A stretch of 64,000 bases of DNA, taken from Arthrobacter zhaoxinii (GTDB lineage: Bacteria > Actinomycetota > Actinomycetes > Actinomycetales > Micrococcaceae). Of the stretch, positions 1-64,000 are shown piece by piece. The DNA lies in NCBI RefSeq assembly GCF_024385505.1, contig NZ_JANFLT010000002.1:372001-436000 (forward strand). The letters are read 5' to 3'. Position 1 is the stretch's first letter. Each line of letters opens with the position of its first letter. A program made the translations under genes and the position numbers. The notes beneath the pieces are model-generated. The model was not told where the DNA came from and ran no database searches. It was given only the letters and a program-made list of their open reading frames with translations.

Positions 1-522
1 GAGGGCGGCCGTCGGCTCGTCGAGGATCAGCAGCTTCACGTCCTTGGACAGCGCCTTGGCGATCTCCACCAGCTGCTGCTTTCCGACGCCGATGTCTCCG
101 GCCGGGGTCACCGGATTGAGGTCCAGCCCCACCCGCCGGAGCAGTTCGGCGGCACGGACGTTGGTCTCGTTCCAGTTGATGAATCCCCGGGCCGCACGTT
201 CGTTGCCCAGGAAAATGTTCTCGGCCACCGAGAGGTAGGGGGAAAGTGCCAGTTCCTGGTGGATGATCACAATGCCGCTGCGTTCGCTGTCCTTGATGTC
301 GCGGAAGGAGACCGGTTCGCCGTCCAGCAGGATCTCGCCGTCGTAGGTCCCGTGCGGGTAGACACCCGACAGGACTTTCATGAGGGTCGATTTGCCGGCA
401 CCGTTCTCTCCGCACACCGCGTGGACTTCTCCGCGGGCAACGGCCAGGGTGACGTCCTGCAACGCCTTGACCCCGGGGAAGGATTTCGTGATCCCCATCA
501 TTTGGAGAATGTAGTCGCTCAC
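1..522 (-). CDS. Sugar ABC transporter ATP-binding protein (N-terminal part; gene runs off the window)
   Basis: This is the first 174 codons of a cytoplasmic ATPase that powers monosaccharide import. The GTG start is at 522. Residues 38-46 are a Walker A motif (GENGAGKST). A signature-like stretch ([13 protein letters not shown]) is followed by Walker B ([11 protein letters not shown]) at the window edge, the pattern of the duplicated ATPases of CUT2 sugar importers (RbsA/XylG/MmsA type). The gene follows the binding-lipoprotein gene in the arabinose operon with a gap of about 70 nt, so it probably energises L-arabinose uptake. The permease should lie further left, outside the window. Family is secure; the exact sugar is inferred from context. 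Confidence 0.93.
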
Positions 523-594
523 GCGGACCTCTCTGTGTGCCTGAACTGTGCCGGTTCACAGGGCGGGCAGCAGCACGCCGGCCGCCCCGTGCTG

Positions 595-1710
595 TTATTC
601 GAGGTCCGAGGCCTCGTAGTAGCCGCTGTCCACGAGGGTTTCCTCGTAGTTGTCCTTGGTGACAATCTCCGATTCGAGCAGGTAGGCGGGAACCACCTTC
701 ACGCCGTTGTCATAGGTCTCCTCGTCGTTGACCTCCGGGTCCTCGCCCTTCATCAGGGAATCGACCATCAGGACGGCACGTTCGCCGAGTTCGCGCACGT
801 CCTTGAAGATCGTGGAGTACTGCTCGTCGGCCATGATGGACTGCACCGATCCGACTTCCGCGTCCTGGCCGGTGATGACCGGCAGGTTTTCCCCGGAGTA
901 ACCGCCGGAACGGAGGGCGGAGATGATGCCGATGGACAATCCGTCATACGGGGACAGCACGCCGTCGAGCTGCGCGCCGCCGCCTATTGTCAGGAGGTCT
1001 TCCATGCGGTCCTGGGCGGTGTCCGGCAGCCAGCGCAGGATGGCGGCCTGCTCGAATTCGGTCTGGCCGCTGGGCACCTTCAGGGTGCCGTTATCCAAGT
1101 AGGGCTGAAGAGTGTCCATGGCCCCGTCCCAGAAGAAGGTGGCGTTGTTGTCATCGGGGCTGCCGGCGAACAGTTCCACGTTGAACGGGCCCTTTTCGCC
1201 GGTTTCCGTGCCGGCCTCGTCGAGGATTCCCAGGCCGGTGAGCAGCGAGGTGCCCTGCTGCACACCTACCTCGTAGTTGTCGAAGGTGGTGTAGTAGTCA
1301 ACGGTGTCCGACTCGTTGATAAGGCGGTCATAGGCGATGACGGGGATGTCCTGGGATTCGGCCGTCTCCAACACGCCGGTCAGCGTCGTGCCGTCGATGG
1401 AGGCGATCACGAGGGCCTCGGCCCCGCCGTTGATCATGTTTTCGATCTGCGAAACCTGGGTGGGGATGTCGTCGTTCGCGTACTGCAGGTCCACCTCGTA
1501 GCCGAGTTCCTCGAGCTGCGACTTCACGTTCTCGCCGTCGGCAATCCAGCGTTCGGACTGCTGCGTCGGCATGGCCACGCCGATTTTGGCTCCCTCGTTG
1601 GAGCCTTCGCCGGCGTCACCGCCGCCGCGGTTGCCTGAGCAGGCGCCGAGGCTCAGCGCGAGCGTCAGGGATACTCCCCCAATGAGGGTTTGTTTCAGGG
1701 TCAGTGCCAT
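595..1710 (-). CDS. Sugar ABC transporter substrate-binding lipoprotein (ChvE-like)
   Basis: A 371-residue extracellular binding protein for a monosaccharide importer. The N-terminus is a lipoprotein signal peptide: a short charged start, a hydrophobic core and the lipobox LGAC near residues 19-22, after which the mature protein would be lipid-anchored at Cys. The body looks like a periplasmic-binding-protein type 1 fold of the multiple-sugar (ChvE/XylF) group, for example [13 protein letters not shown] near the mature N-terminus. I chose the ATG at 1710, which is preceded by AAAGGCAG; the open frame continues upstream but lacks a signal sequence there. It sits between araA and the ABC ATPase gene, so L-arabinose is the likely ligand. 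Ligand assignment is inference. Confidence 0.92.
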
Positions 1711-1757
1711 GGTTCTGCCTTTCGTGGTGCCGTGCCTGGTGGAAGGTGCCGTGCGGG

Positions 1758-3272
1758 TCATAGCTTGGAGGCGAGTCGGTAGTAAGCGGCGTTCCAGCGC
1801 ACTTCGCGCTGGAACGCCCGCAGGGTGGTGGCTGAGTCGATGAGGAGCAGTTCGACGCCGGCCATCTCGGCGAAGTCGGTGACCACGTCTGCGCCGATGG
1901 CGGTGCTGAGCACCGTGTGGTGGGCCGCGCCGGCCGTAAGCCACGCGGCCGCAGACGTCGCGAGGTCCGGCTGCGGCTGCCACACTGCACGGGCCACCGG
2001 AAGGTGCGGCAGCGGAGCATCCGGCGGCACCACGTCCACGGTGTTGGCAGTGAGCCGAAACCGGTCGCGCATGTCGGACATGGCAACAACGACGCCGGGG
2101 CCCGGATCGGTGTCGAACACCAGGCGGACGGGATCTTCCCTGTCCCCGATGCCCAGCGGGTGGATTTCAAGGGAGGGTTTCCGCGTGGTCAGGCTGGGGC
2201 AGATTTCAAGCATGTGCGCGCCGAGGATCTTCTCCTCGCCCGGGACCAGGTGGTAGGTGTAGTCCTCCATGAGGGAGGCACCGCCGGGCAGTCCGGCACC
2301 CATGACCTTCGCGGCGCGGACCAGCATGGCGGTCTTCCAGTCACCTTCGGCACCGAACCCGTAGCCGTGCGACATCAGCCGCTGCACGGCCAGCCCGGGC
2401 AGCTGCCGCAGCCCGCCGAGATCCTCGAAGTTCGTGGTGAAGGCACCGAAACCGCCTTCTTCCATGAACTGCAGAAGACCAAGCTCCTGGCGCGCTCCGT
2501 ACCTCAGTGACTCGTGCCGTCCGCCGCCGCGCCGCAGTTCCGGCGCCACGTCGTACAGCTCTTCGTATTCGGCCACGAGCTTGTCCACGGCGTCGTCGGG
2601 CTGGGCGTCCACCACGGCCACCAGGTCGTTGACTCCCCAGCTGTTGACGGAGACGCCGAACTGCAGCTCGGCTTCGGTCTTGTCGCCCTCGGTCACGGCG
2701 ACATTGCGCATGTTGTCGCCGAAACGGGCGATCCGCAGGTCCTGGATGGCAGCCCGTCCTGCGCAGGCCCGCTGCCAGGATTCAATCTGGGCGATGACCT
2801 CCGGGGCGGAGGCGTGGCCGACGACGGTCTTGCGCGGAACGTCGAGGCGGGTGGCGATGTAGCCGAACTCCCGGTCTCCGTGCGCAGCCTGGTTGAGGTT
2901 CATGAAGTCGAAATCGATTTCACCCCACGGCAGGGCGACGTTGATCTGGGTGTGCAGATGCAGCAGCGGCTTACGCAGCGCGTCCAGGCCGCTGATCCAC
3001 ATCTTGGCGGGACTGAAGGTGTGCATCCACGCGATCACGCCGATGACGCGGTGGTCTGCGTTGGCCTCCAGTGCTGCGGTGCGGATGGAGCCGGCATCGG
3101 TCAGGGTGGGCTTCCATGCGATCCGGACCGGCAGCCCGGCGGACTCGAGTATCCCGACAATGGCCTGTGACTGCTCGGCGACCTGGCGAAGGGTGTCTTC
3201 ACCGTAAAGATTCTGGCTGCCGGTGAGGAACCAGACCTCGTACGGTTCAAGGGAAGTATCTAGCGGGCTCAA
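1758..3272 (-). CDS. araA: L-arabinose isomerase
   Basis: Converts L-arabinose to L-ribulose, the first step of cytoplasmic arabinose breakdown. The 504-residue length matches the family. The N-terminal [12 protein letters not shown] motif is diagnostic, and the C-terminal region carries [15 protein letters not shown] and EIHPLGI, which hold the expected metal ligands and active-site residues. The start appears to be TTG at 3272, two bases after the araD stop, so translation is probably coupled to araD. It belongs to the order araB-araD-araA-binding protein-ATPase. Control should be through the operator before araB. Confidence 0.97.
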
Positions 3273-3274
3273 GG

Positions 3275-4018
3275 TCAGGCGCTCCTGGATGTTGTTGGGG
3301 CCGCTGCCGCTGATGCGGACGGTGCAGCGGCCGGCTGGCCGTAGACGTTCTGGTATCGGTGGAACAGGGCGTCAATGTGCCCCGGGTCGAGGGGCACCGG
3401 CTCGCCGAGCTGCCGGGAGAGATGGACGGTGCGGGCGGCATCCTCGAGCATGACCGCCGCCTTGACTGCGTCACGGGCATCACGGCCCACGGTGAACGGG
3501 CCGTGGTTGCGCATCAGGACGGCCCGGGACCGGTGGCCCGTCAAGGTGGACACGATGCCCCGCCCGATCGAGTCGTCGCCGATGACGGCGAACGGACCCA
3601 CCGGGATCTCGCCGCCGAATTCGTCGGCCATGGCCGTCAGGACGCAGGGCACGGGTTCGCCCCGCGCCGCCCAGGCCGTGGCATAGGTCGAGTGCGTGTG
3701 AACCACTCCCCCGACGTCGGGCATGTGCCGATAGACATAGGCGTGCGCGGCCGTGTCGCTGGAGGGTGCCAGCTCCGCGCCGGATGTACCGGGCACGGGG
3801 GTGCCGTCCAGGGTGCACAGGATCATATTCCCGGCGGTGAGGTCCTCGTAGGCCACACCGCTGGGCTTGATGACAAAGAACTCGGTGCCCGGAACGCGCC
3901 CGGAGACATTGCCGGCAGTCCAGGCCACCAGCCCGTACCGGACCAGTTCGGCGTGCAGGCCGGCCACGTCAGCCCGGACCTGGCCCACCCGCTCCTCGAC
4001 GGAAGCGTGGCCGCTCAT
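3275..4018 (-). CDS. araD: L-ribulose-5-phosphate 4-epimerase
   Basis: Epimerises L-ribulose 5-phosphate to D-xylulose 5-phosphate, feeding arabinose carbon into the pentose phosphate pathway. The 247-residue protein is a class II aldolase/epimerase: it has TAGNVSGR near residue 35, FFVIKPSGV near residue 48 and the zinc-binding [12 protein letters not shown] near residue 104. ATG start at 4018. Its first bases overlap the araB stop (4 nt), and araA starts two bases after its own stop, so araB-araD-araA is one transcript. The C-terminal 15 or so residues are Ala/Ser-rich and may be dispensable. Confidence 0.96.
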
Positions 4019-5703
4019 GCGGATACCTCGCGGACCTTACGGGCGGACCGCCGCAGCGCTTTCAGCCGCCGCATGACGTCACTGCCGCCGCGCCCGAAGT
4101 AGTCATGCAGGGTCTCGTATTCCTCGTACAACTGCGTGTAGGTCAGGGCACGGGCGGGGTCCGGAAGGTACGCATTCTGCTGCACCCGGCCCATGGCGGC
4201 AGCGGCTGCCCGCACGTCCGGGTAAGCGCCGGCCGCTACGGCTGCATGGATGGCCGAGCCGAGCGCCGGGCCCTGGTCACTGCCGATAACGGAGATGGGC
4301 ATGTCCAGGACATCGGCGTAGACCTGCATCAGGAATTTGTTCTTCACCAGTCCGCCGGCAGCGATGAACTCCGTCACCGGAACGCCGGAGGCTGCAAAGG
4401 TTTCAACAATCTTGCGGGTGCCGAAGGCGGTGGCTTCGAGCAGCGCCCGGTAGGCCTCGTGCGGCCGGGTGGCGAGGGTGAGCCCCACCAGCAACCCGGA
4501 CAGTTCGTGGTCCACGAGCACTGAGCGGTTGCCGGACTGCCAGTCCAGGGCCAGGAGCCCGTGGGCGCCTACCTCTTCCCGGCTCGCCTGCTCGGTCAGC
4601 AGTTCATGCACGCTCAGTCCGCGCACCGCAGCTTCTTCGGTCACTTCCGGCGGTACGAAATGTGCGGTGAACCAGCCGAAAATGTCACCTACACCTGACT
4701 GTCCGGCTTCGTAGCCGTAGAGACCGTCGACGATGCCGCCGTCCACCACGCCGCACATCCCCGGGACCTCCCGCTGGACCTCCGCGCTCATCACATGGCA
4801 GGTGGAGGTACCCATGATCGCCACCATCTGCCCGGGTGTCGCCGCCCCGGCAGCAGGGGCGCAGACGTGGGCATCCACGTTGCCCACGGCAACCGGAATG
4901 CCTGCCGGCAGTCCCGTCCAGGCCGCGGCTTCGGCGCTGAGTGTTCCCGCTGCCGAGCCGAGGCTTCCGATTGGATGCTCCAGTTTCTCTTCAACAAAGC
5001 CGGCGAAGTCAGGGTTCAGTGCGGCCAGGAAACCGCGGTCCGGATATGCCCCGTCCTGCAGGATTCCCTTGTAGCCCGCCGAGCAGGCGTTGCGTACGTA
5101 GGTGCCGGTGAGCTGCCAGACAATCCAGTCGGCGGCCTCCACCCAGTGGTCCATCAGCCGGTAAAGTTCGGGATCCTCTTCCAGCAGTTCAAGGCCCTTC
5201 GCGAATTCCCATTCGCTGGAAATCAGCCCGCCGTAGCGGGGCAGCCAGGTTTCACTGCGTTCTTCAGCTACGCGGTTGATGCGGTCTGCCTGTGCCTGGG
5301 CGGCGTGGTGGCGCCAGAGTTTCACGTAGGCATGCGGGCGCGTTGACAGCCCGGGCAGCTCGTTCAGGGGCGTGCCGTCTGCTGTCACGGGGACCATGGT
5401 GCAGGCAGTGAAATCGGTTCCTACGCCGATGACGGACTCCGAGGCAACGCCGGCGGCCCGCAGTGCGGCCGGCACCGCCTGCTGCAGGACTTCGACGTAG
5501 TCCGCCGGCACCTGCAGCGCCCAGTCGGGCGGCAGCGCTTCCGAAGTGGCGGCCAGGACCGAATCCATGACCCCGTGCCGGTAGGCATGGACCGCGGAGC
5601 CCATCTCCGCTCCGTCATGCACCCGCACTACGACGGCGCGGCCGGAAAGAGTGCCGTAATCGATGCCCACCACATAGGCGGGCGCACTGCCGGTCTGACT
5701 CAC
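4015..5703 (-). CDS. araB: Ribulokinase
   Basis: Phosphorylates L-ribulose with ATP. The 562-residue protein is a FGGY-family kinase: YVVGIDYGTLSGRAVVV at the N-terminus is the phosphate-1 motif, TDFTACTMVP and the GTSTCHVM stretch are family signatures, and FIAAGGLVKN near residue 440 is in the C-terminal domain. The start is GTG at 5703, with GAGGT about 6 nt upstream. It is the first gene of the arabinose operon and overlaps araD by 4 nt. A LacI-type palindrome lies about 55-70 nt upstream of the start. Confidence 0.97.
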   Translation of the reverse strand: MSQTGSAPAYVVGIDYGTLSGRAVVVRVHDGAEMGSAVHAYRHGVMDSVLAATSEALPPDWALQVPADYVEVLQQAVPAALRAAGVASESVIGVGTDFTACTMVPVTADGTPLNELPGLSTRPHAYVKLWRHHAAQAQADRINRVAEERSETWLPRYGGLISSEWEFAKGLELLEEDPELYRLMDHWVEAADWIVWQLTGTYVRNACSAGYKGILQDGAYPDRGFLAALNPDFAGFVEEKLEHPIGSLGSAAGTLSAEAAAWTGLPAGIPVAVGNVDAHVCAPAAGAATPGQMVAIMGTSTCHVMSAEVQREVPGMCGVVDGGIVDGLYGYEAGQSGVGDIFGWFTAHFVPPEVTEEAAVRGLSVHELLTEQASREEVGAHGLLALDWQSGNRSVLVDHELSGLLVGLTLATRPHEAYRALLEATAFGTRKIVETFAASGVPVTEFIAAGGLVKNKFLMQVYADVLDMPISVIGSDQGPALGSAIHAAVAAGAYPDVRAAAAAMGRVQQNAYLPDPARALTYTQLYEEYETLHDYFGRGGSDVMRRLKALRRSARKVREVSA

Positions 5704-5755
5704 GGTGACCTCATTGTCATCTTGACCGAAGTTCGGAAACCACCGGTTGGCCCCG

Positions 5756-5773
5756 AATGTGAACGGTCACATT
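5756..5773 (-). promoter_or_regulatory. LacI-type operator before araB
   Basis: AATGTGAACGGTCACATT is an 18-bp near-perfect palindrome (half-site AATGTGA). On the minus strand a TATAAA-like -10 element directly abuts or overlaps it, so a repressor bound here would block araB transcription. No good -35 was found at standard spacing. LacI/GalR proteins bind such even-length palindromes; the adjacent repressor gene at 5994-7052 is the obvious candidate. This is inference from sequence. Confidence 0.75.
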
Positions 5774-5932
5774 TATATTTGCAGTCAGAGTACTCCGGTT
5801 TTGTGAGGCAGACCACAGGTGGGTGGATTACGGTTTGGTTACGGGACGGCGTGGTCGTAGCCGTAGCAGGCGGCTGGCCCGGACAGGCGGAGCCGGCTCA
5901 GGCGCAGGCACGTCAGCGAGCCGGAGCCGGCG

Positions 5933-5954
5933 CGGCTGACCCATAGGTCAGCCG
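5933..5954 (-). terminator. Hairpin after the LacI-type repressor gene
   Basis: CGGCTGACC and GGTCAGCCG form a perfect 9-bp stem around the loop CATA, about 40 nt after the repressor stop. No clear U-run follows, so it may terminate weakly or act as a 3' stabiliser. The surrounding 5880-5993 is a GC-rich stretch with several imperfect copies of GGCGGAGCCGGC. Confidence 0.5.
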
Positions 5955-5993
5955 GGCGGAGCCGGCGCAGGCGGAGCAGGCAGGTCAGGCAGG

Positions 5994-7052
5994 TCAGGCC
6001 GGCGGAGCCGGCGCCCAGGGAACAACCGCCGGCGCGACCGCCGAGCCGCGTTGGATAAGCCGGGGGGCCACGTCCCCCATTGCCACCGGGGCTTCACCGC
6101 GCAGTTCCGCCAGCAGCACGGCCACGCAGCGCCGGCCCAGCTCCGGAAAGTCCTGCCGGATAGTAGTCAGCGGCGGCAGGAAATGCGCGGCTTCGGGCAC
6201 GTCGTCGAAACCCACCACACTGAGGTCCTCAGGCACCCGCAGCCCGACGTCGGCGTAGGCATGTACAAGGCCAAGGGCAATGTGGTCGTTACCGCAGACT
6301 ACGGCACTGAACCGGCGTTCCTGCCGCAGTTCCAGCCCCACCCGGTAACCGGAATCTGCCGTCCACTCCCCGGCTGGGACGATGGCCGGCTCCAGACCCC
6401 ACTCCGCCATCTCTTCCAGATACCCCTGCCGGCGGGCCTCGGTTTCCACCCATTCTTCGGGTCCGGGTACGTGCACCACTCGGCGGTGTCCCAGTTCCAG
6501 CAGGTGCCGGGTGGCCAGCCGCGCCCCGGCCAGCTGGTCCACGGACATGCGGTGATCCTCGCTGTGCAGGGAATGCACCGTGACGAACGGGATCCGGATG
6601 GACAGCTTCTCGATCACCTCCAGGGTCCTGGACTGCGGTGCCAGCAGCACCAGGCCCTCCACTGCGTGGCTCATCAACCGATCCAGTGCGGCTTCGATGG
6701 ACCGGTGGTCCGCCTTGTCGATGTGGGCGGGGTCCACAACGTAACCGGCCGCATTGGCGGCCGTCTGGACTGCCTGCAGGGTCGCCGTCGGCCCGTATTC
6801 AGCCCCGGAGGCGACCAAGGCGCCAATGATGCGGGATTCCTTGGTGACCAGGGCCCGGGCGGCGCGGTTGGGGCGGAACTGCAGCTCCTCCATGGCGTCA
6901 AGCACCCGCTGACGGGTGGTCTCGCGGAGGTTCGCGTGTCCGTTGATCACCCGGGAAACGGTCTGGTGGGAAACCCCCGCAGCAGCTGCGACATCACGGA
7001 TATTCGGGGCACGCCGAAGGCCTGCGGGACTCGTACCACCCTCGTAAGCCAT
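5994..7052 (-). CDS. LacI-family transcriptional repressor, probable arabinose regulator
   Basis: A 352-residue DNA-binding regulator. Residues about 17-63 are the LacI helix-turn-helix and hinge (NIRDVAAAAGVSHQTVSRVI), followed by a sugar-binding periplasmic-protein-like domain (GALVASGAEYGPT, VVCGNDHIALGLV, VVGFDDVPEAAHFLPPLTT). I chose ATG 7052; the frame extends 12 codons further but those overlap the likely promoter side. It lies just upstream of the ara operon in the same direction, so it most likely binds the 5756-5773 palindrome and is released by arabinose or a derivative. The effector is inferred. A hairpin at 5933-5954 follows it. Confidence 0.93.
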   Translation of the reverse strand: MAYEGGTSPAGLRRAPNIRDVAAAAGVSHQTVSRVINGHANLRETTRQRVLDAMEELQFRPNRAARALVTKESRIIGALVASGAEYGPTATLQAVQTAANAAGYVVDPAHIDKADHRSIEAALDRLMSHAVEGLVLLAPQSRTLEVIEKLSIRIPFVTVHSLHSEDHRMSVDQLAGARLATRHLLELGHRRVVHVPGPEEWVETEARRQGYLEEMAEWGLEPAIVPAGEWTADSGYRVGLELRQERRFSAVVCGNDHIALGLVHAYADVGLRVPEDLSVVGFDDVPEAAHFLPPLTTIRQDFPELGRRCVAVLLAELRGEAPVAMGDVAPRLIQRGSAVAPAVVPWAPAPPA

Positions 7053-7126
7053 ACCCAGAACCGTACTCCACCGCCGTCGGCCGGGCATCCGCCGGCGGGC
7101 CGTGCTGCCGGCGGATTTTGCGCTTC

Positions 7127-7165
7127 TGGACAGTGCCTACGGCCCGGGTCTAACGTTGGTCCTCG
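7127..7165 (+). promoter_or_regulatory. Probable leaderless promoter of the KimA-like gene
   Basis: TGGACA (7127-7132), an 18-bp spacer and TAACGT (7151-7156) look like -35 and -10 elements. Transcription would start about 7-9 nt after the -10, that is at or next to the GTG at 7165. No Shine-Dalgarno sequence precedes that GTG. Both facts fit a leaderless mRNA, which is common in actinobacteria. Confidence 0.55.
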
Positions 7166-9162
7166 TGCTCACATTCTTCAATGCGCTCAAGCGCATTCTG
7201 GTCGGGCGTCCTTACGGCAACGAACGGCTCTCGCACACCCTCCTTCCCAAGCGGATTGCGCTCCCGGTTTTCGCCTCGGACGCCCTCTCCTCGGCCGCGT
7301 ACGCGCCCGACGAAATCCTCCTCACCCTGGCACTGGCCGGCGTCGCTGCCGTGACCCTCTCCCCCTGGGTGGGGCTGGCCGTCATCATTGTGCTGCTCAC
7401 AGTGGTGGCCTCCTACCGGCAGAACGTCCACGCCTACCCATCCGGCGGCGGCGACTACGAAATTGCCAGCACCAATCTGGGCAAGCCTGCCGGCCTTACC
7501 GTCGCCTCCGCGCTGCTGGTGGACTACGTGCTCACCGTGGCTGTGTCCATGTCCTCCGCGGCGTCCTATCTGGTGACAGCCATTCCCGCGCTGCACGGCA
7601 CCCAGGCCACCATCGCCGTGATCGGCGTGGCGGTACTGGTCCTGGTGAACCTCCGCGGCATCCGGGAGGCCGGCGCCCTGTTTGCCGTACCCACGTACAT
7701 CTTCATGGCCTCCGTGCTGGGCATGTGCCTCACCGGCCTTATCCAGTTCGTGAGCGGAGATCTGCAGCAGGCACCGTCCGCCTCCTTCGAACTGGTGAAG
7801 GAATCCGGTTTCGACGAGGGACTCGTGGGGCTTGCCGGCGCCCTCCTGCTGCTGCGTGCCTTCTCCTCGGGCGCCGCCGCGCTCACCGGCGTCGAAGCCA
7901 TCAGCAACGGCGTGCCGACCTTCCGCAAGCCCAAGAGCGCCAATGCCGCGACCACCCTGCTGCTCCTGGGCGTGATCTCCGCAGCCATGATCGGCGGCAT
8001 CATCGCCATGGCCAACCTCACCAAGGTCCATGTGGCGCAGCATCCCGAAACCCAGCTCACCGTCAACGGTGACCCGGTGGGCGACGAGTACGTGCAGCAT
8101 CCGGTCATCAGCCAGCTGGCGGAGACCATTTTCGGCGACGGCAGCATCGCGTTCTACCTGGTGGTGGCCGCCACCGGGCTGATTCTGGTGTTCGCCTCCA
8201 ACACCGCGTTCAACGGCTTCCCGGTGCTGGCCTCGATCCTGGCAAAGGACGGGTTCCTGCCCCGCCAGATGCGCACCCGCGGGGACCGGCTGGCCTTCAG
8301 CAACGGCATCATTGCCCTGGGTGTGGGCGCCCTGGTGCTGATTGTCGCTTTCGACGCCGATGTCACCCAGCTGATCCAGCTCTACATTGTCGGGGTCTTC
8401 GTTTCCTTCACCGCCAGCCAGCTGGGCATGATCCGGCACTGGACGGGGAAGCTCCGCACCGAACGGGACAAGGACGTACGACGGCGGATGCACCGCTCCC
8501 GCGCGATCAACTCCCTCGGCTTCGGCATGACGGCCCTGGTGCTGCTCATTGTCATCATTACCAAATTCACCCACGGCGCATGGATCGCCCTGCTCGCCAT
8601 GGCCGTGCTGTACGTGATCATGTACAGCATCCGGGTCCACTACGACACCGTCGCCCGCGAACTCGCGCTGAATGAAAACGACCACGGACTGGCGCTGCCT
8701 TCCCGGGTCAACGCCGTGATCCTGATTTCGCAGGTGCACAAGCCGGCACTGCGGGCCATTGCCTACGCACGGGCGTCCCGCCCCTCCAGCCTGAACGCGA
8801 TCATCGTGGACCTGGATCCGGAGGACACCCGCCGCACACTGGCCGACTGGGAGCGGCTGCAGATCCCGGTACCCCTGACGGTGCTGTCCTCACCGTACCG
8901 AGAGACCATTTCCCCCGTGCTGGCGTACCTGCGCGATGCCCGGCGCAACGCGCCGCGGGAACTGTTTGTGGTCTACATTCCGGAGTACGTGGTGGGCCGC
9001 TGGTGGGAGCAGCTGGTGCACAACCAGACCGCCCTGCGCATCAAGGCCCGGCTGCACTTCGAGCCGGCCATCATGGTCGCTTCCGTGCCGTGGCAGCTGG
9101 CCTCCAGCCATGATGCCCACGGAGAGCCCGCAGGCGGTCCGGGCGCCTCAAACCGGGGCTAG
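7165..9162 (+). CDS. KimA-like APC-superfamily transporter (probable potassium importer)
   Basis: A 665-residue polytopic membrane protein. The N-terminal 460 residues or so carry about 12 hydrophobic segments; motifs such as FASDALSSAAYAPDEIL, ASYRQNVHAYPSGGGDY, LLVDYVLTVAVS, AFSSGAAALTGVEAIS and TRGDRLAFSNGII match what I recall of Bacillus KimA, a K+/H+ symporter. A cytosolic C-terminal domain follows (WWEQLVHNQTALRIKARLHF), also as in KimA. The start at GTG 7165 is favoured because a promoter ends there; an upstream TTG/ATG-type start at 7102 would add 21 poor residues. It is divergent from the repressor gene. Potassium as substrate is inferred from family; older annotation would say amino acid permease. 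Confidence 0.88.
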   Translation: MLTFFNALKRILVGRPYGNERLSHTLLPKRIALPVFASDALSSAAYAPDEILLTLALAGVAAVTLSPWVGLAVIIVLLTVVASYRQNVHAYPSGGGDYEIASTNLGKPAGLTVASALLVDYVLTVAVSMSSAASYLVTAIPALHGTQATIAVIGVAVLVLVNLRGIREAGALFAVPTYIFMASVLGMCLTGLIQFVSGDLQQAPSASFELVKESGFDEGLVGLAGALLLLRAFSSGAAALTGVEAISNGVPTFRKPKSANAATTLLLLGVISAAMIGGIIAMANLTKVHVAQHPETQLTVNGDPVGDEYVQHPVISQLAETIFGDGSIAFYLVVAATGLILVFASNTAFNGFPVLASILAKDGFLPRQMRTRGDRLAFSNGIIALGVGALVLIVAFDADVTQLIQLYIVGVFVSFTASQLGMIRHWTGKLRTERDKDVRRRMHRSRAINSLGFGMTALVLLIVIITKFTHGAWIALLAMAVLYVIMYSIRVHYDTVARELALNENDHGLALPSRVNAVILISQVHKPALRAIAYARASRPSSLNAIIVDLDPEDTRRTLADWERLQIPVPLTVLSSPYRETISPVLAYLRDARRNAPRELFVVYIPEYVVGRWWEQLVHNQTALRIKARLHFEPAIMVASVPWQLASSHDAHGEPAGGPGASNRG

Positions 9163-9180
9163 GCGCGCGCCCCGGGCGGA

Positions 9181-9197
9181 GCGCCCCGCGGGGGCGC
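9181..9197. terminator. GC-rich hairpin between convergent genes
   Basis: GCGCCCC, loop GCG and GGGGCGC form a perfect 7-bp stem in the 74-bp gap between the convergent KimA-like gene and the gene ending at 9237. It could stop transcription from both sides, although no long T-run is present. Confidence 0.55.
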
Positions 9198-9236
9198 CCC
9201 GCGGTTGTTCTGCGGCGCGGTTACTGTGCGGCGTAG

Positions 9237-9857
9237 TTACTGTGCTTCGCGGCCGGCCAGGACCGACCGGTAGGCGTACTCGGTGAGCCGGCCGTCCTGC
9301 ACGGCCTGCTCGACGGCCGCAAAGGAACGCGGACCGGCGTCGCTGCTGTACGGGAAGTGGATGAGCTCGGCGATGAGCTCCCATTCCTCAGTGATGGAGT
9401 CAATGAGGTCGCCGGGGGTCTCCTCGGCGGAAGGACCGCCGCCCAGGGCGGTCCACGCGTCGTCGGGCACCCGGTAGGCCTGCAGCCGGTCCAGGTCCGC
9501 CTCGAGTGCTTCAAGGGAGTCGTACTCGGTCTGTGCCACCGGGGGAACGGAACCGTCCGGCGTCGCCAACTGGCTGACGAAGGTGGTTTCGGAGGACGGG
9601 TAGATGGAGGTGGGTACCGGCTCGCCTTCCTCCAAGTAGGCGGGCAGCTGGGAGGGCATCCAGTACCAGGCGTCGCCCTGATCGGGTCCGCCGGGCTGGT
9701 CCCGCTCGCTGATCCAGCCGCGGGCGGTGAGCAGTGCCTCCGCCTCGTCGCTGAAGTAGGCGGTTTCACCGCGCAGCAGGGCATTGACTTCATGCTCGGC
9801 GCGGCGGGCCTGCTTCTTCTTGGTGACGGCCTTCTTGCGGGGCTTGGACTTGGGCAT
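9237..9857 (-). CDS. Conserved-looking hypothetical protein, 206 residues
   Basis: Function not recognised. The first 22 residues are strongly basic (MPKSKPRKKAVTKKKQARR), the remainder is acidic and aromatic-rich with no signal peptide or membrane segment, so it is probably a soluble cytoplasmic protein. Two tryptophan-containing stretches (GDAWYWMPSQLPAYL and EEWELIAELIHFPYS) look structured. ATG at 9857 is preceded by GGAGATCC, a good ribosome-binding site. It lies directly after dnaB, 60 nt from its stop, and could share that transcript. Codon pattern is normal for the window, so I believe it is a real gene. A short tandem duplication of GTTACTGTGC surrounds its stop codon. Confidence 0.8.
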   Translation of the reverse strand: MPKSKPRKKAVTKKKQARRAEHEVNALLRGETAYFSDEAEALLTARGWISERDQPGGPDQGDAWYWMPSQLPAYLEEGEPVPTSIYPSSETTFVSQLATPDGSVPPVAQTEYDSLEALEADLDRLQAYRVPDDAWTALGGGPSAEETPGDLIDSITEEWELIAELIHFPYSSDAGPRSFAAVEQAVQDGRLTEYAYRSVLAGREAQ

Positions 9858-9917
9858 GCTGGATCTCCTGCGGCGTGGGGGGGTGGATCGGTGGTGGGGA
9901 GGAGGGGTGAGCGGCGG

Positions 9918-11300
9918 CTAGAAGCCGCTGCCGCCCTCAACCGCCATGTTCGAGAAGCGCGAATAGTGGCCCTGGAACCCTACAACGATCGTCTTGGTGG
10001 GGCCGTTACGGTGCTTGGCGACAATAACGTCGGCCTCGCCGGCGCGCGGGGACTCCTTGTCGTAGATGTCCTCGCGGTGCAGCAGGATGACCATGTCAGC
10101 GTCCTGCTCAATGGAGCCGGACTCACGCAGGTCGGACACCATCGGCTTCTTGTCGGTGCGCTGCTCGGAACCACGGTTCAGCTGCGACAGCGCGATGACG
10201 GGTACTTCGAGTTCCTTGGCGAGCAGCTTCAGCGCACGCGAGAACTCGGAAACTTCCTGCTGGCGGGACTCCACCTTTTTGCCCGAGGACATCAGCTGCA
10301 GGTAGTCCAGCACCACGAGCTTGAGGTCATGGCGCTGCTTCAGGCGGCGGCACTTGGCTCGGATTTCCATCAGTGACATGTTCGGGCTGTCGTCGATAAA
10401 CAGCGGCGCGTCATTCATCCGGCCCATCGTGGTGGCGATCTTGCCCCACTGCTCGTCCTTGATGGTGCCCTTGCGCAGGTCCTGGAGGCCGATGGTCGCT
10501 TCCGCGGAGAGCAGGCGCATGGCGATTTCGTTGCGGCCCATTTCCAGCGAGAAGAAGACAGTGGTCATGTTGTTCTTGATGGCCGCCGAGCGGGCAAAGT
10601 CCAGTGCGAAGGTGGACTTGCCAACGGCGGGGCGGGCGGCGATGACGATCATCTGGCCCGGGTGCAGGCCCTGCGTGAGCTCATCGAGCTCGTAGAAGCC
10701 TGTGGGGACGCCGGTCATTCCCTCGCCGCGGTGCCCGGCGGATTCAATCTCGTCCACCGTGCCCTCGATGATGTCCTTCAGGGGCACGTAGTCTTCCGCG
10801 GTGCGGCGCTCGGCCACGGCGTAGATTTCGGCCTGGGCGGCGTTGACAATGTCATCCACCTCCATGCCCTCGTTGGAGTAGCCCAGCTGGACAATTTTGG
10901 TTCCCGCGCCGACCAGGCGGCGGAGAACGGCCCGCTCGCGCACGATCTCTGCATAGAAACCGGCGTTGGCTGCGGTGGGAACGGACTGGATCAGCTCGTG
11001 CAGGTAGGCCGGGCCGCCGATGCGGCCAATCTCACCGCGCTTGGTGAGTTCATCCGAAACGGTGACGGCGTCCGCCGGTTCCCCGCGGCCGTAGAGATCA
11101 ATGATGGCCTCATAGATGGCCTCATGCGCCGGACGGTAGAAGTCGAGGCCGCGCAGGACCTCCACGCAGTCTGCAATGGCGTCCTTGGAGAGCATCATGC
11201 CGCCAAGAACCGACTGTTCGGCAACAAGGTCCTGGGGCGGTGTCCTCGCGAAGTCCGGACTTGATGTTGATGCCGGGGAGTCCGTATGCGTGAGCGACAC
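9918..11300 (-). CDS. dnaB: Replicative DNA helicase
   Basis: The hexameric 5'-3' helicase at the replication fork. The N-terminal domain (TPPQDLVAEQSVLGGMML onward) and the RecA-like C-terminal domain are both present. Walker A ARPAVGKST is near residue 220, and LVVLDYLQLM and SQLNRGSEQR follow. I prefer the GTG start at 11300 because GGAAAGG sits 6-7 nt before it; ATG 11315 would add five residues. About 460 residues and no intein, which is usual outside mycobacteria. It lies downstream of rplI in the same direction but 565 nt away, across a terminator and a DnaA-box cluster, so it probably has its own promoter. Confidence 0.97.
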   Translation of the reverse strand: MSLTHTDSPASTSSPDFARTPPQDLVAEQSVLGGMMLSKDAIADCVEVLRGLDFYRPAHEAIYEAIIDLYGRGEPADAVTVSDELTKRGEIGRIGGPAYLHELIQSVPTAANAGFYAEIVRERAVLRRLVGAGTKIVQLGYSNEGMEVDDIVNAAQAEIYAVAERRTAEDYVPLKDIIEGTVDEIESAGHRGEGMTGVPTGFYELDELTQGLHPGQMIVIAARPAVGKSTFALDFARSAAIKNNMTTVFFSLEMGRNEIAMRLLSAEATIGLQDLRKGTIKDEQWGKIATTMGRMNDAPLFIDDSPNMSLMEIRAKCRRLKQRHDLKLVVLDYLQLMSSGKKVESRQQEVSEFSRALKLLAKELEVPVIALSQLNRGSEQRTDKKPMVSDLRESGSIEQDADMVILLHREDIYDKESPRAGEADVIVAKHRNGPTKTIVVGFQGHYSRFSNMAVEGGSGF

Positions 11301-11493
11301 TGTGACCCTTTCCATAAAGGCTAAGACGTTTCGATCCCTGCCCTGCCGGAGGGCTGAACTATCTCTATCAGCCCGCACTGACATCCGGCCGGAATGGCGG
11401 CGGCGGCGCTGACGGATCCTCCACCGGCTGGCATGCGTCTGAAGAAGGGATTCACCGCAACCGTATGCCCCCTGCGCCCTGCCGACAAACGCG

Positions 11494-11763
11494 TTATCCA
11501 CAGGTCCTGTGGACAGTCTGTGCATAACGCGGCGTGTCTTGTGCACAGGCTGGGTATAAGCATGTGGATAAAACTTGGGTTTTTCCACAAAAGGGCCTCT
11601 GACTAGGGCAAATGCTTGTCCACACCTGTGTAAACAAACTATTTTTCCGCCGCGCCCACCAGTCGGTACCGTGTTGACAGGAGCTCCAAACAGGCCTAAG
11701 GGTGGCGAAATCCACAAATTACCCTGCCGATATCCACAACTCCGGCCTGCGGGCTGTGGATTT
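11494..11763. other. Cluster of DnaA boxes upstream of dnaB
   Basis: Two perfect 9-mers, TTATCCACA at 11494-11502 and TGTGGATAA at 11563-11571, lie here with close variants: TGTGGACAG 11508-11516, TTTTCCACA 11581-11589, TTGTCCACA 11616-11624, AAATCCACA 11708-11716, ATATCCACA 11730-11738 and TGTGGATTT 11755-11763. This is the same motif as the origin clusters near dnaA but about 45 kb away. It fills most of the 565-bp gap between dnaB (start 11300) and rplI (end 11866). Roles could be DnaA control of dnaB transcription or titration of DnaA. I see no gene in this gap. Confidence 0.8.
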
Positions 11764-11811
11764 CCCACCGCGGGCGGCTGCAACAGCCCGTTGAACACCG
11801 CCCGGACATAC

Positions 11812-11849
11812 AAAAGCACCCCCCGGCCCGAAGGCAGGAGGGTGCTTGT
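11812..11849 (-). terminator. Rho-independent terminator after rplI
   Basis: On the minus strand AAGCACCC and GGGTGCTT pair, with further GC pairs around a TTCG loop, and a TTTT run follows the stem. It sits 17 nt after the rplI stop, so it ends the rpsF-ssb-rpsR-rplI transcript before dnaB. Confidence 0.85.
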
Positions 11850-11865
11850 GTGTCTGCGTCAGACG

Positions 11866-12315
11866 CTAGCCTGCAACGACCTCAAGGTCGATGACGGCTG
11901 CAACATCGTTGTGCAGGCGGACGTTGGCCTGGAAGGAACCAACCGACTTGATGTGCGTCGGCAGTTCAACCTTGCGCTTGTCGATGGCGCCGAGACCGGC
12001 GGCTTCAACAGCGGCAGCAACGTCGGCGGGCTTGACGGTACCGAAGAGGCGTCCGGACTCGCCGGCCTTGACGGTCAGCTTGACCGGCTTGGCGGAGAGA
12101 GCAGCAGCCTGCTTCTGAGCATCTTCCAGGGAAGCGTGCTCGCGGGCAGCGCGGGCAGCCTTGATGGACTCAACCTGCTTCTCGCCACCCTTGGTCCAGG
12201 TCAGAGCGAAGCCGCGGGGCAGGAGGTAGTTACGTGCGTAACCGTCCTTAACCTCGATGACGTCGCCGGCAGCGCCGAGACCGGTTACTTCGTGGGTCAG
12301 AATGAGCTTTGCCAT
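11866..12315 (-). CDS. rplI: 50S ribosomal protein L9
   Basis: A 149-residue large-subunit protein that binds 23S rRNA near the L1 stalk. The N-terminal [33 protein letters not shown] pattern is diagnostic, and the length is standard. ATG at 12315 has GGAAAGGAA about 6 nt upstream. Last gene of the rpsF-ssb-rpsR-rplI operon, 18 nt after rpsR, with a strong terminator following it. Confidence 0.98.
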
Positions 12316-12333
12316 GAGTTAGGTTCCTTTCCT

Positions 12334-12573
12334 TTAGCCGCGGCCAGCGCCGGAGTAAGGCAGGAGAGCAACTTCGCGGGCATTCTTGATTGCCTGGGCG
12401 ATCTTGCGCTGTTCCTGCACGGAGACGCCAGTTACGCGACGAGCGCGGATCTTTCCGCGGTCGGAAATGAACTTGCGCAGCAATGCTACGTCCTTGTAGT
12501 CGATGACAGTGATGTCAGCGGCCTTCAAGGGATTGGACTTTGGTTTGGGCTTGCGAAGTTCAGCCTTAGCCAT
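12334..12573 (-). CDS. rpsR: 30S ribosomal protein S18
   Basis: A 79-residue small-subunit protein that pairs with S6 on the platform. It has [19 protein letters not shown] and the C-terminal [20 protein letters not shown], which are S18 hallmarks. No CxxC zinc pair is visible, so this is the zinc-independent form. I chose ATG 12573 (MAKAELRK) with GGAGCTCC upstream rather than the longer open frame. It lies between ssb and rplI. Confidence 0.97.
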
Positions 12574-12723
12574 CGTGGAGCTCCTTATGTCTAGTGGAGC
12601 CCGTGGATACATTTTCCACGGGATGGGCTCGACGGCGGTTGCCGTCTGAGGATGGCGTCCGAAGACGCCGGGTGAAGGGCCGCTTCTCCCGAATGGGGGT
12701 AGCCGCTCTTCGAATGAAGAGGT

Positions 12724-13290
12724 TTAGAAGGGCGGATCGTTCGAATCCGGGCCGCTGCCCCATCCACCGGAGTTGCCGCCCGCAGGGGCGCCCCAGGGAT
12801 CGTCAGCCGGTGCGGACTGTGGCTGCTGCTGCTGGCCGCCGCCCCAACCGGAGTTGGAGTTGCCGCCGAAGCCGCCGCCACCGCCGCCGTTGCTGCCGCC
12901 GAAGCCGCCGCCGCCACCGCCGGAGCGCTGGGTGCGGGTGACCTTGGCAGAGGCATAACGCAGCGAGGGGCCGATTTCATCGACCTCAAGCTCCATTACG
13001 GTGCGCTTTTCGCCCTCTTTGGTTTCGTACGAACGCGACTTCAGGCGGCCCTGGCAAACTACGCGGGTTCCCTTGGTAAGGGACTCGGCGACGTTTTCAG
13101 CAGCTTCACGCCAGACAGACGCACGGAGGAACAGCGTTTCGCCGTCCTTCCACTCGTTGGACTGACGGTCGAAGGTCCGAGGGGTTGAAGCAATGGTGAA
13201 GTTCGCCACTGCCGAACCGGACGGAGTGAACCGCAGTTCCGGATCGTTGGTTAGGTTACCGACGACGGTGATTGTTGTCTCGCCTGCCAT
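12724..13290 (-). CDS. ssb: Single-stranded DNA-binding protein
   Basis: A 188-residue SSB that coats ssDNA during replication and recruits partners through its tail. Residues 1-110 form the OB fold ([36 protein letters not shown]). Residues about 120-180 are a Gly/Asn/Gln-rich flexible linker, and the last residues DSNDPPF are the acidic tip that docks other replication proteins. The start is ATG 13290 with a GGAGGC ribosome-binding site. Conserved position between rpsF and rpsR. Confidence 0.98.
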
Positions 13291-13324
13291 GAAAGCCTCC
13301 TGATATCAGTACGGGTTGCCGAAA

Positions 13325-13675
13325 TTATTCTGCGGAAACCTTTGCAGCGTCCTTAGCGGCCTTCTTGGCATCCTTCTTCGAGATCTTCTGCTCTTCCGGG
13401 CGGATGATCTTGGTGCGCATGATGGTCTCGTTGAGGCTCAGCTGGCGATCAAGCTCGGCTGCTGCTGCAGGCGTACCGGTGAAGTTAACCACCGCGTAGA
13501 TGCCTTCAGTCTTTTTCTGGATTTCGTAGGCCAGTCGACGACGGCCCCAGATGTCTACCTTGTCGATGGTTCCACCATCGTTGCGGACAACATTGAGGAA
13601 CTTGTCGAGCGAAGGCTCGACGGTACGCTCTTCGACCTCGGGGTCGATGATTACCATCAGTTCATAAGCACGCAT
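13325..13675 (-). CDS. rpsF: 30S ribosomal protein S6
   Basis: A 116-residue platform protein that binds S18. [19 protein letters not shown] at the N-terminus is diagnostic. The C-terminal 20 residues are Lys/Ala-rich. ATG 13675 has a very strong AAAGGAGGTGG upstream, which is itself paired in a predicted leader structure (see 13686-13730). First gene of the rpsF-ssb-rpsR-rplI operon. Confidence 0.98.
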
Positions 13676-13685
13676 TTGTGAACCC

Positions 13686-13730
13686 ACCTCCTTTGGGCTA
13701 TACGGTCACGGCATTTCCGTAACAGGAGGT
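13686..13730 (-). promoter_or_regulatory. rpsF leader structure that masks the Shine-Dalgarno sequence (S6:S18-type)
   Basis: On the minus strand ACCTCC (13730-13725) can pair with the GGAGGT of the rpsF ribosome-binding site (13691-13686). A nested ACGG/CCGT stem lies between (13720-13708), and an unpaired CCG follows it. S6:S18 complexes are known to repress their own mRNA in many bacteria by binding a leader with an exposed CCG. The pairing is visible; the regulation is inferred. Confidence 0.55.
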
Positions 13731-13876
13731 TCTTTTGCGTTGTCTCCCCTCGGCCTGCAGCTGATCCGCAGCGGGGGGAATCTGTCGACCTAAGCCGACA
13801 GCACAGACTTTCATATCCTATCCGATTTCCGGGGCCGGGATTGACACGCCGGAATCTGCGGGGGCTCCGCCGGGGG

Positions 13877-15157
13877 TCAGGCTGCACCCGAGGCGAAGAA
13901 CAGCTGCGCCACGGCGGCCAGACGCAGGGGATCCTCCACGCCGGCCATTTCCCGGGCCGAGTGCATTGAAAGAACGGGAATCCCCACGTCAACGGTCCGG
14001 ATTCCGAGCCGCGTCGCGGTCAGGGGGCCGATGGTTGAACCGCAGGGAACGGAATTGTGGGACACGAATTCCTGGTACGGCACCCCTGCAGCGGCGCAGA
14101 GGGCCGCCCAGCGGGCCGCGCCGGGCGCATCGGTGGTGTAGCGCTGATTGGCGTTGATCTTCAGCAGCGGACCGCCGTTGAGCACCGGATGGTTGGCGGG
14201 GTCGTGGCGTTCCGCGTAGTTGGGGTGGACGGCGTGGCCGACGTCCGCGGAAATGCAGAAGGAGGCAGCCAGCCCCCGTGCACGCTCCGCCGTCGTGGCG
14301 CCCAGTCCGTCGCTGATCCGCAGGAGGACGTCTTCGAGGAACGGCCCGGCGGCTCCCGACCGGCTCCCGCTGCCCACCTCTTCATGGTCGAAGGCCGCGA
14401 GCACGGCAACCGGCGCGGTGGGTGCGACGTCGGCGGCGATAAGGGCGACGACGCCGGCGTGGACGGAGGAAAGGTTATCCAGCCGTCCCGAGGCGAAAAA
14501 CTCGCCCTCTGCGCCGAAAATCTGCGGCGCCTGGGTATCCGCGGCGACAATGTCGTATCCGCCGATTTCCTCCGGCGCCAGGCCGGCCTTCGCTGCCAGC
14601 AGCGCCACGAGGTCCGCGGCGGAGGGGTCCCCCAGTCCCCACACCGGGTTCATGTGCTGCTGCTTGTCCAGTTTCAGGCCCTCATTCACGGCCCGGTCCA
14701 GATGGATGGCCAGCTGGGGGAAACGCATCAGCGGACCGGTCTCCACGAGCCGCTCAACACCATCCAGGGTGACCATGCGCCCGGCCAGCTGCAGCTCCCG
14801 GTCCAGCCAGGAGTTCAGCAGCGGGCCGCCGTACACTTCGACGCCGGCCTGCAGCCAGCCGAGCCGGCCGGTGGTGGGGCGGGGCTTGAGCTTGAAGGAC
14901 GGGGAATCGGTGTGGGTACCCAGGATCGAGAAACCGGTGGCGGGGCCGGCGGCTTCGGGAGTGACCCAGGCGATGAATGCGCCGTCGCGCACCACAAAGA
15001 ACTTTCCGGCCGAGCGGGGGAAATCCCCGGTCTCGAGGACTTCGGTGAATCCCGCCTCCGTGAGGCGGCGCGCACCTTCGCGCGCTGCGTGGAAGCTGGA
15101 CGGTGAGGCGCTGACAAACGCGCCGAGATCATTTACGTGGGCCAATGCGTTGGACAT
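13877..15157 (-). CDS. M18 family aminopeptidase
   Basis: A cytosolic metallo-aminopeptidase, 426 residues, the usual length for the aspartyl-aminopeptidase (M18) family, which removes N-terminal residues from peptides. Motifs include GTHTDSPSFKLKP (first zinc His/Asp), FDHEEVGSGSRSGA near the catalytic Glu pair, SADVGHAVHPNY and HSAREMAGVED near the C-terminus. I chose ATG 15157, at MSNALAHVNDL; the open frame continues far upstream but that part is antisense noise. It stands alone between the ribosomal operon and an ABC exporter set. Confidence 0.95.
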   Translation of the reverse strand: MSNALAHVNDLGAFVSASPSSFHAAREGARRLTEAGFTEVLETGDFPRSAGKFFVVRDGAFIAWVTPEAAGPATGFSILGTHTDSPSFKLKPRPTTGRLGWLQAGVEVYGGPLLNSWLDRELQLAGRMVTLDGVERLVETGPLMRFPQLAIHLDRAVNEGLKLDKQQHMNPVWGLGDPSAADLVALLAAKAGLAPEEIGGYDIVAADTQAPQIFGAEGEFFASGRLDNLSSVHAGVVALIAADVAPTAPVAVLAAFDHEEVGSGSRSGAAGPFLEDVLLRISDGLGATTAERARGLAASFCISADVGHAVHPNYAERHDPANHPVLNGGPLLKINANQRYTTDAPGAARWAALCAAAGVPYQEFVSHNSVPCGSTIGPLTATRLGIRTVDVGIPVLSMHSAREMAGVEDPLRLAAVAQLFFASGAA

Positions 15158-15215
15158 GCTCCGATTCAACCAGAGCGGCCGGTCCCGGCGTAACCGCCGC
15201 CCGTTCCGGACGTAA

Positions 15216-15248
15216 AGAACCCCCGGCGCAGTAAGCACCGGGGGTTGT
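15216..15248 (-). terminator. Terminator after the ABC-2 permease gene
   Basis: AACCCCCGG (15218-15226) and CCGGGGGTT (15238-15246) form a 9-bp stem. Read on the minus strand it is followed by CTTTA. It lies about 75 nt after the permease stop and before the aminopeptidase start. Confidence 0.75.
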
Positions 15249-15321
15249 GGAGGATTTGTTGAATCCGGTGAAGGCGGCGGCGGCCGTTCTTCCGCCGTCG
15301 CCCCCACCGAAGTATTGGTGC

Positions 15322-16332
15322 CTACACGTCGCGCCGCTTGGTGACAACGATGGAGATGATCAGCAGTGCCGCTGCCCACACCGCGAGGACCAGGCCGCCC
15401 TGCAGCTGGGTGAGGTCCCCTTCCGCGGTGGTTCCGGCCATCACCAGCTGCGCTCCGGCGTTGCTCGGCAGGAAACGGGCGGCATCCGGAATCCAGTCGC
15501 CCAGGTTCTGCAGGATGGTCGCCACCAAGGGCAGGACGAAGATGACACCGATGGCCGTCACCACGCCGCCCGCCGTGTTGCGGAGCAGTGTTCCGATGCC
15601 CATGGAGAACACGGCCAGCAGCGCCAGGAACGTGCCGGTGTTGAGGATGCTGGCCACCACGCCGTCGTCGTTCAGGGAGAGGCTGAGGTCTGCGCTGTTG
15701 AGGATCGGCTGGGCCACCAGGAACGAGATGAAGGCAGCACCGGCGCCGACAATGAAGGAAATGACGGCGATGATGAGGTTCTTGGCCAGCAGTGCCGGCG
15801 TCCGCTTCGGGACGGCGCTGAAGGTCGAACGGATCATCCCGGTGCCCCATTCCGAGGCGATCAGCACCACCGCGAGGGATGCCATCAGCAGCTGGCCGAA
15901 CAGGACGCCGCTGGACGGGATTTCGGGGATCAGGCTGCTCGCTGCGGGAGGGCCGGCGGTCGGGTCGGCTCCCGGCGCCTCCCCGGCCGGGGCTCCCTCT
16001 GCCGATTCCTCCCCGGAGGCCGCGCCTGTCGGCATGCCCTCAGCAGGAGCCGTGGCAGCGCCTGTCGGCATGCCCTCCGCGGGAGCACTTTCCGGTGCAC
16101 TCGGGGCAGCTGTGCCGCCGACATTCTCAGCAAGCTGGACGGTTCCCCAGGCCGCGCCCGAGGCCAGTCCGACCATGACCAGCACGGTGACGGCGAGCAG
16201 GATCACGGTGGAGGGCACGGTGGTGACCTTGATCCACTCGGATTTCAGGACCCGCAGGAAGTTCACGCCGGGACCGGAGGGAGCCGTCGGCGCGGGCTCC
16301 GACGGATTCTTGGATGTTGTAGCGGTACTCAC
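15322..16332 (-). CDS. ABC-2 type transporter permease
   Basis: A 336-residue membrane subunit of an exporter. After a cytoplasmic N-terminus (NFLRVLKSEWIKVTTVPSTV) there are about six hydrophobic segments. A long outside loop after segment 1 is Ala/Pro/Gly/Glu-rich and holds a duplicated 12-residue unit (EGMPTGAATAPA), which is a 36-bp direct repeat around 16024-16077. The GTG start at 16332 has GGAAAG seven bases upstream and lies 4 nt after the stop of the neighbouring ATPase gene. The partner ATPase is at 16337-17290, possibly also the one at 17381-18337. Substrate unknown. Confidence 0.9.
   Translation of the reverse strand: MSTATTSKNPSEPAPTAPSGPGVNFLRVLKSEWIKVTTVPSTVILLAVTVLVMVGLASGAAWGTVQLAENVGGTAAPSAPESAPAEGMPTGAATAPAEGMPTGAASGEESAEGAPAGEAPGADPTAGPPAASSLIPEIPSSGVLFGQLLMASLAVVLIASEWGTGMIRSTFSAVPKRTPALLAKNLIIAVISFIVGAGAAFISFLVAQPILNSADLSLSLNDDGVVASILNTGTFLALLAVFSMGIGTLLRNTAGGVVTAIGVIFVLPLVATILQNLGDWIPDAARFLPSNAGAQLVMAGTTAEGDLTQLQGGLVLAVWAAALLIISIVVTKRRDV
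16024..16077. repeat. 36-bp in-frame direct repeat in the permease loop
   Basis: The 18-mer GCCTGTCGGCATGCCCTC occurs at 16024-16041 and again at 16060-16077, a period of 36 bp (12 codons). It encodes the duplicated EGMPTGAATAPA unit in the outside loop of the permease. Such a unit can expand or contract by slippage without a frameshift. Confidence 0.8.
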
Positions 16333-16336
16333 GGTT

Positions 16337-17290
16337 TTACTTTCCCTTTCCGGAGGCAGTTCCCGCAGCGGCAAGCTCCGGCGGCCGCTCCTGGGACCGG
16401 TATTCAACGTCGTCCCGGGTCAGCTCCATGTACGCGTCTTCAAGGGACACCTGCAGCGGCGTCAGTTCGTACACCAGGATCTGCCGCTCCAAAGCGGTCT
16501 CGGCGATACTGCGCGGTTCCGCGCCGGTGATTTCCAGCAGGCCGGTTTCCTTTTCGACGCCGGTGATCTCCGGTCCGGTCAGGGCCTGCAGCAGTTCGCG
16601 CGGGCTGTCGGTGCGGACAAGGACCCGGACCTTGTTCTGGCCGGCAATGATGTCGGCGATAGGTGCATCCGCAATGATCCGCCCGCGCCCGATCACGATC
16701 AGATGGTCCGCCGTCTGCGCCATTTCGCTCATGAGGTGGGAGGAAAGGAAAACGGTGCGGCCTTCCGCGGCAAGTTCCCGGGCCATATGGCGGACCCAGA
16801 GCACGCCTTCCGGGTCCAGCCCGTTAACCGGCTCGTCCAGGATCACGGTGGAGGGATCTCCCAGCAGGGCCGACGCAATGCCCAGCCGCTGCCCCATTCC
16901 GAGCGAGAAACCGCCTACCCGTTTTTTCGCCACGGAGGTCAGGCCGGTCAGTTCAATAACCTCGTTCACCCGCTTGGTGGAAATGCCGTGGGTGGCTCCC
17001 ATGGCGCGCAAATGGTTATAGGCACTGCGCTTGGTGTGCACGGCCTTCGCGTCGAGCAGCGCCCCGACCTCGCGGAGCGGGGCCTTGTGCCGGGCGTAGG
17101 GTTTGCCGTTGACCAGCACCCGGCCGGAGCTCGGCCGGTCCAGGCCCACGATCATGCGCATGGTGGTTGATTTGCCGGCGCCGTTGGGGCCGAGGAATCC
17201 GGTCACCTTGCCCGGCTGGACGGTGAAGGAAACGTCGTCGACGGCGGTTTTGTCGCCGTAGCGCTTCGAGAGGCCGAATGCCTCGATCAT
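16337..17290 (-). CDS. ABC transporter ATP-binding protein
   Basis: A 317-residue exporter ATPase. Walker A GPNGAGKST is near residue 39, the signature FSLGMGQRLGIA near residue 137 and Walker B VILDEPVNGLDPEG near residue 158. The C-terminus ends with the DAYMELTRDDVEYRS type seen in actinobacterial drug/peptide exporter ATPases. ATG at 17290. It lies 4 nt before the permease gene, so the two form a unit. It is clearly paralogous to the next gene upstream (17381-18337), pointing to a tandem duplication. Substrate not predictable. Confidence 0.93.
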   Translation of the reverse strand: MIEAFGLSKRYGDKTAVDDVSFTVQPGKVTGFLGPNGAGKSTTMRMIVGLDRPSSGRVLVNGKPYARHKAPLREVGALLDAKAVHTKRSAYNHLRAMGATHGISTKRVNEVIELTGLTSVAKKRVGGFSLGMGQRLGIASALLGDPSTVILDEPVNGLDPEGVLWVRHMARELAAEGRTVFLSSHLMSEMAQTADHLIVIGRGRIIADAPIADIIAGQNKVRVLVRTDSPRELLQALTGPEITGVEKETGLLEITGAEPRSIAETALERQILVYELTPLQVSLEDAYMELTRDDVEYRSQERPPELAAAGTASGKGK

Positions 17291-17380
17291 GGGTGGTCCT
17301 CACATTGGGAAGCAAAATCCTGCGGGTGTACCTCCACCATAGGCGTCCAGCACCGCAACAGGACCGGTCCAAGGGATGAA

Positions 17381-18337
17381 TCAGGGGTCCCCCTTAGGGA
17401 TGACCAGGGGGTTCCCCGATCCTTCCGCGCCGAGGTTCCGGGACTGGTACTCAACCTCACCGTGGGTGAGCTCCATGTAGGCGTCCTCCAGGGAGGTCTG
17501 CTGCGGGGTCAGCTCGGTGACCAGGATCCGCTGTGAGAGTGCGGCTTCGGCAATAACGCGCGCGGACACCCCCCGGACTTCGAGCCGGTCCGGCGCCAGC
17601 CGGCGCACATCGGCTCCGCGTGAACCAATGAGCGCGCCCAGGGCGTCGGCATCATCGGCGCGCACGAGAACGCGCTCCAGGCCGCTGCCGGCGAGTACTT
17701 GATCCATCGGTGCATCCGCCAGGATCCTGCCGCGGCCGATCACAATCAGGTGGTCGGCGGTGACGGCCATCTCGCTCATCAGGTGGGAGGAGATAAATAC
17801 CGTACGGCCCTCCGCGGCGAGGCCCCTGGCCAGGTGTCGGACCCACTGCACCCCCTCGGGGTCCAGCCCGTTGACCGGTTCATCAAAAATCAGGGTCCGG
17901 GGGTCCCCCAGCAGTGCCACGGCAATCCCGAGCCGCTGGCCCATGCCCATGGAGAAGCCGCCCACACGCTTCCTGGCTACCGGGCCGAGGCCCGTCAGTT
18001 CAATGACCTCGTTGATGCGCGCCCTCGGAATGCCGTGCGTGGCGGCGAGCGCCCGCAGGTGGTTGTAGGCAGTCCGGCGGGGATGGTAGGCCTTGGCCTC
18101 CAGCAGGGCGCCCACTTCCCGCAGCGGCGCCTGATGGGCGGCATACGGCGCACCGTTGACCGCCACGGTCCCGGCGGTGGGACGGTCCAGCCCCACGATC
18201 ATCCGCATGGTGGTCGATTTGCCGGCGCCGTTGGGGCCGAGAAAGCCGGTGACCTTACCCGGCTGGACGTCGAAGGTGATGCCGTCGACGGCGGTTTTGG
18301 TGCCGTAGCGCTTCGCTAGACCGCGGGCTTCGATCAC
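17381..18337 (-). CDS. ABC transporter ATP-binding protein, paralogue of the neighbouring ATPase
   Basis: A 318-residue ATPase closely matching the 16337-17290 product through most of its length (shared GKVTGFLGPNGAGKSTTMRM and MGMGQRLGIAVALLGDP). The signature is FSMGMGQRLGIA, and Walker B is LIFDEPVNGLDPEG. GTG start at 18337. No permease of its own follows; the gap to the next ATPase is 90 nt. Either both ATPases serve the single permease at 15322-16332, or a second permease has been lost. Confidence 0.92.
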   Translation of the reverse strand: MIEARGLAKRYGTKTAVDGITFDVQPGKVTGFLGPNGAGKSTTMRMIVGLDRPTAGTVAVNGAPYAAHQAPLREVGALLEAKAYHPRRTAYNHLRALAATHGIPRARINEVIELTGLGPVARKRVGGFSMGMGQRLGIAVALLGDPRTLIFDEPVNGLDPEGVQWVRHLARGLAAEGRTVFISSHLMSEMAVTADHLIVIGRGRILADAPMDQVLAGSGLERVLVRADDADALGALIGSRGADVRRLAPDRLEVRGVSARVIAEAALSQRILVTELTPQQTSLEDAYMELTHGEVEYQSRNLGAEGSGNPLVIPKGDP

Positions 18338-18368
18338 GCTGGGTCCTCATTTCGGAAAGGGGTTTGTC

Positions 18369-19211
18369 CTACCGGGAGCTGATCGACTCGAATTTGCGGA
18401 CCGCCAGCGGAACGAAGACCACGAGCATCACGGCCGAGCCGATCAGCACCGTGGCAACGGCGTTCTGCATCGGCCAGGTGTCCGGCACGGGAGCGCTGCC
18501 GAGGTTGCCGAACAGCTCGCGCACGGCCTGCACCAGCGCCGAAACCGGGTTCCAGTCCGCAAAGGTCTGCAGCGGTCCGGGGAGGTTGGAGCTCTGCACA
18601 AACGCATTGGAAATGAAGGTGATGGGGAACAGGATCATAAAGGAGGCATTGTTGATCGTCTCCGGCGAGCGCACCGTCATCCCGAGCAGGGCCATGACCC
18701 AGCTGAACGCGTAGGAGAACAGCAGCAGCAGTGCGATGGCTGCGAGGAAACGGCCCGGCGTGGAGTTCACCCGCCAGCCCACCAGCAGACCGGTCCCCAT
18801 CATGATGAGCATGGAGATCCCGTTGAGCGCCAGGTCGGCGTTGGTCCTGCCGATCAGCACCGCTGACGGGCTCATCGGCAGGGTCCGGAACCGGTCAATG
18901 ATCCCCTCTTTCAGGTCCTGTGCCATGGCGGAGCCGGAGAACGTGGATCCGAAGACCACGGTCTGGGCGAAGATTCCTGCCATCAGGAACTGGGTGTAGT
19001 CCGTCCCCGCCACGGCGATGGACCCTCCGTAGACCTGGCTGAACAGCAGGACGAACATGATCGGCTGCAGCACGGCAAAAATGATCATGTCCGGCGAGCG
19101 TTTGATTTTGATCAGGTTCCGCTTGGTGACCGTCCAGCCGTCTCCGGCCCAGCGGGCGGGAAGGCTGGGGGTGCCGGCCCGGATCCCGGTTGCTGACACT
19201 GCGGCGCTCAT
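18369..19211 (-). CDS. ABC-2 type permease, DrrB-like
   Basis: A 280-residue membrane protein with about six hydrophobic segments. SPDMIIFAVLQPIMFVLLFSQ near the first segment and MAQDLKEGIIDRFRTLPMSP in the first cytoplasmic loop are typical of daunorubicin-resistance-type (DrrB) permeases. ATG 19211 overlaps the stop of the partner ATPase gene by 4 nt, so the two are translationally coupled. It should export a hydrophobic compound or lipid; the real substrate is unknown. Confidence 0.92.
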   Translation of the reverse strand: MSAAVSATGIRAGTPSLPARWAGDGWTVTKRNLIKIKRSPDMIIFAVLQPIMFVLLFSQVYGGSIAVAGTDYTQFLMAGIFAQTVVFGSTFSGSAMAQDLKEGIIDRFRTLPMSPSAVLIGRTNADLALNGISMLIMMGTGLLVGWRVNSTPGRFLAAIALLLLFSYAFSWVMALLGMTVRSPETINNASFMILFPITFISNAFVQSSNLPGPLQTFADWNPVSALVQAVRELFGNLGSAPVPDTWPMQNAVATVLIGSAVMLVVFVPLAVRKFESISSR

Positions 19212-20218
19212 CGGTTCGCCTCCTCTTTCTTTTCCGTTTCGCTGTCCTCTTCGGCCGGCCGGCCGGTGAGCTGCAGGAAGACGTCGTCCAGGGTGGGGCG
19301 GCGGATGCCGGCGTCGTGGAGTTCGACGCCGGTCGCGTCCAGCTCGGACAGGACGCGCTGCAGCGCGGCGGGGCCGTCGACGACGGCGACCTCCAGGGTG
19401 CGGCCGTCCCCGGAAACGTGCGGTTCGCCGGATCCGTGCCGGCCCAGAATGGACATGGCCCCGTCGGCGTCGCTCTGGTGCACGAGTGCAACCGCCACGC
19501 GGTGCCCGCCGGTCTGGGCCTTGAGGTCATCGGAGGTGCCCTCGGCAATGACCTTCCCCTCGTCGATCACCGCCACCTTGTCAGCCAGCTGGTCTGCTTC
19601 CTCCAGGTACTGGGTGGTCAGCAGCAGGGTGGTGCCCCGGGCCACCAGGTCGGTGATGACGCCCCAGAGCGCAATCCGGGACCGCGGATCCAGGCCGGTG
19701 GTGGGTTCGTCCAGGAAGAGGACCCGGGGCTGGTTGACCAGGGCCCCGGCGAGGTCCAGCCGCCGGCGCATGCCGCCGGAGTAGCCCTTGACCGGCCGGT
19801 TCCCGGCGTCGGTGAGCTCGAACATGTCGATCAGTTCGACCGCCCGTTCCTTCGCGCGCCGGGCGGGCAGGTGGTACAGGTGCCCCACCATGTCCAGGTT
19901 TTCCAGCCCGGTGAGGTTCTCATCCACGGCGGAGTACTGGCCGGACACGCCAATGACGCGGCGCACGGCCTTCGGATCGGCGGCAACGTCAATACCGTCG
20001 ATGAAGGCGGTGCCGGCGTCTGGCCGGATGAGGGTGGTGAGAACTTTGACGGCGGTGGTTTTACCGGCTCCGTTGGGGCCCAGCAGGGCGGTGACGGTTC
20101 CTTCGGGAACGGCGATATCCAGGCCGTCCAGGGCATGCACGGGACCGGATTTTGAGGAGTAGACCTTGGTCAGCCCCTCGGCGGAAATCAACGGCGAGGA
20201 CTCTGGGGAAAAGGACAT
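19208..20218 (-). CDS. ABC transporter ATP-binding protein, DrrA-like
   Basis: A 336-residue ATPase that partners the DrrB-like permease. Walker A GPNGAGKTT is near residue 44, the signature YSGGMRRRLDLA near 146 and Walker B VLFLDEPTTGLDPRS near 166. A C-terminal extension (RRPTLDDVFLQLTGRPAEE) is typical of DrrA proteins and helps bind the permease. ATG at 20218; 4-nt overlap with the permease gene. Family assignment is firm; resistance function is not implied. Confidence 0.94.
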   Translation of the reverse strand: MSFSPESSPLISAEGLTKVYSSKSGPVHALDGLDIAVPEGTVTALLGPNGAGKTTAVKVLTTLIRPDAGTAFIDGIDVAADPKAVRRVIGVSGQYSAVDENLTGLENLDMVGHLYHLPARRAKERAVELIDMFELTDAGNRPVKGYSGGMRRRLDLAGALVNQPRVLFLDEPTTGLDPRSRIALWGVITDLVARGTTLLLTTQYLEEADQLADKVAVIDEGKVIAEGTSDDLKAQTGGHRVAVALVHQSDADGAMSILGRHGSGEPHVSGDGRTLEVAVVDGPAALQRVLSELDATGVELHDAGIRRPTLDDVFLQLTGRPAEEDSETEKKEEANR

Positions 20219-20284
20219 GCGTCGAGGGTAGGACCCGGCAGGGTTCCCGCGCCTGCCTAATGCGGACAGGATCGGTCCGCAGCA

Positions 20285-21475
20285 TTAGGCCGGTTCGGGA
20301 GCGGCCTTCCGCTCTGCGGCAGCCGGAGCGAAGGCAATGGAAACCAGCATGGCGGCGCCCACCACCAGCAGCGCATTGCGCACGCCCCAGTGTTCCCCGA
20401 GGAAGCCGAGCACCGGCGGACCCACAAAGAAGGCCATGTAGCCGATCGTGGACACCACGGATACCCGGCCGGCGGCATGTACGGGGTCCTCCCCCGCGGC
20501 GGACATCCCCATCGGGAAGCCCAGGGCCGCCCCGATCCCCCACAGCACGGCACCGACGGCGGCCAGCACCAGATTCGGGGCGAAAACGAAGAGCAGCAAT
20601 CCGGCGAGGGAGGCGCTCATGCATATCCGCAGCGCCGGCACTCGTCCCAGCCGGTCGATCAGCCGGGCGCCGAACCAGCGGGTGAGGGTCATGGCGGCCA
20701 CGAAAATACCGAACATCACGGCGCCGGCGGACTCGCTGGTGCCCAGTCCGTCCACGGTCGCCTTCGCCACCCAGTCATTTGCCGCACCCTCGGTGAGCGC
20801 TGCGCCCATAACGACGACGCCGATCAGCAGCGTCCGTCCCTCCCGCCAGGCGCCGAACCGGGATGGTTTAGCCGTCGCGTCGGCTCCGCCGGCGGCAGCA
20901 TGGTGCGGCAGCTGGAGGAAGTTCCGCGGCACAATCAGCACTGCGATGCAGACAACGGTCAGGATGCCCAGCAGGTGCAGGGACAGCGAGACGCCCAGGG
21001 CGGAGAGCACCGCGCCGATCATGGCACCCACGAACGCCCCCGCGCTGAAGGCGCCGTGGAATTTCGGCATGACCGTTCGCCCCACCCGGCGTTCGACGTC
21101 GGCGCCCTCCAGGTTCATGGCGACATCCCAGCCGGCAATACCCACACCGAACACCAGCAGCCCGGCAGCGGTTATCGGGATCGACCCCAGGTTCAGCCCG
21201 GCGGCAATGGCCAGCGAGGCGGCCGACGTCGTAATGCCGCCGGCCCGCACGGTTCCCGCGGTGCCGATCCGCTGCGCCACCGAACCTGCCAGCGGCAGCG
21301 CCGCGACGGAACCGATGGCCGAAAACAGCAGGAGCAGGCCGACGCCGGCGGCACCGATCCCCAGGTCCTCCGCGGCAGCCGGAATGCGGGCCGCCCAGCT
21401 GGCGAACACCAGGCCGTTGAGGCCGAAAATCACGAAGACGGCGATGAGGGCTTTGTTCAGGGCAGTTTCGTTCAC
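20285..21475 (-). CDS. MFS transporter
   Basis: A 396-residue major-facilitator protein with about 12 membrane segments. It opens with IAVFVIFGLNGLVFASWAARIPAAAEDLG, a start I associate with a group of uncharacterised actinobacterial/proteobacterial MFS proteins (YbjJ-like). FGARLIDRLGRVPALRI in the middle loop resembles the MFS loop motif. GTG start at 21475, 14 nt after the stop of the ABC-F gene, so co-transcription is likely. Substrate unknown. Confidence 0.88.
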   Translation of the reverse strand: MNETALNKALIAVFVIFGLNGLVFASWAARIPAAAEDLGIGAAGVGLLLLFSAIGSVAALPLAGSVAQRIGTAGTVRAGGITTSAASLAIAAGLNLGSIPITAAGLLVFGVGIAGWDVAMNLEGADVERRVGRTVMPKFHGAFSAGAFVGAMIGAVLSALGVSLSLHLLGILTVVCIAVLIVPRNFLQLPHHAAAGGADATAKPSRFGAWREGRTLLIGVVVMGAALTEGAANDWVAKATVDGLGTSESAGAVMFGIFVAAMTLTRWFGARLIDRLGRVPALRICMSASLAGLLLFVFAPNLVLAAVGAVLWGIGAALGFPMGMSAAGEDPVHAAGRVSVVSTIGYMAFFVGPPVLGFLGEHWGVRNALLVVGAAMLVSIAFAPAAAERKAAPEPA

Positions 21476-21489
21476 GCCTGTATTGTCCC

Positions 21490-23172
21490 CTACCGGACCC
21501 GTTCCACCCGTTTTTCGTCCCAGACGGGCGTCTCGGATTCGTAGACCCTGCCGTCGGAGCCGAAGACCAGGAAGCGGTCGAAGCTGCGGGCGAACCAGCG
21601 GTCGTGGGTGACCGCCAGGACCGTTCCTTCGAAGGCATCAATGGCTTTTTCCAGGGCCTCGGCGGAGTGCAGGTCCAGGTTGTCGGTGGGTTCGTCCAGC
21701 AGCAGCAGGGTGGCGCCGGACAGCTCCAGGAGCAGGATCTGCATGCGTGCCTGCTGGCCGCCGGACAGGGACTCGAACTTCTGCTCGGAGGACGAGGCCA
21801 GTCCGTAGCGGTCCAGGGCTCCGGCGGCGGCTTCACGGCCCAGACCGGACCGGTGTTCGTCGCCGCGGTGCAGGATGTCCAGCAGGGTGCGCTCGGCCAG
21901 GTCCGGGCGCATCATGGTCTGCGCGAAGAACCCCGGCCGGATCCGTGCGCCCAGCTTCACTGAGCCGTTATGCGGAACCGGTGCAATCTCCACCTCGGAC
22001 ACGGGCTCGTGTTCCTTATCCGGGTCGCTGCCGCCCAGGGCCAGCAGGCGCAGGAAGTGGGATTTGCCGGAGCCGTTGGAGCCCAGCACCCCCACCCGGT
22101 CCCCGAACCAGATCTCGGTGCTGAACGGCTTCATCAGTCCGGTCAGTTCCAGCTTCTCGGCGACGACGGCGCGCTTGGCCGTGCGGCCGCCGCGCAGCCG
22201 CATCTTGACGTTCTGTTCAACGGGAAGGGCTTCCGGCGGGCCGGCTTCCAGGAATTTGGCCAGCCGGGTCTGGGCCGCGTGGTACCGGTTGGCCATGTCG
22301 GAGCGGAAGGCAGCCTTGTTCTTGTACATGTTGACGAGTTCCTTGAGCTTGAGATGCTCCTCGTCCCAGCGCCGGCGCAGTTCCTCGAACCGGGCGTTGC
22401 GGTCTTCCCTGGCTTTGACGTAGCTGCTGAAGGCGCCGCCGTGGATCCAGGCGGAGGCGCCGTTGATGCCCGGCTCCAGGGTCACGATGCGGGTGGCGGC
22501 GTTGTCCAGCAGCTCGCGGTCGTGGCTGACGAACAGCACGGACTTTTTGGAGGCGGCAAGTTTTCCTTCGAGCCAGCGTTTGCCGGGCACGTCCAGGTAG
22601 TTGTCCGGTTCATCCAGGAGCAGGAGCTCGTCCGGGCCGGCGAAAAGCGCCTCCAGGACCAGCCGCTTCTGCTCACCGCCGGACAGCGTTGCTGCCTTGC
22701 GGTACTGTGCCCGGTCGAAGGGCAGGCCGAGCGCGGCCATGGTCACCTCGTCCCAGACGGTTTCCTGCTCGTAGCCGCCGACGTCGCCCCATTCGGTGAT
22801 GGCGGTGGCGTAGCGCATCTGGGTGGGCTCGTCGTCGTGCTCCATCATGGCCAGCTCGGCGGCATCCACTTCGCGGGCGGCGGCAGCAAGCGCCGGCGGT
22901 GCGGCCGAGACGAGCAGGTCGCGGACCGTGCTGTCATCCCGGACCTGCCCGACGAACTGGCGCATGATGCCCATATTCCCGGACCGTGCCACCGTGCCCT
23001 CGTCCGGCCGCAGGTCACCGGCGATAATCCGCAGCAGGGTGGTTTTTCCGGTGCCGTTGGGCCCGATCAGGGCCGTCTTGTGCCCGTCGCCGACCTTGAA
23101 GCTGACGCCGTTGAGCAGCTGCCGTCCGTCGGAGAGGAAATAGTCAATGTTGGATACGTCGAGGTGCGCCAC
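21490..23172 (-). CDS. ABC-F family ATPase
   Basis: A 560-residue soluble protein with two ABC domains and no membrane segments. Walker A motifs are GPNGTGKT (37-44) and GSNGSGKS (about 365); signatures are LSGGEQKR and LSGGQQAR; Walker B motifs include LLLLDEPDNYLDVPG and LLLLDEPTDNLDLHS. A charged linker (KAREDRNARFEELRRRWDEE) joins the domains, as in ribosome-binding ABC-F proteins. Such proteins act on the ribosome E site; some give antibiotic resistance, most do not. GTG start at 23172. It heads the minus-strand exporter run with the MFS gene directly after it. Confidence 0.92.
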   Translation of the reverse strand: MAHLDVSNIDYFLSDGRQLLNGVSFKVGDGHKTALIGPNGTGKTTLLRIIAGDLRPDEGTVARSGNMGIMRQFVGQVRDDSTVRDLLVSAAPPALAAAAREVDAAELAMMEHDDEPTQMRYATAITEWGDVGGYEQETVWDEVTMAALGLPFDRAQYRKAATLSGGEQKRLVLEALFAGPDELLLLDEPDNYLDVPGKRWLEGKLAASKKSVLFVSHDRELLDNAATRIVTLEPGINGASAWIHGGAFSSYVKAREDRNARFEELRRRWDEEHLKLKELVNMYKNKAAFRSDMANRYHAAQTRLAKFLEAGPPEALPVEQNVKMRLRGGRTAKRAVVAEKLELTGLMKPFSTEIWFGDRVGVLGSNGSGKSHFLRLLALGGSDPDKEHEPVSEVEIAPVPHNGSVKLGARIRPGFFAQTMMRPDLAERTLLDILHRGDEHRSGLGREAAAGALDRYGLASSSEQKFESLSGGQQARMQILLLELSGATLLLLDEPTDNLDLHSAEALEKAIDAFEGTVLAVTHDRWFARSFDRFLVFGSDGRVYESETPVWDEKRVERVR

Positions 23173-23285
23173 GTACCCATCTTCCCATTCCTTCCGGGCC
23201 GCCCGCCGGTGGCCCGGTGCCGCCGTCCGGACATACGATGAAAACCCTTGGAATGCAAGGAAAATCTCAAGAAAGCAGGACCGAA

Positions 23286-23606
23286 ATGATCTTCATTACC
23301 GTCAAGTTCCTCGTCAAGCCCGAGTGGACCGAGCGCTGGCCGGAGCTGACCGCCGGGTTCACCGAAGCCACCCGCGCCGAGCCCGGCAACCTCTGGTTTG
23401 ACTGGTCCCGCAGCCTGGAAAACCCGAACGAGTTTGTCCTGGTGGAGGCCTTCAAGGACGACGCCGCGGCCGCCCACGTCCAGAGCGACCATTTCCAGCA
23501 GGCCATGAAGGACATGGTCCCGGCACTGGTGGAGACACCGAAGATCATCAACACCGTCATTGACGGCGAAGAGTGGTCCCGGATGGGTGAACTGACCGTC
23601 GACTAA
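23286..23606 (+). CDS. Antibiotic biosynthesis monooxygenase (ABM) domain protein
   Basis: A 106-residue single-domain ferredoxin-like protein. IFITVKFLVKPEWTERWPEL, TRAEPGNLWFDWSRS and DDAAAAHVQSDHFQQAM are typical of ABM/YgiN proteins, which include quinol monooxygenases and many uncharacterised stress proteins. I chose ATG 23286 (AGGACC just upstream) instead of the longer frame. It is a lone plus-strand gene between minus-strand neighbours and ends at a strong hairpin. Actual reaction unknown. Confidence 0.88.
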   Translation: MIFITVKFLVKPEWTERWPELTAGFTEATRAEPGNLWFDWSRSLENPNEFVLVEAFKDDAAAAHVQSDHFQQAMKDMVPALVETPKIINTVIDGEEWSRMGELTVD

Positions 23607-23618
23607 GGATGCGCCGGC

Positions 23619-23660
23619 CCGGCCATGGGGAACCTTCTGCATTCAGTTCCCCATGGCCGG
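23619..23660. terminator. Perfect 15-bp hairpin between convergent genes
   Basis: CCGGCCATGGGGAAC (23619-23633) pairs perfectly with GTTCCCCATGGCCGG (23646-23660) around a 12-nt loop. It lies 12 nt after the ABM gene stop and 34 nt from the stop of the convergent gene, so it can end both transcripts. No T-run is needed to notice it, but none is present. Confidence 0.75.
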
Positions 23661-23694
23661 CGCCCGCCCACCGGCCCGCGGCGTTTGCCTGCTG

Positions 23695-24882
23695 CTAGTC
23701 CCCGAACGTGATGTTGATCTTGTCTCCCTGGATATCGACCATGGCCGGCATCGAGTAGAGCTCGACCGTGCCCTTCTGCGTGCCCCACTCGTTGCCGCGC
23801 TTCATTTCGGCTTCCAGAGTGAACTGTCCGTCTTTCGCCTGCAGCGGGAACGGATAGGACGGGTCACCTTCAATGGACTCGTAAGTGGGCTCCTTGGTCA
23901 TGCTCCACTTGATATTGCGGAAATTATTAGGGTCCTCGCCGTCCGCCTTGTTGGGGCACCCCTGAGGCTGCAGTTCCGTGGACTTCATGCAGCTTGCCAG
24001 GTGTGCCTTGGTCTGGGCCTTGATTTCCTCTCGGGCCGCATCCGTGAGTTCAGGCCGGTAGACGACATCCAGCACCTCCGCGGGCACCTCCGGGTCACCC
24101 ACACCCACGCTCACCTTTTCTTCACCGCTGTAACCGACGTACTCGGTGCCCTTGGGGGTGTTGAAGGTGTAGTCACCCGGGTAGACCGAGAAGTACTTGG
24201 AATCCTCGAATCCTTCAATAGCGACGCCGTTCACGGCCAGTTCCGTGCTGTCTCCGTCCACCCGGTACGCAATTTCCGACTCCTGCAGCGGAGAGGTCAG
24301 CTCCCACTTTTCGAAAAAGACCGCCGCATCTCCCGCGGACGTCAAGTCAAAGGTCACGGACGTGGTCTCGTCACCCTGTTTCACGTCCGCTGTCACTTCG
24401 GCGAAGATGCCGGAGGCGTCCACATTGGTTATTTCGAATCCGCTGATCCGGTTTTCGGCCTTCGAATAGATCTCGTTGGTCATCAGGGAAAAGTCCTGCG
24501 CCGCGTAATAGCCGTTCTCTTCGTCATAGGCCGCGACCATATCCATGGCCCCTTCAACGTCCCCGTCGACTACTGCCTGAAGGTATGCCTCAACCTGCAG
24601 CTTCGGGTTGTGCTTCTCGCTCAGGTGCTTGTACCCAAAGAACCCGCCGACCACCAGGAGTACCAACAGCCCGCCGACAACACTGCCGGCAATAATCAGG
24701 CGTTTACGCAGCTTCGGGTTCGGCTTCTTCGGTGCGGGCACGGGTGCGCCCTCGTACCCGGCTCCGGGAGGCACCGCATAGGGCGACTGTCCCTGTGCAG
24801 CGGCGCCGGGCGGCGGCGGAGCCCCTTGGTATCCCTGCGCGTCAGCTCGCGGGCCTTGGCTATCCATTTGTCTGTCCCCCAT
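23695..24882 (-). CDS. Membrane-anchored hypothetical protein
   Basis: Function not recognised. 395 residues: a Pro/Gly/Gln-rich cytoplasmic N-terminus (1-50), a basic stretch (KKPNPKLRKR), one membrane helix at about 61-83, and an outside domain of about 300 residues. The outside part begins KLQVEAYLQAVVDGDVEGAMDMV, reminiscent of DUF4878/NTF2-like lumazine-type folds that follow a helix in actinobacterial secreted proteins. A second start, ATG 24867, has GGGGGA at better spacing, so the protein may be 390 residues. A hairpin lies just upstream in the presumed leader. Stands alone. Confidence 0.8.
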   Translation of the reverse strand: MGDRQMDSQGPRADAQGYQGAPPPPGAAAQGQSPYAVPPGAGYEGAPVPAPKKPNPKLRKRLIIAGSVVGGLLVLLVVGGFFGYKHLSEKHNPKLQVEAYLQAVVDGDVEGAMDMVAAYDEENGYYAAQDFSLMTNEIYSKAENRISGFEITNVDASGIFAEVTADVKQGDETTSVTFDLTSAGDAAVFFEKWELTSPLQESEIAYRVDGDSTELAVNGVAIEGFEDSKYFSVYPGDYTFNTPKGTEYVGYSGEEKVSVGVGDPEVPAEVLDVVYRPELTDAAREEIKAQTKAHLASCMKSTELQPQGCPNKADGEDPNNFRNIKWSMTKEPTYESIEGDPSYPFPLQAKDGQFTLEAEMKRGNEWGTQKGTVELYSMPAMVDIQGDKINITFGD

Positions 24883-24901
24883 GACTTGTTCCCCGGTTCA
24901 A

Positions 24902-24923
24902 GTACCGGCGGCGGTGCCGGTAC
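24902..24923 (-). other. Hairpin just upstream of the membrane-anchored hypothetical gene
   Basis: GTACCGGC (24902-24909) and GCCGGTAC (24916-24923) form an 8-bp stem about 20 nt before the start at 24882. It could be part of the mRNA leader or a repressor site. Nothing else was found in the 24883-25035 gap. Confidence 0.45.
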
Positions 24924-25035
24924 CCGATAACATACAAGGTTTTGCGGCACGGGTCACAATCTTCCAACGGCCCCCGGACCGGGGATATCGGGTGGGTCAC
25001 AGACGGCAGGCGTGGCGGTGTCCCCTGCCCGTCTC

Positions 25036-26475
25036 CTACGGGGCCAGCGGGGGCACGGGCAGCCCGAACACGTCCTTCAGGGCGAGGCTTGCCGCGTGCA
25101 GGCCGCCCATGCCGTGTACTCCGGGGCCCGGCGGGGTGGACGCGGAGCTGAGGTAGACACCGGGAACCGCAGTGCGCCACGGTTTCGGCGACAGGACGGG
25201 GCGGATCAGCATCTGGGCCAGCGTCACGGCCCCGCCGCCGAAATCCCCGCCCACATAGTTGGCGTTGTACTGTTCCAGGTCCGCCGCCGTCGTCACCCGC
25301 GAGTCGACAACGACGTCGCGGAATCCGGGGGCGAACCGCTCAATCTGCGCCGTGACCGCTTCGGTCATGTCCGCCGTGGAACCTGCGGGCACATGGCAGT
25401 AGGACCACAGGACGTGCCGGCCCGCGGGGGCACGGGTGGGGTCGAAGCCGCTGGGCTGGGACAGCAGCACGTAGGGGCGGCGCGGATGCCGCCCGGACGC
25501 AACGTCGTCCTCGGCAGCAGCCAGTTCGGCGCGCGTGCCGCCCAGATGGGCCGTTCCCGTGCGTGCCATCTCCGGGTTCGCCCACGGCACCGGGCCGGAG
25601 AGGATGAAGTCCACCTTGCACGCAGCGTTCCCGTAACGGAACCGCTCCAGGGCCTTGGCATAGCGCGGCGGCAGCCGGTCCCCGCCCAGCTCCAGCAGCA
25701 CCGAGGGGGACACGTCCAGAATGACTGCCCGGGAATCGGCCACCTCGTCCAGGGACATGATCCGGTGCCCGGTGGAGATCTCACCGCCGTGCGCCCGCAG
25801 GTCATCGGCCATCGCGTCGGCGATGGCCTGCGAACCGCCTACCGGGATTGGCCAGCCCACGGAGTGGGCCAGGGTTCCCAGCATCAGTCCGCCGCCTGCG
25901 GAAGGCAGCGACGGCATTTTCCCGACGGGGTGCGCCGCGACGCCGGAGAGCAGGGCCGGCGCGGCGTCCTCCACGAACCGGCGGTTCCACAGGGGCGTGC
26001 CCTGGTCCAGGGCGGCCAGGCCGAAGGCGGTTAGCGCAACCGGATCCCGGGGAACGCTCAGCAGGGAGCCCATCAGCAGGTCGGTGACGGCCTCGCTGCG
26101 GTTCACCAGCGGTGCCATCAGGCGCCGGTAGGCGGCACCGTCGCGTCCCAGCCCGTCCACGGTCCGGTCCAGGTCCTTATACGCCAGTGCCGCACGTCCG
26201 CCGTCGAGCGGGGAGGCGTAGGAAATCTCCGGCACCACCAGGTCGATCCGCCGGTCCAGCCCGAAGCTGCGGAAGAACGGAGAGGCCAGGGCCATGGGGT
26301 GCACTGCGGAGCAGATGTCGTGCAGGTGGCCGGGTTCCATCAGTTCCTTGGTGCGGCTGCCGCCGCCTACCGTGGACCGGGTTTCGAACACGCGGACCGT
26401 GAGGCCGGCGCGGGCCATGATGACCGCCGCCGCGAGCCCGTTCGGGCCGGCCCCGACTACACTGACATCGCTCAC
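25036..26475 (-). CDS. FAD-dependent oxidoreductase, phytoene-desaturase-like
   Basis: A 479-residue flavoprotein. VVGAGPNGLAAAVIMARAG at residues 6-24 is the FAD-binding GxGxxG motif, VRVFETRSTVGGGSRTKEL is the second strand region, and GVYLSSASTPPGPGVHGMGG at the C-terminus is the family's closing FAD motif. This belongs to the phytoene dehydrogenase/NAD(P)-FAD oxidoreductase group; no other carotenoid genes are nearby, so a carotenoid role is not supported. GTG start at 26475 overlaps the stop of the FemAB-like gene by one base (TAGTG), so it is coupled to the envelope genes upstream. Confidence 0.88.
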   Translation of the reverse strand: MSDVSVVGAGPNGLAAAVIMARAGLTVRVFETRSTVGGGSRTKELMEPGHLHDICSAVHPMALASPFFRSFGLDRRIDLVVPEISYASPLDGGRAALAYKDLDRTVDGLGRDGAAYRRLMAPLVNRSEAVTDLLMGSLLSVPRDPVALTAFGLAALDQGTPLWNRRFVEDAAPALLSGVAAHPVGKMPSLPSAGGGLMLGTLAHSVGWPIPVGGSQAIADAMADDLRAHGGEISTGHRIMSLDEVADSRAVILDVSPSVLLELGGDRLPPRYAKALERFRYGNAACKVDFILSGPVPWANPEMARTGTAHLGGTRAELAAAEDDVASGRHPRRPYVLLSQPSGFDPTRAPAGRHVLWSYCHVPAGSTADMTEAVTAQIERFAPGFRDVVVDSRVTTAADLEQYNANYVGGDFGGGAVTLAQMLIRPVLSPKPWRTAVPGVYLSSASTPPGPGVHGMGGLHAASLALKDVFGLPVPPLAP

Positions 26476-27566
26476 TAAGCCGCCTCTTTGCCCCTCCGGC
26501 CGGTGATCCGGCCCGCCAGTCCCTTGGCGGAGTCCGGGAAGCTGCGGAGTTTCCCGGGCGCCTCCCGCCGCAGTTTCAGGGCGTTTGCCACCAGAGCGTA
26601 CCGGAGCGGATGCAGGGGAATGTCATAGGTGGTGGGAATGGTGACCACGGTCTTGGAGAAGTTCCGCTTAAACGTGGTGACGTTGATCAGGCCCGGATAG
26701 TTGTCGCTGACGATGCCGGTGAGGCCGCACGCGGTGTTGCCGGCCTCCTTGAGGACCTTGAAGGCCTCCCAGAGCAGCAGGTAGGGGGCGTTGGTCTTGC
26801 GGGCGCTGTGCGAACTGGCCGCGAAGTAGTAGACGGAGTAGCCGCGGTACTCCGTGGTGATGAGCCAGGACACCGGCTGGCCGTCCATGTAGGCCACCAT
26901 GAGGCGCAGATGGTCACCGAGTTCGGTGAGCAGGGTTTCGTAGAAGCCGGACTCGAAGCTCGAGAAGCCGTCCCGCGAGGCGGTTTCCTGCATGATGGGG
27001 AAGAGTTCGGTGCGGAACACCTCGGCCCAGCGGTCGCGCTCGATGGTCTGGACCTTGACGCCCAGCTTCTCCGCCTTGCGGATCAGGTTCCGTGCGTTGG
27101 ACCGGAAAGACGCGAAGATCTCGTCCGTATCCGGGGTCAGGTCGACGACGATTTCGCGTTCGTACCAGCCGTGTTCCAGCGGCCCGGTGACGGGCGGCTG
27201 CGGATGCGCGATCTGCATGCGGATGTACAGCGGGTCCACGGCGGGATCGGCCCGGAACTGTTCCTGCACAGTGGACACGAGCCGGGCTTCGGCGTTGTGC
27301 GTGCGCGTGGTGAACCAGGTGGGGCCGTTGACGACCACCAGGGACGGGCGCAGCCGCCGTTCGGAGCGGAGGTAGCTGGCCGTCGCAACCAGTGTGCCGC
27401 CGTCGTAATAGGCCCAGATGCCGTACGGGCTGCGGCCAAGCTTCCGCTCAAAATCAGCCCAGTAGGGGGTCTGCTCCAGCGGGATCACCACATCGGGGTG
27501 CGCGGCGGCGAGCGCCTCGAACTCCTCGTGGCTGAGCTGCTCGGAACGGTATGGAACGGGGGTCAC
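26475..27566 (-). CDS. FemAB-family peptidoglycan bridge aminoacyltransferase
   Basis: A 363-residue GNAT-fold enzyme of the Fem/lipid II-aminoacyltransferase family, which adds amino acids from tRNA to the peptidoglycan side chain. IPLEQTPYWADFERKLGR near residue 30 and SSHSARKTNAPYLLLWEAFKVLKEAG near 255 are typical. Micrococcaceae carry interpeptide bridges, so a cell-wall role is plausible. GTG start at 27566 overlaps the GT87-like stop by 4 nt, and its own stop overlaps the next start, giving a compact three-gene unit. Which residue it adds cannot be told. Confidence 0.87.
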   Translation of the reverse strand: MTPVPYRSEQLSHEEFEALAAAHPDVVIPLEQTPYWADFERKLGRSPYGIWAYYDGGTLVATASYLRSERRLRPSLVVVNGPTWFTTRTHNAEARLVSTVQEQFRADPAVDPLYIRMQIAHPQPPVTGPLEHGWYEREIVVDLTPDTDEIFASFRSNARNLIRKAEKLGVKVQTIERDRWAEVFRTELFPIMQETASRDGFSSFESGFYETLLTELGDHLRLMVAYMDGQPVSWLITTEYRGYSVYYFAASSHSARKTNAPYLLLWEAFKVLKEAGNTACGLTGIVSDNYPGLINVTTFKRNFSKTVVTIPTTYDIPLHPLRYALVANALKLRREAPGKLRSFPDSAKGLAGRITGRRGKEAA

Positions 27567-29038
27567 TGTGCTTCTTTCGCCGGGGCCGCATGCGTTTCCA
27601 AGGATACCGGCCTTCGCCGCCGCAGGGCCCAGCGGTCGGGGGCACCGTCGAACGGCCCGCCCTGCGGATCATCCACGCCGCCCCGGCGCACCGGGTCGCC
27701 GTCGGGTTCCAGGATGTCGGACACCACCCGGTACATCAGATAGACCGTGGCCAGCACGTGGCCCAGCACAGCCAGCACGTAGTAGGGCGAATCGAGGTTG
27801 TTCTCGGCCGCGCCGCCGGAGGTCTCCTTCGCGAGGTACATCCAGATGGCCCACCAGTGCATCACCTCGAAGAACTGCCAGATCAGGAAGTCGAGCCACC
27901 TCGGCCGGGCCAGGGCGACGAGCGGAATAAGCCAGAGGACAAACTGCGGCGAGTAGACCTTGTTGGTGAGGATGAATGCCGCCACGATCAGGAACGCCAG
28001 CTGCGCCAGGCGCGGCCGGCGCCCGGCCCGCAGCGCCAGCACGGCGATTCCTCCGCACGCGAGTGCGAAAAGCAGGTACGCGAAGACGTTGATGAACTCC
28101 GCGCCGACGCCGGTTCCGCCGGCCCGTTCCACGGTCAGGTTCCACGCGAACCAGACGGAGGAATAGCCGGCCGGGCGGTCCCCCGTGAAGGTCAGGAAGA
28201 AACGCCAGGACTCGTAGTCCCGGAGCATAAACGGGAGGTTCACCGCCAGCCAGGTGAGTGCCGCGGCCGCGAAGGCCAGCAGCGCCGGGCGCAGGCGCAG
28301 GGTCCGCAGTGCCAGCACCAGCACGGCGCCGAGGATCAGCACCGGATAGAGCTTCAGCGCGGTCCCCAGCCCAATCAGCACTCCCGCCGCCACCGGGCGG
28401 TTCCGGGCAAAGGCCAGCATTCCCAGCGTGGCAAGCATCACGGCGAAAATGTCCCAGTTGATGAACACGGACAGGATCGCCGCCGGGGCCAAAGCCACCA
28501 TGGCTGCATCCCAGGGCCGGCGGCCGGCCAGGCGCATGGTGGCAATGACCGTGGCCATCCACGCCGCCGTGGCCAGCACTGCGTTGACGTCGAAATACTG
28601 CAGGGATCTCAGTGCGGTGCCGCCCTCGCCGGGTACCACCAGGGCGGTGGCTCCGGCCAGAAGGCCCAGGAGGACCGGATACTCAAAGAACGAGCCCTCC
28701 GTGAGGAACGGGAAGACCCCTTCCGCCAGTCCCCGGGTGCGGAAGAGCTCCGGCCAGTCCGAATAGCAGGCGGCGTAAAAATGGTCCGGAGTGTTCCAGC
28801 CGCCCGCGCGGCAGGGGGTCTTGACCAGGACCGCCAGCAGTGCGGCGACGACGGTGAACAGGATCAGCACCCGTTCCACGGTGAAGAATCCAGGGGAAAC
28901 AATGCCCGGCGCGGCGTGGCGGCCCATCGGGCCGCCGATGCCTTCCGTGAACCTCCGCAGGAACGGATCGTTGCGGGACGGCACCACAATGCGCTGCGGG
29001 CCGCGCCGGGAGTTGGGCTGCATGGGTCCAGTATCCAT
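27563..29038 (-). CDS. Polytopic membrane glycosyltransferase, GT87-like (DUF2029)
   Basis: About 491 residues with some ten hydrophobic segments, for example VLILFTVVAALLAVLV near residue 50 and AAILSVFINWDIFAVMLATL mid-protein. GWNTPDHFYAACYSDWPELF on the first outside loop carries the acidic residues expected of a GT-C catalytic site. These enzymes use polyprenyl-phosphate sugars to build envelope glycans. The mycobacterial relative Rv0051 also lies between ino1 and rpsF, although with ponA1 in between. Start choice is uncertain: ATG 29038 or ATG 29023. Divergent from ino1. Confidence 0.85.
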   Translation of the reverse strand: MDTGPMQPNSRRGPQRIVVPSRNDPFLRRFTEGIGGPMGRHAAPGIVSPGFFTVERVLILFTVVAALLAVLVKTPCRAGGWNTPDHFYAACYSDWPELFRTRGLAEGVFPFLTEGSFFEYPVLLGLLAGATALVVPGEGGTALRSLQYFDVNAVLATAAWMATVIATMRLAGRRPWDAAMVALAPAAILSVFINWDIFAVMLATLGMLAFARNRPVAAGVLIGLGTALKLYPVLILGAVLVLALRTLRLRPALLAFAAAALTWLAVNLPFMLRDYESWRFFLTFTGDRPAGYSSVWFAWNLTVERAGGTGVGAEFINVFAYLLFALACGGIAVLALRAGRRPRLAQLAFLIVAAFILTNKVYSPQFVLWLIPLVALARPRWLDFLIWQFFEVMHWWAIWMYLAKETSGGAAENNLDSPYYVLAVLGHVLATVYLMYRVVSDILEPDGDPVRRGGVDDPQGGPFDGAPDRWALRRRRPVSLETHAAPAKEAQ

Positions 29039-29197
29039 CAGTGAGCTGCAGCTTCCGGCACGGCCGCAAGGCCGGCAGCCGCGGCTTCCCGGACATGGTG
29101 CACCGGGCCCAAACCGCCGATGTGACGGCAAGCACGTAGACTATGGGGGTTGTCTGCGCCCGCGGCGGGCGTTCAACATTTTCTTCAAAGGAGAACC

Positions 29198-30283
29198 GTG
29201 TCCGAGAATCCCATTCGGGTGGCAATTGTCGGTGTTGGAAACTGCGCAGCTTCGCTGGTGCAGGGTGTCCAGTACTACCGAAGCGCCGACCCCAACGAAA
29301 CCGTTCCAGGCCTGATGCACGTCAAGTTCGGCGATTACCACGTCAATGACGTGAATTTCGTTGCCGCTTTCGACGTGGACAGCAAGAAGGTCGGCCTCGA
29401 TCTGGCTGACGCAATCGGTGCAAGCGAAAACAACACCATCAAGATTGCCGATGTTCCGCAGACCGGCATCACGGTGCAGCGCGGGCACACCCTGGACGGG
29501 CTGGGCAAGTACTACCGGGAAACCATCACCGAATCCGATGCCTCGCCGGTGGATATTGTTGCTGCCCTGCGGGACAACGCCGTGGACGTTATGGTCTGCT
29601 ACCTGCCGGTGGGTTCCGAGCAGGCGGCAAAGTTCTATGCCCAGTGCGCCATCGATGCCGGCGTCGGCTTCGTTAATGCGCTGCCAGTTTTCATTGCCGG
29701 CACCAAGGAATGGGCGGACAAGTTCACCGCGGCCGGCGTGCCGATTGTCGGCGACGACATCAAGAGCCAGATCGGCGCCACCATCACGCACCGCGTGATG
29801 GCCAAGCTGTTCGAGGACCGCGGCGTCGTCCTGGACCGCACGTACCAGCTGAACGTCGGCGGCAACATGGACTTCAAGAACATGCTTGAGCGCGAGCGCC
29901 TGGAGTCAAAGAAGATCTCCAAGACGCAGGCCGTCACCTCCAACACCTCCGCCGAGCTGAAGGCCGACGACGTCCACATCGGCCCGTCGGACTACGTTGC
30001 CTGGCTCGATGACCGCAAGTGGGCCTTTGTCCGGCTCGAAGGCCGCAACTTCGGCGACGCTCCGGTATCCCTGGAATACAAGCTGGAGGTCTGGGATTCC
30101 CCCAACTCCGCCGGTGTCATCATCGATGCCGTGCGCGCCGCCAAGATCGCCATGGACCGCGGCGTCGGCGGACCCATCCTCTCGGCCTCGAGCTACTTCA
30201 TGAAGTCTCCGCCGGAGCAGTACAACGACGACATTGCCAAGGAAAAGGTGGAGCAGTTCATCCGCGGCGAGGTCGAGCGCTAA
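29198..30283 (+). CDS. ino1: myo-Inositol-3-phosphate synthase
   Basis: Makes 1D-myo-inositol 3-phosphate from glucose 6-phosphate with NAD. 361 residues, the actinobacterial length. [19 protein letters not shown] is the NAD-binding motif, with [30 protein letters not shown] and the C-terminal [18 protein letters not shown] block. GTG 29198 is preceded by AAAGGAGAACC. The product is the acceptor for MshA, encoded 3 kb away, and the precursor for inositol lipids. It is followed by a strong hairpin. Confidence 0.98.
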
Positions 30284-30297
30284 GACCCCGGCAGCAC

Positions 30298-30337
30298 AAG
30301 GCCCCCGTCCCCGGAACGCTCCGGGACCGGGGGCCTT
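30298..30337. terminator. Hairpin between ino1 and fhs
   Basis: AAGGCCCCCG at the left and CGGGGGCCTT at the right form the base of an 18-bp, slightly imperfect stem around an ACGC loop, 15 nt after the ino1 stop. The convergent fhs gene ends at 30414, so it may serve both. Confidence 0.8.
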
Positions 30338-30349
30338 GCCGTATCCGGA

Positions 30350-30407
30350 CCGCTCCGGCCCACCCGGGCCGCTCCGGCCCACCCGGGCCGCTCCGGCCCT
30401 CCCCGGG
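30350..30407. repeat. Three tandem copies of a 19-bp GC-rich unit
   Basis: CCGCTCCGGCCCACCCGGG occurs at 30350-30368 and 30369-30387, and a third variant copy at 30388-30407. It fills the rest of the gap between ino1 and fhs, and probably arose by slippage. Confidence 0.8.
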
Positions 30408-30413
30408 CGGATC

Positions 30414-32099
30414 CTAGATAAGTCCGCTCGGCGTCCCGTCCGCGGCCACGCCCATGCGCAGCGCCGCCGGCTCCCTGGGCAGTCCCGGCATGGTCATGAC
30501 CGCCCCGGTCAGCGCCACCACGAAGCCGGCCCCGGTCTTGATGGACAGATCCCGCACGTGCAGGGTGAAGCCCGACGGCGCGCCCAGGGCCGCGGGGTCG
30601 TCGGAGAAGGAGTACGGCGTCTTGGCCATGCAGACCGGCAGGTGCTCCAGGCCCCGCGCCGCGATTTCCTCCAGCCGGCGCAGCGCGGCCGGAGCAAATT
30701 CGACGTCGGCGGCACCGTAGATCTCCCGGGCCACGGCCCGGATCTTCTGTTCCACCGGCAGCTCGTCCGGATAGAGGAACCGGAAGTCCGCCGGCCGCTC
30801 CAGGGCCCGGAGCACCGCCGCCGCCAGGTCATCGCCGCCCGGACCGCCGCCGCCGTGCGCCCACACCTCGGCCACCGCGGCGCTGACGCCCTGCTCGGCG
30901 CACCAGTCCATCAGCCAGCGCAGTTCGGCGTCCGTATCGGTGCTGAAGCGGTTGACCGCCACCACGGGGTTGATCCCGAACCGGCGGACGTTCTCCAGGT
31001 GCCGGTGCAGGTTGACGACGCCGGCCTGCAGCGCCGGAAGGTTCTCCGCCGCCAGCCCGGTCCTGGGCACGCCCCCGTGCATCTTCAGTGCCCGGACGGT
31101 GGCCACCACCACTATGGCGTCCGGGGCGACATCCGCCACCCGGGACTTGATGTCCAGGTACTTCTCCGCTCCGAGGTCCGCCCCGAATCCGGCTTCCGTC
31201 ACAACGAGATCGGCCAGCCGGAGGGCAGCGGACGTGGCAATGACCGAATTGCAGCCGTGCGCGATGTTGGCGAACGGCCCGCCGTGGACGAGGGCCGGGG
31301 TTCCGGCCAGGGTCTGCACCAGGTTCGGTTTCAGTGCGTCGCGCAGCAGCAGCGTCATGGCGCCCTGCGCGCCGAGATCGGCAACGGTGACGGGCCGCCG
31401 GTCGTAGGTGTACCCGACGGTGATCCGGGACAGGCGTTCGGTGAGGTCCGCCAGGTTCCGGGCGAGGCAGAAAACAGCCATCACCTCCGAGGCCACGGTG
31501 ATGTCGAAGCCGTCCTGCCGCGGCACGCCCTGGGCCGGTCCGCCAAGGCCGATGACGACCTCGCGCAGGGCGCGGTCATTCATGTCCAGGACGCGTTTGA
31601 TGGTGATGCGCCGCGGATCCAGGCCCAGCTGGTTGCCCTGGAAGATATGGTTGTCCAGCAGTGCGGCCAGTGCATTGTTCGCCGAGGTAATGGCGTGGAA
31701 ATCGCCGGTGAAATGCAGGTTGATGTCCTCCATGGGCACCACCTGCGAATAGCCGCCGCCGGTGGCGCCTCCCTTCATGCCGAGAACCGGACCCATGGAC
31801 GGCTCGCGCAAGGCAATCATCACGTTTTCCCCGGCCCGGTGCAGGGCGTCCGCCAAACCCACCGTCACAGTTGATTTTCCTTCACCGGCAGGCGTGGGGC
31901 TCATGGCCGTCACCAGGACCACCCGGCCGCGGACCGAATCCTCCCGCAGGAGCGCCGGATCGATTTTCGCCTTGTACCGTCCGTAGGATTCCAGGGCGGC
32001 GTCGGGAATCGACGCGGCGCGGGCAATCTCCGTGATCGGCAGCAGGCGGGCCGCCCGGGAAATTTCGAGGTCCGAGGGCATATCGGCACTGATACCCAT
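30414..32099 (-). CDS. fhs: Formate--tetrahydrofolate ligase
   Basis: Joins formate to tetrahydrofolate with ATP, giving 10-formyl-THF for one-carbon metabolism. 561 residues, the usual length. [18 protein letters not shown] near residue 75 is the ATP-binding loop; [37 protein letters not shown] and [16 protein letters not shown] are diagnostic. ATG 32099 has AAGGA about 9 nt upstream. It faces ino1 and sits next to mshA but is not functionally tied to them. Confidence 0.98.
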
Positions 32100-32206
32100 G
32101 GTCTGCGTTCCTTCCGCTGTGCCGTCAACGGATTCGCTGGACGGCTGCTGGTCGCTGGTTGGAAGCCAAGCTACCAGCAGTGCCGGACCGCGGGGGCTGC
32201 TTCGGC

Positions 32207-33451
32207 CTACTTGCGCACCGAGCGGCTGGCGAACTGGTCCGCTGCCTCCCGGTAGCTTTCCGCCGTCAGCATGGCTGTCCGGCGCCAGCCGAACGCCTGG
32301 GCATGGGCAGCCGCGCCTTCTCCGAGCGCACGACGGCGGTCGGTGCCGTCGTAGAGTGCCTCCAGTTCAGCGGCCCACCGGCCGGGAGCATGGCCGTCAA
32401 CAAGGACGCCGCTTCGACCGTTGCGCACGGCCTTGGGCAGCCCGCCCACGTTCGCAGCCAGGACGGGAGTTCCGCAGGCCTGGGCTTCCAGGGCCACCAG
32501 GCCAAACGATTCGCTGAACGAAGGCACGGCAACGACGTCGGCGGCACGGAACCAGTCTGCAAGCTGGTGCGGTTCCACCGGAGGCCGCAGGGACACTGTG
32601 TCCTGCAGGCCAAGGCGGCGCACAAGCGGTACCAGGTCCAGCACGGAGGAGCCGCTGCCGGCGCCGAGGATGCTGACGCGCAGGGGAATGTCCGGACGGC
32701 GGCGGCGCAGCTCGGCGGCCGCCTCGACCAGCACCTGGGGGCCTTTGAGTCGCTGGATCCGGCCGGCGAAGACAACGTGGAAAACGTCGGGCAGGAACCC
32801 CAGGCCGGCCTGCACCCCGGGCCTGCCCCGGGGAGAAAACACATTCAGGTCCACACCGGGCGCCACCACATCCACGGCGGCCGGATCGGCGCCGTAGAGC
32901 GTTTCCAGTTCGGCGGCCTCGGTGCTGGTGTTGGCAATCAGGCGGGTGGCCCCGAGCACCACCTGCTGTTCGCCGTCGATCCGGATCTGCGGTTCGGCGG
33001 CCTCGCCCGGCTGGGCCTGGAGGTTCTTGACGCGGGCCATGGTGTGCATGGTGTGGACCAGCGGGAGGTCCCACTGCTGCGCGACGGACAAGCCTGCCGT
33101 ACCGGAGACCCAGTAGTGCGAGTGGACAACGTCGAACCCGCCGTCGAGCAAAAACGGCTGCGCTTCGGCCACTGCAGAGGCCAGGTCCAGATAGGGCAGC
33201 TGTTCCTTGGGCATCTTGCGGGCCGGACCCGCGGTGACGTGGCGGACGGTCACTCCCGGCACCAGCTCCACGTCGGCAGTCTGCAGCGGGTCGGTGGCAC
33301 GGGTGAAGATCTCGACCTCGGTGCCGCCGCGCGCCAGTTCGAGGGCTACCGAGCGGACGTACACGTTCATTCCGCCGGCGTCGCCGGAGCCTGGCTGTTC
33401 AAGCGGGGAGGTATGGAGGGAGAGCATGGCCACACGCTTGACCTGGGGCAC
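32207..33451 (-). CDS. mshA: D-inositol-3-phosphate glycosyltransferase
   Basis: First committed step of mycothiol synthesis: moves GlcNAc from UDP-GlcNAc to 1D-myo-inositol 3-phosphate. 414 residues, GT4 family. The N-terminal [19 protein letters not shown] is the MshA signature; [23 protein letters not shown] and the retaining-GT motif ESFGLVALE are present. GTG 33451 has AAGGAAGGGAG upstream. Ino1, which makes its acceptor, is nearby. Mycothiol is the main actinobacterial low-molecular-weight thiol. Confidence 0.95.
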
Positions 33452-33567
33452 CTTGCTCCCTTCCTTACCGAAATCTTCTCTATCGACTTTATAACGCCGC
33501 GCGCCTGAGCTTTGTTTCCTGTCGGCTGGAACACTTCCGCATCAGCCCTGGCCCATGCCCCGGAGGC

Positions 33568-33606
33568 GGTTCTGCCCGGCACCTCGCGGAGGTGCCGGGC
33601 AGAACC
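33568..33606 (-). terminator. Perfect 18-bp hairpin
   Basis: GGTTCTGCCCGGCACCTC pairs without mismatch with GAGGTGCCGGGCAGAACC around a GCG loop. It lies 30 nt after the stop of the 99-residue gene and 117 nt before the mshA start, so it separates the two transcripts. Confidence 0.8.
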
Positions 33607-33635
33607 CGTCGAACCGTTCCGGGTCAGGCCCGGAA

Positions 33636-33935
33636 TCACTTAACCGAATGGAAGTAGTGCAGGAGCAGGTAACCCTGTTCACCGTTCAGGGCCGCATCCA
33701 ACCGGGCGTCGTGGACGGCACTGGAGCGGAGGTAGGAGCTTCGCAGGCGCTTGAGCATGAAGTACACCCCCTTGGCGGCTCGTCGCAGGACCGGAGCGGG
33801 TTGTTCCGGAGGCCGGGCCGGAGGCAGCAGCTGCACATCGTTGCCGGCGGCATCCTTGGGCAGTCCGGTCCGGAATCCGGGATCGGTAAGGGTTTTTTTG
33901 GGCAGGGTCGTATTGGGCTGGGGGTATTCAGGCAC
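33636..33935 (-). CDS. Small hypothetical protein, 99 residues
   Basis: Function not recognised. The N-terminal half is Pro-rich and looks unstructured; the C-terminal half is basic and may be helical (AAKGVYFMLKRLRSSYLRS, then EQGYLLLHYFHSVK). No signal peptide. I chose GTG 33935, which has GGAG six bases upstream; the open frame extends to 33998 with a hydrophobic but RBS-less N-terminus. A perfect terminator hairpin follows, which supports a real transcription unit. Confidence 0.65.
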   Translation of the reverse strand: MPEYPQPNTTLPKKTLTDPGFRTGLPKDAAGNDVQLLPPARPPEQPAPVLRRAAKGVYFMLKRLRSSYLRSSAVHDARLDAALNGEQGYLLLHYFHSVK

Positions 33936-34242
33936 TGGAATCTCCGACAGGAATGGCCCGGAAAAGGGCACAAAAGAATAAGGAGGTAAACAAAGCATCT
34001 AAAATGATGCGGAAAGCCCCTCTAGAATGGCGTCAGTAATTACGTCAAGGCGATTTGCGGGAAATACCCGACCATGACGGGACGGCACGATTCAAGGGGA
34101 ATGCCGGCTGCTGGACAGCACATAAACCCCGGCGCCGCCGGGCGGCTCCCTGGGAGGAGCGGCGCCGAGGGTCTAGTGCCGGAGAAGTTGTGCGTGATGC
34201 CTGCACCGGAGGCGCTGGGCGGCTTTGCCGGGGCGGCAGCGT
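33936..34242. other. Intergenic stretch without a recognised gene
   Basis: Nothing coding is convincing here. It contains an AAGGAGG at about 33979 on the plus strand followed 17 nt later by an 11-codon reading frame, and a short AT-rich patch with GTAATTAC (34035-34042). These could be promoter elements for the 99-residue gene. Composition is less GC-rich than neighbouring genes by eye. Confidence 0.5.
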
Positions 34243-34401
34243 CTACGCTGGAACGCCCGGCCGGCCTGCAGCCGCGGTAAACCGCGAATCAACGTACAGC
34301 CAGCCCGAGAGGACCGAAGACGGTACCCGAGGGAAGGATGGCCGGAGATTGCCGCCGGCATTGCCACCGGTTCCAACAATGTGAATGCCATTAGTGTTCA
34401 T
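34243..34401 (-). CDS. Possible small protein, 52 residues
   Basis: A reading frame starting at ATG 34401 with an excellent ribosome-binding site, AGGAGGTGG, six bases upstream. The product begins MNTNGIHIVGTGGNAGG, then becomes Pro/Arg-rich, with a short hydrophobic stretch (SSVLSGWLYV). No family recognised. The SD sequence is the main argument; 186 nt of non-coding DNA lie upstream, enough for a promoter. It could also be a regulatory leader peptide. Confidence 0.4.
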   Translation of the reverse strand: MNTNGIHIVGTGGNAGGNLRPSFPRVPSSVLSGWLYVDSRFTAAAGRPGVPA

Positions 34402-34587
34402 CAATCTCCACCTCCTGTTTGCGGTACCCGGGGTACTGGACACGGGAATCCAGTTCGGTCTAAAGCGGACCATCAAAGTGCCCGCAAAAGAAAGGTACAA
34501 CAAGCACCCGGACGCTGCCAAGCCCTTTTAGAGAAATTCCGGAAAAACTTTATTTCGGGGCGGGGTGAAACGTTCCTTGCCGCAGTG
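34402..34587. other. Intergenic leader region of the small ORF
   Basis: Holds the AGGAGGTGG site and, further up on the minus strand, a TTGGCA with a TGTACC 16 nt later, a weak promoter candidate. An A/T-rich stretch (34530-34557) lies just after the histidine phosphatase stop. No gene seen. Confidence 0.4.
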
Positions 34588-35244
34588 TCAGAGGTTCCAA
34601 CCCACAACGGCAGGAGTGTGCTTATCCCAGCCGAGGGTGCAGACCGCCGCGGTGCTCAAGGCGAAATGCCGACCCATCTCGGGAGGAAGACCCAGCCAGC
34701 GGGCCGCCAGGATGCGCAGGAAATGGCCGTGCGCCACAAGGAGGACTTTCTCCACCGGCACGGCCTCGGGATCGCGGTCCATTTCAGTTCCGGAGCCGGC
34801 CTGCACGGAGGAGATGATGCGGTCTGCCCGTTCGGCCACCTGGGCCAGGGTTTCCCCGTTGGGCACACCGTCCTTCCAGATCAGGTAACCCGGATTCTCG
34901 GCGCGGACCTGGCGGCTGTTGCGGCCCTCGTTGTCGCCGTAGTCCCATTCGTGGGCATGCGGAACCACCTCGGGGTCAGGGTAGCCGACCAGTTCCGCGG
35001 TGCGGCGGGCACGGATCAGCGGGGAGGAGAGCACCCGGTCGAACGCCACCGGGCCGATCTTCTCACGGGCGGCTACGGCCTGCGCCTCGCCCTCCGGGGT
35101 CAGCGGAATGTCCGTGAGGCCGGTGTAGTTGCCTTCACGGGACCATTCGGTCTCACCGTGGCGCAGCAGCCAGAGACGGGGCAGCCGGGTTCCGGAGGGA
35201 GTCAGGTCCGGAACTGCCGGTCCGAAGTTTTCCCCGTTGCTCAT
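34588..35244 (-). CDS. Histidine phosphatase family protein (phosphoglycerate-mutase-like)
   Basis: A 218-residue enzyme of the histidine phosphatase superfamily. LWLLRHGETEWSREGNYTGLTD near residue 25 is the catalytic RHG motif; VLSSPLIRARRTAEL and the late LLVAHGHFLRILAARWLGL supply the second catalytic His. It is probably a small-molecule phosphatase rather than a glycolytic mutase, given its divergence from GpmA. ATG 35244 overlaps the CCA-enzyme stop by 4 nt, so both are co-expressed. Confidence 0.92.
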   Translation of the reverse strand: MSNGENFGPAVPDLTPSGTRLPRLWLLRHGETEWSREGNYTGLTDIPLTPEGEAQAVAAREKIGPVAFDRVLSSPLIRARRTAELVGYPDPEVVPHAHEWDYGDNEGRNSRQVRAENPGYLIWKDGVPNGETLAQVAERADRIISSVQAGSGTEMDRDPEAVPVEKVLLVAHGHFLRILAARWLGLPPEMGRHFALSTAAVCTLGWDKHTPAVVGWNL

Positions 35245-36764
35245 TTGCTGTCCTTCTCGTTCGTCCCGGGTGATTCCGGTTCCCCGGAGGGTTCCTTTTC
35301 CGTTGTATCAGGTGTTGTGCCACCGGCGGCAACCGGGTTTTCGGGCTGCTCGGCCCACCAGGCGCGGAGCAGCTGCGCTGTTTCCTCCTCGCTGCGGGGT
35401 CCGTTCTCCATCCGTTCCTCGAGCAGGAACCGGTACGCGCGTCCCACCACCGGGCCAGGCCGGATCTGCAGCAGGGCCATGATCTGCTCGCCGTCCAGGT
35501 CCGGGCGGATGGCGGCCAGCTCCTCCTGCTCCGCCAGGGCGGCAATCCGCTGTTCCAGGTCGTCATAGGCGAAGGCCAGCCGCTCGGCCTTGCGCCGGTT
35601 GCGGGTGGTCACGTCGGAGCGCGTGAGGCGGTGCAGGCGCTGCAGCAGCGGCCCGGCGTCGTTCACGTACCGCCGCACCGCCGAGTCGGTCCAGCCCGCG
35701 TCGCCGTACCCGTAGAAGCGCATGTGCAGCTCCACCAGCCGGGCGACGGCCTTGATGGTGTCATTGTCGAACCGCAGGGCCTTCATGCGCTTGGCAGTGA
35801 GCTTGGCGCCCACGCCGTCGTGGTGAAGGAAACTGACGGAGCCGTTTGGCTCGAAACGCCGCGTGGCCGGCTTGCCGACGTCGTGCATCAGGGCAGCGAA
35901 ACGCAGGACGAAGTCCGGCGCCGGCACCGGACCCTCGCTGCCGGTTTCCAGCTCGCAGGCCTGGCGGAGCACCGTCAGCGAGTGCTGGTACACGTCCTTG
36001 TGCCGGTGGTGCTCGTCGATCTCCAGCCGAAGGGCCGAGACCTCGGGCAGCACGTGGTCGGCCAGACCGCTCTCCACCAGCAGGTCCACACCGGTCCATG
36101 GAGCCTTCCCGCAGATCAGCTTGGTCAGTTCATCCCGGACCCGTTCGGCGGAGATGATCCCGATCCGTCCGGCCATCTCCCGCATCGCTTCAAAGACATC
36201 CGGTGCCACTTCCACGCCCAGCTGGGAGGCGAAGCGGGCGGCCCGCATCATGCGCAGCGGATCGTCGGAGAACGACGTCGACGGCGCACCCGGGGTGCGC
36301 ACCATGCCGGCGTGCAGGTCGCGGGCTCCGCCGAAGGGATCCACCAGTTCCATGGACGGCAGCCGCAGCGCCATCGCGTTCATGGTGAAGTCACGGCGGA
36401 ACAGGTCGTCTTCAAGCTTGTCGCCGAAAGCCACGGCGGGCTTGCGGGAGTCGGGATCATAGGCATCGGCGCGGTAGGTCGTGACCTCCACCTGGAAGCC
36501 GTCCTTGCGCATGCCGATGGTGCCGAACTCCCGGCCGATCTCCCAGTAGGTGTCGGCCCAGCCCTTGATGATCCGGATGATGTCGTCCGGGCGCGCGTTG
36601 GTGGTGAAATCCAGGTCGGGGGAAACCCTGCCCAGGAACAGGTCGCGGACGGGACCGCCAACGAGCGAAAGCTCGTACCCGGCATCCTCGAAACGCGCAC
36701 CGAGGTCCGGGATCACGTCGGGTAACGGGGAGTTCAAGGCCGAACTATCAAAAAGGTGCACCAT
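35241..36764 (-). CDS. CCA tRNA nucleotidyltransferase (PcnA-type)
   Basis: Adds or repairs the 3' CCA of tRNAs. 507 residues. The nucleotidyltransferase head has LVGGPVRDLFLGRVSPDLDF near residue 35; the RNA-binding region contains DPLRMMRAARFASQLG; an HD domain follows with HHRHKDVYQHSLTVL and FAALMHDVGKPATR near 290. The last 40 residues are a disordered Glu/Pro-rich tail. ATG at 36764. The actinobacterial name is pcnA. It is divergent from the NUDIX gene, matching the mycobacterial order Rv3907c-Rv3908. Confidence 0.96.
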   Translation of the reverse strand: MVHLFDSSALNSPLPDVIPDLGARFEDAGYELSLVGGPVRDLFLGRVSPDLDFTTNARPDDIIRIIKGWADTYWEIGREFGTIGMRKDGFQVEVTTYRADAYDPDSRKPAVAFGDKLEDDLFRRDFTMNAMALRLPSMELVDPFGGARDLHAGMVRTPGAPSTSFSDDPLRMMRAARFASQLGVEVAPDVFEAMREMAGRIGIISAERVRDELTKLICGKAPWTGVDLLVESGLADHVLPEVSALRLEIDEHHRHKDVYQHSLTVLRQACELETGSEGPVPAPDFVLRFAALMHDVGKPATRRFEPNGSVSFLHHDGVGAKLTAKRMKALRFDNDTIKAVARLVELHMRFYGYGDAGWTDSAVRRYVNDAGPLLQRLHRLTRSDVTTRNRRKAERLAFAYDDLEQRIAALAEQEELAAIRPDLDGEQIMALLQIRPGPVVGRAYRFLLEERMENGPRSEEETAQLLRAWWAEQPENPVAAGGTTPDTTEKEPSGEPESPGTNEKDSK

Positions 36765-36907
36765 AGTGCTTTAAGCCTGCCAGATAAAACAGCGAAGACC
36801 GACAACAGGGCTTCGCCGACGGGCGGACACGCCGAGGGTTCCCGCTTCCTCCCCGGCAGCCCGGATAACAGTCATCATCGCCGGGCAAAGATCGTTACAG
36901 TGGGAGT

Positions 36908-37438
36908 ATGGCCCATCCCGTACCGAGCGCCCCCAAGCGGACCCCGTTGACAGCGTCAATGGGCGGCGCCGGTGCGCATTCGGTACATGCGCCCCTCCCC
37001 ACGGTCGAGGAAGTGTCCGCCGGCGGGATTGTGGTGGACACCTCCACCGGGCAGCTGCAGGTCGCCATCATCGCCCGCCTGAACCGCGGCGGGCGGCTGG
37101 AATGGTGCCTGCCGAAGGGCCATCCCGAAAACGACGAAGACAACCAGGCCGCTGCCATCCGGGAAATCGCTGAGGAAACCGGCATTGACGGCCGCATCCT
37201 CACGGCGCTGGGCAGCATTGACTACTGGTTCACGGTCAGCGGGCACCGCGTGCATAAGACGGTCCATCACTTCCTTCTCGAGGCCTGCGGCGGGCACCTG
37301 ACCATCGAAAACGATCCGGACCATGAGGCCGTGGATGTTGCCTGGGTTCCGTTGGCAGAACTCGGCCGGAGACTCTCCTTCCCCAACGAGCGCCGCATCG
37401 CGGACCTCGCCCGCGAGATCCTCCCCCGCTACCTCTGA
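36908..37438 (+). CDS. NUDIX hydrolase (MutT4-like)
   Basis: A 176-residue pyrophosphatase. The NUDIX box is complete: GHPENDEDNQAAAI then REIAEETGI at about residues 73-95. The first 35 residues are a poorly conserved tail. ATG 36908; a TACAGT six bases upstream could be a -10 element, which would make the mRNA leaderless. It is the equivalent of Rv3908 in M. tuberculosis by position. Substrate unknown. Confidence 0.93.
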   Translation: MAHPVPSAPKRTPLTASMGGAGAHSVHAPLPTVEEVSAGGIVVDTSTGQLQVAIIARLNRGGRLEWCLPKGHPENDEDNQAAAIREIAEETGIDGRILTALGSIDYWFTVSGHRVHKTVHHFLLEACGGHLTIENDPDHEAVDVAWVPLAELGRRLSFPNERRIADLAREILPRYL

Positions 37439-37494
37439 CCCGCCCCGGCGCCGGTTGAGGCAATCCGGACCCGAGGTGAGAACATAGGGTCACG

Positions 37495-39156
37495 ATGGCC
37501 GAAAAGAACATAGCCCCCAGTACCGCGCGTTCGAGCGCCGTGATGGCAGCCGGAACACTCGTTTCCCGCGTCCTAGGATTGGTCCGCACCGCACTGTTGG
37601 CAATTGCCATCGGAAACACCGGGCTCGTCACAGACATCTTCAGCTCCGCGAACGTGCTGCCCAACTTCATCTACCTGATGGTGGCCGGCGGCGTCTTCAA
37701 CGCGGTGCTGGTTCCGCAGATCATCAAGGCAAGCAAGCAGGAAGACCGCGGGACGGAGTATGTCTCCCGGATCCTGACCCTGAGCCTCATGCTGCTGGCA
37801 GGCATTGCCCTTGCCGCCACCCTCCTGGCGCGGCCGATCCTGGACTTCGTCCTGTCGCTGAGCCCGGAACAGCTGCCGCTGGCCACCACGTTCGCGTACT
37901 GGCTGTTCCCGCAGATCTTCTTCTACGGCGCCTATGCAGTGATCGGGCAGATCCTCAACGCCAACGGCAGGTTCGGTGCCTATATGTGGGCGCCCGTGGT
38001 CAACAACATCGTGGCAATCGCCGGCCTGCTCGTCTTCATCACCTTCATCGGCAGGGAGGAGACGTCGTCGTTCTCCCCGGACACCTGGACCGGTCAGGCC
38101 ACCCTTATCCTCGCCGGCAGCACCACCCTGGGCATCGTGCTGCAGGCCGCCGTACTCCTGTTTCCCCTGCGCCGGCTCGGACTGGGACTGCGGCCGTCCT
38201 TCGGGCTGCGGGGCGTGGGGCTGCGGCAGACCGGCAAGGTGGCCAAGTGGACCATCATCACCATGCTGATCGGCAACGGCGCGTACCTGGTCTACACGCA
38301 TGTGGCCACGATTGCGTCCAAGGCCCGGCCCGAATACCAGGCCATGGGCCAGGAGATCGCCGGCCACCTGAACCTCGAGACGGCGTCGATGCTGTACATC
38401 ATTCCGCACTCGGTCATCACGCTGTCACTCGCCACCGTGCTGTTCAACAACATGTCCCACGCCTACGCGGAAAAGGACTACGACGGCGTCCGGGAAACCC
38501 TCTCGCAGGGGCTGCGGGCAATCGGTGTGGCCACCGTCTTTTGTTCCGCCGTGCTGATTGTCCTGGCCGGACCGATCAGTATCTGGTTCAGCGGCGGGTC
38601 GAATGTCTCGGCCGCCCTGCAGGCCCAGGTGCTGGTGCTGCTGGCTGTTACTGCCCCCTTCCTCAGCGCCACGTTCCTGATGAACCGCGCCTTCTACGCC
38701 AACGAGGACGGCCGGACCCCGCTGATCATGCAGGTCATCCTCTCGGCCCTCGGCATCGGCCTGGCCCTGGCCGCGGCCACCCTGCCTGCTGACAAGATCG
38801 TCTTTGCCCTGGCCGGAGCCTATTCAGTAGGCAACATTGCCGCCGTCATCGTGAGCCATATCTTCCTGAAGCGCAGCCTCGGGGACTACGGCGGAGCCAG
38901 GGTCTTTGACGTGCACGTCCGTCTGGTGGTTGCGGCCCTTGCTGCGGGGGCCGTCGGTTCCGCAGGGCTTGCCCTGCTGGGCGGATACTCGACCGGAGGC
39001 TTTGCCTGGCAGTCGGTCCCGTCAGCCACCGTCACCATGGTGGTCTGCGGCGGTCTTATGGCCGTGGTGTACTACCTGATGCTGCGTGTGCTGAAGGTGC
39101 AGGAGCTCGATGCGTTCCTCCGGCCGCTCCTTGCCAAACTCCGCCGAACTCCCTAA
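37495..39156 (+). CDS. murJ: Lipid II flippase
   Basis: Moves lipid II across the cytoplasmic membrane for peptidoglycan synthesis. 553 residues with about 14 hydrophobic segments. SSAVMAAGTLVSRVLGLVRT at the N-terminus and NVLPNFIYLMVAGGVFNAVL are MurJ/MviN hallmarks. ATG 37495, 56 nt after the NUDIX gene. Unlike mycobacterial MviN it ends after the membrane part; the pseudokinase and outside domain are encoded separately downstream. The large protein gene that lies between them in mycobacteria (Rv3909) is absent. Confidence 0.96.
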   Translation: MAEKNIAPSTARSSAVMAAGTLVSRVLGLVRTALLAIAIGNTGLVTDIFSSANVLPNFIYLMVAGGVFNAVLVPQIIKASKQEDRGTEYVSRILTLSLMLLAGIALAATLLARPILDFVLSLSPEQLPLATTFAYWLFPQIFFYGAYAVIGQILNANGRFGAYMWAPVVNNIVAIAGLLVFITFIGREETSSFSPDTWTGQATLILAGSTTLGIVLQAAVLLFPLRRLGLGLRPSFGLRGVGLRQTGKVAKWTIITMLIGNGAYLVYTHVATIASKARPEYQAMGQEIAGHLNLETASMLYIIPHSVITLSLATVLFNNMSHAYAEKDYDGVRETLSQGLRAIGVATVFCSAVLIVLAGPISIWFSGGSNVSAALQAQVLVLLAVTAPFLSATFLMNRAFYANEDGRTPLIMQVILSALGIGLALAAATLPADKIVFALAGAYSVGNIAAVIVSHIFLKRSLGDYGGARVFDVHVRLVVAALAAGAVGSAGLALLGGYSTGGFAWQSVPSATVTMVVCGGLMAVVYYLMLRVLKVQELDAFLRPLLAKLRRTP

Positions 39157-39335
39157 AGTGCCTGCTCCGGCATTCTGAGAAGTCACAGGTAGCATGGGAA
39201 CACAGCAGGCAGTTCAGGGCTGCGGCAGCCGGCCGTGTTCCGTGTCCGTGAACAAAGATCCAAGTATGCATGGTCAGATACGCAGAGTCAGATAATCCTG
39301 ACGCAGTCTTATTGCCGTTTTCATGGGAGGAACAC

Positions 39336-40838
39336 GTGCCACAGTCGGTAGACGTCGGTTCAGTACTGGGCGGCCGTTACAAGGTGACAGCCCGGGTACT
39401 CGCCTCAGCGGAGCAGGATCTGGTGCTCGACGGTGTGGACCAGGTCCTCAACCGTTCCGTCAGCATCCTCGTAGCCGCCCCCGTGAACGCCAGCCAGGTC
39501 TCGGCAAGCGCCCGTGAAATCGCCACCGGTGAACGCTACGGCAACGTTCAGGTGCTCGATCTGGGGGTCAGTGACGGCCGCACCTATCTGGTCACGAACG
39601 ATGCCAATGCTGCGGATCTGCTGGATCTCGTGATCGAGCGGGATGCCCCCTATGTAGAGCCGTTCTTCACCGACACCCTGGGCTCGGAAATCTTCGGTAT
39701 GCCCCGCTCCCGTGAGCCTGAAACCGATGGGGAAGACCGCTACGAAGAGCATGAGGAGCGGGAGCCCCGCAAGCCGCTGCTCTCCGGCATCCACAAGCCC
39801 AAGTTGCCGCGGTTCGGCCGGAACGGCGCGGCGGCCGGCGCGGTCGCCGGGGCCGGGTCCGCCGCTGCGGAACGCGATCTCGAGTTCGGGGATGCCGCCG
39901 GTGAACCTGCGGAAGCAGCCACCGGAGGTGCCAATGTTCCCCCGGCACCGGCCACCCGGCCCAAGCAGCCCGCGGCGGCCAAGGTCACCAAGTGGGAAGA
40001 GGACGAGGAAGCCCGGGAGGTGCCGGTTCCGGAACGCGGCGCGCGTTCGGCGTCGACTTTCCCCAAGTCCGCCCTGGCCGCAGGCAACTATGAGGACGAC
40101 GGCTACGCCTCCGACAGCGACGCCTACGGCAATGCGGACGAAGACTACGACGACGACAGTGCCACGGACAGGCCGAACCGCAAGTCCGGCCGCGTGCTCA
40201 TTGGTGCGGTCCTGAGCCTCGTGCTCGTCCTGGCCGTGGTTCTCGCGCTCTCCCAGCTGGGCAAAATGGGGGACATGTTCGCGTCCGGCCAGGAGGCGGA
40301 AGCTTCAACCGCTCCGACGCAGGAAGCCGCACCGGCAGCCCCGGACGCGAGCGAAGCGGCACCCGCGCCGGCTCCGGCGGCGGAAATTGCCGGCATCACC
40401 CGCGTCGTTCCGGGAAACCCGCAGCTCGATTCTGCCAGCGACGGCGCCCTGCCGCAGATCATCGACGGCAATCCGTCCTCCTACTGGTCCAGCTATGTGT
40501 ACGCCAGCGACACCTTCGGCGGACTCGCACCGAGCCTTGCCCTGGTAGTGGACCTGGGCGCTGAATCGGCAGTCAATGAGGTGAACATCACCCAGCTGAA
40601 CGGCACGGGCGGCAGCTTCTCCGTGATGCTCAACGACACCCCGGATCTGGAGGGGGCGACGTCGGTGGCCCAGAGCGGCTTCACCGGCCCCACCACCAGC
40701 ATTCCGGTGCCCAAAACGGATGATCAGGCTGCCTCCGCCCGGTACGTGATTATCAACTTCACGCAGCTGCCCCGCCTGAGCGGCGTACAGGCCGCGTACC
40801 CCTGGGGCCTGAGGATCGCCGAAATCGGCGTGTCCTGA
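39336..40838 (+). CDS. MurJ-associated membrane pseudokinase with outside discoidin-like domain
   Basis: A 500-residue single-pass protein. Residues 1-115 resemble the N-lobe of a Ser/Thr kinase (VGSVLGGRYKVTARVLASAEQD) but no HRD or DFG motif follows, so it should be inactive. Residues 120-285 are acidic and disordered, 286-306 are a membrane helix, and the outside part (380-500) looks like an F5/8C-type carbohydrate-binding domain (IIDGNPSSYWSSYVY). GTG 39336 has GGGAGG six bases upstream. In mycobacteria the same domains are fused to MviN and recruit FhaA; here they are a separate gene. Confidence 0.85.
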   Translation: MPQSVDVGSVLGGRYKVTARVLASAEQDLVLDGVDQVLNRSVSILVAAPVNASQVSASAREIATGERYGNVQVLDLGVSDGRTYLVTNDANAADLLDLVIERDAPYVEPFFTDTLGSEIFGMPRSREPETDGEDRYEEHEEREPRKPLLSGIHKPKLPRFGRNGAAAGAVAGAGSAAAERDLEFGDAAGEPAEAATGGANVPPAPATRPKQPAAAKVTKWEEDEEAREVPVPERGARSASTFPKSALAAGNYEDDGYASDSDAYGNADEDYDDDSATDRPNRKSGRVLIGAVLSLVLVLAVVLALSQLGKMGDMFASGQEAEASTAPTQEAAPAAPDASEAAPAPAPAAEIAGITRVVPGNPQLDSASDGALPQIIDGNPSSYWSSYVYASDTFGGLAPSLALVVDLGAESAVNEVNITQLNGTGGSFSVMLNDTPDLEGATSVAQSGFTGPTTSIPVPKTDDQAASARYVIINFTQLPRLSGVQAAYPWGLRIAEIGVS

Positions 40839-40844
40839 CTCTGC

Positions 40845-40878
40845 GCTTCGGTCGCGGCCGCCCGGCCGCGACCGAAGC
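40845..40878 (+). terminator. Perfect 16-bp hairpin after the pseudokinase gene
   Basis: GCTTCGGTCGCGGCCG and CGGCCGCGACCGAAGC are exact reverse complements separated by CC. It begins 6 nt after the stop codon and separates this gene from trxB. Confidence 0.8.
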
Positions 40879-40998
40879 ACCACCGCCGCCGGAATAAGCT
40901 GGAGACGATAGTGGTTGTGCAGGGTGATCCACTCGTCGAATCGGCCCTGCATATTCGGTTCGCATTTTTAGTTCAACAAGGAAGAGGTTCACCGCCCC

Positions 40999-42027
40999 GT
41001 GAGCACCGCAAACCCCGTTGCCTCTGCCGGCGACGTCCGCGAGGTCATCATCGTCGGCTCCGGCCCCTCCGGATACACCGCCGCAGTCTACGCAGCGCGT
41101 GCCAACCTGAAGCCGCTCCTGATCGCCGGCTCCGTCACCGCCGGCGGCGAGCTGATGAACACCACGGACGTCGAGAACTTCCCCGGGTTCCCCGAAGGAA
41201 TCATGGGTCCGGACCTGATGGCGAACTTCGAAAAGCAGGCAGCACGTTTCGGAACGGAAATCCTTTTCGAGGACGTCACCGAGGTCAGGCTCGACGGCGA
41301 CATCAAGACGGTCACCATCGGTACCGGTGAAACCTTCCGTGCCCGGGCCATCATCATTTCCACCGGTTCCGCTTACCGGGAACTTGGCCTGCCGGACGAA
41401 AAGCGCCTCTCCGGCCGCGGCGTGAGCTGGTGCGCAACGTGTGACGGCTTCTTCTTCAAGGGCCAGGACATTGCTGTCGTAGGCGGCGGCGACTCCGCTC
41501 TGGAGGAGGCCCTGTTCCTCACCAAGTTCGCCTCTTCGGTGACGGTGGTCCACCGCCGGGACAGCCTGCGTGCCTCCAAGATCATGCAGGAGCGCGCCCT
41601 GTCGCATGAGAAGATCCGCTTTGCCTGGGATTCTGAAGTAGCTGCCATCCGCGGCGAGGACAAGGTCACCGGCCTCGTGCTGCGCAACACCAAGGACGGC
41701 TCCGAGTCGGAGCTTCCCGTCACGGGCGTGTTCGTGGCCATCGGCAACGACCCCCGGGTGGACCTCGTACGCGGCCAGCTGGAACTCACCGAGGAAGGCA
41801 CCATCGCCGTCCTCGGCCGCACCTCGAAGACCTCGCTGCCGGGCGTTTTCGCGGCAGGCGACGTCATCGACCCGACGTACCGGCAGGCCATCACGGCCTC
41901 CGGCTCCGGCTGCGTGGCCGCCGTCGACGTCGAGCACTACCTCGCCGATCTGGGCGACTCCGTTGCCACGGCCGCGGAGGTCCCCACCCCGGCGTCCGAA
42001 TCTGTTTCCGAACACGCCGCCCTTTAA
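40999..42027 (+). CDS. trxB: Thioredoxin-disulfide reductase
   Basis: An NADPH-dependent flavoenzyme that reduces thioredoxin. 342 residues. EVIIVGSGPSGYTAAVYAAR near residue 15 is the FAD motif, SWCATCDGFFFKG near 140 carries the redox CxxC, and VVGGGDSALEEALFL is the NADPH motif. GTG 40999 with AAGGAAGAGG upstream. A 27-nt gap to trxA suggests one transcript. The mycobacterial neighbours sigM and rsmA are missing from the 160-bp gap before it. Confidence 0.97.
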   Translation: MSTANPVASAGDVREVIIVGSGPSGYTAAVYAARANLKPLLIAGSVTAGGELMNTTDVENFPGFPEGIMGPDLMANFEKQAARFGTEILFEDVTEVRLDGDIKTVTIGTGETFRARAIIISTGSAYRELGLPDEKRLSGRGVSWCATCDGFFFKGQDIAVVGGGDSALEEALFLTKFASSVTVVHRRDSLRASKIMQERALSHEKIRFAWDSEVAAIRGEDKVTGLVLRNTKDGSESELPVTGVFVAIGNDPRVDLVRGQLELTEEGTIAVLGRTSKTSLPGVFAAGDVIDPTYRQAITASGSGCVAAVDVEHYLADLGDSVATAAEVPTPASESVSEHAAL

Positions 42028-42054
42028 TTTCCGTTCTTTGTTAGGAGAGCAAAA

Positions 42055-42381
42055 ATGAGCAGTGCCAAAGCAGTAACCGACGCTTCCTTCGGTACCGATG
42101 TCCTGACCGCCGAGAAGCCCGTCATCGTGGACTTCTGGGCCGAATGGTGCGGCCCCTGCCGCATGCTGTCCCCCATCCTCGACGACATTGCCGCACAGTA
42201 CAGCGACAAGGTCGACGTGGTGAAGGTCAACGTGGACGAAAACCCCGCGATCGCCGCCCAGTACGGCATCACGTCCATCCCGGCGGTTTACGTGTTCCAG
42301 GGCGGTGAGGTTGCGGCGACTTCCATCGGCGCCAAGCCGAAGCAGGTCCTGGAGCAGGAATTCGCGGCCTTCCTGAAGTAA
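42055..42381 (+). CDS. trxA: Thioredoxin
   Basis: A 108-residue disulfide reductant. FWAEWCGPCRML near residue 28 holds the catalytic WCGPC, followed by the cis-Pro region YGITSIPAVYVF. ATG 42055 has AGGAGAGC six bases upstream. It lies between trxB and the CwlM-like gene, with a gap of only 6 nt to the latter. The actinobacterial counterpart is trxC. Confidence 0.98.
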   Translation: MSSAKAVTDASFGTDVLTAEKPVIVDFWAEWCGPCRMLSPILDDIAAQYSDKVDVVKVNVDENPAIAAQYGITSIPAVYVFQGGEVAATSIGAKPKQVLEQEFAAFLK

Positions 42382-42387
42382 ATATCA

Positions 42388-43581
42388 ATGACTGTGCATG
42401 CTGAAAGCCTGCGGAGGCTGGATGCCAGCCGGCGTGTGGTGGCGCTTCGTGAAGCGTTGCTGCGCGCCGGCGTCACCCTGTCCTACCTGGCACCGGACGC
42501 CGTAAACGATCCGACCATTTTCGATGACCACGTCGACGCCGCGGTCCGCGCTTTCCAGCAAAGCCGCGGCCTGATTGTTGACGGGGTCGCCGGGCCGGAT
42601 ACGCAGCGCGCGCTTTCCGAAGCACAGTTCCGGTTCGGGGACCGCACCCTGAACTACGTCGAGGGTGCGCAGCTGCGGGGCGACGACGTCGCTGAACTGC
42701 AGCGTCATTTGTCGCATCTGGGTTTCTACTACGGCCATATCGACGGCAGTTTCGGCGTGCGTACCCGCTATGCAGTAGCCGAACTGCAGCAGAACCTCGG
42801 CCTGCCGGGCAGCGGGGTATGCGACGGCGACACCATGCGCTCCATGTCCCGGGTGAACCGTGCCATCACTCCCAGCCAGGCCTTCGCCCTGCGTGACTAC
42901 GAACGGCTGGACCGTTCCACCGCAGCCCTGCGCGGGCGCGTCATTTCGGTGAACATCGGCCGTTCCCGGCTTGAGTCCCCGCATGCCGCCGAGCGGCTCA
43001 GCGGGGATCCGCTGACCGAGCAGCTGGTCACCACGGACATCGCGGGGCGCGTGGAACGCATCCTGCGGGAATTCGGTGCCCTGCTGGTGCCGCAGCAGCG
43101 CGAGCCGATGCGGGAGGCAGGGTCGCGGCGGAACCCGCCCAGCCTGAACCTGGACATCCACTGCGACTGGCTGGACCAGCAGGCAGCCTCCGGCATGGCC
43201 GCCTATTACTGGGGTCTTCCCGGCACCGGAGAGGCGCGCTCCCCCATCGGCCACCGTGCAGCCATCCTCCTGATGAAGGAGCTGGGCGCCCGCACCGACC
43301 TGGACAATCTGGGTGTCCACGCCCGCACCTGGGACACCTTGAAAGTGCCGGGTGTGCCGTCCGTCGGGCTTGATCTGGGTTATCTCAGCAACGCGCACGA
43401 CGCCGAGCGCCTCGCCGATCCAGTCTTCCGCCAGACGGTTGCCGATTCCATTGTGATCGGAATCCAGCGCCTGTACCTGCTGGAAGAGGAAGACCAGCCC
43501 ACGGGAACCCTGGCCCTGGACGACGTGCTGAAGTTCAACCCGAGGGAAGATCCGGCTGCCCGGCGGGTTTCGGGCCTGTAG
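42388..43581 (+). CDS. cwlM: CwlM-like peptidoglycan-binding protein with degenerate amidase_3 domain
   Basis: 397 residues: two peptidoglycan-binding (PF01471-like) repeats at about 15-75 and 85-150, then an N-acetylmuramoyl-L-alanine amidase-3 fold at about 185-370. The usual first zinc ligand (GHGG) is replaced (VISVNIGRSRLE), LTEQ retains a Glu, DIHCDW keeps the third ligand, and the catalytic Glu position reads GLDLGYLSN. No signal peptide. This fits the cytoplasmic regulator CwlM, which in mycobacteria stimulates MurA when phosphorylated, rather than a working amidase. ATG 42388, 6 nt after trxA. Confidence 0.85.
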   Translation: MTVHAESLRRLDASRRVVALREALLRAGVTLSYLAPDAVNDPTIFDDHVDAAVRAFQQSRGLIVDGVAGPDTQRALSEAQFRFGDRTLNYVEGAQLRGDDVAELQRHLSHLGFYYGHIDGSFGVRTRYAVAELQQNLGLPGSGVCDGDTMRSMSRVNRAITPSQAFALRDYERLDRSTAALRGRVISVNIGRSRLESPHAAERLSGDPLTEQLVTTDIAGRVERILREFGALLVPQQREPMREAGSRRNPPSLNLDIHCDWLDQQAASGMAAYYWGLPGTGEARSPIGHRAAILLMKELGARTDLDNLGVHARTWDTLKVPGVPSVGLDLGYLSNAHDAERLADPVFRQTVADSIVIGIQRLYLLEEEDQPTGTLALDDVLKFNPREDPAARRVSGL

Positions 43582-43602
43582 GTTCCCTCTTCCCAGGCTG
43601 CC

Positions 43603-43989
43603 TCAGGACGGCTTGAGGGCGCTGATGAATCCCTGTGCCTGCCGCTCCCGGCCTGCCGGAGCGCGGCTCAGAGTGGCGCGGACCCGGAAACCGTTGTGGC
43701 TTCCCGGGCCAGACAGACCATGCGCCGCGAGATGTCGCATCAGTCGACCGCCAGCGCAGCGAGAGTGTCGAGATAGGTAATCATCCGTCCGGGTCCGCAT
43801 CCTGCGTCCAGGATGGCTGCCCCTGACGGAAGTGACGCGGCAAATTCCCTCACCATGGCCAGCTCCTAGGTCCGTTTCCGGGTCACCTTCCCTGCCGGCG
43901 GTGGGGATTAGCTCCGCATAGGAGCGGGCGACGACGTCGTATGCGCGCGCGACGTCGGCGGCCGCAACCCCCGTGTCTTCCTCCTCCAT
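43603..43989 (-). pseudogene. Decayed class I SAM-dependent methyltransferase gene
   Basis: From ATG 43989 the frame reads VARAYDVVARSYAELIP, a typical methyltransferase N-terminus. A shift near 43866 then moves the sense to another frame, which reads REFAASLPSGAAILDAGCGP (SAM-binding motif I) and stops soon after. The first frame resumes as FRVRATLSRAPAGRERQAQG, which matches the C-terminus of such enzymes. About 90-100 codons between motif I and the C-terminus are missing. It therefore carries a frameshift and an internal deletion. Confidence 0.75.
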
Positions 43990-44046
43990 GGCACCAACGT
44001 ACCGTCCCGCATGCCATGCTTCTGCCATGACGACTCGAGGGATCTT

Positions 44047-45351
44047 ATGACGACGAATGCTGTCCGCCTGTCGCCGAATGAGGAAGCCGTCGCTGCGATG
44101 CTGTCGGTGGAGCCCTACCTGATTGACGTTCTCCCTGCGGGCGAGGTCGTCCCGGGCATGGGCAAAGACACGATACTCGTCTCGGGGCCCCTGATGCGCT
44201 GGCAGGATTACACCGGATGCCAACGCTTCGCGGTTGTTGGCGCTGCATTATTTGAAGGTCTGGCCTCCTCTGAAGCAGAGGCGGATGCCCTGCTCCGTTC
44301 GGGCGCTATCCGGCTGGGCTCCTGTCACGACTACGGCAGCGTAGGTTCCCTCACCGGGGTCTGCACCGCTTCAATGCCGGTTCTTGTGGTGCAGGACCGG
44401 GTGTCGGGCAGAACGGCAACCTGCAGGATGAATGAAGGCCCGGGAACACAGGCACTGACATTCGGATCCCGCGGACCTGCAGTTAGTGCCAACCTTGCCG
44501 TCATCAGGGACCAGGTGGCTCCGTCCCTTGGCCGCATCCTTCGTGACGCGCCGTTGCCGCTCCTGCCGGTCATGGCTTCGGCCCTGTCCATGGGGGACGA
44601 ACTTCATGGAAGGTCAAAGGCTGCGGCGCTCCTGTTCCGGAATGCCATCCTCGAAGGCGTTGTGAACAGTCCCGAAACCTACCCGGACACCGCGGCATTG
44701 CTGGCCTACCTCGACACTGCGGTATTTCACTTCCTGCACGTCGCCATGGCGGCCGCGAAGCTGGTGGCTGACGCGGCGGAGGGGATTGCCGGCAGCTCGA
44801 TCGTCACGGCCATGGCAATGAACGAGAAGGAGTTTGGTGTTCGGATTTCCGGCGTTCCCGGGCAATGGTTCCGTGCACCGCTGCCCCCAGTCTCCGGGTT
44901 TCCCGGAAGGTTCATGGCACCTTGGACCTCCAACGACCTGGGGTATAGCGGAGGCGACAGCCTCATTCTGGAAACGCTCGGCTTGGGCGGCGCTGCCGCT
45001 GCCGCTGCCCCTTCGCTGAGCCCCGTCTCCGTTGGAACTCCCGCAGAGATGGCAGACCTGACTACGTCCCTCTTCAAGGTCGCGCTGACGGAGCATCCGA
45101 CGCTGCGGATACCAGCACTGGGCGGGCGAGGGATTCCGTACGGCTTGGACGTTGCGTCGATTGCCCAGCACCGACTCGTGCCACCGGTGCACCTTGGCGC
45201 AACGCTGCGCACCGGCGGCCTGGCCGGGGCCATCTTTTTCACCCCTCCGCTGCAACCGTTCAGCGAGGCCTACGAACACCTGCAGGCTTCTTTACTCGGC
45301 GTTTCACGTGAAACAACTGAAGCGGTCTCCGAAAGTAGATGCTTGATCTAA
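44047..45351 (+). CDS. DUF1116 protein (AllG/YlbE-like), orphan
   Basis: 434 residues of the DUF1116 family; AVRLSPNEEAVAAMLSVEPY and the GRTATCRMNEGPGTQ region fit, as does LPVMASALSMGDELHGRSKA. In E. coli a DUF1116 protein (YlbE, renamed AllG) works with AllF (FdrA) and AllH in an oxamate transcarbamylase. No partner genes are seen within the window, so its substrate here is open. ATG 44047 has GAGGG five bases upstream; the longer frame to 44011 is unlikely. The codons 45301-45315 form a perfect parS core and encode VSRET. It sits in an accessory block between cwlM and parB. Confidence 0.78.
   Translation: MTTNAVRLSPNEEAVAAMLSVEPYLIDVLPAGEVVPGMGKDTILVSGPLMRWQDYTGCQRFAVVGAALFEGLASSEAEADALLRSGAIRLGSCHDYGSVGSLTGVCTASMPVLVVQDRVSGRTATCRMNEGPGTQALTFGSRGPAVSANLAVIRDQVAPSLGRILRDAPLPLLPVMASALSMGDELHGRSKAAALLFRNAILEGVVNSPETYPDTAALLAYLDTAVFHFLHVAMAAAKLVADAAEGIAGSSIVTAMAMNEKEFGVRISGVPGQWFRAPLPPVSGFPGRFMAPWTSNDLGYSGGDSLILETLGLGGAAAAAAPSLSPVSVGTPAEMADLTTSLFKVALTEHPTLRIPALGGRGIPYGLDVASIAQHRLVPPVHLGATLRTGGLAGAIFFTPPLQPFSEAYEHLQASLLGVSRETTEAVSESRCLI
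45301..45314. other. parS site 1 (inside the DUF1116 gene)
   Basis: Perfect 14-bp palindrome GTTTCACGTGAAAC, the core of the ParB-binding parS sequence. It is in frame and encodes VSRET near the C-terminus of the DUF1116 protein. It is the outermost parS in the window, 11.6 kb from the dnaA start. Confidence 0.95.
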
Positions 45352-45364
45352 GTCTTTAAAATCA

Positions 45365-45380
45365 AACAATTGCAATTGTT
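45365..45380. repeat. Perfect 16-bp AT-rich palindrome between convergent genes
   Basis: AACAATTGCAATTGTT is its own reverse complement. It overlaps the stop codon of the 45379-45945 regulator gene and lies 14 nt after the DUF1116 stop. It could be a weak terminator (TTTGATTTT follows on the minus strand) or a protein-binding site. Confidence 0.75.
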
Positions 45381-45945
45381 AGTCCGTGTTTTGCGCAGCT
45401 GGAGTCTCGGGTTCCGGTCCGGTGCCGGCGTCGGGGTGGATGGCCAGAAAAAGGGAATAGGGGGTACCGCCGTCCGCAGCTTCCTCCGCTTCGGCTTCGT
45501 CTAGCAAATCCTGGACGCGTTCCAGCAGCCTCGCATACCCGTCTTCCGTCAGGCGGATGCCCAGCCGGGAAATCGCGACCTGCTCTGATGCGGGTACTTG
45601 CCCGACCTCGGACATAAATGCACCGATCATGGCGCCCCGCAAACGCAGGTCCCGGCCGTCCAGATTCAGTTGCCATGATTTTCCCGTCGCACGGTATGGG
45701 ATTTCGAATGCGCCACTGGGGCCGGACCGGGCCTCCTGCGGTTCCAGGAAACCCGCCGCAACAAGTTTTCGCACGTGATAAAGCACTGTCGCCGGGTTGG
45801 CCGCGAGCTTGGTCGCGATTTCCTTGTTGGTTAGCTGCTCTTTGAGGCAGAGACGCAGGATCCGGATCCGCACCGCCGAAGCAAGGGCTTTTGCCTCATC
45901 CTCACTTGCTGACCGCCGGGGGGTCTGCCCGCTCTCCTTTGGCAT
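45379..45945 (-). CDS. ArsR-like winged-helix transcriptional regulator
   Basis: A 188-residue regulator. Residues about 15-75 form a winged helix (ASAVRIRILRLCLKEQLTNKEIATKL, then NPATVLYHVRKLVAAGFLEP). The rest is a helical ligand or dimer domain with an acidic Ala/Glu-rich tail. ATG 45945 is probably leaderless: TAGTCT (-10-like, 45957-45952) lies six bases before it. It is divergent from an MFS transporter gene 59 bp away and probably controls it through TTGACAAACATCAA. Inducer unknown. Confidence 0.9.
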   Translation of the reverse strand: MPKESGQTPRRSASEDEAKALASAVRIRILRLCLKEQLTNKEIATKLAANPATVLYHVRKLVAAGFLEPQEARSGPSGAFEIPYRATGKSWQLNLDGRDLRLRGAMIGAFMSEVGQVPASEQVAISRLGIRLTEDGYARLLERVQDLLDEAEAEEAADGGTPYSLFLAIHPDAGTGPEPETPAAQNTD

Positions 45946-45968
45946 GCCTGCAGACTACCAGAGGTCTA

Positions 45969-45989
45969 TTGACAAACATCAATCGATTG
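45969..45989. promoter_or_regulatory. Candidate operator between the regulator and MFS genes
   Basis: TTGACAAACATCAA (45969-45982) is an inverted repeat TTGA-N6-TCAA of the kind bound by ArsR-type regulators, and CAATCGATTG (45980-45989) is an overlapping perfect 10-bp palindrome. Both sit in the 59-bp divergent promoter region, between the -35 and -10 of the regulator gene. Confidence 0.6.
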
Positions 45990-46004
45990 GCGAGAGTCAA
46001 CCGC

Positions 46005-47282
46005 ATGACGACTGAAGATGGTGCCGGCAGCAAGGCCAACGGTGGGGTCCTCAAGGATCATGACTTCCGTTTCCTTTTCTATTCCACCTCGCTGAGCCAG
46101 TTAGGGCAGCAGATCTCAGGCCTCGCCCTGCCGCTGGTGGCCGTGGTGACCCTCGCTGCCAGTGAATTCGAAGTCGGAATGCTGTCCGCAATGAGCACCG
46201 TCGCTTTCCTGCTGATCGGATTGCCTGCCGGCGTCTGGGTTGACCGGCTTCGGTACCGCCACATACTTATCTCATCGGATGTCATCCGAGCGGCCGTACT
46301 GCTGACCGTTCCCGCTGCTTGGTGGATGGGAGTCCTGACGGTCTGGCAGCTCTACGCGGTAGCGCTGGTCATGGGCGTCTTCAGCGTCTTCTTCGACGTG
46401 GCCTACCAGAGTTACCTCCCACGGCTTATCGGGCGCGGCCAGCTGGTCGAAGGAAATGCCAAACTGGAGACAGTCCATTCTGTGGCGCAACTTGGTGGCC
46501 CCGTTGCTGCCGGGCAACTCATTGCCTGGCTCACGGCACCTGTGGCGCTGGCCCTGGATGTCGTCGCCATGGGCCTGTCTGCTCTGTTCATTGGACGCAT
46601 GCGGTACCGGCAGTCCAAACCGGTGCCCCTCCCAGGATCACGGCTCACTGCCGATATTGCGGAGGGCCTTCGGTTTGTTCTGGGCAATCCGCTGCTCCGC
46701 GTCATCGCCGGGTCAACAGCGTTGTTCAACCTTGCCTTCTCGGCCTACACGGCCATGCTGGTGTTCTTCCTGCCCCGTGAACTCGGGCTGGGTGCACACG
46801 AGGTCGGCATCGTCTTCTCGGTCCTGGGTGTCGGCGGCCTAGCCGGCGCCCTGGCAACGCGCCGGGTGACCCTGTGGCTGGGTGAGGGAAGGACAATCTG
46901 GCTCTCCATGGCTCTGACAGCGCCGTTTGCCCTCCTTCTTCCGGCGGCTCAGGATGGATGGTCAGTCTGGCTTGGCGCCGCCGGGCTGGGCCTAGTCAGC
47001 TTCGGAGTAGTTATCTACAACGTTACGCAGGTGAGTTTTCGCCAGCGGGTGACCCCGGACCGCCTGCTGGGGCGCATGAATGCCACGATGCGCTTCCTGG
47101 TGTGGGGAACCCAGCCCGTCGGGGCCTTGCTCGGAGGCGTGCTGGGGCAGTTCTACGGTGCGGAGGCTGCGCTCTGGATCGCGGGTACTGCGGCCTGCGC
47201 AGCGTTCCTGCCGGTCGCGCTGTCCCCCTTGCGGAAAATGCGGCAGTTGCCGGACGCTTCGCCTGCGTCCCTTCCTTCGTAG
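46005..47282 (+). CDS. MFS efflux transporter
   Basis: A 425-residue major-facilitator protein with about 12 membrane segments, similar to enterobactin/macrolide-efflux type exporters (MFS_3). FLFYSTSLSQLGQQISGLALPL at the N-terminus and GLPAGVWVDRLRYRHILISSD in the first loop are typical. ATG 46005 was chosen; the open frame extends 38 codons upstream through the operator and into the regulator gene, which is not credible. Divergent from the ArsR-like gene, which probably represses it. Substrate unknown. Confidence 0.9.
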   Translation: MTTEDGAGSKANGGVLKDHDFRFLFYSTSLSQLGQQISGLALPLVAVVTLAASEFEVGMLSAMSTVAFLLIGLPAGVWVDRLRYRHILISSDVIRAAVLLTVPAAWWMGVLTVWQLYAVALVMGVFSVFFDVAYQSYLPRLIGRGQLVEGNAKLETVHSVAQLGGPVAAGQLIAWLTAPVALALDVVAMGLSALFIGRMRYRQSKPVPLPGSRLTADIAEGLRFVLGNPLLRVIAGSTALFNLAFSAYTAMLVFFLPRELGLGAHEVGIVFSVLGVGGLAGALATRRVTLWLGEGRTIWLSMALTAPFALLLPAAQDGWSVWLGAAGLGLVSFGVVIYNVTQVSFRQRVTPDRLLGRMNATMRFLVWGTQPVGALLGGVLGQFYGAEAALWIAGTAACAAFLPVALSPLRKMRQLPDASPASLPS

Positions 47283-47339
47283 TATTTGGCATCGGCTCCG
47301 CGCTGCCGATTGCCGTATGCCGGCGCACTGGTCCCACAG

Positions 47340-47356
47340 GGAGAACTCGTTTCTCC
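47340..47356 (+). terminator. Weak hairpin after the MFS gene
   Basis: GGAGAA and TTCTCC pair around CTCGT, 57 nt after the MFS stop, and are followed by TTGA. It is a modest terminator candidate and marks the beginning of the non-coding region. Confidence 0.35.
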
Positions 47357-47522
47357 TTGAGACCCGGGAAGTTGAAGGCCGGTTGCGACCGAGTTCCCGA
47401 AGCAGGAGCCTGAGCGCCGGTGCTTCCCGGTTACGCCCCGGGGCTCTGCCCCCCCTACCAAACAGAGGTGCGCAGGAAGCGCCGGGAGTAGGTACGGGCT
47501 GCTGCAGGAAGCGTGCTGGCGT

Positions 47523-47540
47523 CCTGTCCTATCGGACAGG
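47523..47540. repeat. Hairpin-forming inverted repeat with a nearby extra copy
   Basis: CCTGTCC and GGACAGG form a 7-bp stem around a 4-nt loop, and another GTCCTGTCC occurs about 30 bp downstream (47550-47558). Function unknown. Confidence 0.5.
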
Positions 47541-48430
47541 CCCTCAGGTTGTCCTGTCCCTGCGGCAGCCGGAGGCGGCCGGAAGCGGCCGGCAACGGGC
47601 GTACATGTGTACAGGTACAGCCGGTGCGGGGCACTGCCGCCGCATCCACCCCTTCCCTTCGCCGGGAGGCGCTCAGCCGGCGTGACGTGGGGGGGGGCGG
47701 ACAAATACGGAATCCAGCCCCCTCGTCCTTCGCGGTGAGGTTCCCCATCCTTCCCTCTTGGGCGGAACTACGCAGACCGACGGCAGCTCTGCTGCGATGC
47801 TCTGGAGTGACACCTCCGAAACCTTCCTCGCGGAGCCGTGGACGATGCAGCTGGACCGCTGGGCGCTGACAGGGCAGCTGGGGATTCGTTCAGTGCTTGG
47901 TTCGGGCGGGGAGGCCGATCCCTATCGATCCACTGGTTCTGGGCTGCTGCACCCGCAGCGCAGCTTTCCCGCAGCCCTGCCTACCGAAACTGAGCCACCC
48001 GCGCGGCAAGTGGTCGCTTTCGGCGAGCGAACGGCCAATGCATTCCACAACAACACCCGGCGGTAAGCACGACTGGCACCACCAGGGGCTTGCCCCCGTG
48101 CATTTATTCCAGTCCTGCAACTCGACCCTTGGAAGCCGTGAGCCCGGTCAGATGACGAACCTGGGGAAGTTGGCCCGATTGCACCGATGCCGCGATCCGC
48201 TCCTGGTGGCTATGGCACCGGTTGCCTGACCATGTGCTGACGACCTTGGCAGATGACGACAATTAAACTGCCAGATCGCGCGGTCGCACACCAGAGGACA
48301 GCGGCCCGCCATCTGCAGGATCCGCAGTATCCATTGGAGATCGCGGCAATAGGATCCTGTGGTTCGGCTAGGGTGCTCCAAAGCTCCTACGCTGCTTCTC
48401 TAGTGCTGCACCAGTAGTGAACATCACTGC

Positions 48431-48444
48431 GTTTCACGTGAAAC
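48431..48444. other. parS site 2
   Basis: Perfect GTTTCACGTGAAAC core in non-coding DNA, followed by A so that 15 of 16 consensus positions match. Confidence 0.95.
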
Positions 48445-48757
48445 AGTGAGTTTCAGGGCGTCGCTTCGCACAGAGCGGTGACCGGTATCTTACGGTGTTT
48501 GCCATCAGGGATCATGTTCTCAGAATTGCTCCGCGCTTGATGCCAGTGACCGGACGGCTCGTTTAGCTCGACGTTGAACGCCGGCGATCATCTTGAGCGC
48601 CGCGGCAGTAGGCGGCCACCACACACACAATAGGTGGGCGGATCATGTCACGAGTGGCTAGCTTTCGCTCACTCAAGCGGATGTGTTAGCTACCTCCCGT
48701 GCGCGTATCCATAGTCTTTCCGCCCTTCAAGCATGGGATCCCGCACAATTTGACGCC

Positions 48758-48771
48758 GTTTCACGTGAAAC
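48758..48771. other. parS site 3
   Basis: Perfect GTTTCACGTGAAAC core, 327 bp from site 2, in non-coding DNA. Confidence 0.95.
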
Positions 48772-49256
48772 ACGCGTACCGGGACCAGCTCCAGGAACCG
48801 TCGGAACGCGCGCACCTCCACCACTTCGCTCGAGGAGCCACCCGTCCTACATCAGTTCGATCCTTGGGCAAGCCACACGTGAGTTCAGCTCCGCACCGGC
48901 CACCAACGATGCTGCTTCCAGGCAAGAGTAAGCTACCGAGCTTCACGATGACGCAGTCCGCACACTGGGTCGGGAGATGCTCTTGACCAAGATCAGTTGC
49001 GCATGCCCACTCTGCGGTTGTGACGCTTGAAAAGAACCAGTGTGCACGGCCCTCCGGAGGACCTCTTCCGTTTTAGCGGAGCTCAGATAGCACCCGTCCG
49101 AGCGATGTTGTTGTCGTCGTTGAGAGCCCACACAGGCGGGCGCCTATCCGAGTATGTTCCAGGAGCTATAAGGCTAATGCGGCGCGGCAGTTGGAACGGA
49201 CAGGCCAGGGCATGACAACGGTCCAGTGGGGCGCGGGTACGGATCGAAAGGGGGCA

Positions 49257-49270
49257 GTTTCACGTGAAAC
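49257..49270. other. parS site 4
   Basis: Perfect GTTTCACGTGAAAC core, 499 bp from site 3, in non-coding DNA. Confidence 0.95.
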
Positions 49271-49626
49271 ATTGCAGCACTGCACTGGCACCCCGATACC
49301 CTCGGGCCCGCGCGAATCTAGACCAAGTTCCCCAGGCCGGAGCCATCCTCAGACCGCCGGGGGTAGTACGTCCTGGCACCTACTAACACGGATGGGAGAT
49401 CCCGCTGCTTGCGAGCAGACCACACGGCCGTATATCAGGAAGGGGCCATTCGGATAGCCCGCCGAATACTGGCGCGCCTCACCGCGGAAGTCATCTGGCA
49501 GGCTTACCCCGGAGAAGCAACCAGCAACCGGACAGTACTCGGCGCTGCTTTTCCCATGTTCCGCGTATCCAATGCAATAGCTCTCCTAGCCGACAGCAGC
49601 ATTTTGGTTCGCATTGGCCGGCCCTC

Positions 49627-49640
49627 GTTTCACGTGAAAC
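49627..49640. other. parS site 5
   Basis: Perfect 14-bp core; the flanks extend the palindrome to CGTTTCACGTGAAACG. 370 bp from site 4. Confidence 0.95.
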
Positions 49641-49983
49641 GATGCATCATCTCCGACCCCGAGAGACCATTAAAGAGGGAAGAACCAACGTGCGCAACCT
49701 TGAGGCATAGACTCGGGAGTATAAACAATGGTTTACTGTCGAGTTTATCCGGAAAGATGACAGGGCGCGATTGCACGGAACCAGGCCAGCACACCGTGGC
49801 TTGCAGGGCAGGACACGAGCTGCACAGCGGCAGCATGGAACAGACCGCCTATTAGATATGTGTGGAGGGCGTGCCTGACGGAGTGCCCATAAACCGCGGG
49901 CCTATCGCCACCAAGTTTAAAGTCGCATCCCGGAAAAGCCTGTTGCCTGGCTCGTCCTGGCGCTAATGGAGCAGCAGTCTCGC

Positions 49984-49999
49984 TGTTTCACGTGAAACA
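49984..49999. other. parS site 6 (full 16-bp consensus)
   Basis: TGTTTCACGTGAAACA, the complete 16-bp parS consensus, 358 bp from site 5 and about 390 bp after the parB stop. Confidence 0.97.
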
Positions 50000-50390
50000 A
50001 GGCGGTCGTGCTAATCGATTTAGGGGTGCCGGCACGTACTCCCCACGGAGGGCAAACACCTGCAACCTCTGTTGCGGGCTGGCCCGCGATCGGCCAACCT
50101 TCGCTTTACGACCGCATAGCCTGCGCGCCTAGCCGTCCTGAACGAGGTGTACCCAACCAAATGGACGTGCATACCGATGCGGATACGGAATAAATGATTC
50201 TCTCGGGATCGCAGCCACCGTCTGGATTCCAATGGCAACACTGCCGGACAAGGGCTGCGACGGGGAACGCGGGGGCGAGGGAGACGCTGACTGCAGTAGA
50301 AGCATCACGGGACAAGTCCTTACCGCCACAGATCGAACTCCGGGCACACAGGTACGACCGGTTAAACGCTCGTAATGCTCTGCGGGGCCG

Positions 50391-51890
50391 CTACTCGCTG
50401 GGAGCGGCAAGAACTCCCATGATCCGGTTCAGGTCATCGACACTGGCGAATTCGATGCTGACCTTGCCCTTACGTGCTCCGAGAGTGATCTTGACATTGG
50501 TATCAAGGCGGTCGGAGAGCGACGTTGCCAGGTAGTCGAGGCGTTCGTGACGTGCGCCGACTTTCGGTTTGGACGACTTTGCCGGCTTCCGAAGCCCGTC
50601 GGCAAGAGAGACGATTTCCTCGGTGGCCCGGACAGAGAGGCCCTCTGCCACAATTTTCTGTGCCAGCTTCTCCATCTCAGCGGGATCCCCCAGGCCCAGC
50701 AGGGCGCGCGCATGTCCTGCGGACACGACCCCTGCAGCAAGACGCCTCTGCACCAGCGGGGGAAGCTTCATCAACCTGAGGGTGTTGGTTACCTGGGGCC
50801 GCGACCTTCCGATGCGGTCCGCTAGCTCCTCGTGCGAGCATTCAAAATCGTCCAGGAGCTGCTGGTACGCCGCTGCTTCTTCAAGGGGGTTCAGCTGGCT
50901 CCGGTGCAGGTTCTCCAGCAGTGCATCACGGAGGAGGTCAACATCCTGGGTTGATCGGATGATCGCCGGCACAAAGTCCAGCCCGGCCTCCCGCGATGCC
51001 CGCCAGCGCCGTTCACCCATAACCAGTTCATAGGGGTGTTCTGCATCGTCTTCAGGAGAAGGGCGGACAACGATGGGCTGCAGCACGCCGATTTCACGAA
51101 TGGAATGCACCAGCTCGGCCATGTCATCTTCGTCGAAGACTGAACGTGGCTGCTTGCGGTTCGGGTGGATGGAATCAATCGGCAGTTCCGCAAAGATTGC
51201 CCCGGGAACCTGAACTAGCCCCGTGCCGCCGTCATCCGAACGCGATGTTTCACGGGAAACATCTGCGGCCTGCTTCCGGCCGGCGTCATCCGTGGGCTGC
51301 CCGGCGACCTCCTGGGGATCGGATCGATCCGCGGCGGCCATCGGTTCGACGGCGGCTGCCGGGTCCTTGCTGCCGTTTGTAGACGCAGTCGCTGCGTCCG
51401 GCGCGCTCTTGTTCTCTGTCACTTCCGGAGCAGTGGCGGTGTCTTCGGCAGCACGTCCTGCAGTAGTACTTCCAGCGGCCTTCTCAGCCCGTTTGGGCGC
51501 CTGGTTTCCCGTTGCCGGGGAGGGCTCGCCTGTAGAGCCGGACGAAGCCAGGGTAGCCGGCTGAACGGCCTCGGGGGCAGCAGCAGCGCTGACCTCAGGG
51601 AGCTCTGCATCCTTAGCAGCGTCGTCCTGGGCAGACGACCGCGCGGTGGAGCTACGGGTGGTGGACTTCTTTGCAGGTCCGCGCAGGGCTTCCTTATTAA
51701 TCCCCGCGCCCCGACGGGGACCGGACCCGGAGGCAGAGGCACGGGGCTCGTCCGCTGCAGCGAAAAACAAATCAACCGGACGGCCGGAAGCAACGTTTGC
51801 CTGGCTCGGAGTTTCAGTCTCCGCAGGCTCCGCGCTGCTGGGAATCAATGCACCCAGACCGCGGCCTAAACCGCGACGCTTCTCGGCCAT
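50391..51890 (-). CDS. parB: Chromosome partitioning protein ParB
   Basis: Binds parS and spreads to build the partition complex near the origin. 499 residues, long for the family because of an Ala/Ser/Glu-rich N-terminal extension of about 225 residues. The core starts at [20 protein letters not shown], with the CTPase motif GERRWRA near 300 and a helix-turn-helix ([20 protein letters not shown]) near 360. The C-terminus is a dimerisation domain. The extreme N-terminus [17 protein letters not shown] is the ParA-contacting peptide. ATG 51890 has AAGGA upstream. A one-mismatch parS lies inside the gene. Confidence 0.97.
51246..51261. other. parS-like site 7 (one mismatch, inside parB)
   Basis: TGTTTCACGGGAAACA differs from the consensus at one central position. 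On the parB strand it encodes VSRET in the disordered N-terminal extension. Confidence 0.7.
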
Positions 51891-51995
51891 GGGTAAGTCC
51901 TTCCCTTATGCACGCCTATCAAGCGGCACGGATTGATTGTGAGAGTATTCTACGGCGAGGCGACGGACTGGCGTCCGAACCGCGCCGGGGTGTCC

Positions 51996-53168
51996 CTAGG
52001 CCCGCTGGGCTATCTCGGCAGCCGCTTCCGAGTAGGACAAGGCGCCGGTAGAGGACGGATCATAAGTCATTACCGTCTGCTGGTAGCTCGGCGCCTCGGA
52101 AACTCGTACGGAACGCGGAACAACTGCACGCAGCACCTGTTCCGGGAAATGCTCACGGACCTCCGCCGCCACCTGAGCGGCGAGGTTGGTTCTTCCGTCA
52201 TACATGGTCAGCAGAATCGTGGAGACAACCAGATCGGCGTTCAGGTGCTTCTGGATCATCTCAATGTTCTTCAGCAGCTGGCTGAGGCCCTCGAGCGCGT
52301 AGTACTCGCACTGGATCGGGATGAGAACTTCCCTTGCCGCGACAAAGGCATTGACGGTCAGCAGGCCGAGGCTGGGCGGGCAGTCGATGAAGATGTAATC
52401 GAGCCGCTCCAGGCCCTGCTTTTCCCGCTCGGCAGCGTAAACATTGATTGCCCGGCTCAAGCGCTGCTCACGCGCCACGAGGGAGACCAGCTCGATTTCG
52501 GCGCCGGCCAAGTGGATCGTGGCCGGCGCGCAGATGAGATTGCTGATGTCCGGGCACTGTGCAACCACATTGGCCAGCGGAAGGTCATCGATCAGCACAT
52601 CGTAGATACTCTCCACGTCCGCACGGTGGTCAATGCCGAGGGCCGTTGATGCATTCCCCTGCGGATCGATATCAATAACCAGGACGTTCTGGCCCGCGGT
52701 AGCCAGGGCGGCCGCCAGGTTGACCGTCGTGGTGGTCTTTCCGACCCCGCCCTTCTGGTTACTTACCGTCATGATCCGCGTCTTGGGCGGGCGCGGCAAA
52801 ACGCGGCCGCGCAGCTTTTCCCGGCGCCGGTTTTCGCTCACCAGTTCCCGGGCCAGCGGAGTGCTCTCATCCATCAAGTCCATAACGTCTACCGATGACG
52901 GCGCGGGAGCGGCTTCATCGGATACACCACCTTCGATAGCTGGGGGGGCCGGCACGAGTACGGCACTGCTTTCAGGCTGGGCGGGCTGCGGCGGCTCAAT
53001 TGCCGCCGTTTCACGTGAAACAACCGCCGGTGATTTACTAGCTTCACTCACCTGCGGTTGCTTACGGCCGAATGATGCAGACAGGGCAGAACCGAGTGCG
53101 GCAAAAGGGGGAATTCGTTTTGCGGCAGAATCACGCGCACTCACCTGGTCATGCTCACTTTCCAACAT
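51996..53168 (-). CDS. parA: Chromosome partitioning ATPase ParA
   Basis: The ATPase that moves ParB-bound origins. The ParA/MinD core begins near residue 128 with TVSNQKGGVGKTTTTVNLAA (deviant Walker A), followed by VIDIDPQGNASTALG and FIDCPPSLGLLTVNA. It has an N-terminal extension of about 125 residues rich in Ala/Pro/Ser. ATG 53168 gives 390 residues; a start at MDLMDES (residue 96) is possible and would put the internal parS in the leader instead of the coding region. It is 105 nt upstream of parB in the same direction. Confidence 0.96.
   Translation of the reverse strand: MLESEHDQVSARDSAAKRIPPFAALGSALSASFGRKQPQVSEASKSPAVVSRETAAIEPPQPAQPESSAVLVPAPPAIEGGVSDEAAPAPSSVDVMDLMDESTPLARELVSENRRREKLRGRVLPRPPKTRIMTVSNQKGGVGKTTTTVNLAAALATAGQNVLVIDIDPQGNASTALGIDHRADVESIYDVLIDDLPLANVVAQCPDISNLICAPATIHLAGAEIELVSLVAREQRLSRAINVYAAEREKQGLERLDYIFIDCPPSLGLLTVNAFVAAREVLIPIQCEYYALEGLSQLLKNIEMIQKHLNADLVVSTILLTMYDGRTNLAAQVAAEVREHFPEQVLRAVVPRSVRVSEAPSYQQTVMTYDPSSTGALSYSEAAAEIAQRA
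53008..53021. other. parS site 8 (inside parA)
   Basis: Perfect GTTTCACGTGAAAC core, encoding VSRET at ParA residues 50-54 if the long start is used. It is the parS nearest to oriC, 3.9 kb from dnaA. Confidence 0.95.
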
Positions 53169-53265
53169 AAAGCGTTAAGGCATTAGTCCATCTAGACTAT
53201 CCGCTTCGCCGCCATTCCCCGTGACCGGCGTGGGTGTGTGCATGAAGGCTAAGGTGTCAGACAGC

Positions 53266-53898
53266 TCACCCTACAGAGATGCGCACCACGGTGGTGGGTT
53301 CCTCGAGGACGTCTGAACCTACGGTGAGCACGGCCGTATCGCGGCCGCCCAGCTTGCGGATCGCCTTGGCGGCCTTCTGGACCTCTTCTTCAGCACTGCG
53401 CCCCTTGATGGCCAGCACCTGTCCCTTGCCGTGCAGCAGCGGCACGGTAAGGCCCGCCAATCCACCGAGTGCGGAGACGGCACGCGCCGTGGCGACCTCC
53501 ACATTGACCTCGTCTACCACCTGTTCGGCGCGGCCGCGGATCACCCGCACGTTGTCGAGACCCAGATCGGCGACGACCTCGTTGAGCCAGATCACCCGCC
53601 GTTCGAGGGGCTCAATAAGCGTCATGGCAAGGTCCGGCCGGGCGATGGCCAGGCATAGCCCGGGCAGCCCGGCGCCGCTGCCGACGTCGGCAACAGTGGC
53701 GTTCGCAGGAATGAGTTCTGCGACCACGGCACAGTTGAGCACGTGCCGGCTCCAGAGCCTCGGAACTTCACGGGGACCTAGGAGGCCTCGTTCCATGCCC
53801 GACGTCGCGAGGTGCTCCACGTATCTCTGTGCGAGATTCAGTCGATCACCGAAGATTGCCCGGGCGGCGTCCAGTTCTGCGGGCGTTGTTTCAACCAC
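53266..53898 (-). CDS. rsmG: 16S rRNA (guanine-N7)-methyltransferase RsmG
   Basis: Methylates G527 of 16S rRNA. 210 residues, standard length. ATVADVGSGAGLPGLCLAIA near residue 65 is the SAM-binding motif, and the C-terminal half contains GLTVPLLHGKGQVLAIKG. GTG 53898. It lies 38 nt after jag and 97 nt before parA, in the conserved origin order. Confidence 0.97.
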   Translation of the reverse strand: MVETTPAELDAARAIFGDRLNLAQRYVEHLATSGMERGLLGPREVPRLWSRHVLNCAVVAELIPANATVADVGSGAGLPGLCLAIARPDLAMTLIEPLERRVIWLNEVVADLGLDNVRVIRGRAEQVVDEVNVEVATARAVSALGGLAGLTVPLLHGKGQVLAIKGRSAEEEVQKAAKAIRKLGGRDTAVLTVGSDVLEEPTTVVRISVG

Positions 53899-53936
53899 TT
53901 ACTTGATATTCCTTGTCTGCACTGCCGGGACGATAA

Positions 53937-54482
53937 CTAGGATGCCGGCAGGGATACGACGATGTGACGGTCCGCGCCTTCACCCTCGGATTCGCTGACC
54001 AGACCCAGTTCCGCGACGGCGTCGTGAACTATTTTGCGCTCATAGGCACTCATGGGAACGAGCGCCACTTCCTGCCCGGTCTCCTTGGCACGCTTGGCTG
54101 CATCCTCGGCAATGGACTGCAGCTGGCCGCCGCGCTCTTCACGGTAGCCGGTGATGTCCAGGACCAGCCGGGAGCGGTTCTCCGTGGCCGTCAGCACCGA
54201 CAGCCGGGTGAGCTCCTGCAGGGCCTCGAGTACTTCGCCGTCGCGGCCCACAAGCGCCTGGAGGGCTGTGTCGTCGCCCTCCTCGGATACTACGGAGATG
54301 TACGTGCGTCCGTTGCGGACTTCAATGTCGATATCACCATCGATGTCGGCGATGTCCAGGAGTTCCTCAAGGTAGTCGGCGGCTACGTCGCCCTCCTCCT
54401 CAAGCCGGCCGGTGCGCCCCGAAACAGGTTCCGCAGCATCCTCGACGGGGGCTACGGGATCGTCAATGTGCTCCGGGCTCAT
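53937..54482 (-). CDS. jag: Jag/KhpB RNA-binding protein
   Basis: A 181-residue RNA-binding protein linked to cell elongation and membrane insertion. After an acidic N-terminus, ADYLEELLDIADIDGDIDIE leads into a KH domain (about 45-110), then an R3H domain with IAEDAAKRAKETGQEVALVP and MSAYERKIVHDAV. ATG 54482 overlaps the yidC stop by 4 nt, so it is coupled to the insertase gene. Confidence 0.95.
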   Translation of the reverse strand: MSPEHIDDPVAPVEDAAEPVSGRTGRLEEEGDVAADYLEELLDIADIDGDIDIEVRNGRTYISVVSEEGDDTALQALVGRDGEVLEALQELTRLSVLTATENRSRLVLDITGYREERGGQLQSIAEDAAKRAKETGQEVALVPMSAYERKIVHDAVAELGLVSESEGEGADRHIVVSLPAS

Positions 54483-55441
54483 TTTCTTTTCCTGTTCTTC
54501 CGCTGCGGCTGGGTGCGCTGGCCTTTCGGTGCTGCAGGTACTTCTACCGGCGCCTCGCCCTTCTTTTCTCCGAGAAGCGGGGCCATCGGCAGGCCCTTGC
54601 GGGCACGGCGCTCAGCGAGTGCCTTGGCAGCGGGCGAGCCGGGGGTGGGCATCCGGCGGATCACGAAGAACTGCTGGCCCATGGTCCACAGGTTAGTGGT
54701 GGTCCAGTAGATGAGAACACCGATGGGGAAGTTGATGCCGCCGACGCCGAAGACGATGGGCAGTACGTACAGCATCATCTTCTGCTGGCGCATGAACGGG
54801 CTGGCCAGGGCCTCCTCGGACATGTTCTTGGACATGATCTGCTTCTGCGTAATGAACTGCGAAGCGGTCATGGCCAGGATCATGACGATCGAGAGCAGCA
54901 CTACGGACAGGTGTCCCTCGTCGCCGAAGCCGTGCAGGAGCGAGGAGGACAGCGGCGCACCCAGAATGGTCGCCTCGTCGAACTGCTGGATGGCACTGTG
55001 GGACAGCGCACCCTGGCCTTCGCCCCGAGCGTTGGAGGTGGAGATTCCGTTCAGCACCTGGAACAGGGCGAAGAAGAACGGCATCTGCACGAGCATGGGG
55101 AGGCAGGCTGCAAACGGGTTGGTCCCGTGCTTCTTGTACAGGGCCATCTGCTCCTGCGTCATTGCCTGACGCGAGAGCTGGTCGGTCTTACCCTTGTACT
55201 TCTGCTGCAGCTTGCGCAGGTCGGGCTGCAGGGACTGCATGCCCCGCTGCGCCTTGATCTGCTTCACGAAGACCGGGATCAACGCGGCGCGGATCACGAT
55301 CACCAGGCCGATGATGGACAACGTCCAGGTCCAGCCGGATGCGGCATCCATCCCGAGGAAAACAAATCCCTCGTGGAAGACCCACATGATCCATGACACT
55401 ACCCACTTAAAGGGGAACAGTATCGTCTCGAAGAAACCCAT
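54479..55441 (-). CDS. yidC: Membrane protein insertase YidC
   Basis: Inserts and folds membrane proteins. 320 residues with about five hydrophobic segments; it starts MGFFETILFPFKWVVSWIMW and has KQIKAQRGMQSLQPDLRKLQ in the cytoplasmic loop and NPFAACLPMLVQMPFFFALF around the groove. The C-terminal tail is Lys/Arg-rich. ATG 55441. It lies 9 nt from yidD and overlaps jag. Confidence 0.97.
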   Translation of the reverse strand: MGFFETILFPFKWVVSWIMWVFHEGFVFLGMDAASGWTWTLSIIGLVIVIRAALIPVFVKQIKAQRGMQSLQPDLRKLQQKYKGKTDQLSRQAMTQEQMALYKKHGTNPFAACLPMLVQMPFFFALFQVLNGISTSNARGEGQGALSHSAIQQFDEATILGAPLSSSLLHGFGDEGHLSVVLLSIVMILAMTASQFITQKQIMSKNMSEEALASPFMRQQKMMLYVLPIVFGVGGINFPIGVLIYWTTTNLWTMGQQFFVIRRMPTPGSPAAKALAERRARKGLPMAPLLGEKKGEAPVEVPAAPKGQRTQPQRKNRKRK

Positions 55442-55450
55442 TTACTCTCC

Positions 55451-55822
55451 TCAGGCCGCCGAGCGGCTGTCTTCGTCAGCTGGAATCACGGGGTGATTCA
55501 GCACAATGATCCTCGGGACCTTCGTTGAGTCCCAAATCCGGTGTCCATCAGGTACGTGGTCCACGCCGCCGCCGTTCCAAGGATGGCAGCGGATCAGCCG
55601 ACGGAAAGCCAGCCAGGAGCCCTTGACGGCTCCGTGGACGGTGACTGCTTCGAGGGCATAGGCGGAACACGAGGGGAAAAATCGGCAGACCTGGCCGTAA
55701 AGCGGCGAAACGGCCTTGCGGTAGGCCATCAACAGGCCAATGAGGAGCAGGCGCGGAAGGTTCCATAAAAAACGGGCAACAGCAATCAAGGCCCTCAACG
55801 GATTTGCTCCGGAGTCCCTCAT
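55451..55822 (-). CDS. yidD: Membrane protein insertion efficiency factor YidD
   Basis: A 123-residue accessory factor of Yid[21 protein letters not shown] with [19 protein letters not shown] is the diagnostic core with its conserved cysteines. I chose ATG 55822 (MRDSGANPL); a GTG at 55843 would add seven residues. It lies between rnpA and yidC. Confidence 0.95.
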
Positions 55823-55852
55823 CGCTGGCTCATCCTTCCTCACCTGGCATGT

Positions 55853-56200
55853 CTAAAGCTGCGAAAGTTTGGCTATACAGGCGTTCAAAGCACTGTCGTA
55901 ATCGGCGCGGAGCACAGGCCACGACGCCGAGGCAGAAGCGGGCAGGGCCCGCACTACTATGTCCAAACCAGTCGGGTGGAGAGCAAGGCTCTGCGCTGCC
56001 GCTTCCCTCAGTCTTCTCTTAACGAGGTTGCGTGTCACCGCGTTCCCGACGGATTTGGCCACAATAAAGCCTATGCGGCTCGGTTGGTCACCCGTACGGA
56101 CCGCATATAGCACTACGTTCCGGCGCCCGCTTCGGGCACCGGAACGTACAGTACGAGAAAAATCTGCCGATACCCTGACCCGGTTCCGCACGGCCAACAT
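55853..56200 (-). CDS. rnpA: Ribonuclease P protein component
   Basis: Protein subunit that helps the RNase P RNA mature tRNA 5' ends. About 115 residues. The RNA-binding motif is visible as AVTRNLVKRRLREAAAQ near residue 60. ATG 56200 has AGGTGG five bases upstream, which favours it over the GTG at 56209. It follows rpmH in the same direction with a gap of 63 nt. Confidence 0.96.
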   Translation of the reverse strand: MLAVRNRVRVSADFSRTVRSGARSGRRNVVLYAVRTGDQPSRIGFIVAKSVGNAVTRNLVKRRLREAAAQSLALHPTGLDIVVRALPASASASWPVLRADYDSALNACIAKLSQL

Positions 56201-56263
56201 TAGGACCACCTGGAATCCGGGCTAGAGCTGCTTAGAGGCAGCATCGACAAACTTTGAGGTTAT

Positions 56264-56401
56264 TTAGGCCGACAGTTCGGTACGGCCCTTGCCACGGCGT
56301 GCAGAAAGGATGGCACGGCCGGCACGGGTACGCATGCGAAGGCGGAAGCCGTGCTTCTTGGCACGACGGCGGTTATTCGGCTGAAAAGTCCGCTTGCTCA
56401 C
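56264..56401 (-). CDS. rpmH: 50S ribosomal protein L34
   Basis: A 45-residue basic ribosomal protein. [20 protein letters not shown] and the [15 protein letters not shown] end are diagnostic. The GTG start at 56401 fixes the usual length. First gene of the minus-strand origin operon; the oriC-flanking DNA lies upstream. Confidence 0.98.
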
Positions 56402-56936
56402 GGTAGTTACTCCAAGACAATCTTGAGTCGCGCCGGCACTTGTTGCGACAAGGGGGAAGAACAAGCGGCGCTTTTTTCATGTGTCTGTCTGTACTCGCCC
56501 GGACCTGGACCCTGATTTCCAGAACCCCTGCAGGGCATGTGTGAGTACAGATAGCAGACACAAAGGACTACTTCACGTTAGGGGAGACAGGGGCGCCAGT
56601 CAAACCAGGATCCGGACTGCATCCTGCGTGCAGCCATACCGGGTTGTGGACAGGCTGTGGACAGTCTGTGGACAAGCCGCACCCCGGCTGTGTACCGAGG
56701 TTTTTCAACAGTTGTGGACAACTACTGTGGGTATCTTCCCGCACCAGGCTCTGTGAGACGCCCGACAGGCGCTTGTTCCAGCGGATTTCCAGCTACCACC
56801 AAGGGAAATCATCCTCTAGGCTTGGCGACGGGTACTTTATCCACTATCTGTGTATAACTCTGTGGATGAAGTGCCGGGGTCCCCACCGGGATCCCGAGTT
56901 TTCTTAGACAGCCGCAGGGCGTCATGAGAGGTTTTT
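56402..56936. other. rpmH-dnaA intergenic region with DnaA boxes (left part of the origin)
   Basis: TGTGGACAG at 56645-56653 and 56656-56664 and TGTGGACAA at 56667-56675 are spaced exactly 11 bp apart, one helical turn. More DnaA-box-like sites follow: TGTGGACAA 56713-56721, TTATCCACT 56837-56845, TGTGTATAA 56849-56857 and TGTGGATGA 56861-56869. The region also holds the divergent rpmH and dnaA promoters. These sites may control dnaA and add to origin function. No gene seen. Confidence 0.85.
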
Positions 56937-58358
56937 GTGGGTACGGACGAAATCAACGATGTTGGCAGCTCCTGGCGCAAGGTCATTCGGACTCTGGAGT
57001 CCGATGACCGGGTAACTCCCCGACAGCGTGGATTCGTTGTGCTGGCACAGGCCCAGGGCCTGATCGGCACCACCCTTCTGGTAGCGGTTCCCAACGAACT
57101 GACCCGCGAAGTACTGCAGACACAACTGAAGAACATCCTCGACGAGGTTCTCCGAGGCGTCTTCCAGGCTGATATCCAGTGTGCGTTCGTCATTGATTCG
57201 GACCTCACGCCGGTGGCGGAGGCGGAGCCCGAGCCCGAGGAACAGCCGGCGGCCCCAAGCCCGGTGCCTTCCGGGGAAAGCGGCGCACCCTCCCCGACGC
57301 CGCCGAGCACCAGCCAGGAATTCGGCCGGCTCAATCCCAAGTATGTCTTTGAGACCTTCGTGATCGGGTCCTCGAACCGGTTTGCGCATGCCGCAGCCGT
57401 TGCTGTGGCGGAGGCTCCGGCCAAGGCCTATAACCCCTTGTTCATCTACGGGGACTCGGGGTTGGGCAAGACCCACCTCCTTCACGCCATCGGCCATTAC
57501 GCACGCCACCTCTACACGGGGATCCGCGTTCGGTATGTGAATTCGGAGGAATTCACCAACGACTTCATCAACTCCATCCGGTACGACGAGGGTGCCAGCT
57601 TCAAGCAGCTCTACCGCAACGTGGACATCCTGCTGATTGACGACATCCAGTTCCTCGCCAACAAGGACGCCACCCAGGAAGAGTTCTTCCACACCTTCAA
57701 TGCCCTGCACAATCACAACAAGCAGGTCGTCATCACCTCCGACCTTCCGCCGAAGCAGCTCTCCGGGTTCGAGGAACGGATGCGGTCGCGGTTCGAGTGG
57801 GGCCTGCTGACAGACGTCCAGCCGCCGGAACTTGAGACCCGCATCGCCATCCTTCGAAAGAAGGCAATCGGCGACAGCCTGAGTGCGCCGGACGACGTCC
57901 TCGAATACATCGCGTCCAAAATCTCCACCAACATCCGGGAACTGGAGGGCGCGCTGATCCGGGTGACCGCCTTCGCCAGCCTGAACCGGCAGCAGGTGGA
58001 TGTGGGGCTGGCCGAGATTGTGCTGAAGGACCTGATTACCGACGACGGCGCCCAGGAGATCACTGCCGCGTCAATCCTCGGGCAGACCGCCGCCTACTTC
58101 CAGATCAGCCTGGAGGAACTTTGCAGCAAATCCCGGACCCGCACGCTGGTCACTGCCCGGCAGATTGCCATGTACCTCTGCCGCGAGCTGACCGACATGT
58201 CACTTCCCAAGATCGGCCAGGAACTGGGTGGACGCGACCACACCACCGTGATCCACGCAGACCGGAAAATCCGCGAGCTGATGGCTGAGCGGCGGGCGAT
58301 CTACAACCAGGTCACCGAGCTGACCAACAGGATCAAGCAGCAGCAGCGCGAGGCCTGA
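56937..58358 (+). CDS. dnaA: Chromosomal replication initiator DnaA
   Basis: The AAA+ initiator that binds DnaA boxes and opens oriC. 473 residues. Domain I is at about 1-90 and domain II is the Pro/Glu-rich linker. Domain III has Walker [14 protein letters not shown] near 174 and [20 protein letters not shown] near 235. Domain IV ends with the DNA-binding [15 protein letters not shown] near 435. GTG 56937. DnaA-box clusters lie on both sides of the gene. Confidence 0.98.
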
Positions 58359-58370
58359 GACAGCCGGGAA

Positions 58371-58389
58371 GAGGGCCCCGAAGGGGCTC
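58371..58389 (+). terminator. Short hairpin after dnaA
   Basis: GAGGGCCCC and GGGGCTC can pair around GAA with one bulged base, 12 nt after the dnaA stop. No U-run. It may end dnaA transcription before the origin. Confidence 0.4.
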
Positions 58390-58960
58390 GAATTAACATT
58401 TGTGGACAAGGGTGTGGATAACCCGGTGGACAACCCGTGGTTACGCACACTTCCCTGTGGATACGCGGAATCCTTAAAAAGTTTCCAACAGCCCGGAGCG
58501 CAGCGGCTGCGGAGCGTCCACAGGTTATCAACAGGCTTAAACAGCCGGGATGCCCCGGTGCAGGCGGTTATCCACAGTATCCACAGGAGTTATTAACACT
58601 ACGGACCTTAAGCAATTGGGTTCCACCAAATAACAACTAAGCTTTCGACACCCTCGAACCGACCCGACATCTCAACCCCAAAAATCTCATTGACCGGACC
58701 GGTCACCACCGGACCGCCGGTCCCTTGGAGTTGATACCGGTACAGCAGGCCAGTCGACGGGGCTAAGCTGTCACAGAGTATGGTTGTCATTCGCAGATAC
58801 ACCCGTACGGTCCGGCAGCCGGGGCGAAATCCCCGGTATCCGCCTCCGGACCGGACCTGTCCGCGGATGCTTCAACCCGTTCCACCACACACGGCTCACT
58901 CCGAGCCCAAGACAAAATCAGTTGTACTGAGAAGTACGTTGCGAAAGGCGGCACCCTTCA
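58390..58960. other. Chromosomal origin of replication (oriC), dnaA-dnaN intergenic region
   Basis: Boxes matching or close to TTATCCACA/TTGTCCACA: 58401-58409, 58413-58421 (perfect), 58425-58433, 58436-58444, 58456-58464, 58514-58522, 58525-58533, 58568-58576 (perfect) and 58577-58585. The first group is spaced 11-12 bp apart. An A/T-rich stretch at about 58587-58645 follows the last pair and is the best candidate for the unwinding element. The remainder to 58960 is GC-rich and probably holds the dnaN promoter. The location between dnaA and dnaN is typical for actinobacteria. Confidence 0.93.
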
Positions 58961-60085
58961 GTGAAGTTTCGAGTTGAGCGGGATGTCCTGGCCGAGGCCG
59001 TTACGTGGACAGCACGTTCCCTGTCCCCGCGCCCCCCGGTTCCGGTCCTTTCGGGACTGCTTATCAAGGCTGAAAACGGCTCCCTGAGCATCGCCAGCTT
59101 CGATTACGAAATTTCCGCCCGCCTGCAGATCCCTGCCGACATCAGCGAAGAAGGCACCATCCTGGTCTCCGGCCGCCTGCTGGCCGAGATCTGCCGGAGT
59201 CTTCCCTCGGCGCCGGTGGAAGTGGAAACCGACGGAGCAAAGGTCACGCTCACCTGCCGCAACAGCCGGTTCAACCTCGCCACCATGCCTGAAGCGGAAT
59301 ATCCGGAACTGCCGGCCCTTCCCGAGGTGAGCGGCGTCGTCGACGGCGACGCTTTTGCCCAGGCCGTGTCGCAGGTCATCATTGCCGCCAGCCGGGATGA
59401 CACTCTGCCCATCCTCACCGGTGTTCGCATGGAAATCGAGGATGACCTCATCACGTTCCTGGCCACGGACCGGTACCGTCTGGCGCTTCGGGAACTGTCC
59501 TGGAAGCCGGCTACTCCGGGAATTTCCACCAGTGCCCTCGTGAAAGCCAAGACCCTCAACGAAGTCGCCAAGACTCTCGGCGGAGCCGGGGACCTCAACA
59601 TCGCCCTGTCCGACGACAGCGAGCTCATCGGTTTTGAGAGCGGCGGACGGCGCACCACGTCACTGCTGGTGGATGGCGATTACCCCAAGATCCGGTCACT
59701 TTTCCCCGAAAACACGCCTATCCATGCCACCGTGGAAACCCACGCACTGGTGGAAGCCGTACGCCGCGTCTCCCTCGTCGCCGAGCGGAACACCCCCGTC
59801 CGGCTGGCCTTCACCGACGGCCAGCTCTCCCTTGACGCCGGTACCGGTGAAGATGCCCAGGCCTCCGAAGCCCTGGAAGCCGCACTGGTCGGCGATGACA
59901 TCACGGTTGCCTTCAACCCGCATTACCTGAGCGAAGGCCTGAGCGCGTTCCCGAGCAAATATGTCCGCTTCTCCTTCACCACGCCGCCCAAGCCGGCCGT
60001 GATCTCGGCCCAGGAAGAGCTCACCGGCGATGACCAGGCGGACTACCGCTACCTGCTGATGCCGGTGCGTCTCCCGAACCAGTAG
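58961..60085 (+). CDS. dnaN: DNA polymerase III beta sliding clamp
   Basis: Forms the ring that tethers the polymerase. 374 residues, standard length. MKFRVERDVLAEAVTWTARS opens domain 1, and the C-terminal RYLLMPVRLP is typical of the clamp end. The GTG start at 58961 is fixed by the conserved MKFRVERD start. It lies between oriC and recF. Confidence 0.98.
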   Translation: MKFRVERDVLAEAVTWTARSLSPRPPVPVLSGLLIKAENGSLSIASFDYEISARLQIPADISEEGTILVSGRLLAEICRSLPSAPVEVETDGAKVTLTCRNSRFNLATMPEAEYPELPALPEVSGVVDGDAFAQAVSQVIIAASRDDTLPILTGVRMEIEDDLITFLATDRYRLALRELSWKPATPGISTSALVKAKTLNEVAKTLGGAGDLNIALSDDSELIGFESGGRRTTSLLVDGDYPKIRSLFPENTPIHATVETHALVEAVRRVSLVAERNTPVRLAFTDGQLSLDAGTGEDAQASEALEAALVGDDITVAFNPHYLSEGLSAFPSKYVRFSFTTPPKPAVISAQEELTGDDQADYRYLLMPVRLPNQ

Positions 60086-60276
60086 TCCACCGCCGTCCGC
60101 CCGCCGGATCCACCTGCAGTTCGCTGCCGGAGAAAGCGGGCGGCGGCGTAAAAAATCCAGCGTAACAATGCCGATGTAACACAATTTGACATTGTCTGTC
60201 CGGGGTTGGTGCCTGCCGGCCGGCATATGAGCGGGAGCCAGACAGGTTGAACGGATAGGAGAGAGGACCAGGACCG

Positions 60277-61461
60277 ATGTACGTTGACCACCTGTCCCTG
60301 ACCGGTTTCCGCAGCTATGCGCAGCTGGATGTTCGGTTGGAACCGGGTGTCACCGTGTTTGTGGGTCCCAACGGCACCGGCAAAACCAACATTGTCGAGG
60401 CCATCGGTTACCTGGCGACGCTCTCCTCCCACCGTGTGAGCACGGATGCCCCGCTGGTGAATTTCGATGCGGCCCAGGCACTGATCCGGGCGCGGCTGGT
60501 GCGCGGCCCGCAGGCCACCGGCGTGGAACTGGAGCTGAACCCCGGCCGCGGCAACCGGGCGCGGATCAACCGGGCCAATCCGGTCCGTGCCCGCGACATC
60601 CTCGGCCTGTGCCGGACCGTGCTTTTCGCCCCGGAGGACCTGGCGCTGGTCAAAGGCGATCCCGGCAGCCGCCGCCGTTTCCTGGATGAGCTGATTGTGT
60701 CCCTGGTGCCGCGCCATGCAGCAACGCGCTCGGATTATGAGCGCGTACTGAAACAGCGGAATGCACTGCTGAAATCCGCCCGCGCCGCCGGCCGTTTCAG
60801 CTCCGCCCACGAAGCCACGCTGGATGTCTGGGACCAGCACATGGCCGTGGCCGGCGCCCAGCTGGTTGCTGCGCGGCTCGAAGCCCTGCAGCGGCTGCAG
60901 CCGCATCTGCAGTCCGCCTACCGCGATCTGACCGACGGCTCCAAGACTGCCCGGGCCATCTACCGCTCCACGCTGCAGGGCGCAGTGAACGACGACGGCG
61001 CAGTGGAGGCAGCGCAGGATCCGGATGAGCTGTATGCCCTGGACGTACCGGAACTGACCGAGCGGTTCCTGCAGGCCTTTGCCGCCAACCGGCGCCGCGA
61101 ACTGGACCGCGGGATCTCCCTGGTGGGCCCGCACCGGGATGAACTGGAACTCGTCCTGGGACAGGCCCCCGCCAAGGGGTATGCCTCCCACGGGGAAACC
61201 TGGTCCTTCGCACTGGCTCTTCGTCTGGGGTCCTACTACCTGCTGACCAGCGATGACCCCACCCCCGGCGCGGGGCCGATCCTGATCCTGGACGACGTGT
61301 TTGCCGAGCTGGATGTGCAGCGCCGGCAGCGGCTTGCCGGCATTGTTGCCGGTGCTGAGCAGGTGCTGGTCACGGCGGCCGTGGGAGATGACATCCCGGA
61401 GGCACTGGCGGGACGCGTCATCAACGTGGTTCCGGGAGGCGTCAGTGTGCCCGTCTCCTGA
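60277..61461 (+). CDS. recF: DNA replication and repair protein RecF
   Basis: An SMC-like ATPase that helps load RecA at gaps. 394 residues. [19 protein letters not shown] and [20 protein letters not shown] (Walker A) are at the N-terminus; [20 protein letters not shown] near 345 is Walker B. ATG 60277 has GAGAGGACC upstream. It overlaps the dciA start by 17 nt. The 191-bp gap before it contains ACAATTTGACATTGT (60181-60195), an inverted repeat with no matching -10. Confidence 0.97.
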
Positions 61462-61984
61462 GCGCGTGCTCCCCGGCGAGGAGCCCGAGGACCGGCCCGA
61501 TGCCGCCCGGGAGCAGCTCAACCGCATGCGCCAGGCCGCACAGGCCCGCGGAAACCAGCGCACCCCCGCAACCCGGCGCAAGACCGGCCGCAGCCGGCAG
61601 ACCCCCTTTATCCCAGGAGAGTACGTCGGCCGGGACCCGCAGGGTCTGGGCAACGTCTTCACCCGCTTCGTGAACGAGCGCGGCTGGAACTCTCCGGTTG
61701 CCGTCGGATCCGTGATTTCCCGTTGGGAAGAGCTTGTGGGCAGTGAAGTGAGTGCCCACTGCAAGCCGGAGTCCTTTCAGGACACCACCGTTCAGGTCCG
61801 CTGTGACTCGACGGCCTGGGCGACTCAGCTTCGGTTGCTGCGGGACACCCTCATTGCCCGGTTCGACGCCGAACTGGGCTCCGGCGTCGTGACCAAGATC
61901 GAGGTCATCGGCCCGGCGGCGCCGAACTGGCGCAAGGGACTGCGAAGCGTCAAGGGCCGCGGTCCGCGCGACACCTACGGGTAG
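61445..61984 (+). CDS. dciA: DciA-type DUF721 protein
   Basis: About 179 residues. The first 55 are basic and disordered; the DUF721/DciA domain follows ([20 protein letters not shown], then [20 protein letters not shown]). DciA proteins are helicase loaders that partner DnaB in bacteria lacking DnaC. The GTG at 61445 has GGAGG five bases upstream and overlaps recF by 17 nt. Position between recF and gyrB is the actinobacterial standard (Rv0004). Confidence 0.93.

Positions 61985-64000
<2,016 letters not shown>

Follow-up and report, generated by a model that had tools for sequence, protein, structure and literature searches.

The usual description of a bacterial centromere is of short sites lying among genes. 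ParB is reported to be a CTP-dependent clamp that loads at parS and spreads from there (PMC7053999, PMC9242446), and it can pass roadblocks by recruitment (PMC9242446). Multiple parS sites are thought to add robustness, and most bacteria are described as keeping them within 5–40 kb (PMC8357415). In the actinobacterium C. glutamicum ten parS sites, nine of them intergenic, form one oriC-proximal cluster that extends over 35 kb and lies 73 kb from oriC; a single parS is reported to suffice there (PMC7083940), so a platform of five sites need not be essential. ParB–parS recruits SMC in the same organism (PMC7022226). With regard to transcription, condensates of B. subtilis ParB were reported to let E. 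coli RNA polymerase transcribe through them in vitro, although long pauses became somewhat more frequent, and reports cited in the same paper describe reduced gene expression near parS (PMC10681803). By that account transcription and ParB condensates can coexist in vitro, and ParB function therefore need not exclude transcription.

Plasmid centromeres of the sopC and iteron type are dedicated non-coding centromeres by the par genes, built from tandem repeats. The locus described here is found in a 64,000-nucleotide stretch of the draft genome of Arthrobacter zhaoxinii (hereafter the window) and resembles these plasmid systems in being a candidate non-coding centromere beside par genes; it differs in that its sites are single 14-bp palindromes, hundreds of base pairs apart, in a non-repeated spacer on a chromosome. 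With C. glutamicum it shares an actinobacterial host and an oriC-proximal, mostly intergenic parS cluster. In contrast to the 35-kb cluster of that organism, five of the seven exact sites lie in one 3.1-kb gene-free stretch directly downstream of parB, ∼7–8.5 kb from dnaA. Tight clusters near the origin are also described in other bacteria (PMC8357415): what differs here is that most sites share one gene-free spacer, that they are spaced more evenly than random, and that the spacer is without evident sequence constraint.

Among the matches listed in a search of titles and abstract openings of the open-access literature (most subscription journals lie outside that scope), none described a gene-free parS gap in Arthrobacter, a parS inside a parB terminator, or a module of DnaA boxes and parS in Micrococcaceae. 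A persistent multi-kilobase spacer, free in sequence and with lasting parS sites, would allow a direct test of whether empty DNA matters: that is, whether transcription, spacing or length limit ParB clamp loading or SMC traffic.

A gene-free stretch beside parB

The window carries the oriC region of an actinobacterial chromosome (dnaA, yidC, jag, rsmG, parA, parB). Leftward of dnaA, on the minus strand, come yidC, jag, rsmG, parA, parB and then the gap, to the left of which follow, in order, an MFS transporter gene, an AllG-like gene, an amidase gene, trxA (assigned solely by position) and trxB. The features are as follows.

45301..45314, exact parS within the end of the AllG-like gene
45891..47282, plus strand, MFS transporter gene, which converges with parB and bounds the gap on the left
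47283..50390, gene-free gap (proposed centromere spacer), from ORFs, GC phase and codon model
48431..48444, parS core 1 in the gap
48758..48771, parS core 2 in the gap
49257..49270, parS core 3 in the gap
49627..49640, parS core 4 in the gap
49985..49998, parS core 5 in the gap, the sole perfect 16-mer
50366..50367, insertion point: a second genome of the species (G028) has 33 more bases, with a sixth parS in a long palindrome
50391..51890, minus strand, parB (ParB_N, HTH_ParB and ParB_C domains)
51247..51260, single-mismatch parS within parB
51996..53168, minus strand, parA
53008..53021, exact parS within parA
56937–58358, dnaA

Adjacent parA and parB genes, both on the minus strand near oriC and accompanied by parS, are the arrangement of a ParABS system. 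The ParB translation matches PF02195, PF17762 and PF23552 (N-domain, HTH and dimerisation), all above cut-off, and contains the GERR motif, which we take to have a role in CTP handling. The genome also encodes SMC (TIGR02168 match of 885 bits, above cut-off).

A reading made from the sequence alone had described the gap as a coding desert among otherwise tightly packed genes, and the desert was confirmed. The gap's borders coincide with the ends of the flanking ORFs, the MFS ORF finishing at 47282 and the minus-strand parB ORF, with its stop codon, at 50391. According to the codon-model gene call, genes occupy 81.5% of the window, and the gap, at 3108 bp, is its largest (the next measure 1495, 1230 and 819 bp). 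The codon model, for which 34 long ORFs of the window served as the training set, gave a positive score to none of the ORFs lying inside the gap, and none of the ten ORFs touching it had a Pfam match at E≤1. GC differs little between the three codon phases, with a spread of no more than 0.09 (600-bp windows, 47301 to 50600) where most windows within genes show 0.16–0.5; by itself this is no proof of non-coding DNA, because the parB linker and the parB–parA junction (51201–52100) are equally flat (0.05–0.08). A search for tandem and other repeats gave, parS apart, short two-copy matches only.

parS sites and the proposed centromere

The gap contains five exact copies of the 14-bp core GTTTCACGTGAAAC, starting at 48431, 48758, 49257, 49627 and 49985 and thus separated by 327, 499, 370 and 358 bp. 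The sequence-only reading had counted five perfect sites 327–499 bp apart: number and spacing stand for the core, but the full 16-mer TGTTTCACGTGAAACA is matched solely at 49984, while the other four sites differ from it in an outer base or in both. Shuffles predict 0.08 16-mers with up to three mismatches in the window, which has eight. Of the seven exact cores in the draft genome (12 contigs), every one lies near oriC in a 7.7-kb part of the window (45.3–53.0 kb); single-mismatch cores number two, of which one is in parB and the other on a different contig. Tandem duplication as the origin of the even spacing was ruled out: the flanks of the sites are unlike each other.

Bases that are free to change between the sites, together with the persistence of both the sites and the empty stretch in relatives (see below), give the locus the look of a compact bacterial centromere. 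We put at about 85% the probability that the chromosomal centromere of this Arthrobacter-type bacterium consists mainly of the gap. ParB–CTP clamps would load at the five gap sites, 327–499 bp apart, and further at the sites in parA and the AllG-like gene and perhaps at the near-site in parB; they would then slide along the spacer and the neighbouring genes. ParA would move the resulting ParB–DNA complex, and the gap would be the likely place of SMC loading, with the DNA between parS sites acting as a spacer whose bases may change. We infer ParB binding, clamp sliding and SMC loading at the gap, and by analogy the gap would be the main ParB loading zone. The earlier proposal of a non-coding ParB-loading platform stands to the extent that the stretch is non-coding in our tests, bears parS and is kept in relatives.

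Persistence of the gap in relatives

Comparison with relatives, which the sequence-only reading had named as a check, showed that the gap and several parS are kept while the sequence drifts: in 29 of 29 genus genomes a gap of 1.7–5.9 kb with four to nine exact parS lies downstream of parB (5 to 11 exact parS per genome). As gap length we quote the shorter of two estimates, one from the codon model and one from the distance between parB and the nearest ORF conserved in three or more other loci, because each method alone overestimates in some genomes. The conserved-ORF estimate is overlong where no shared gene lies downstream (e.g., G023, G019, G002), and the codon-model estimate, the model being trained on the window, where a conserved gene was missed (e.g., G020, G021, G009, G025); unshared atypical genes would escape both. 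Within 1.9 kb of parB none of the 29 genomes has an ORF conserved in at least three other loci, and no intact homologue of any gap ORF was found in the relatives' loci examined. In narrow-sense Arthrobacter, clade-specific genes lie between the gap and the amidase gene.

In a 12-genome alignment of the gap stretches, each with 100 bases of parB and some with the end of the next gene, identity was 37–66%, bar three close pairs at 86–96%. Three of the window's five parS are conspicuously conserved; the other two are misaligned by column because spacings vary between clades. No 25-column bin inside the gap and free of parS exceeded 0.54 agreement with the window. Evident sequence constraint in the gap appears limited to the parS sites.

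The comparison was extended with 80 named loci with parB, 13 of which repeat genus members and one of which (L156) has no parB by motif, giving 95 non-duplicate loci inclusive of the 29; two of these, L124 and L130, are contigs of a single MAG. In Pseudarthrobacter, Paenarthrobacter and soil-Arthrobacter loci with a module of DnaA boxes (see below), the next conserved gene lies 3.9–7.4 kb from parB, with 5–11 parS between, and is trxA, trxB or an overlapping ORF (where on the contig). Downstream of parB, four family members (L107, L110, L116 and L127) are without an exact parS and seven loci have a single one: L118 (Kocuria), L129 (Zhihengliuella), L138 (Galactobacter), L121, L123, L128 and L140. 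At the level of the order we hand-picked 52 members from 198 searched. Among them, 10 of 12 members of the same family and 9 of 40 from other families have three or more parS between parB and the first gene that was called (for two of these 40 the codon model called no gene); in G206 and G090, neither of this family, the gaps measure 4.6 and 5.4 kb and hold 13 and 7 sites, respectively. The exact core occurs somewhere in the genome in 152 of the 198. The arrangement is therefore common in Micrococcaceae, not universal, and recurs elsewhere, the relatives' counts being phylogenetically non-independent.

The spacing of sites was compared across loci in which the gap is resolved and holds four or more sites (60 of the 95; 35 with no downstream gene or too few sites were left out). 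The coefficient of variation of inter-site distances averaged 0.64, against 0.85 for uniform points (Wilcoxon 1e-7, the loci not being independent). In the window it is 0.20 (rank 0.010).

Spacer drift among close relatives

Of 3068 gap sites aligned between the window and the second genome of the species (G028), 15.0% differ, at a synonymous distance of 0.084 over seven neighbouring genes, and the five cores are unchanged, with spacings of 327, 505, 369 and 369 bp. The chance of 70 core bases remaining intact at 15% divergence is near 1e-5 (simple arithmetic, with independent sites assumed). In G026, 42% of aligned gap sites differ and parS spacings are 324, 493, 350 and 365 bp. We do not claim a length constraint from the likeness of these three sets of spacings because indel events number 31 and 53 where substitutions number 460 and 1267, so that drift may give similar lengths. 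A divergent block against G028 (48.8–49.8 kb) was considered as a hypermutating element and rejected, the substitutions being ordinary and transition-rich; it may be a recombined haplotype.

Jukes–Cantor distances in the gap were compared with synonymous distances for eight pairs (L152–L154 was left out), as listed here, gap distance first; G000 is the genome of the window.

G000–G028, 0.167 and 0.084
G020–G021, 0.045 and 0.040
G009–G010, 0.081 and 0.033
G000–G026, 0.619 and 0.607
L105–L106, 0.384 and 0.251
L135–L139, 0.645 and 0.251
L117–L160, 1.054 and 0.847
L126–L142, 1.068 and 1.73 (opposite direction; near saturation, like some other pairs)

The spacer changes at or above the synonymous rate in seven of the eight pairs, and is therefore about as free as synonymous sites, or freer.

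A parS within a terminator-like palindrome at the parB border

Within 75 bp of a parB stop there are 57 exact parS, in 56 of the 95 loci and in 21 of the 29 genus genomes. The perfect palindrome extends by at least 4 bp on each side in 46 of these 57, compared with 19 of the 467 parS located elsewhere downstream (Fisher 5e-40, with no correction for relatedness); the extended sites belong to 46 of the 95 loci, including 18 of the 29 in the genus. At least five T are present in the ten bases past the GC arm at 31 of the 46 extended sites versus 17 of the 467 others. Three chosen sequences gave long hairpins with parS as the apical stem (z −9.5, −8.4 and −3.6), and one relative without parS at the parB stop has an ordinary terminator-like hairpin (z −6.7). 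In the order sample of 52, 16 exact parS lie no more than 95 bp from the parB stop; 6 of them show the extension (G182, G069, G085, G213, G036 and G166) and the other 10 lack it. Judged from its sequence, the parB-proximal palindrome would be an intrinsic terminator of the parAB transcript: if this is true, the same sequence would load ParB as DNA and end parAB transcription as RNA.

The window lacks this composite. At its parB stop there is no such hairpin (z −0.8), and within 75 bp of the stop the best parS match has seven mismatches and no long palindrome. In G028, the 33 bases that are absent from the window carry a sixth parS, at 45 bp from the parB stop. Loss of this parS from the window is likelier than its gain in G028, because 21 of the 29 genus genomes have a stop-proximal parS.

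Kept empty or merely empty

In the strong form of the idea put forward by the sequence-only reading, selection may keep the gap free of genes because being transcribed or coding would interfere with the loading of ParB or the translocation of SMC. The persistence of the gap in all 29 genus genomes while its sequence turns over is consistent with this, and in 46 of the 95 loci the parB transcript would run directly into the parS-based palindrome (in some others, into an ordinary hairpin). The 3.9–7.4 kb without a conserved ORF between parB and trxA/trxB in the Pseudarthrobacter/soil-Arthrobacter clade point the same way. The window strain, however, is without the parS palindrome, and a simple scan of 47200–50500 found no other terminator-like site at either edge of the gap, upon which the MFS gene converges. 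Clade-specific genes near the gap in narrow-sense Arthrobacter mean, in addition, that insertion nearby is tolerated, and the reported ability of ParB to pass roadblocks (PMC9242446) and of polymerase to work within ParB condensates (PMC10681803) also counts against selection of this kind. Selection rather than mere tolerance is thus an explanation that we advance tentatively, at somewhat less than even odds.

The opposing possibility is that the spacer is neutral junk, the individual parS alone being of consequence and neither length nor gene absence having a role. Drift at or above the synonymous rate in seven of eight pairs fits this, as do the variation of gap length from 1.7 to 5.9 kb within the genus and the sufficiency of one parS in C. 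glutamicum (PMC7083940). Compact bacterial genomes normally lose neutral DNA of this size, yet the gap is present in every one of the 29 genus genomes, and its parS are spaced more evenly than random. We consider neutrality a serious contender that falls short of being probable.

Decayed genes, an alternative raised in the sequence-only reading, would account for the ORFs of 60–200 aa that touch the gap and for the fall in GC from 0.67 (47001–48000) to 0.59 (48001–50000). In G026, which is without the MFS gene, an AllG-like fragment of 57 residues lies in the far part of the gap, ∼3.5 kb from parB, and gene decay therefore occurs at the far side there. As an origin of the gap itself decay is nevertheless improbable: there is no phase signal, positive codon score or Pfam match, the alignment holds no conserved block without parS, and conserved ORFs are missing from the first 1.9 kb beyond parB throughout the genus.

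A structured or regulatory RNA or an unrecognised short gene, the former also suggested by the sequence-only reading, is more improbable still. One promoter-like match, at 48499, would favour it, but shuffles give as many; Rfam matches at E≤1 over 45–52 kb were limited to two sub-threshold eukaryotic families, both outside the gap, no tRNA or tmRNA was found in the window, and the gap has no parS-free conserved block.

A DnaA-box module in a sister clade

That the gap serves replication control (DnaA titration or a secondary origin) and not segregation is suggested by sister-clade gaps with 4–8 DnaA boxes (up to one mismatch) in 344–639 bp, but is most improbable and, for this window, already contradicted, since the window's gap has no DnaA box at up to one mismatch, a cluster occurs in the gap of 0 of the 29 genus genomes, and the module is merely 0–0.1 more AT-rich than its own gap. 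The absence of boxes likewise rules out the window's gap as part of oriC.

Word counts were made in 59 gaps (239,469 bases; 62 minus three near-identical ones) against a Markov expectation. Alongside parS and the variant GTTCCACGTGAAAC (26 times), DnaA-box words came out far above it, with CTGTGGATAA 48 times in 28 gaps (expectation floor 0.5). At least four DnaA boxes (up to one mismatch) within 650 bp were present in 37 of 147 entries; removal of G090 (another family) and G033 (which repeats L135) leaves 35 loci, all in the one Pseudarthrobacter/soil-Arthrobacter clade, where the boxes are mostly placed around one parS. The cluster is separate from the DnaA boxes found 5–8 kb off across parB, at the place expected for dnaA if the layout follows that of the window.

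It is possible, at somewhat less than even odds, that these elements belong to a regional centromere of Micrococcaceae: a gene-free spacer of free sequence by parB with fairly even parS, bordered in about half of the loci by a parS-terminator and linked in the sister clade to DnaA, the window having lost its terminator parS and carrying no DnaA module. DnaA arrays bracketing one parS at a near-constant distance would, if this is true, amount to a built-in link between initiation and segregation. The parS-terminator composite and the DnaA–parS module of relatives offer concrete, testable ties, the former between segregation and transcription of parAB, the latter between segregation and replication initiation.

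In 31 of the 35 loci the DnaA-box cluster encloses an exact parS, which in 29 of these 31 is placed 111–173 bp past the first box. In L161 the parS inside the cluster has a single mismatch; L168, G113 and G196 have none. The same DnaA–parS layout is found in L155, with three boxes.

A parS-bearing palindrome beside parB

Among relatives' parB loci (L063-L090 and L103-L170, scanned over the first 75 bp past the parB stop), the parS lying next to the stop is set inside a long palindrome at 46 of 57 such sites, or 46 of the 95 non-duplicate loci, and a T tract often accompanies it. Judged by its sequence, this palindrome resembles an intrinsic terminator in which parS would form the apical stem. 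The window carries no such parS palindrome next to its parB stop, the corresponding point being 50366/50367.

Two loci of another family carry dense parS arrays below parB: ten sites in 0.9 kb (L202, genome G178) and 13 in 4.6 kb (L203, genome G206). The window's ParB (gene 50391-51890) has a low-complexity stretch of ∼215 residues between an N-terminal motif and the ParB_N domain.

Divergence within the gene-free interval

Despite belonging to the same species, the window and genome G028 share only 70-87% identity per 200 bases across 48801-49800; in the flanking genes, the majority of blocks of that size reach 94-99%. The diverged block is perhaps a recombined haplotype. G028 (locus L063) also has a short G-rich tandem array that the window lacks:

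∼80 bp, lying between the first two parS sites counted from parB: G-rich array of G028

Beyond the interval lies a further reading frame, with relatives in 10 of the compared loci and no NCBIfam match at E≤1e-10:

45379-45945, minus strand: ORF of 188 aa, with the AllG-like gene on one side and the MFS gene on the other

DnaA boxes

In the Pseudarthrobacter/soil-Arthrobacter clade, one parS within the gene-free interval is flanked on both sides by DnaA-box arrays at a nearly constant distance. In three example loci, the arrays with their parS, measured from the parB end, occupy:

2446-2828: locus L125
2762-3130: locus L126
2314-2695: locus L133

In the window, six DnaA boxes (at most one mismatch) cluster at 11494-11738 in the dnaB/rplI interval, separate from those surrounding dnaA.
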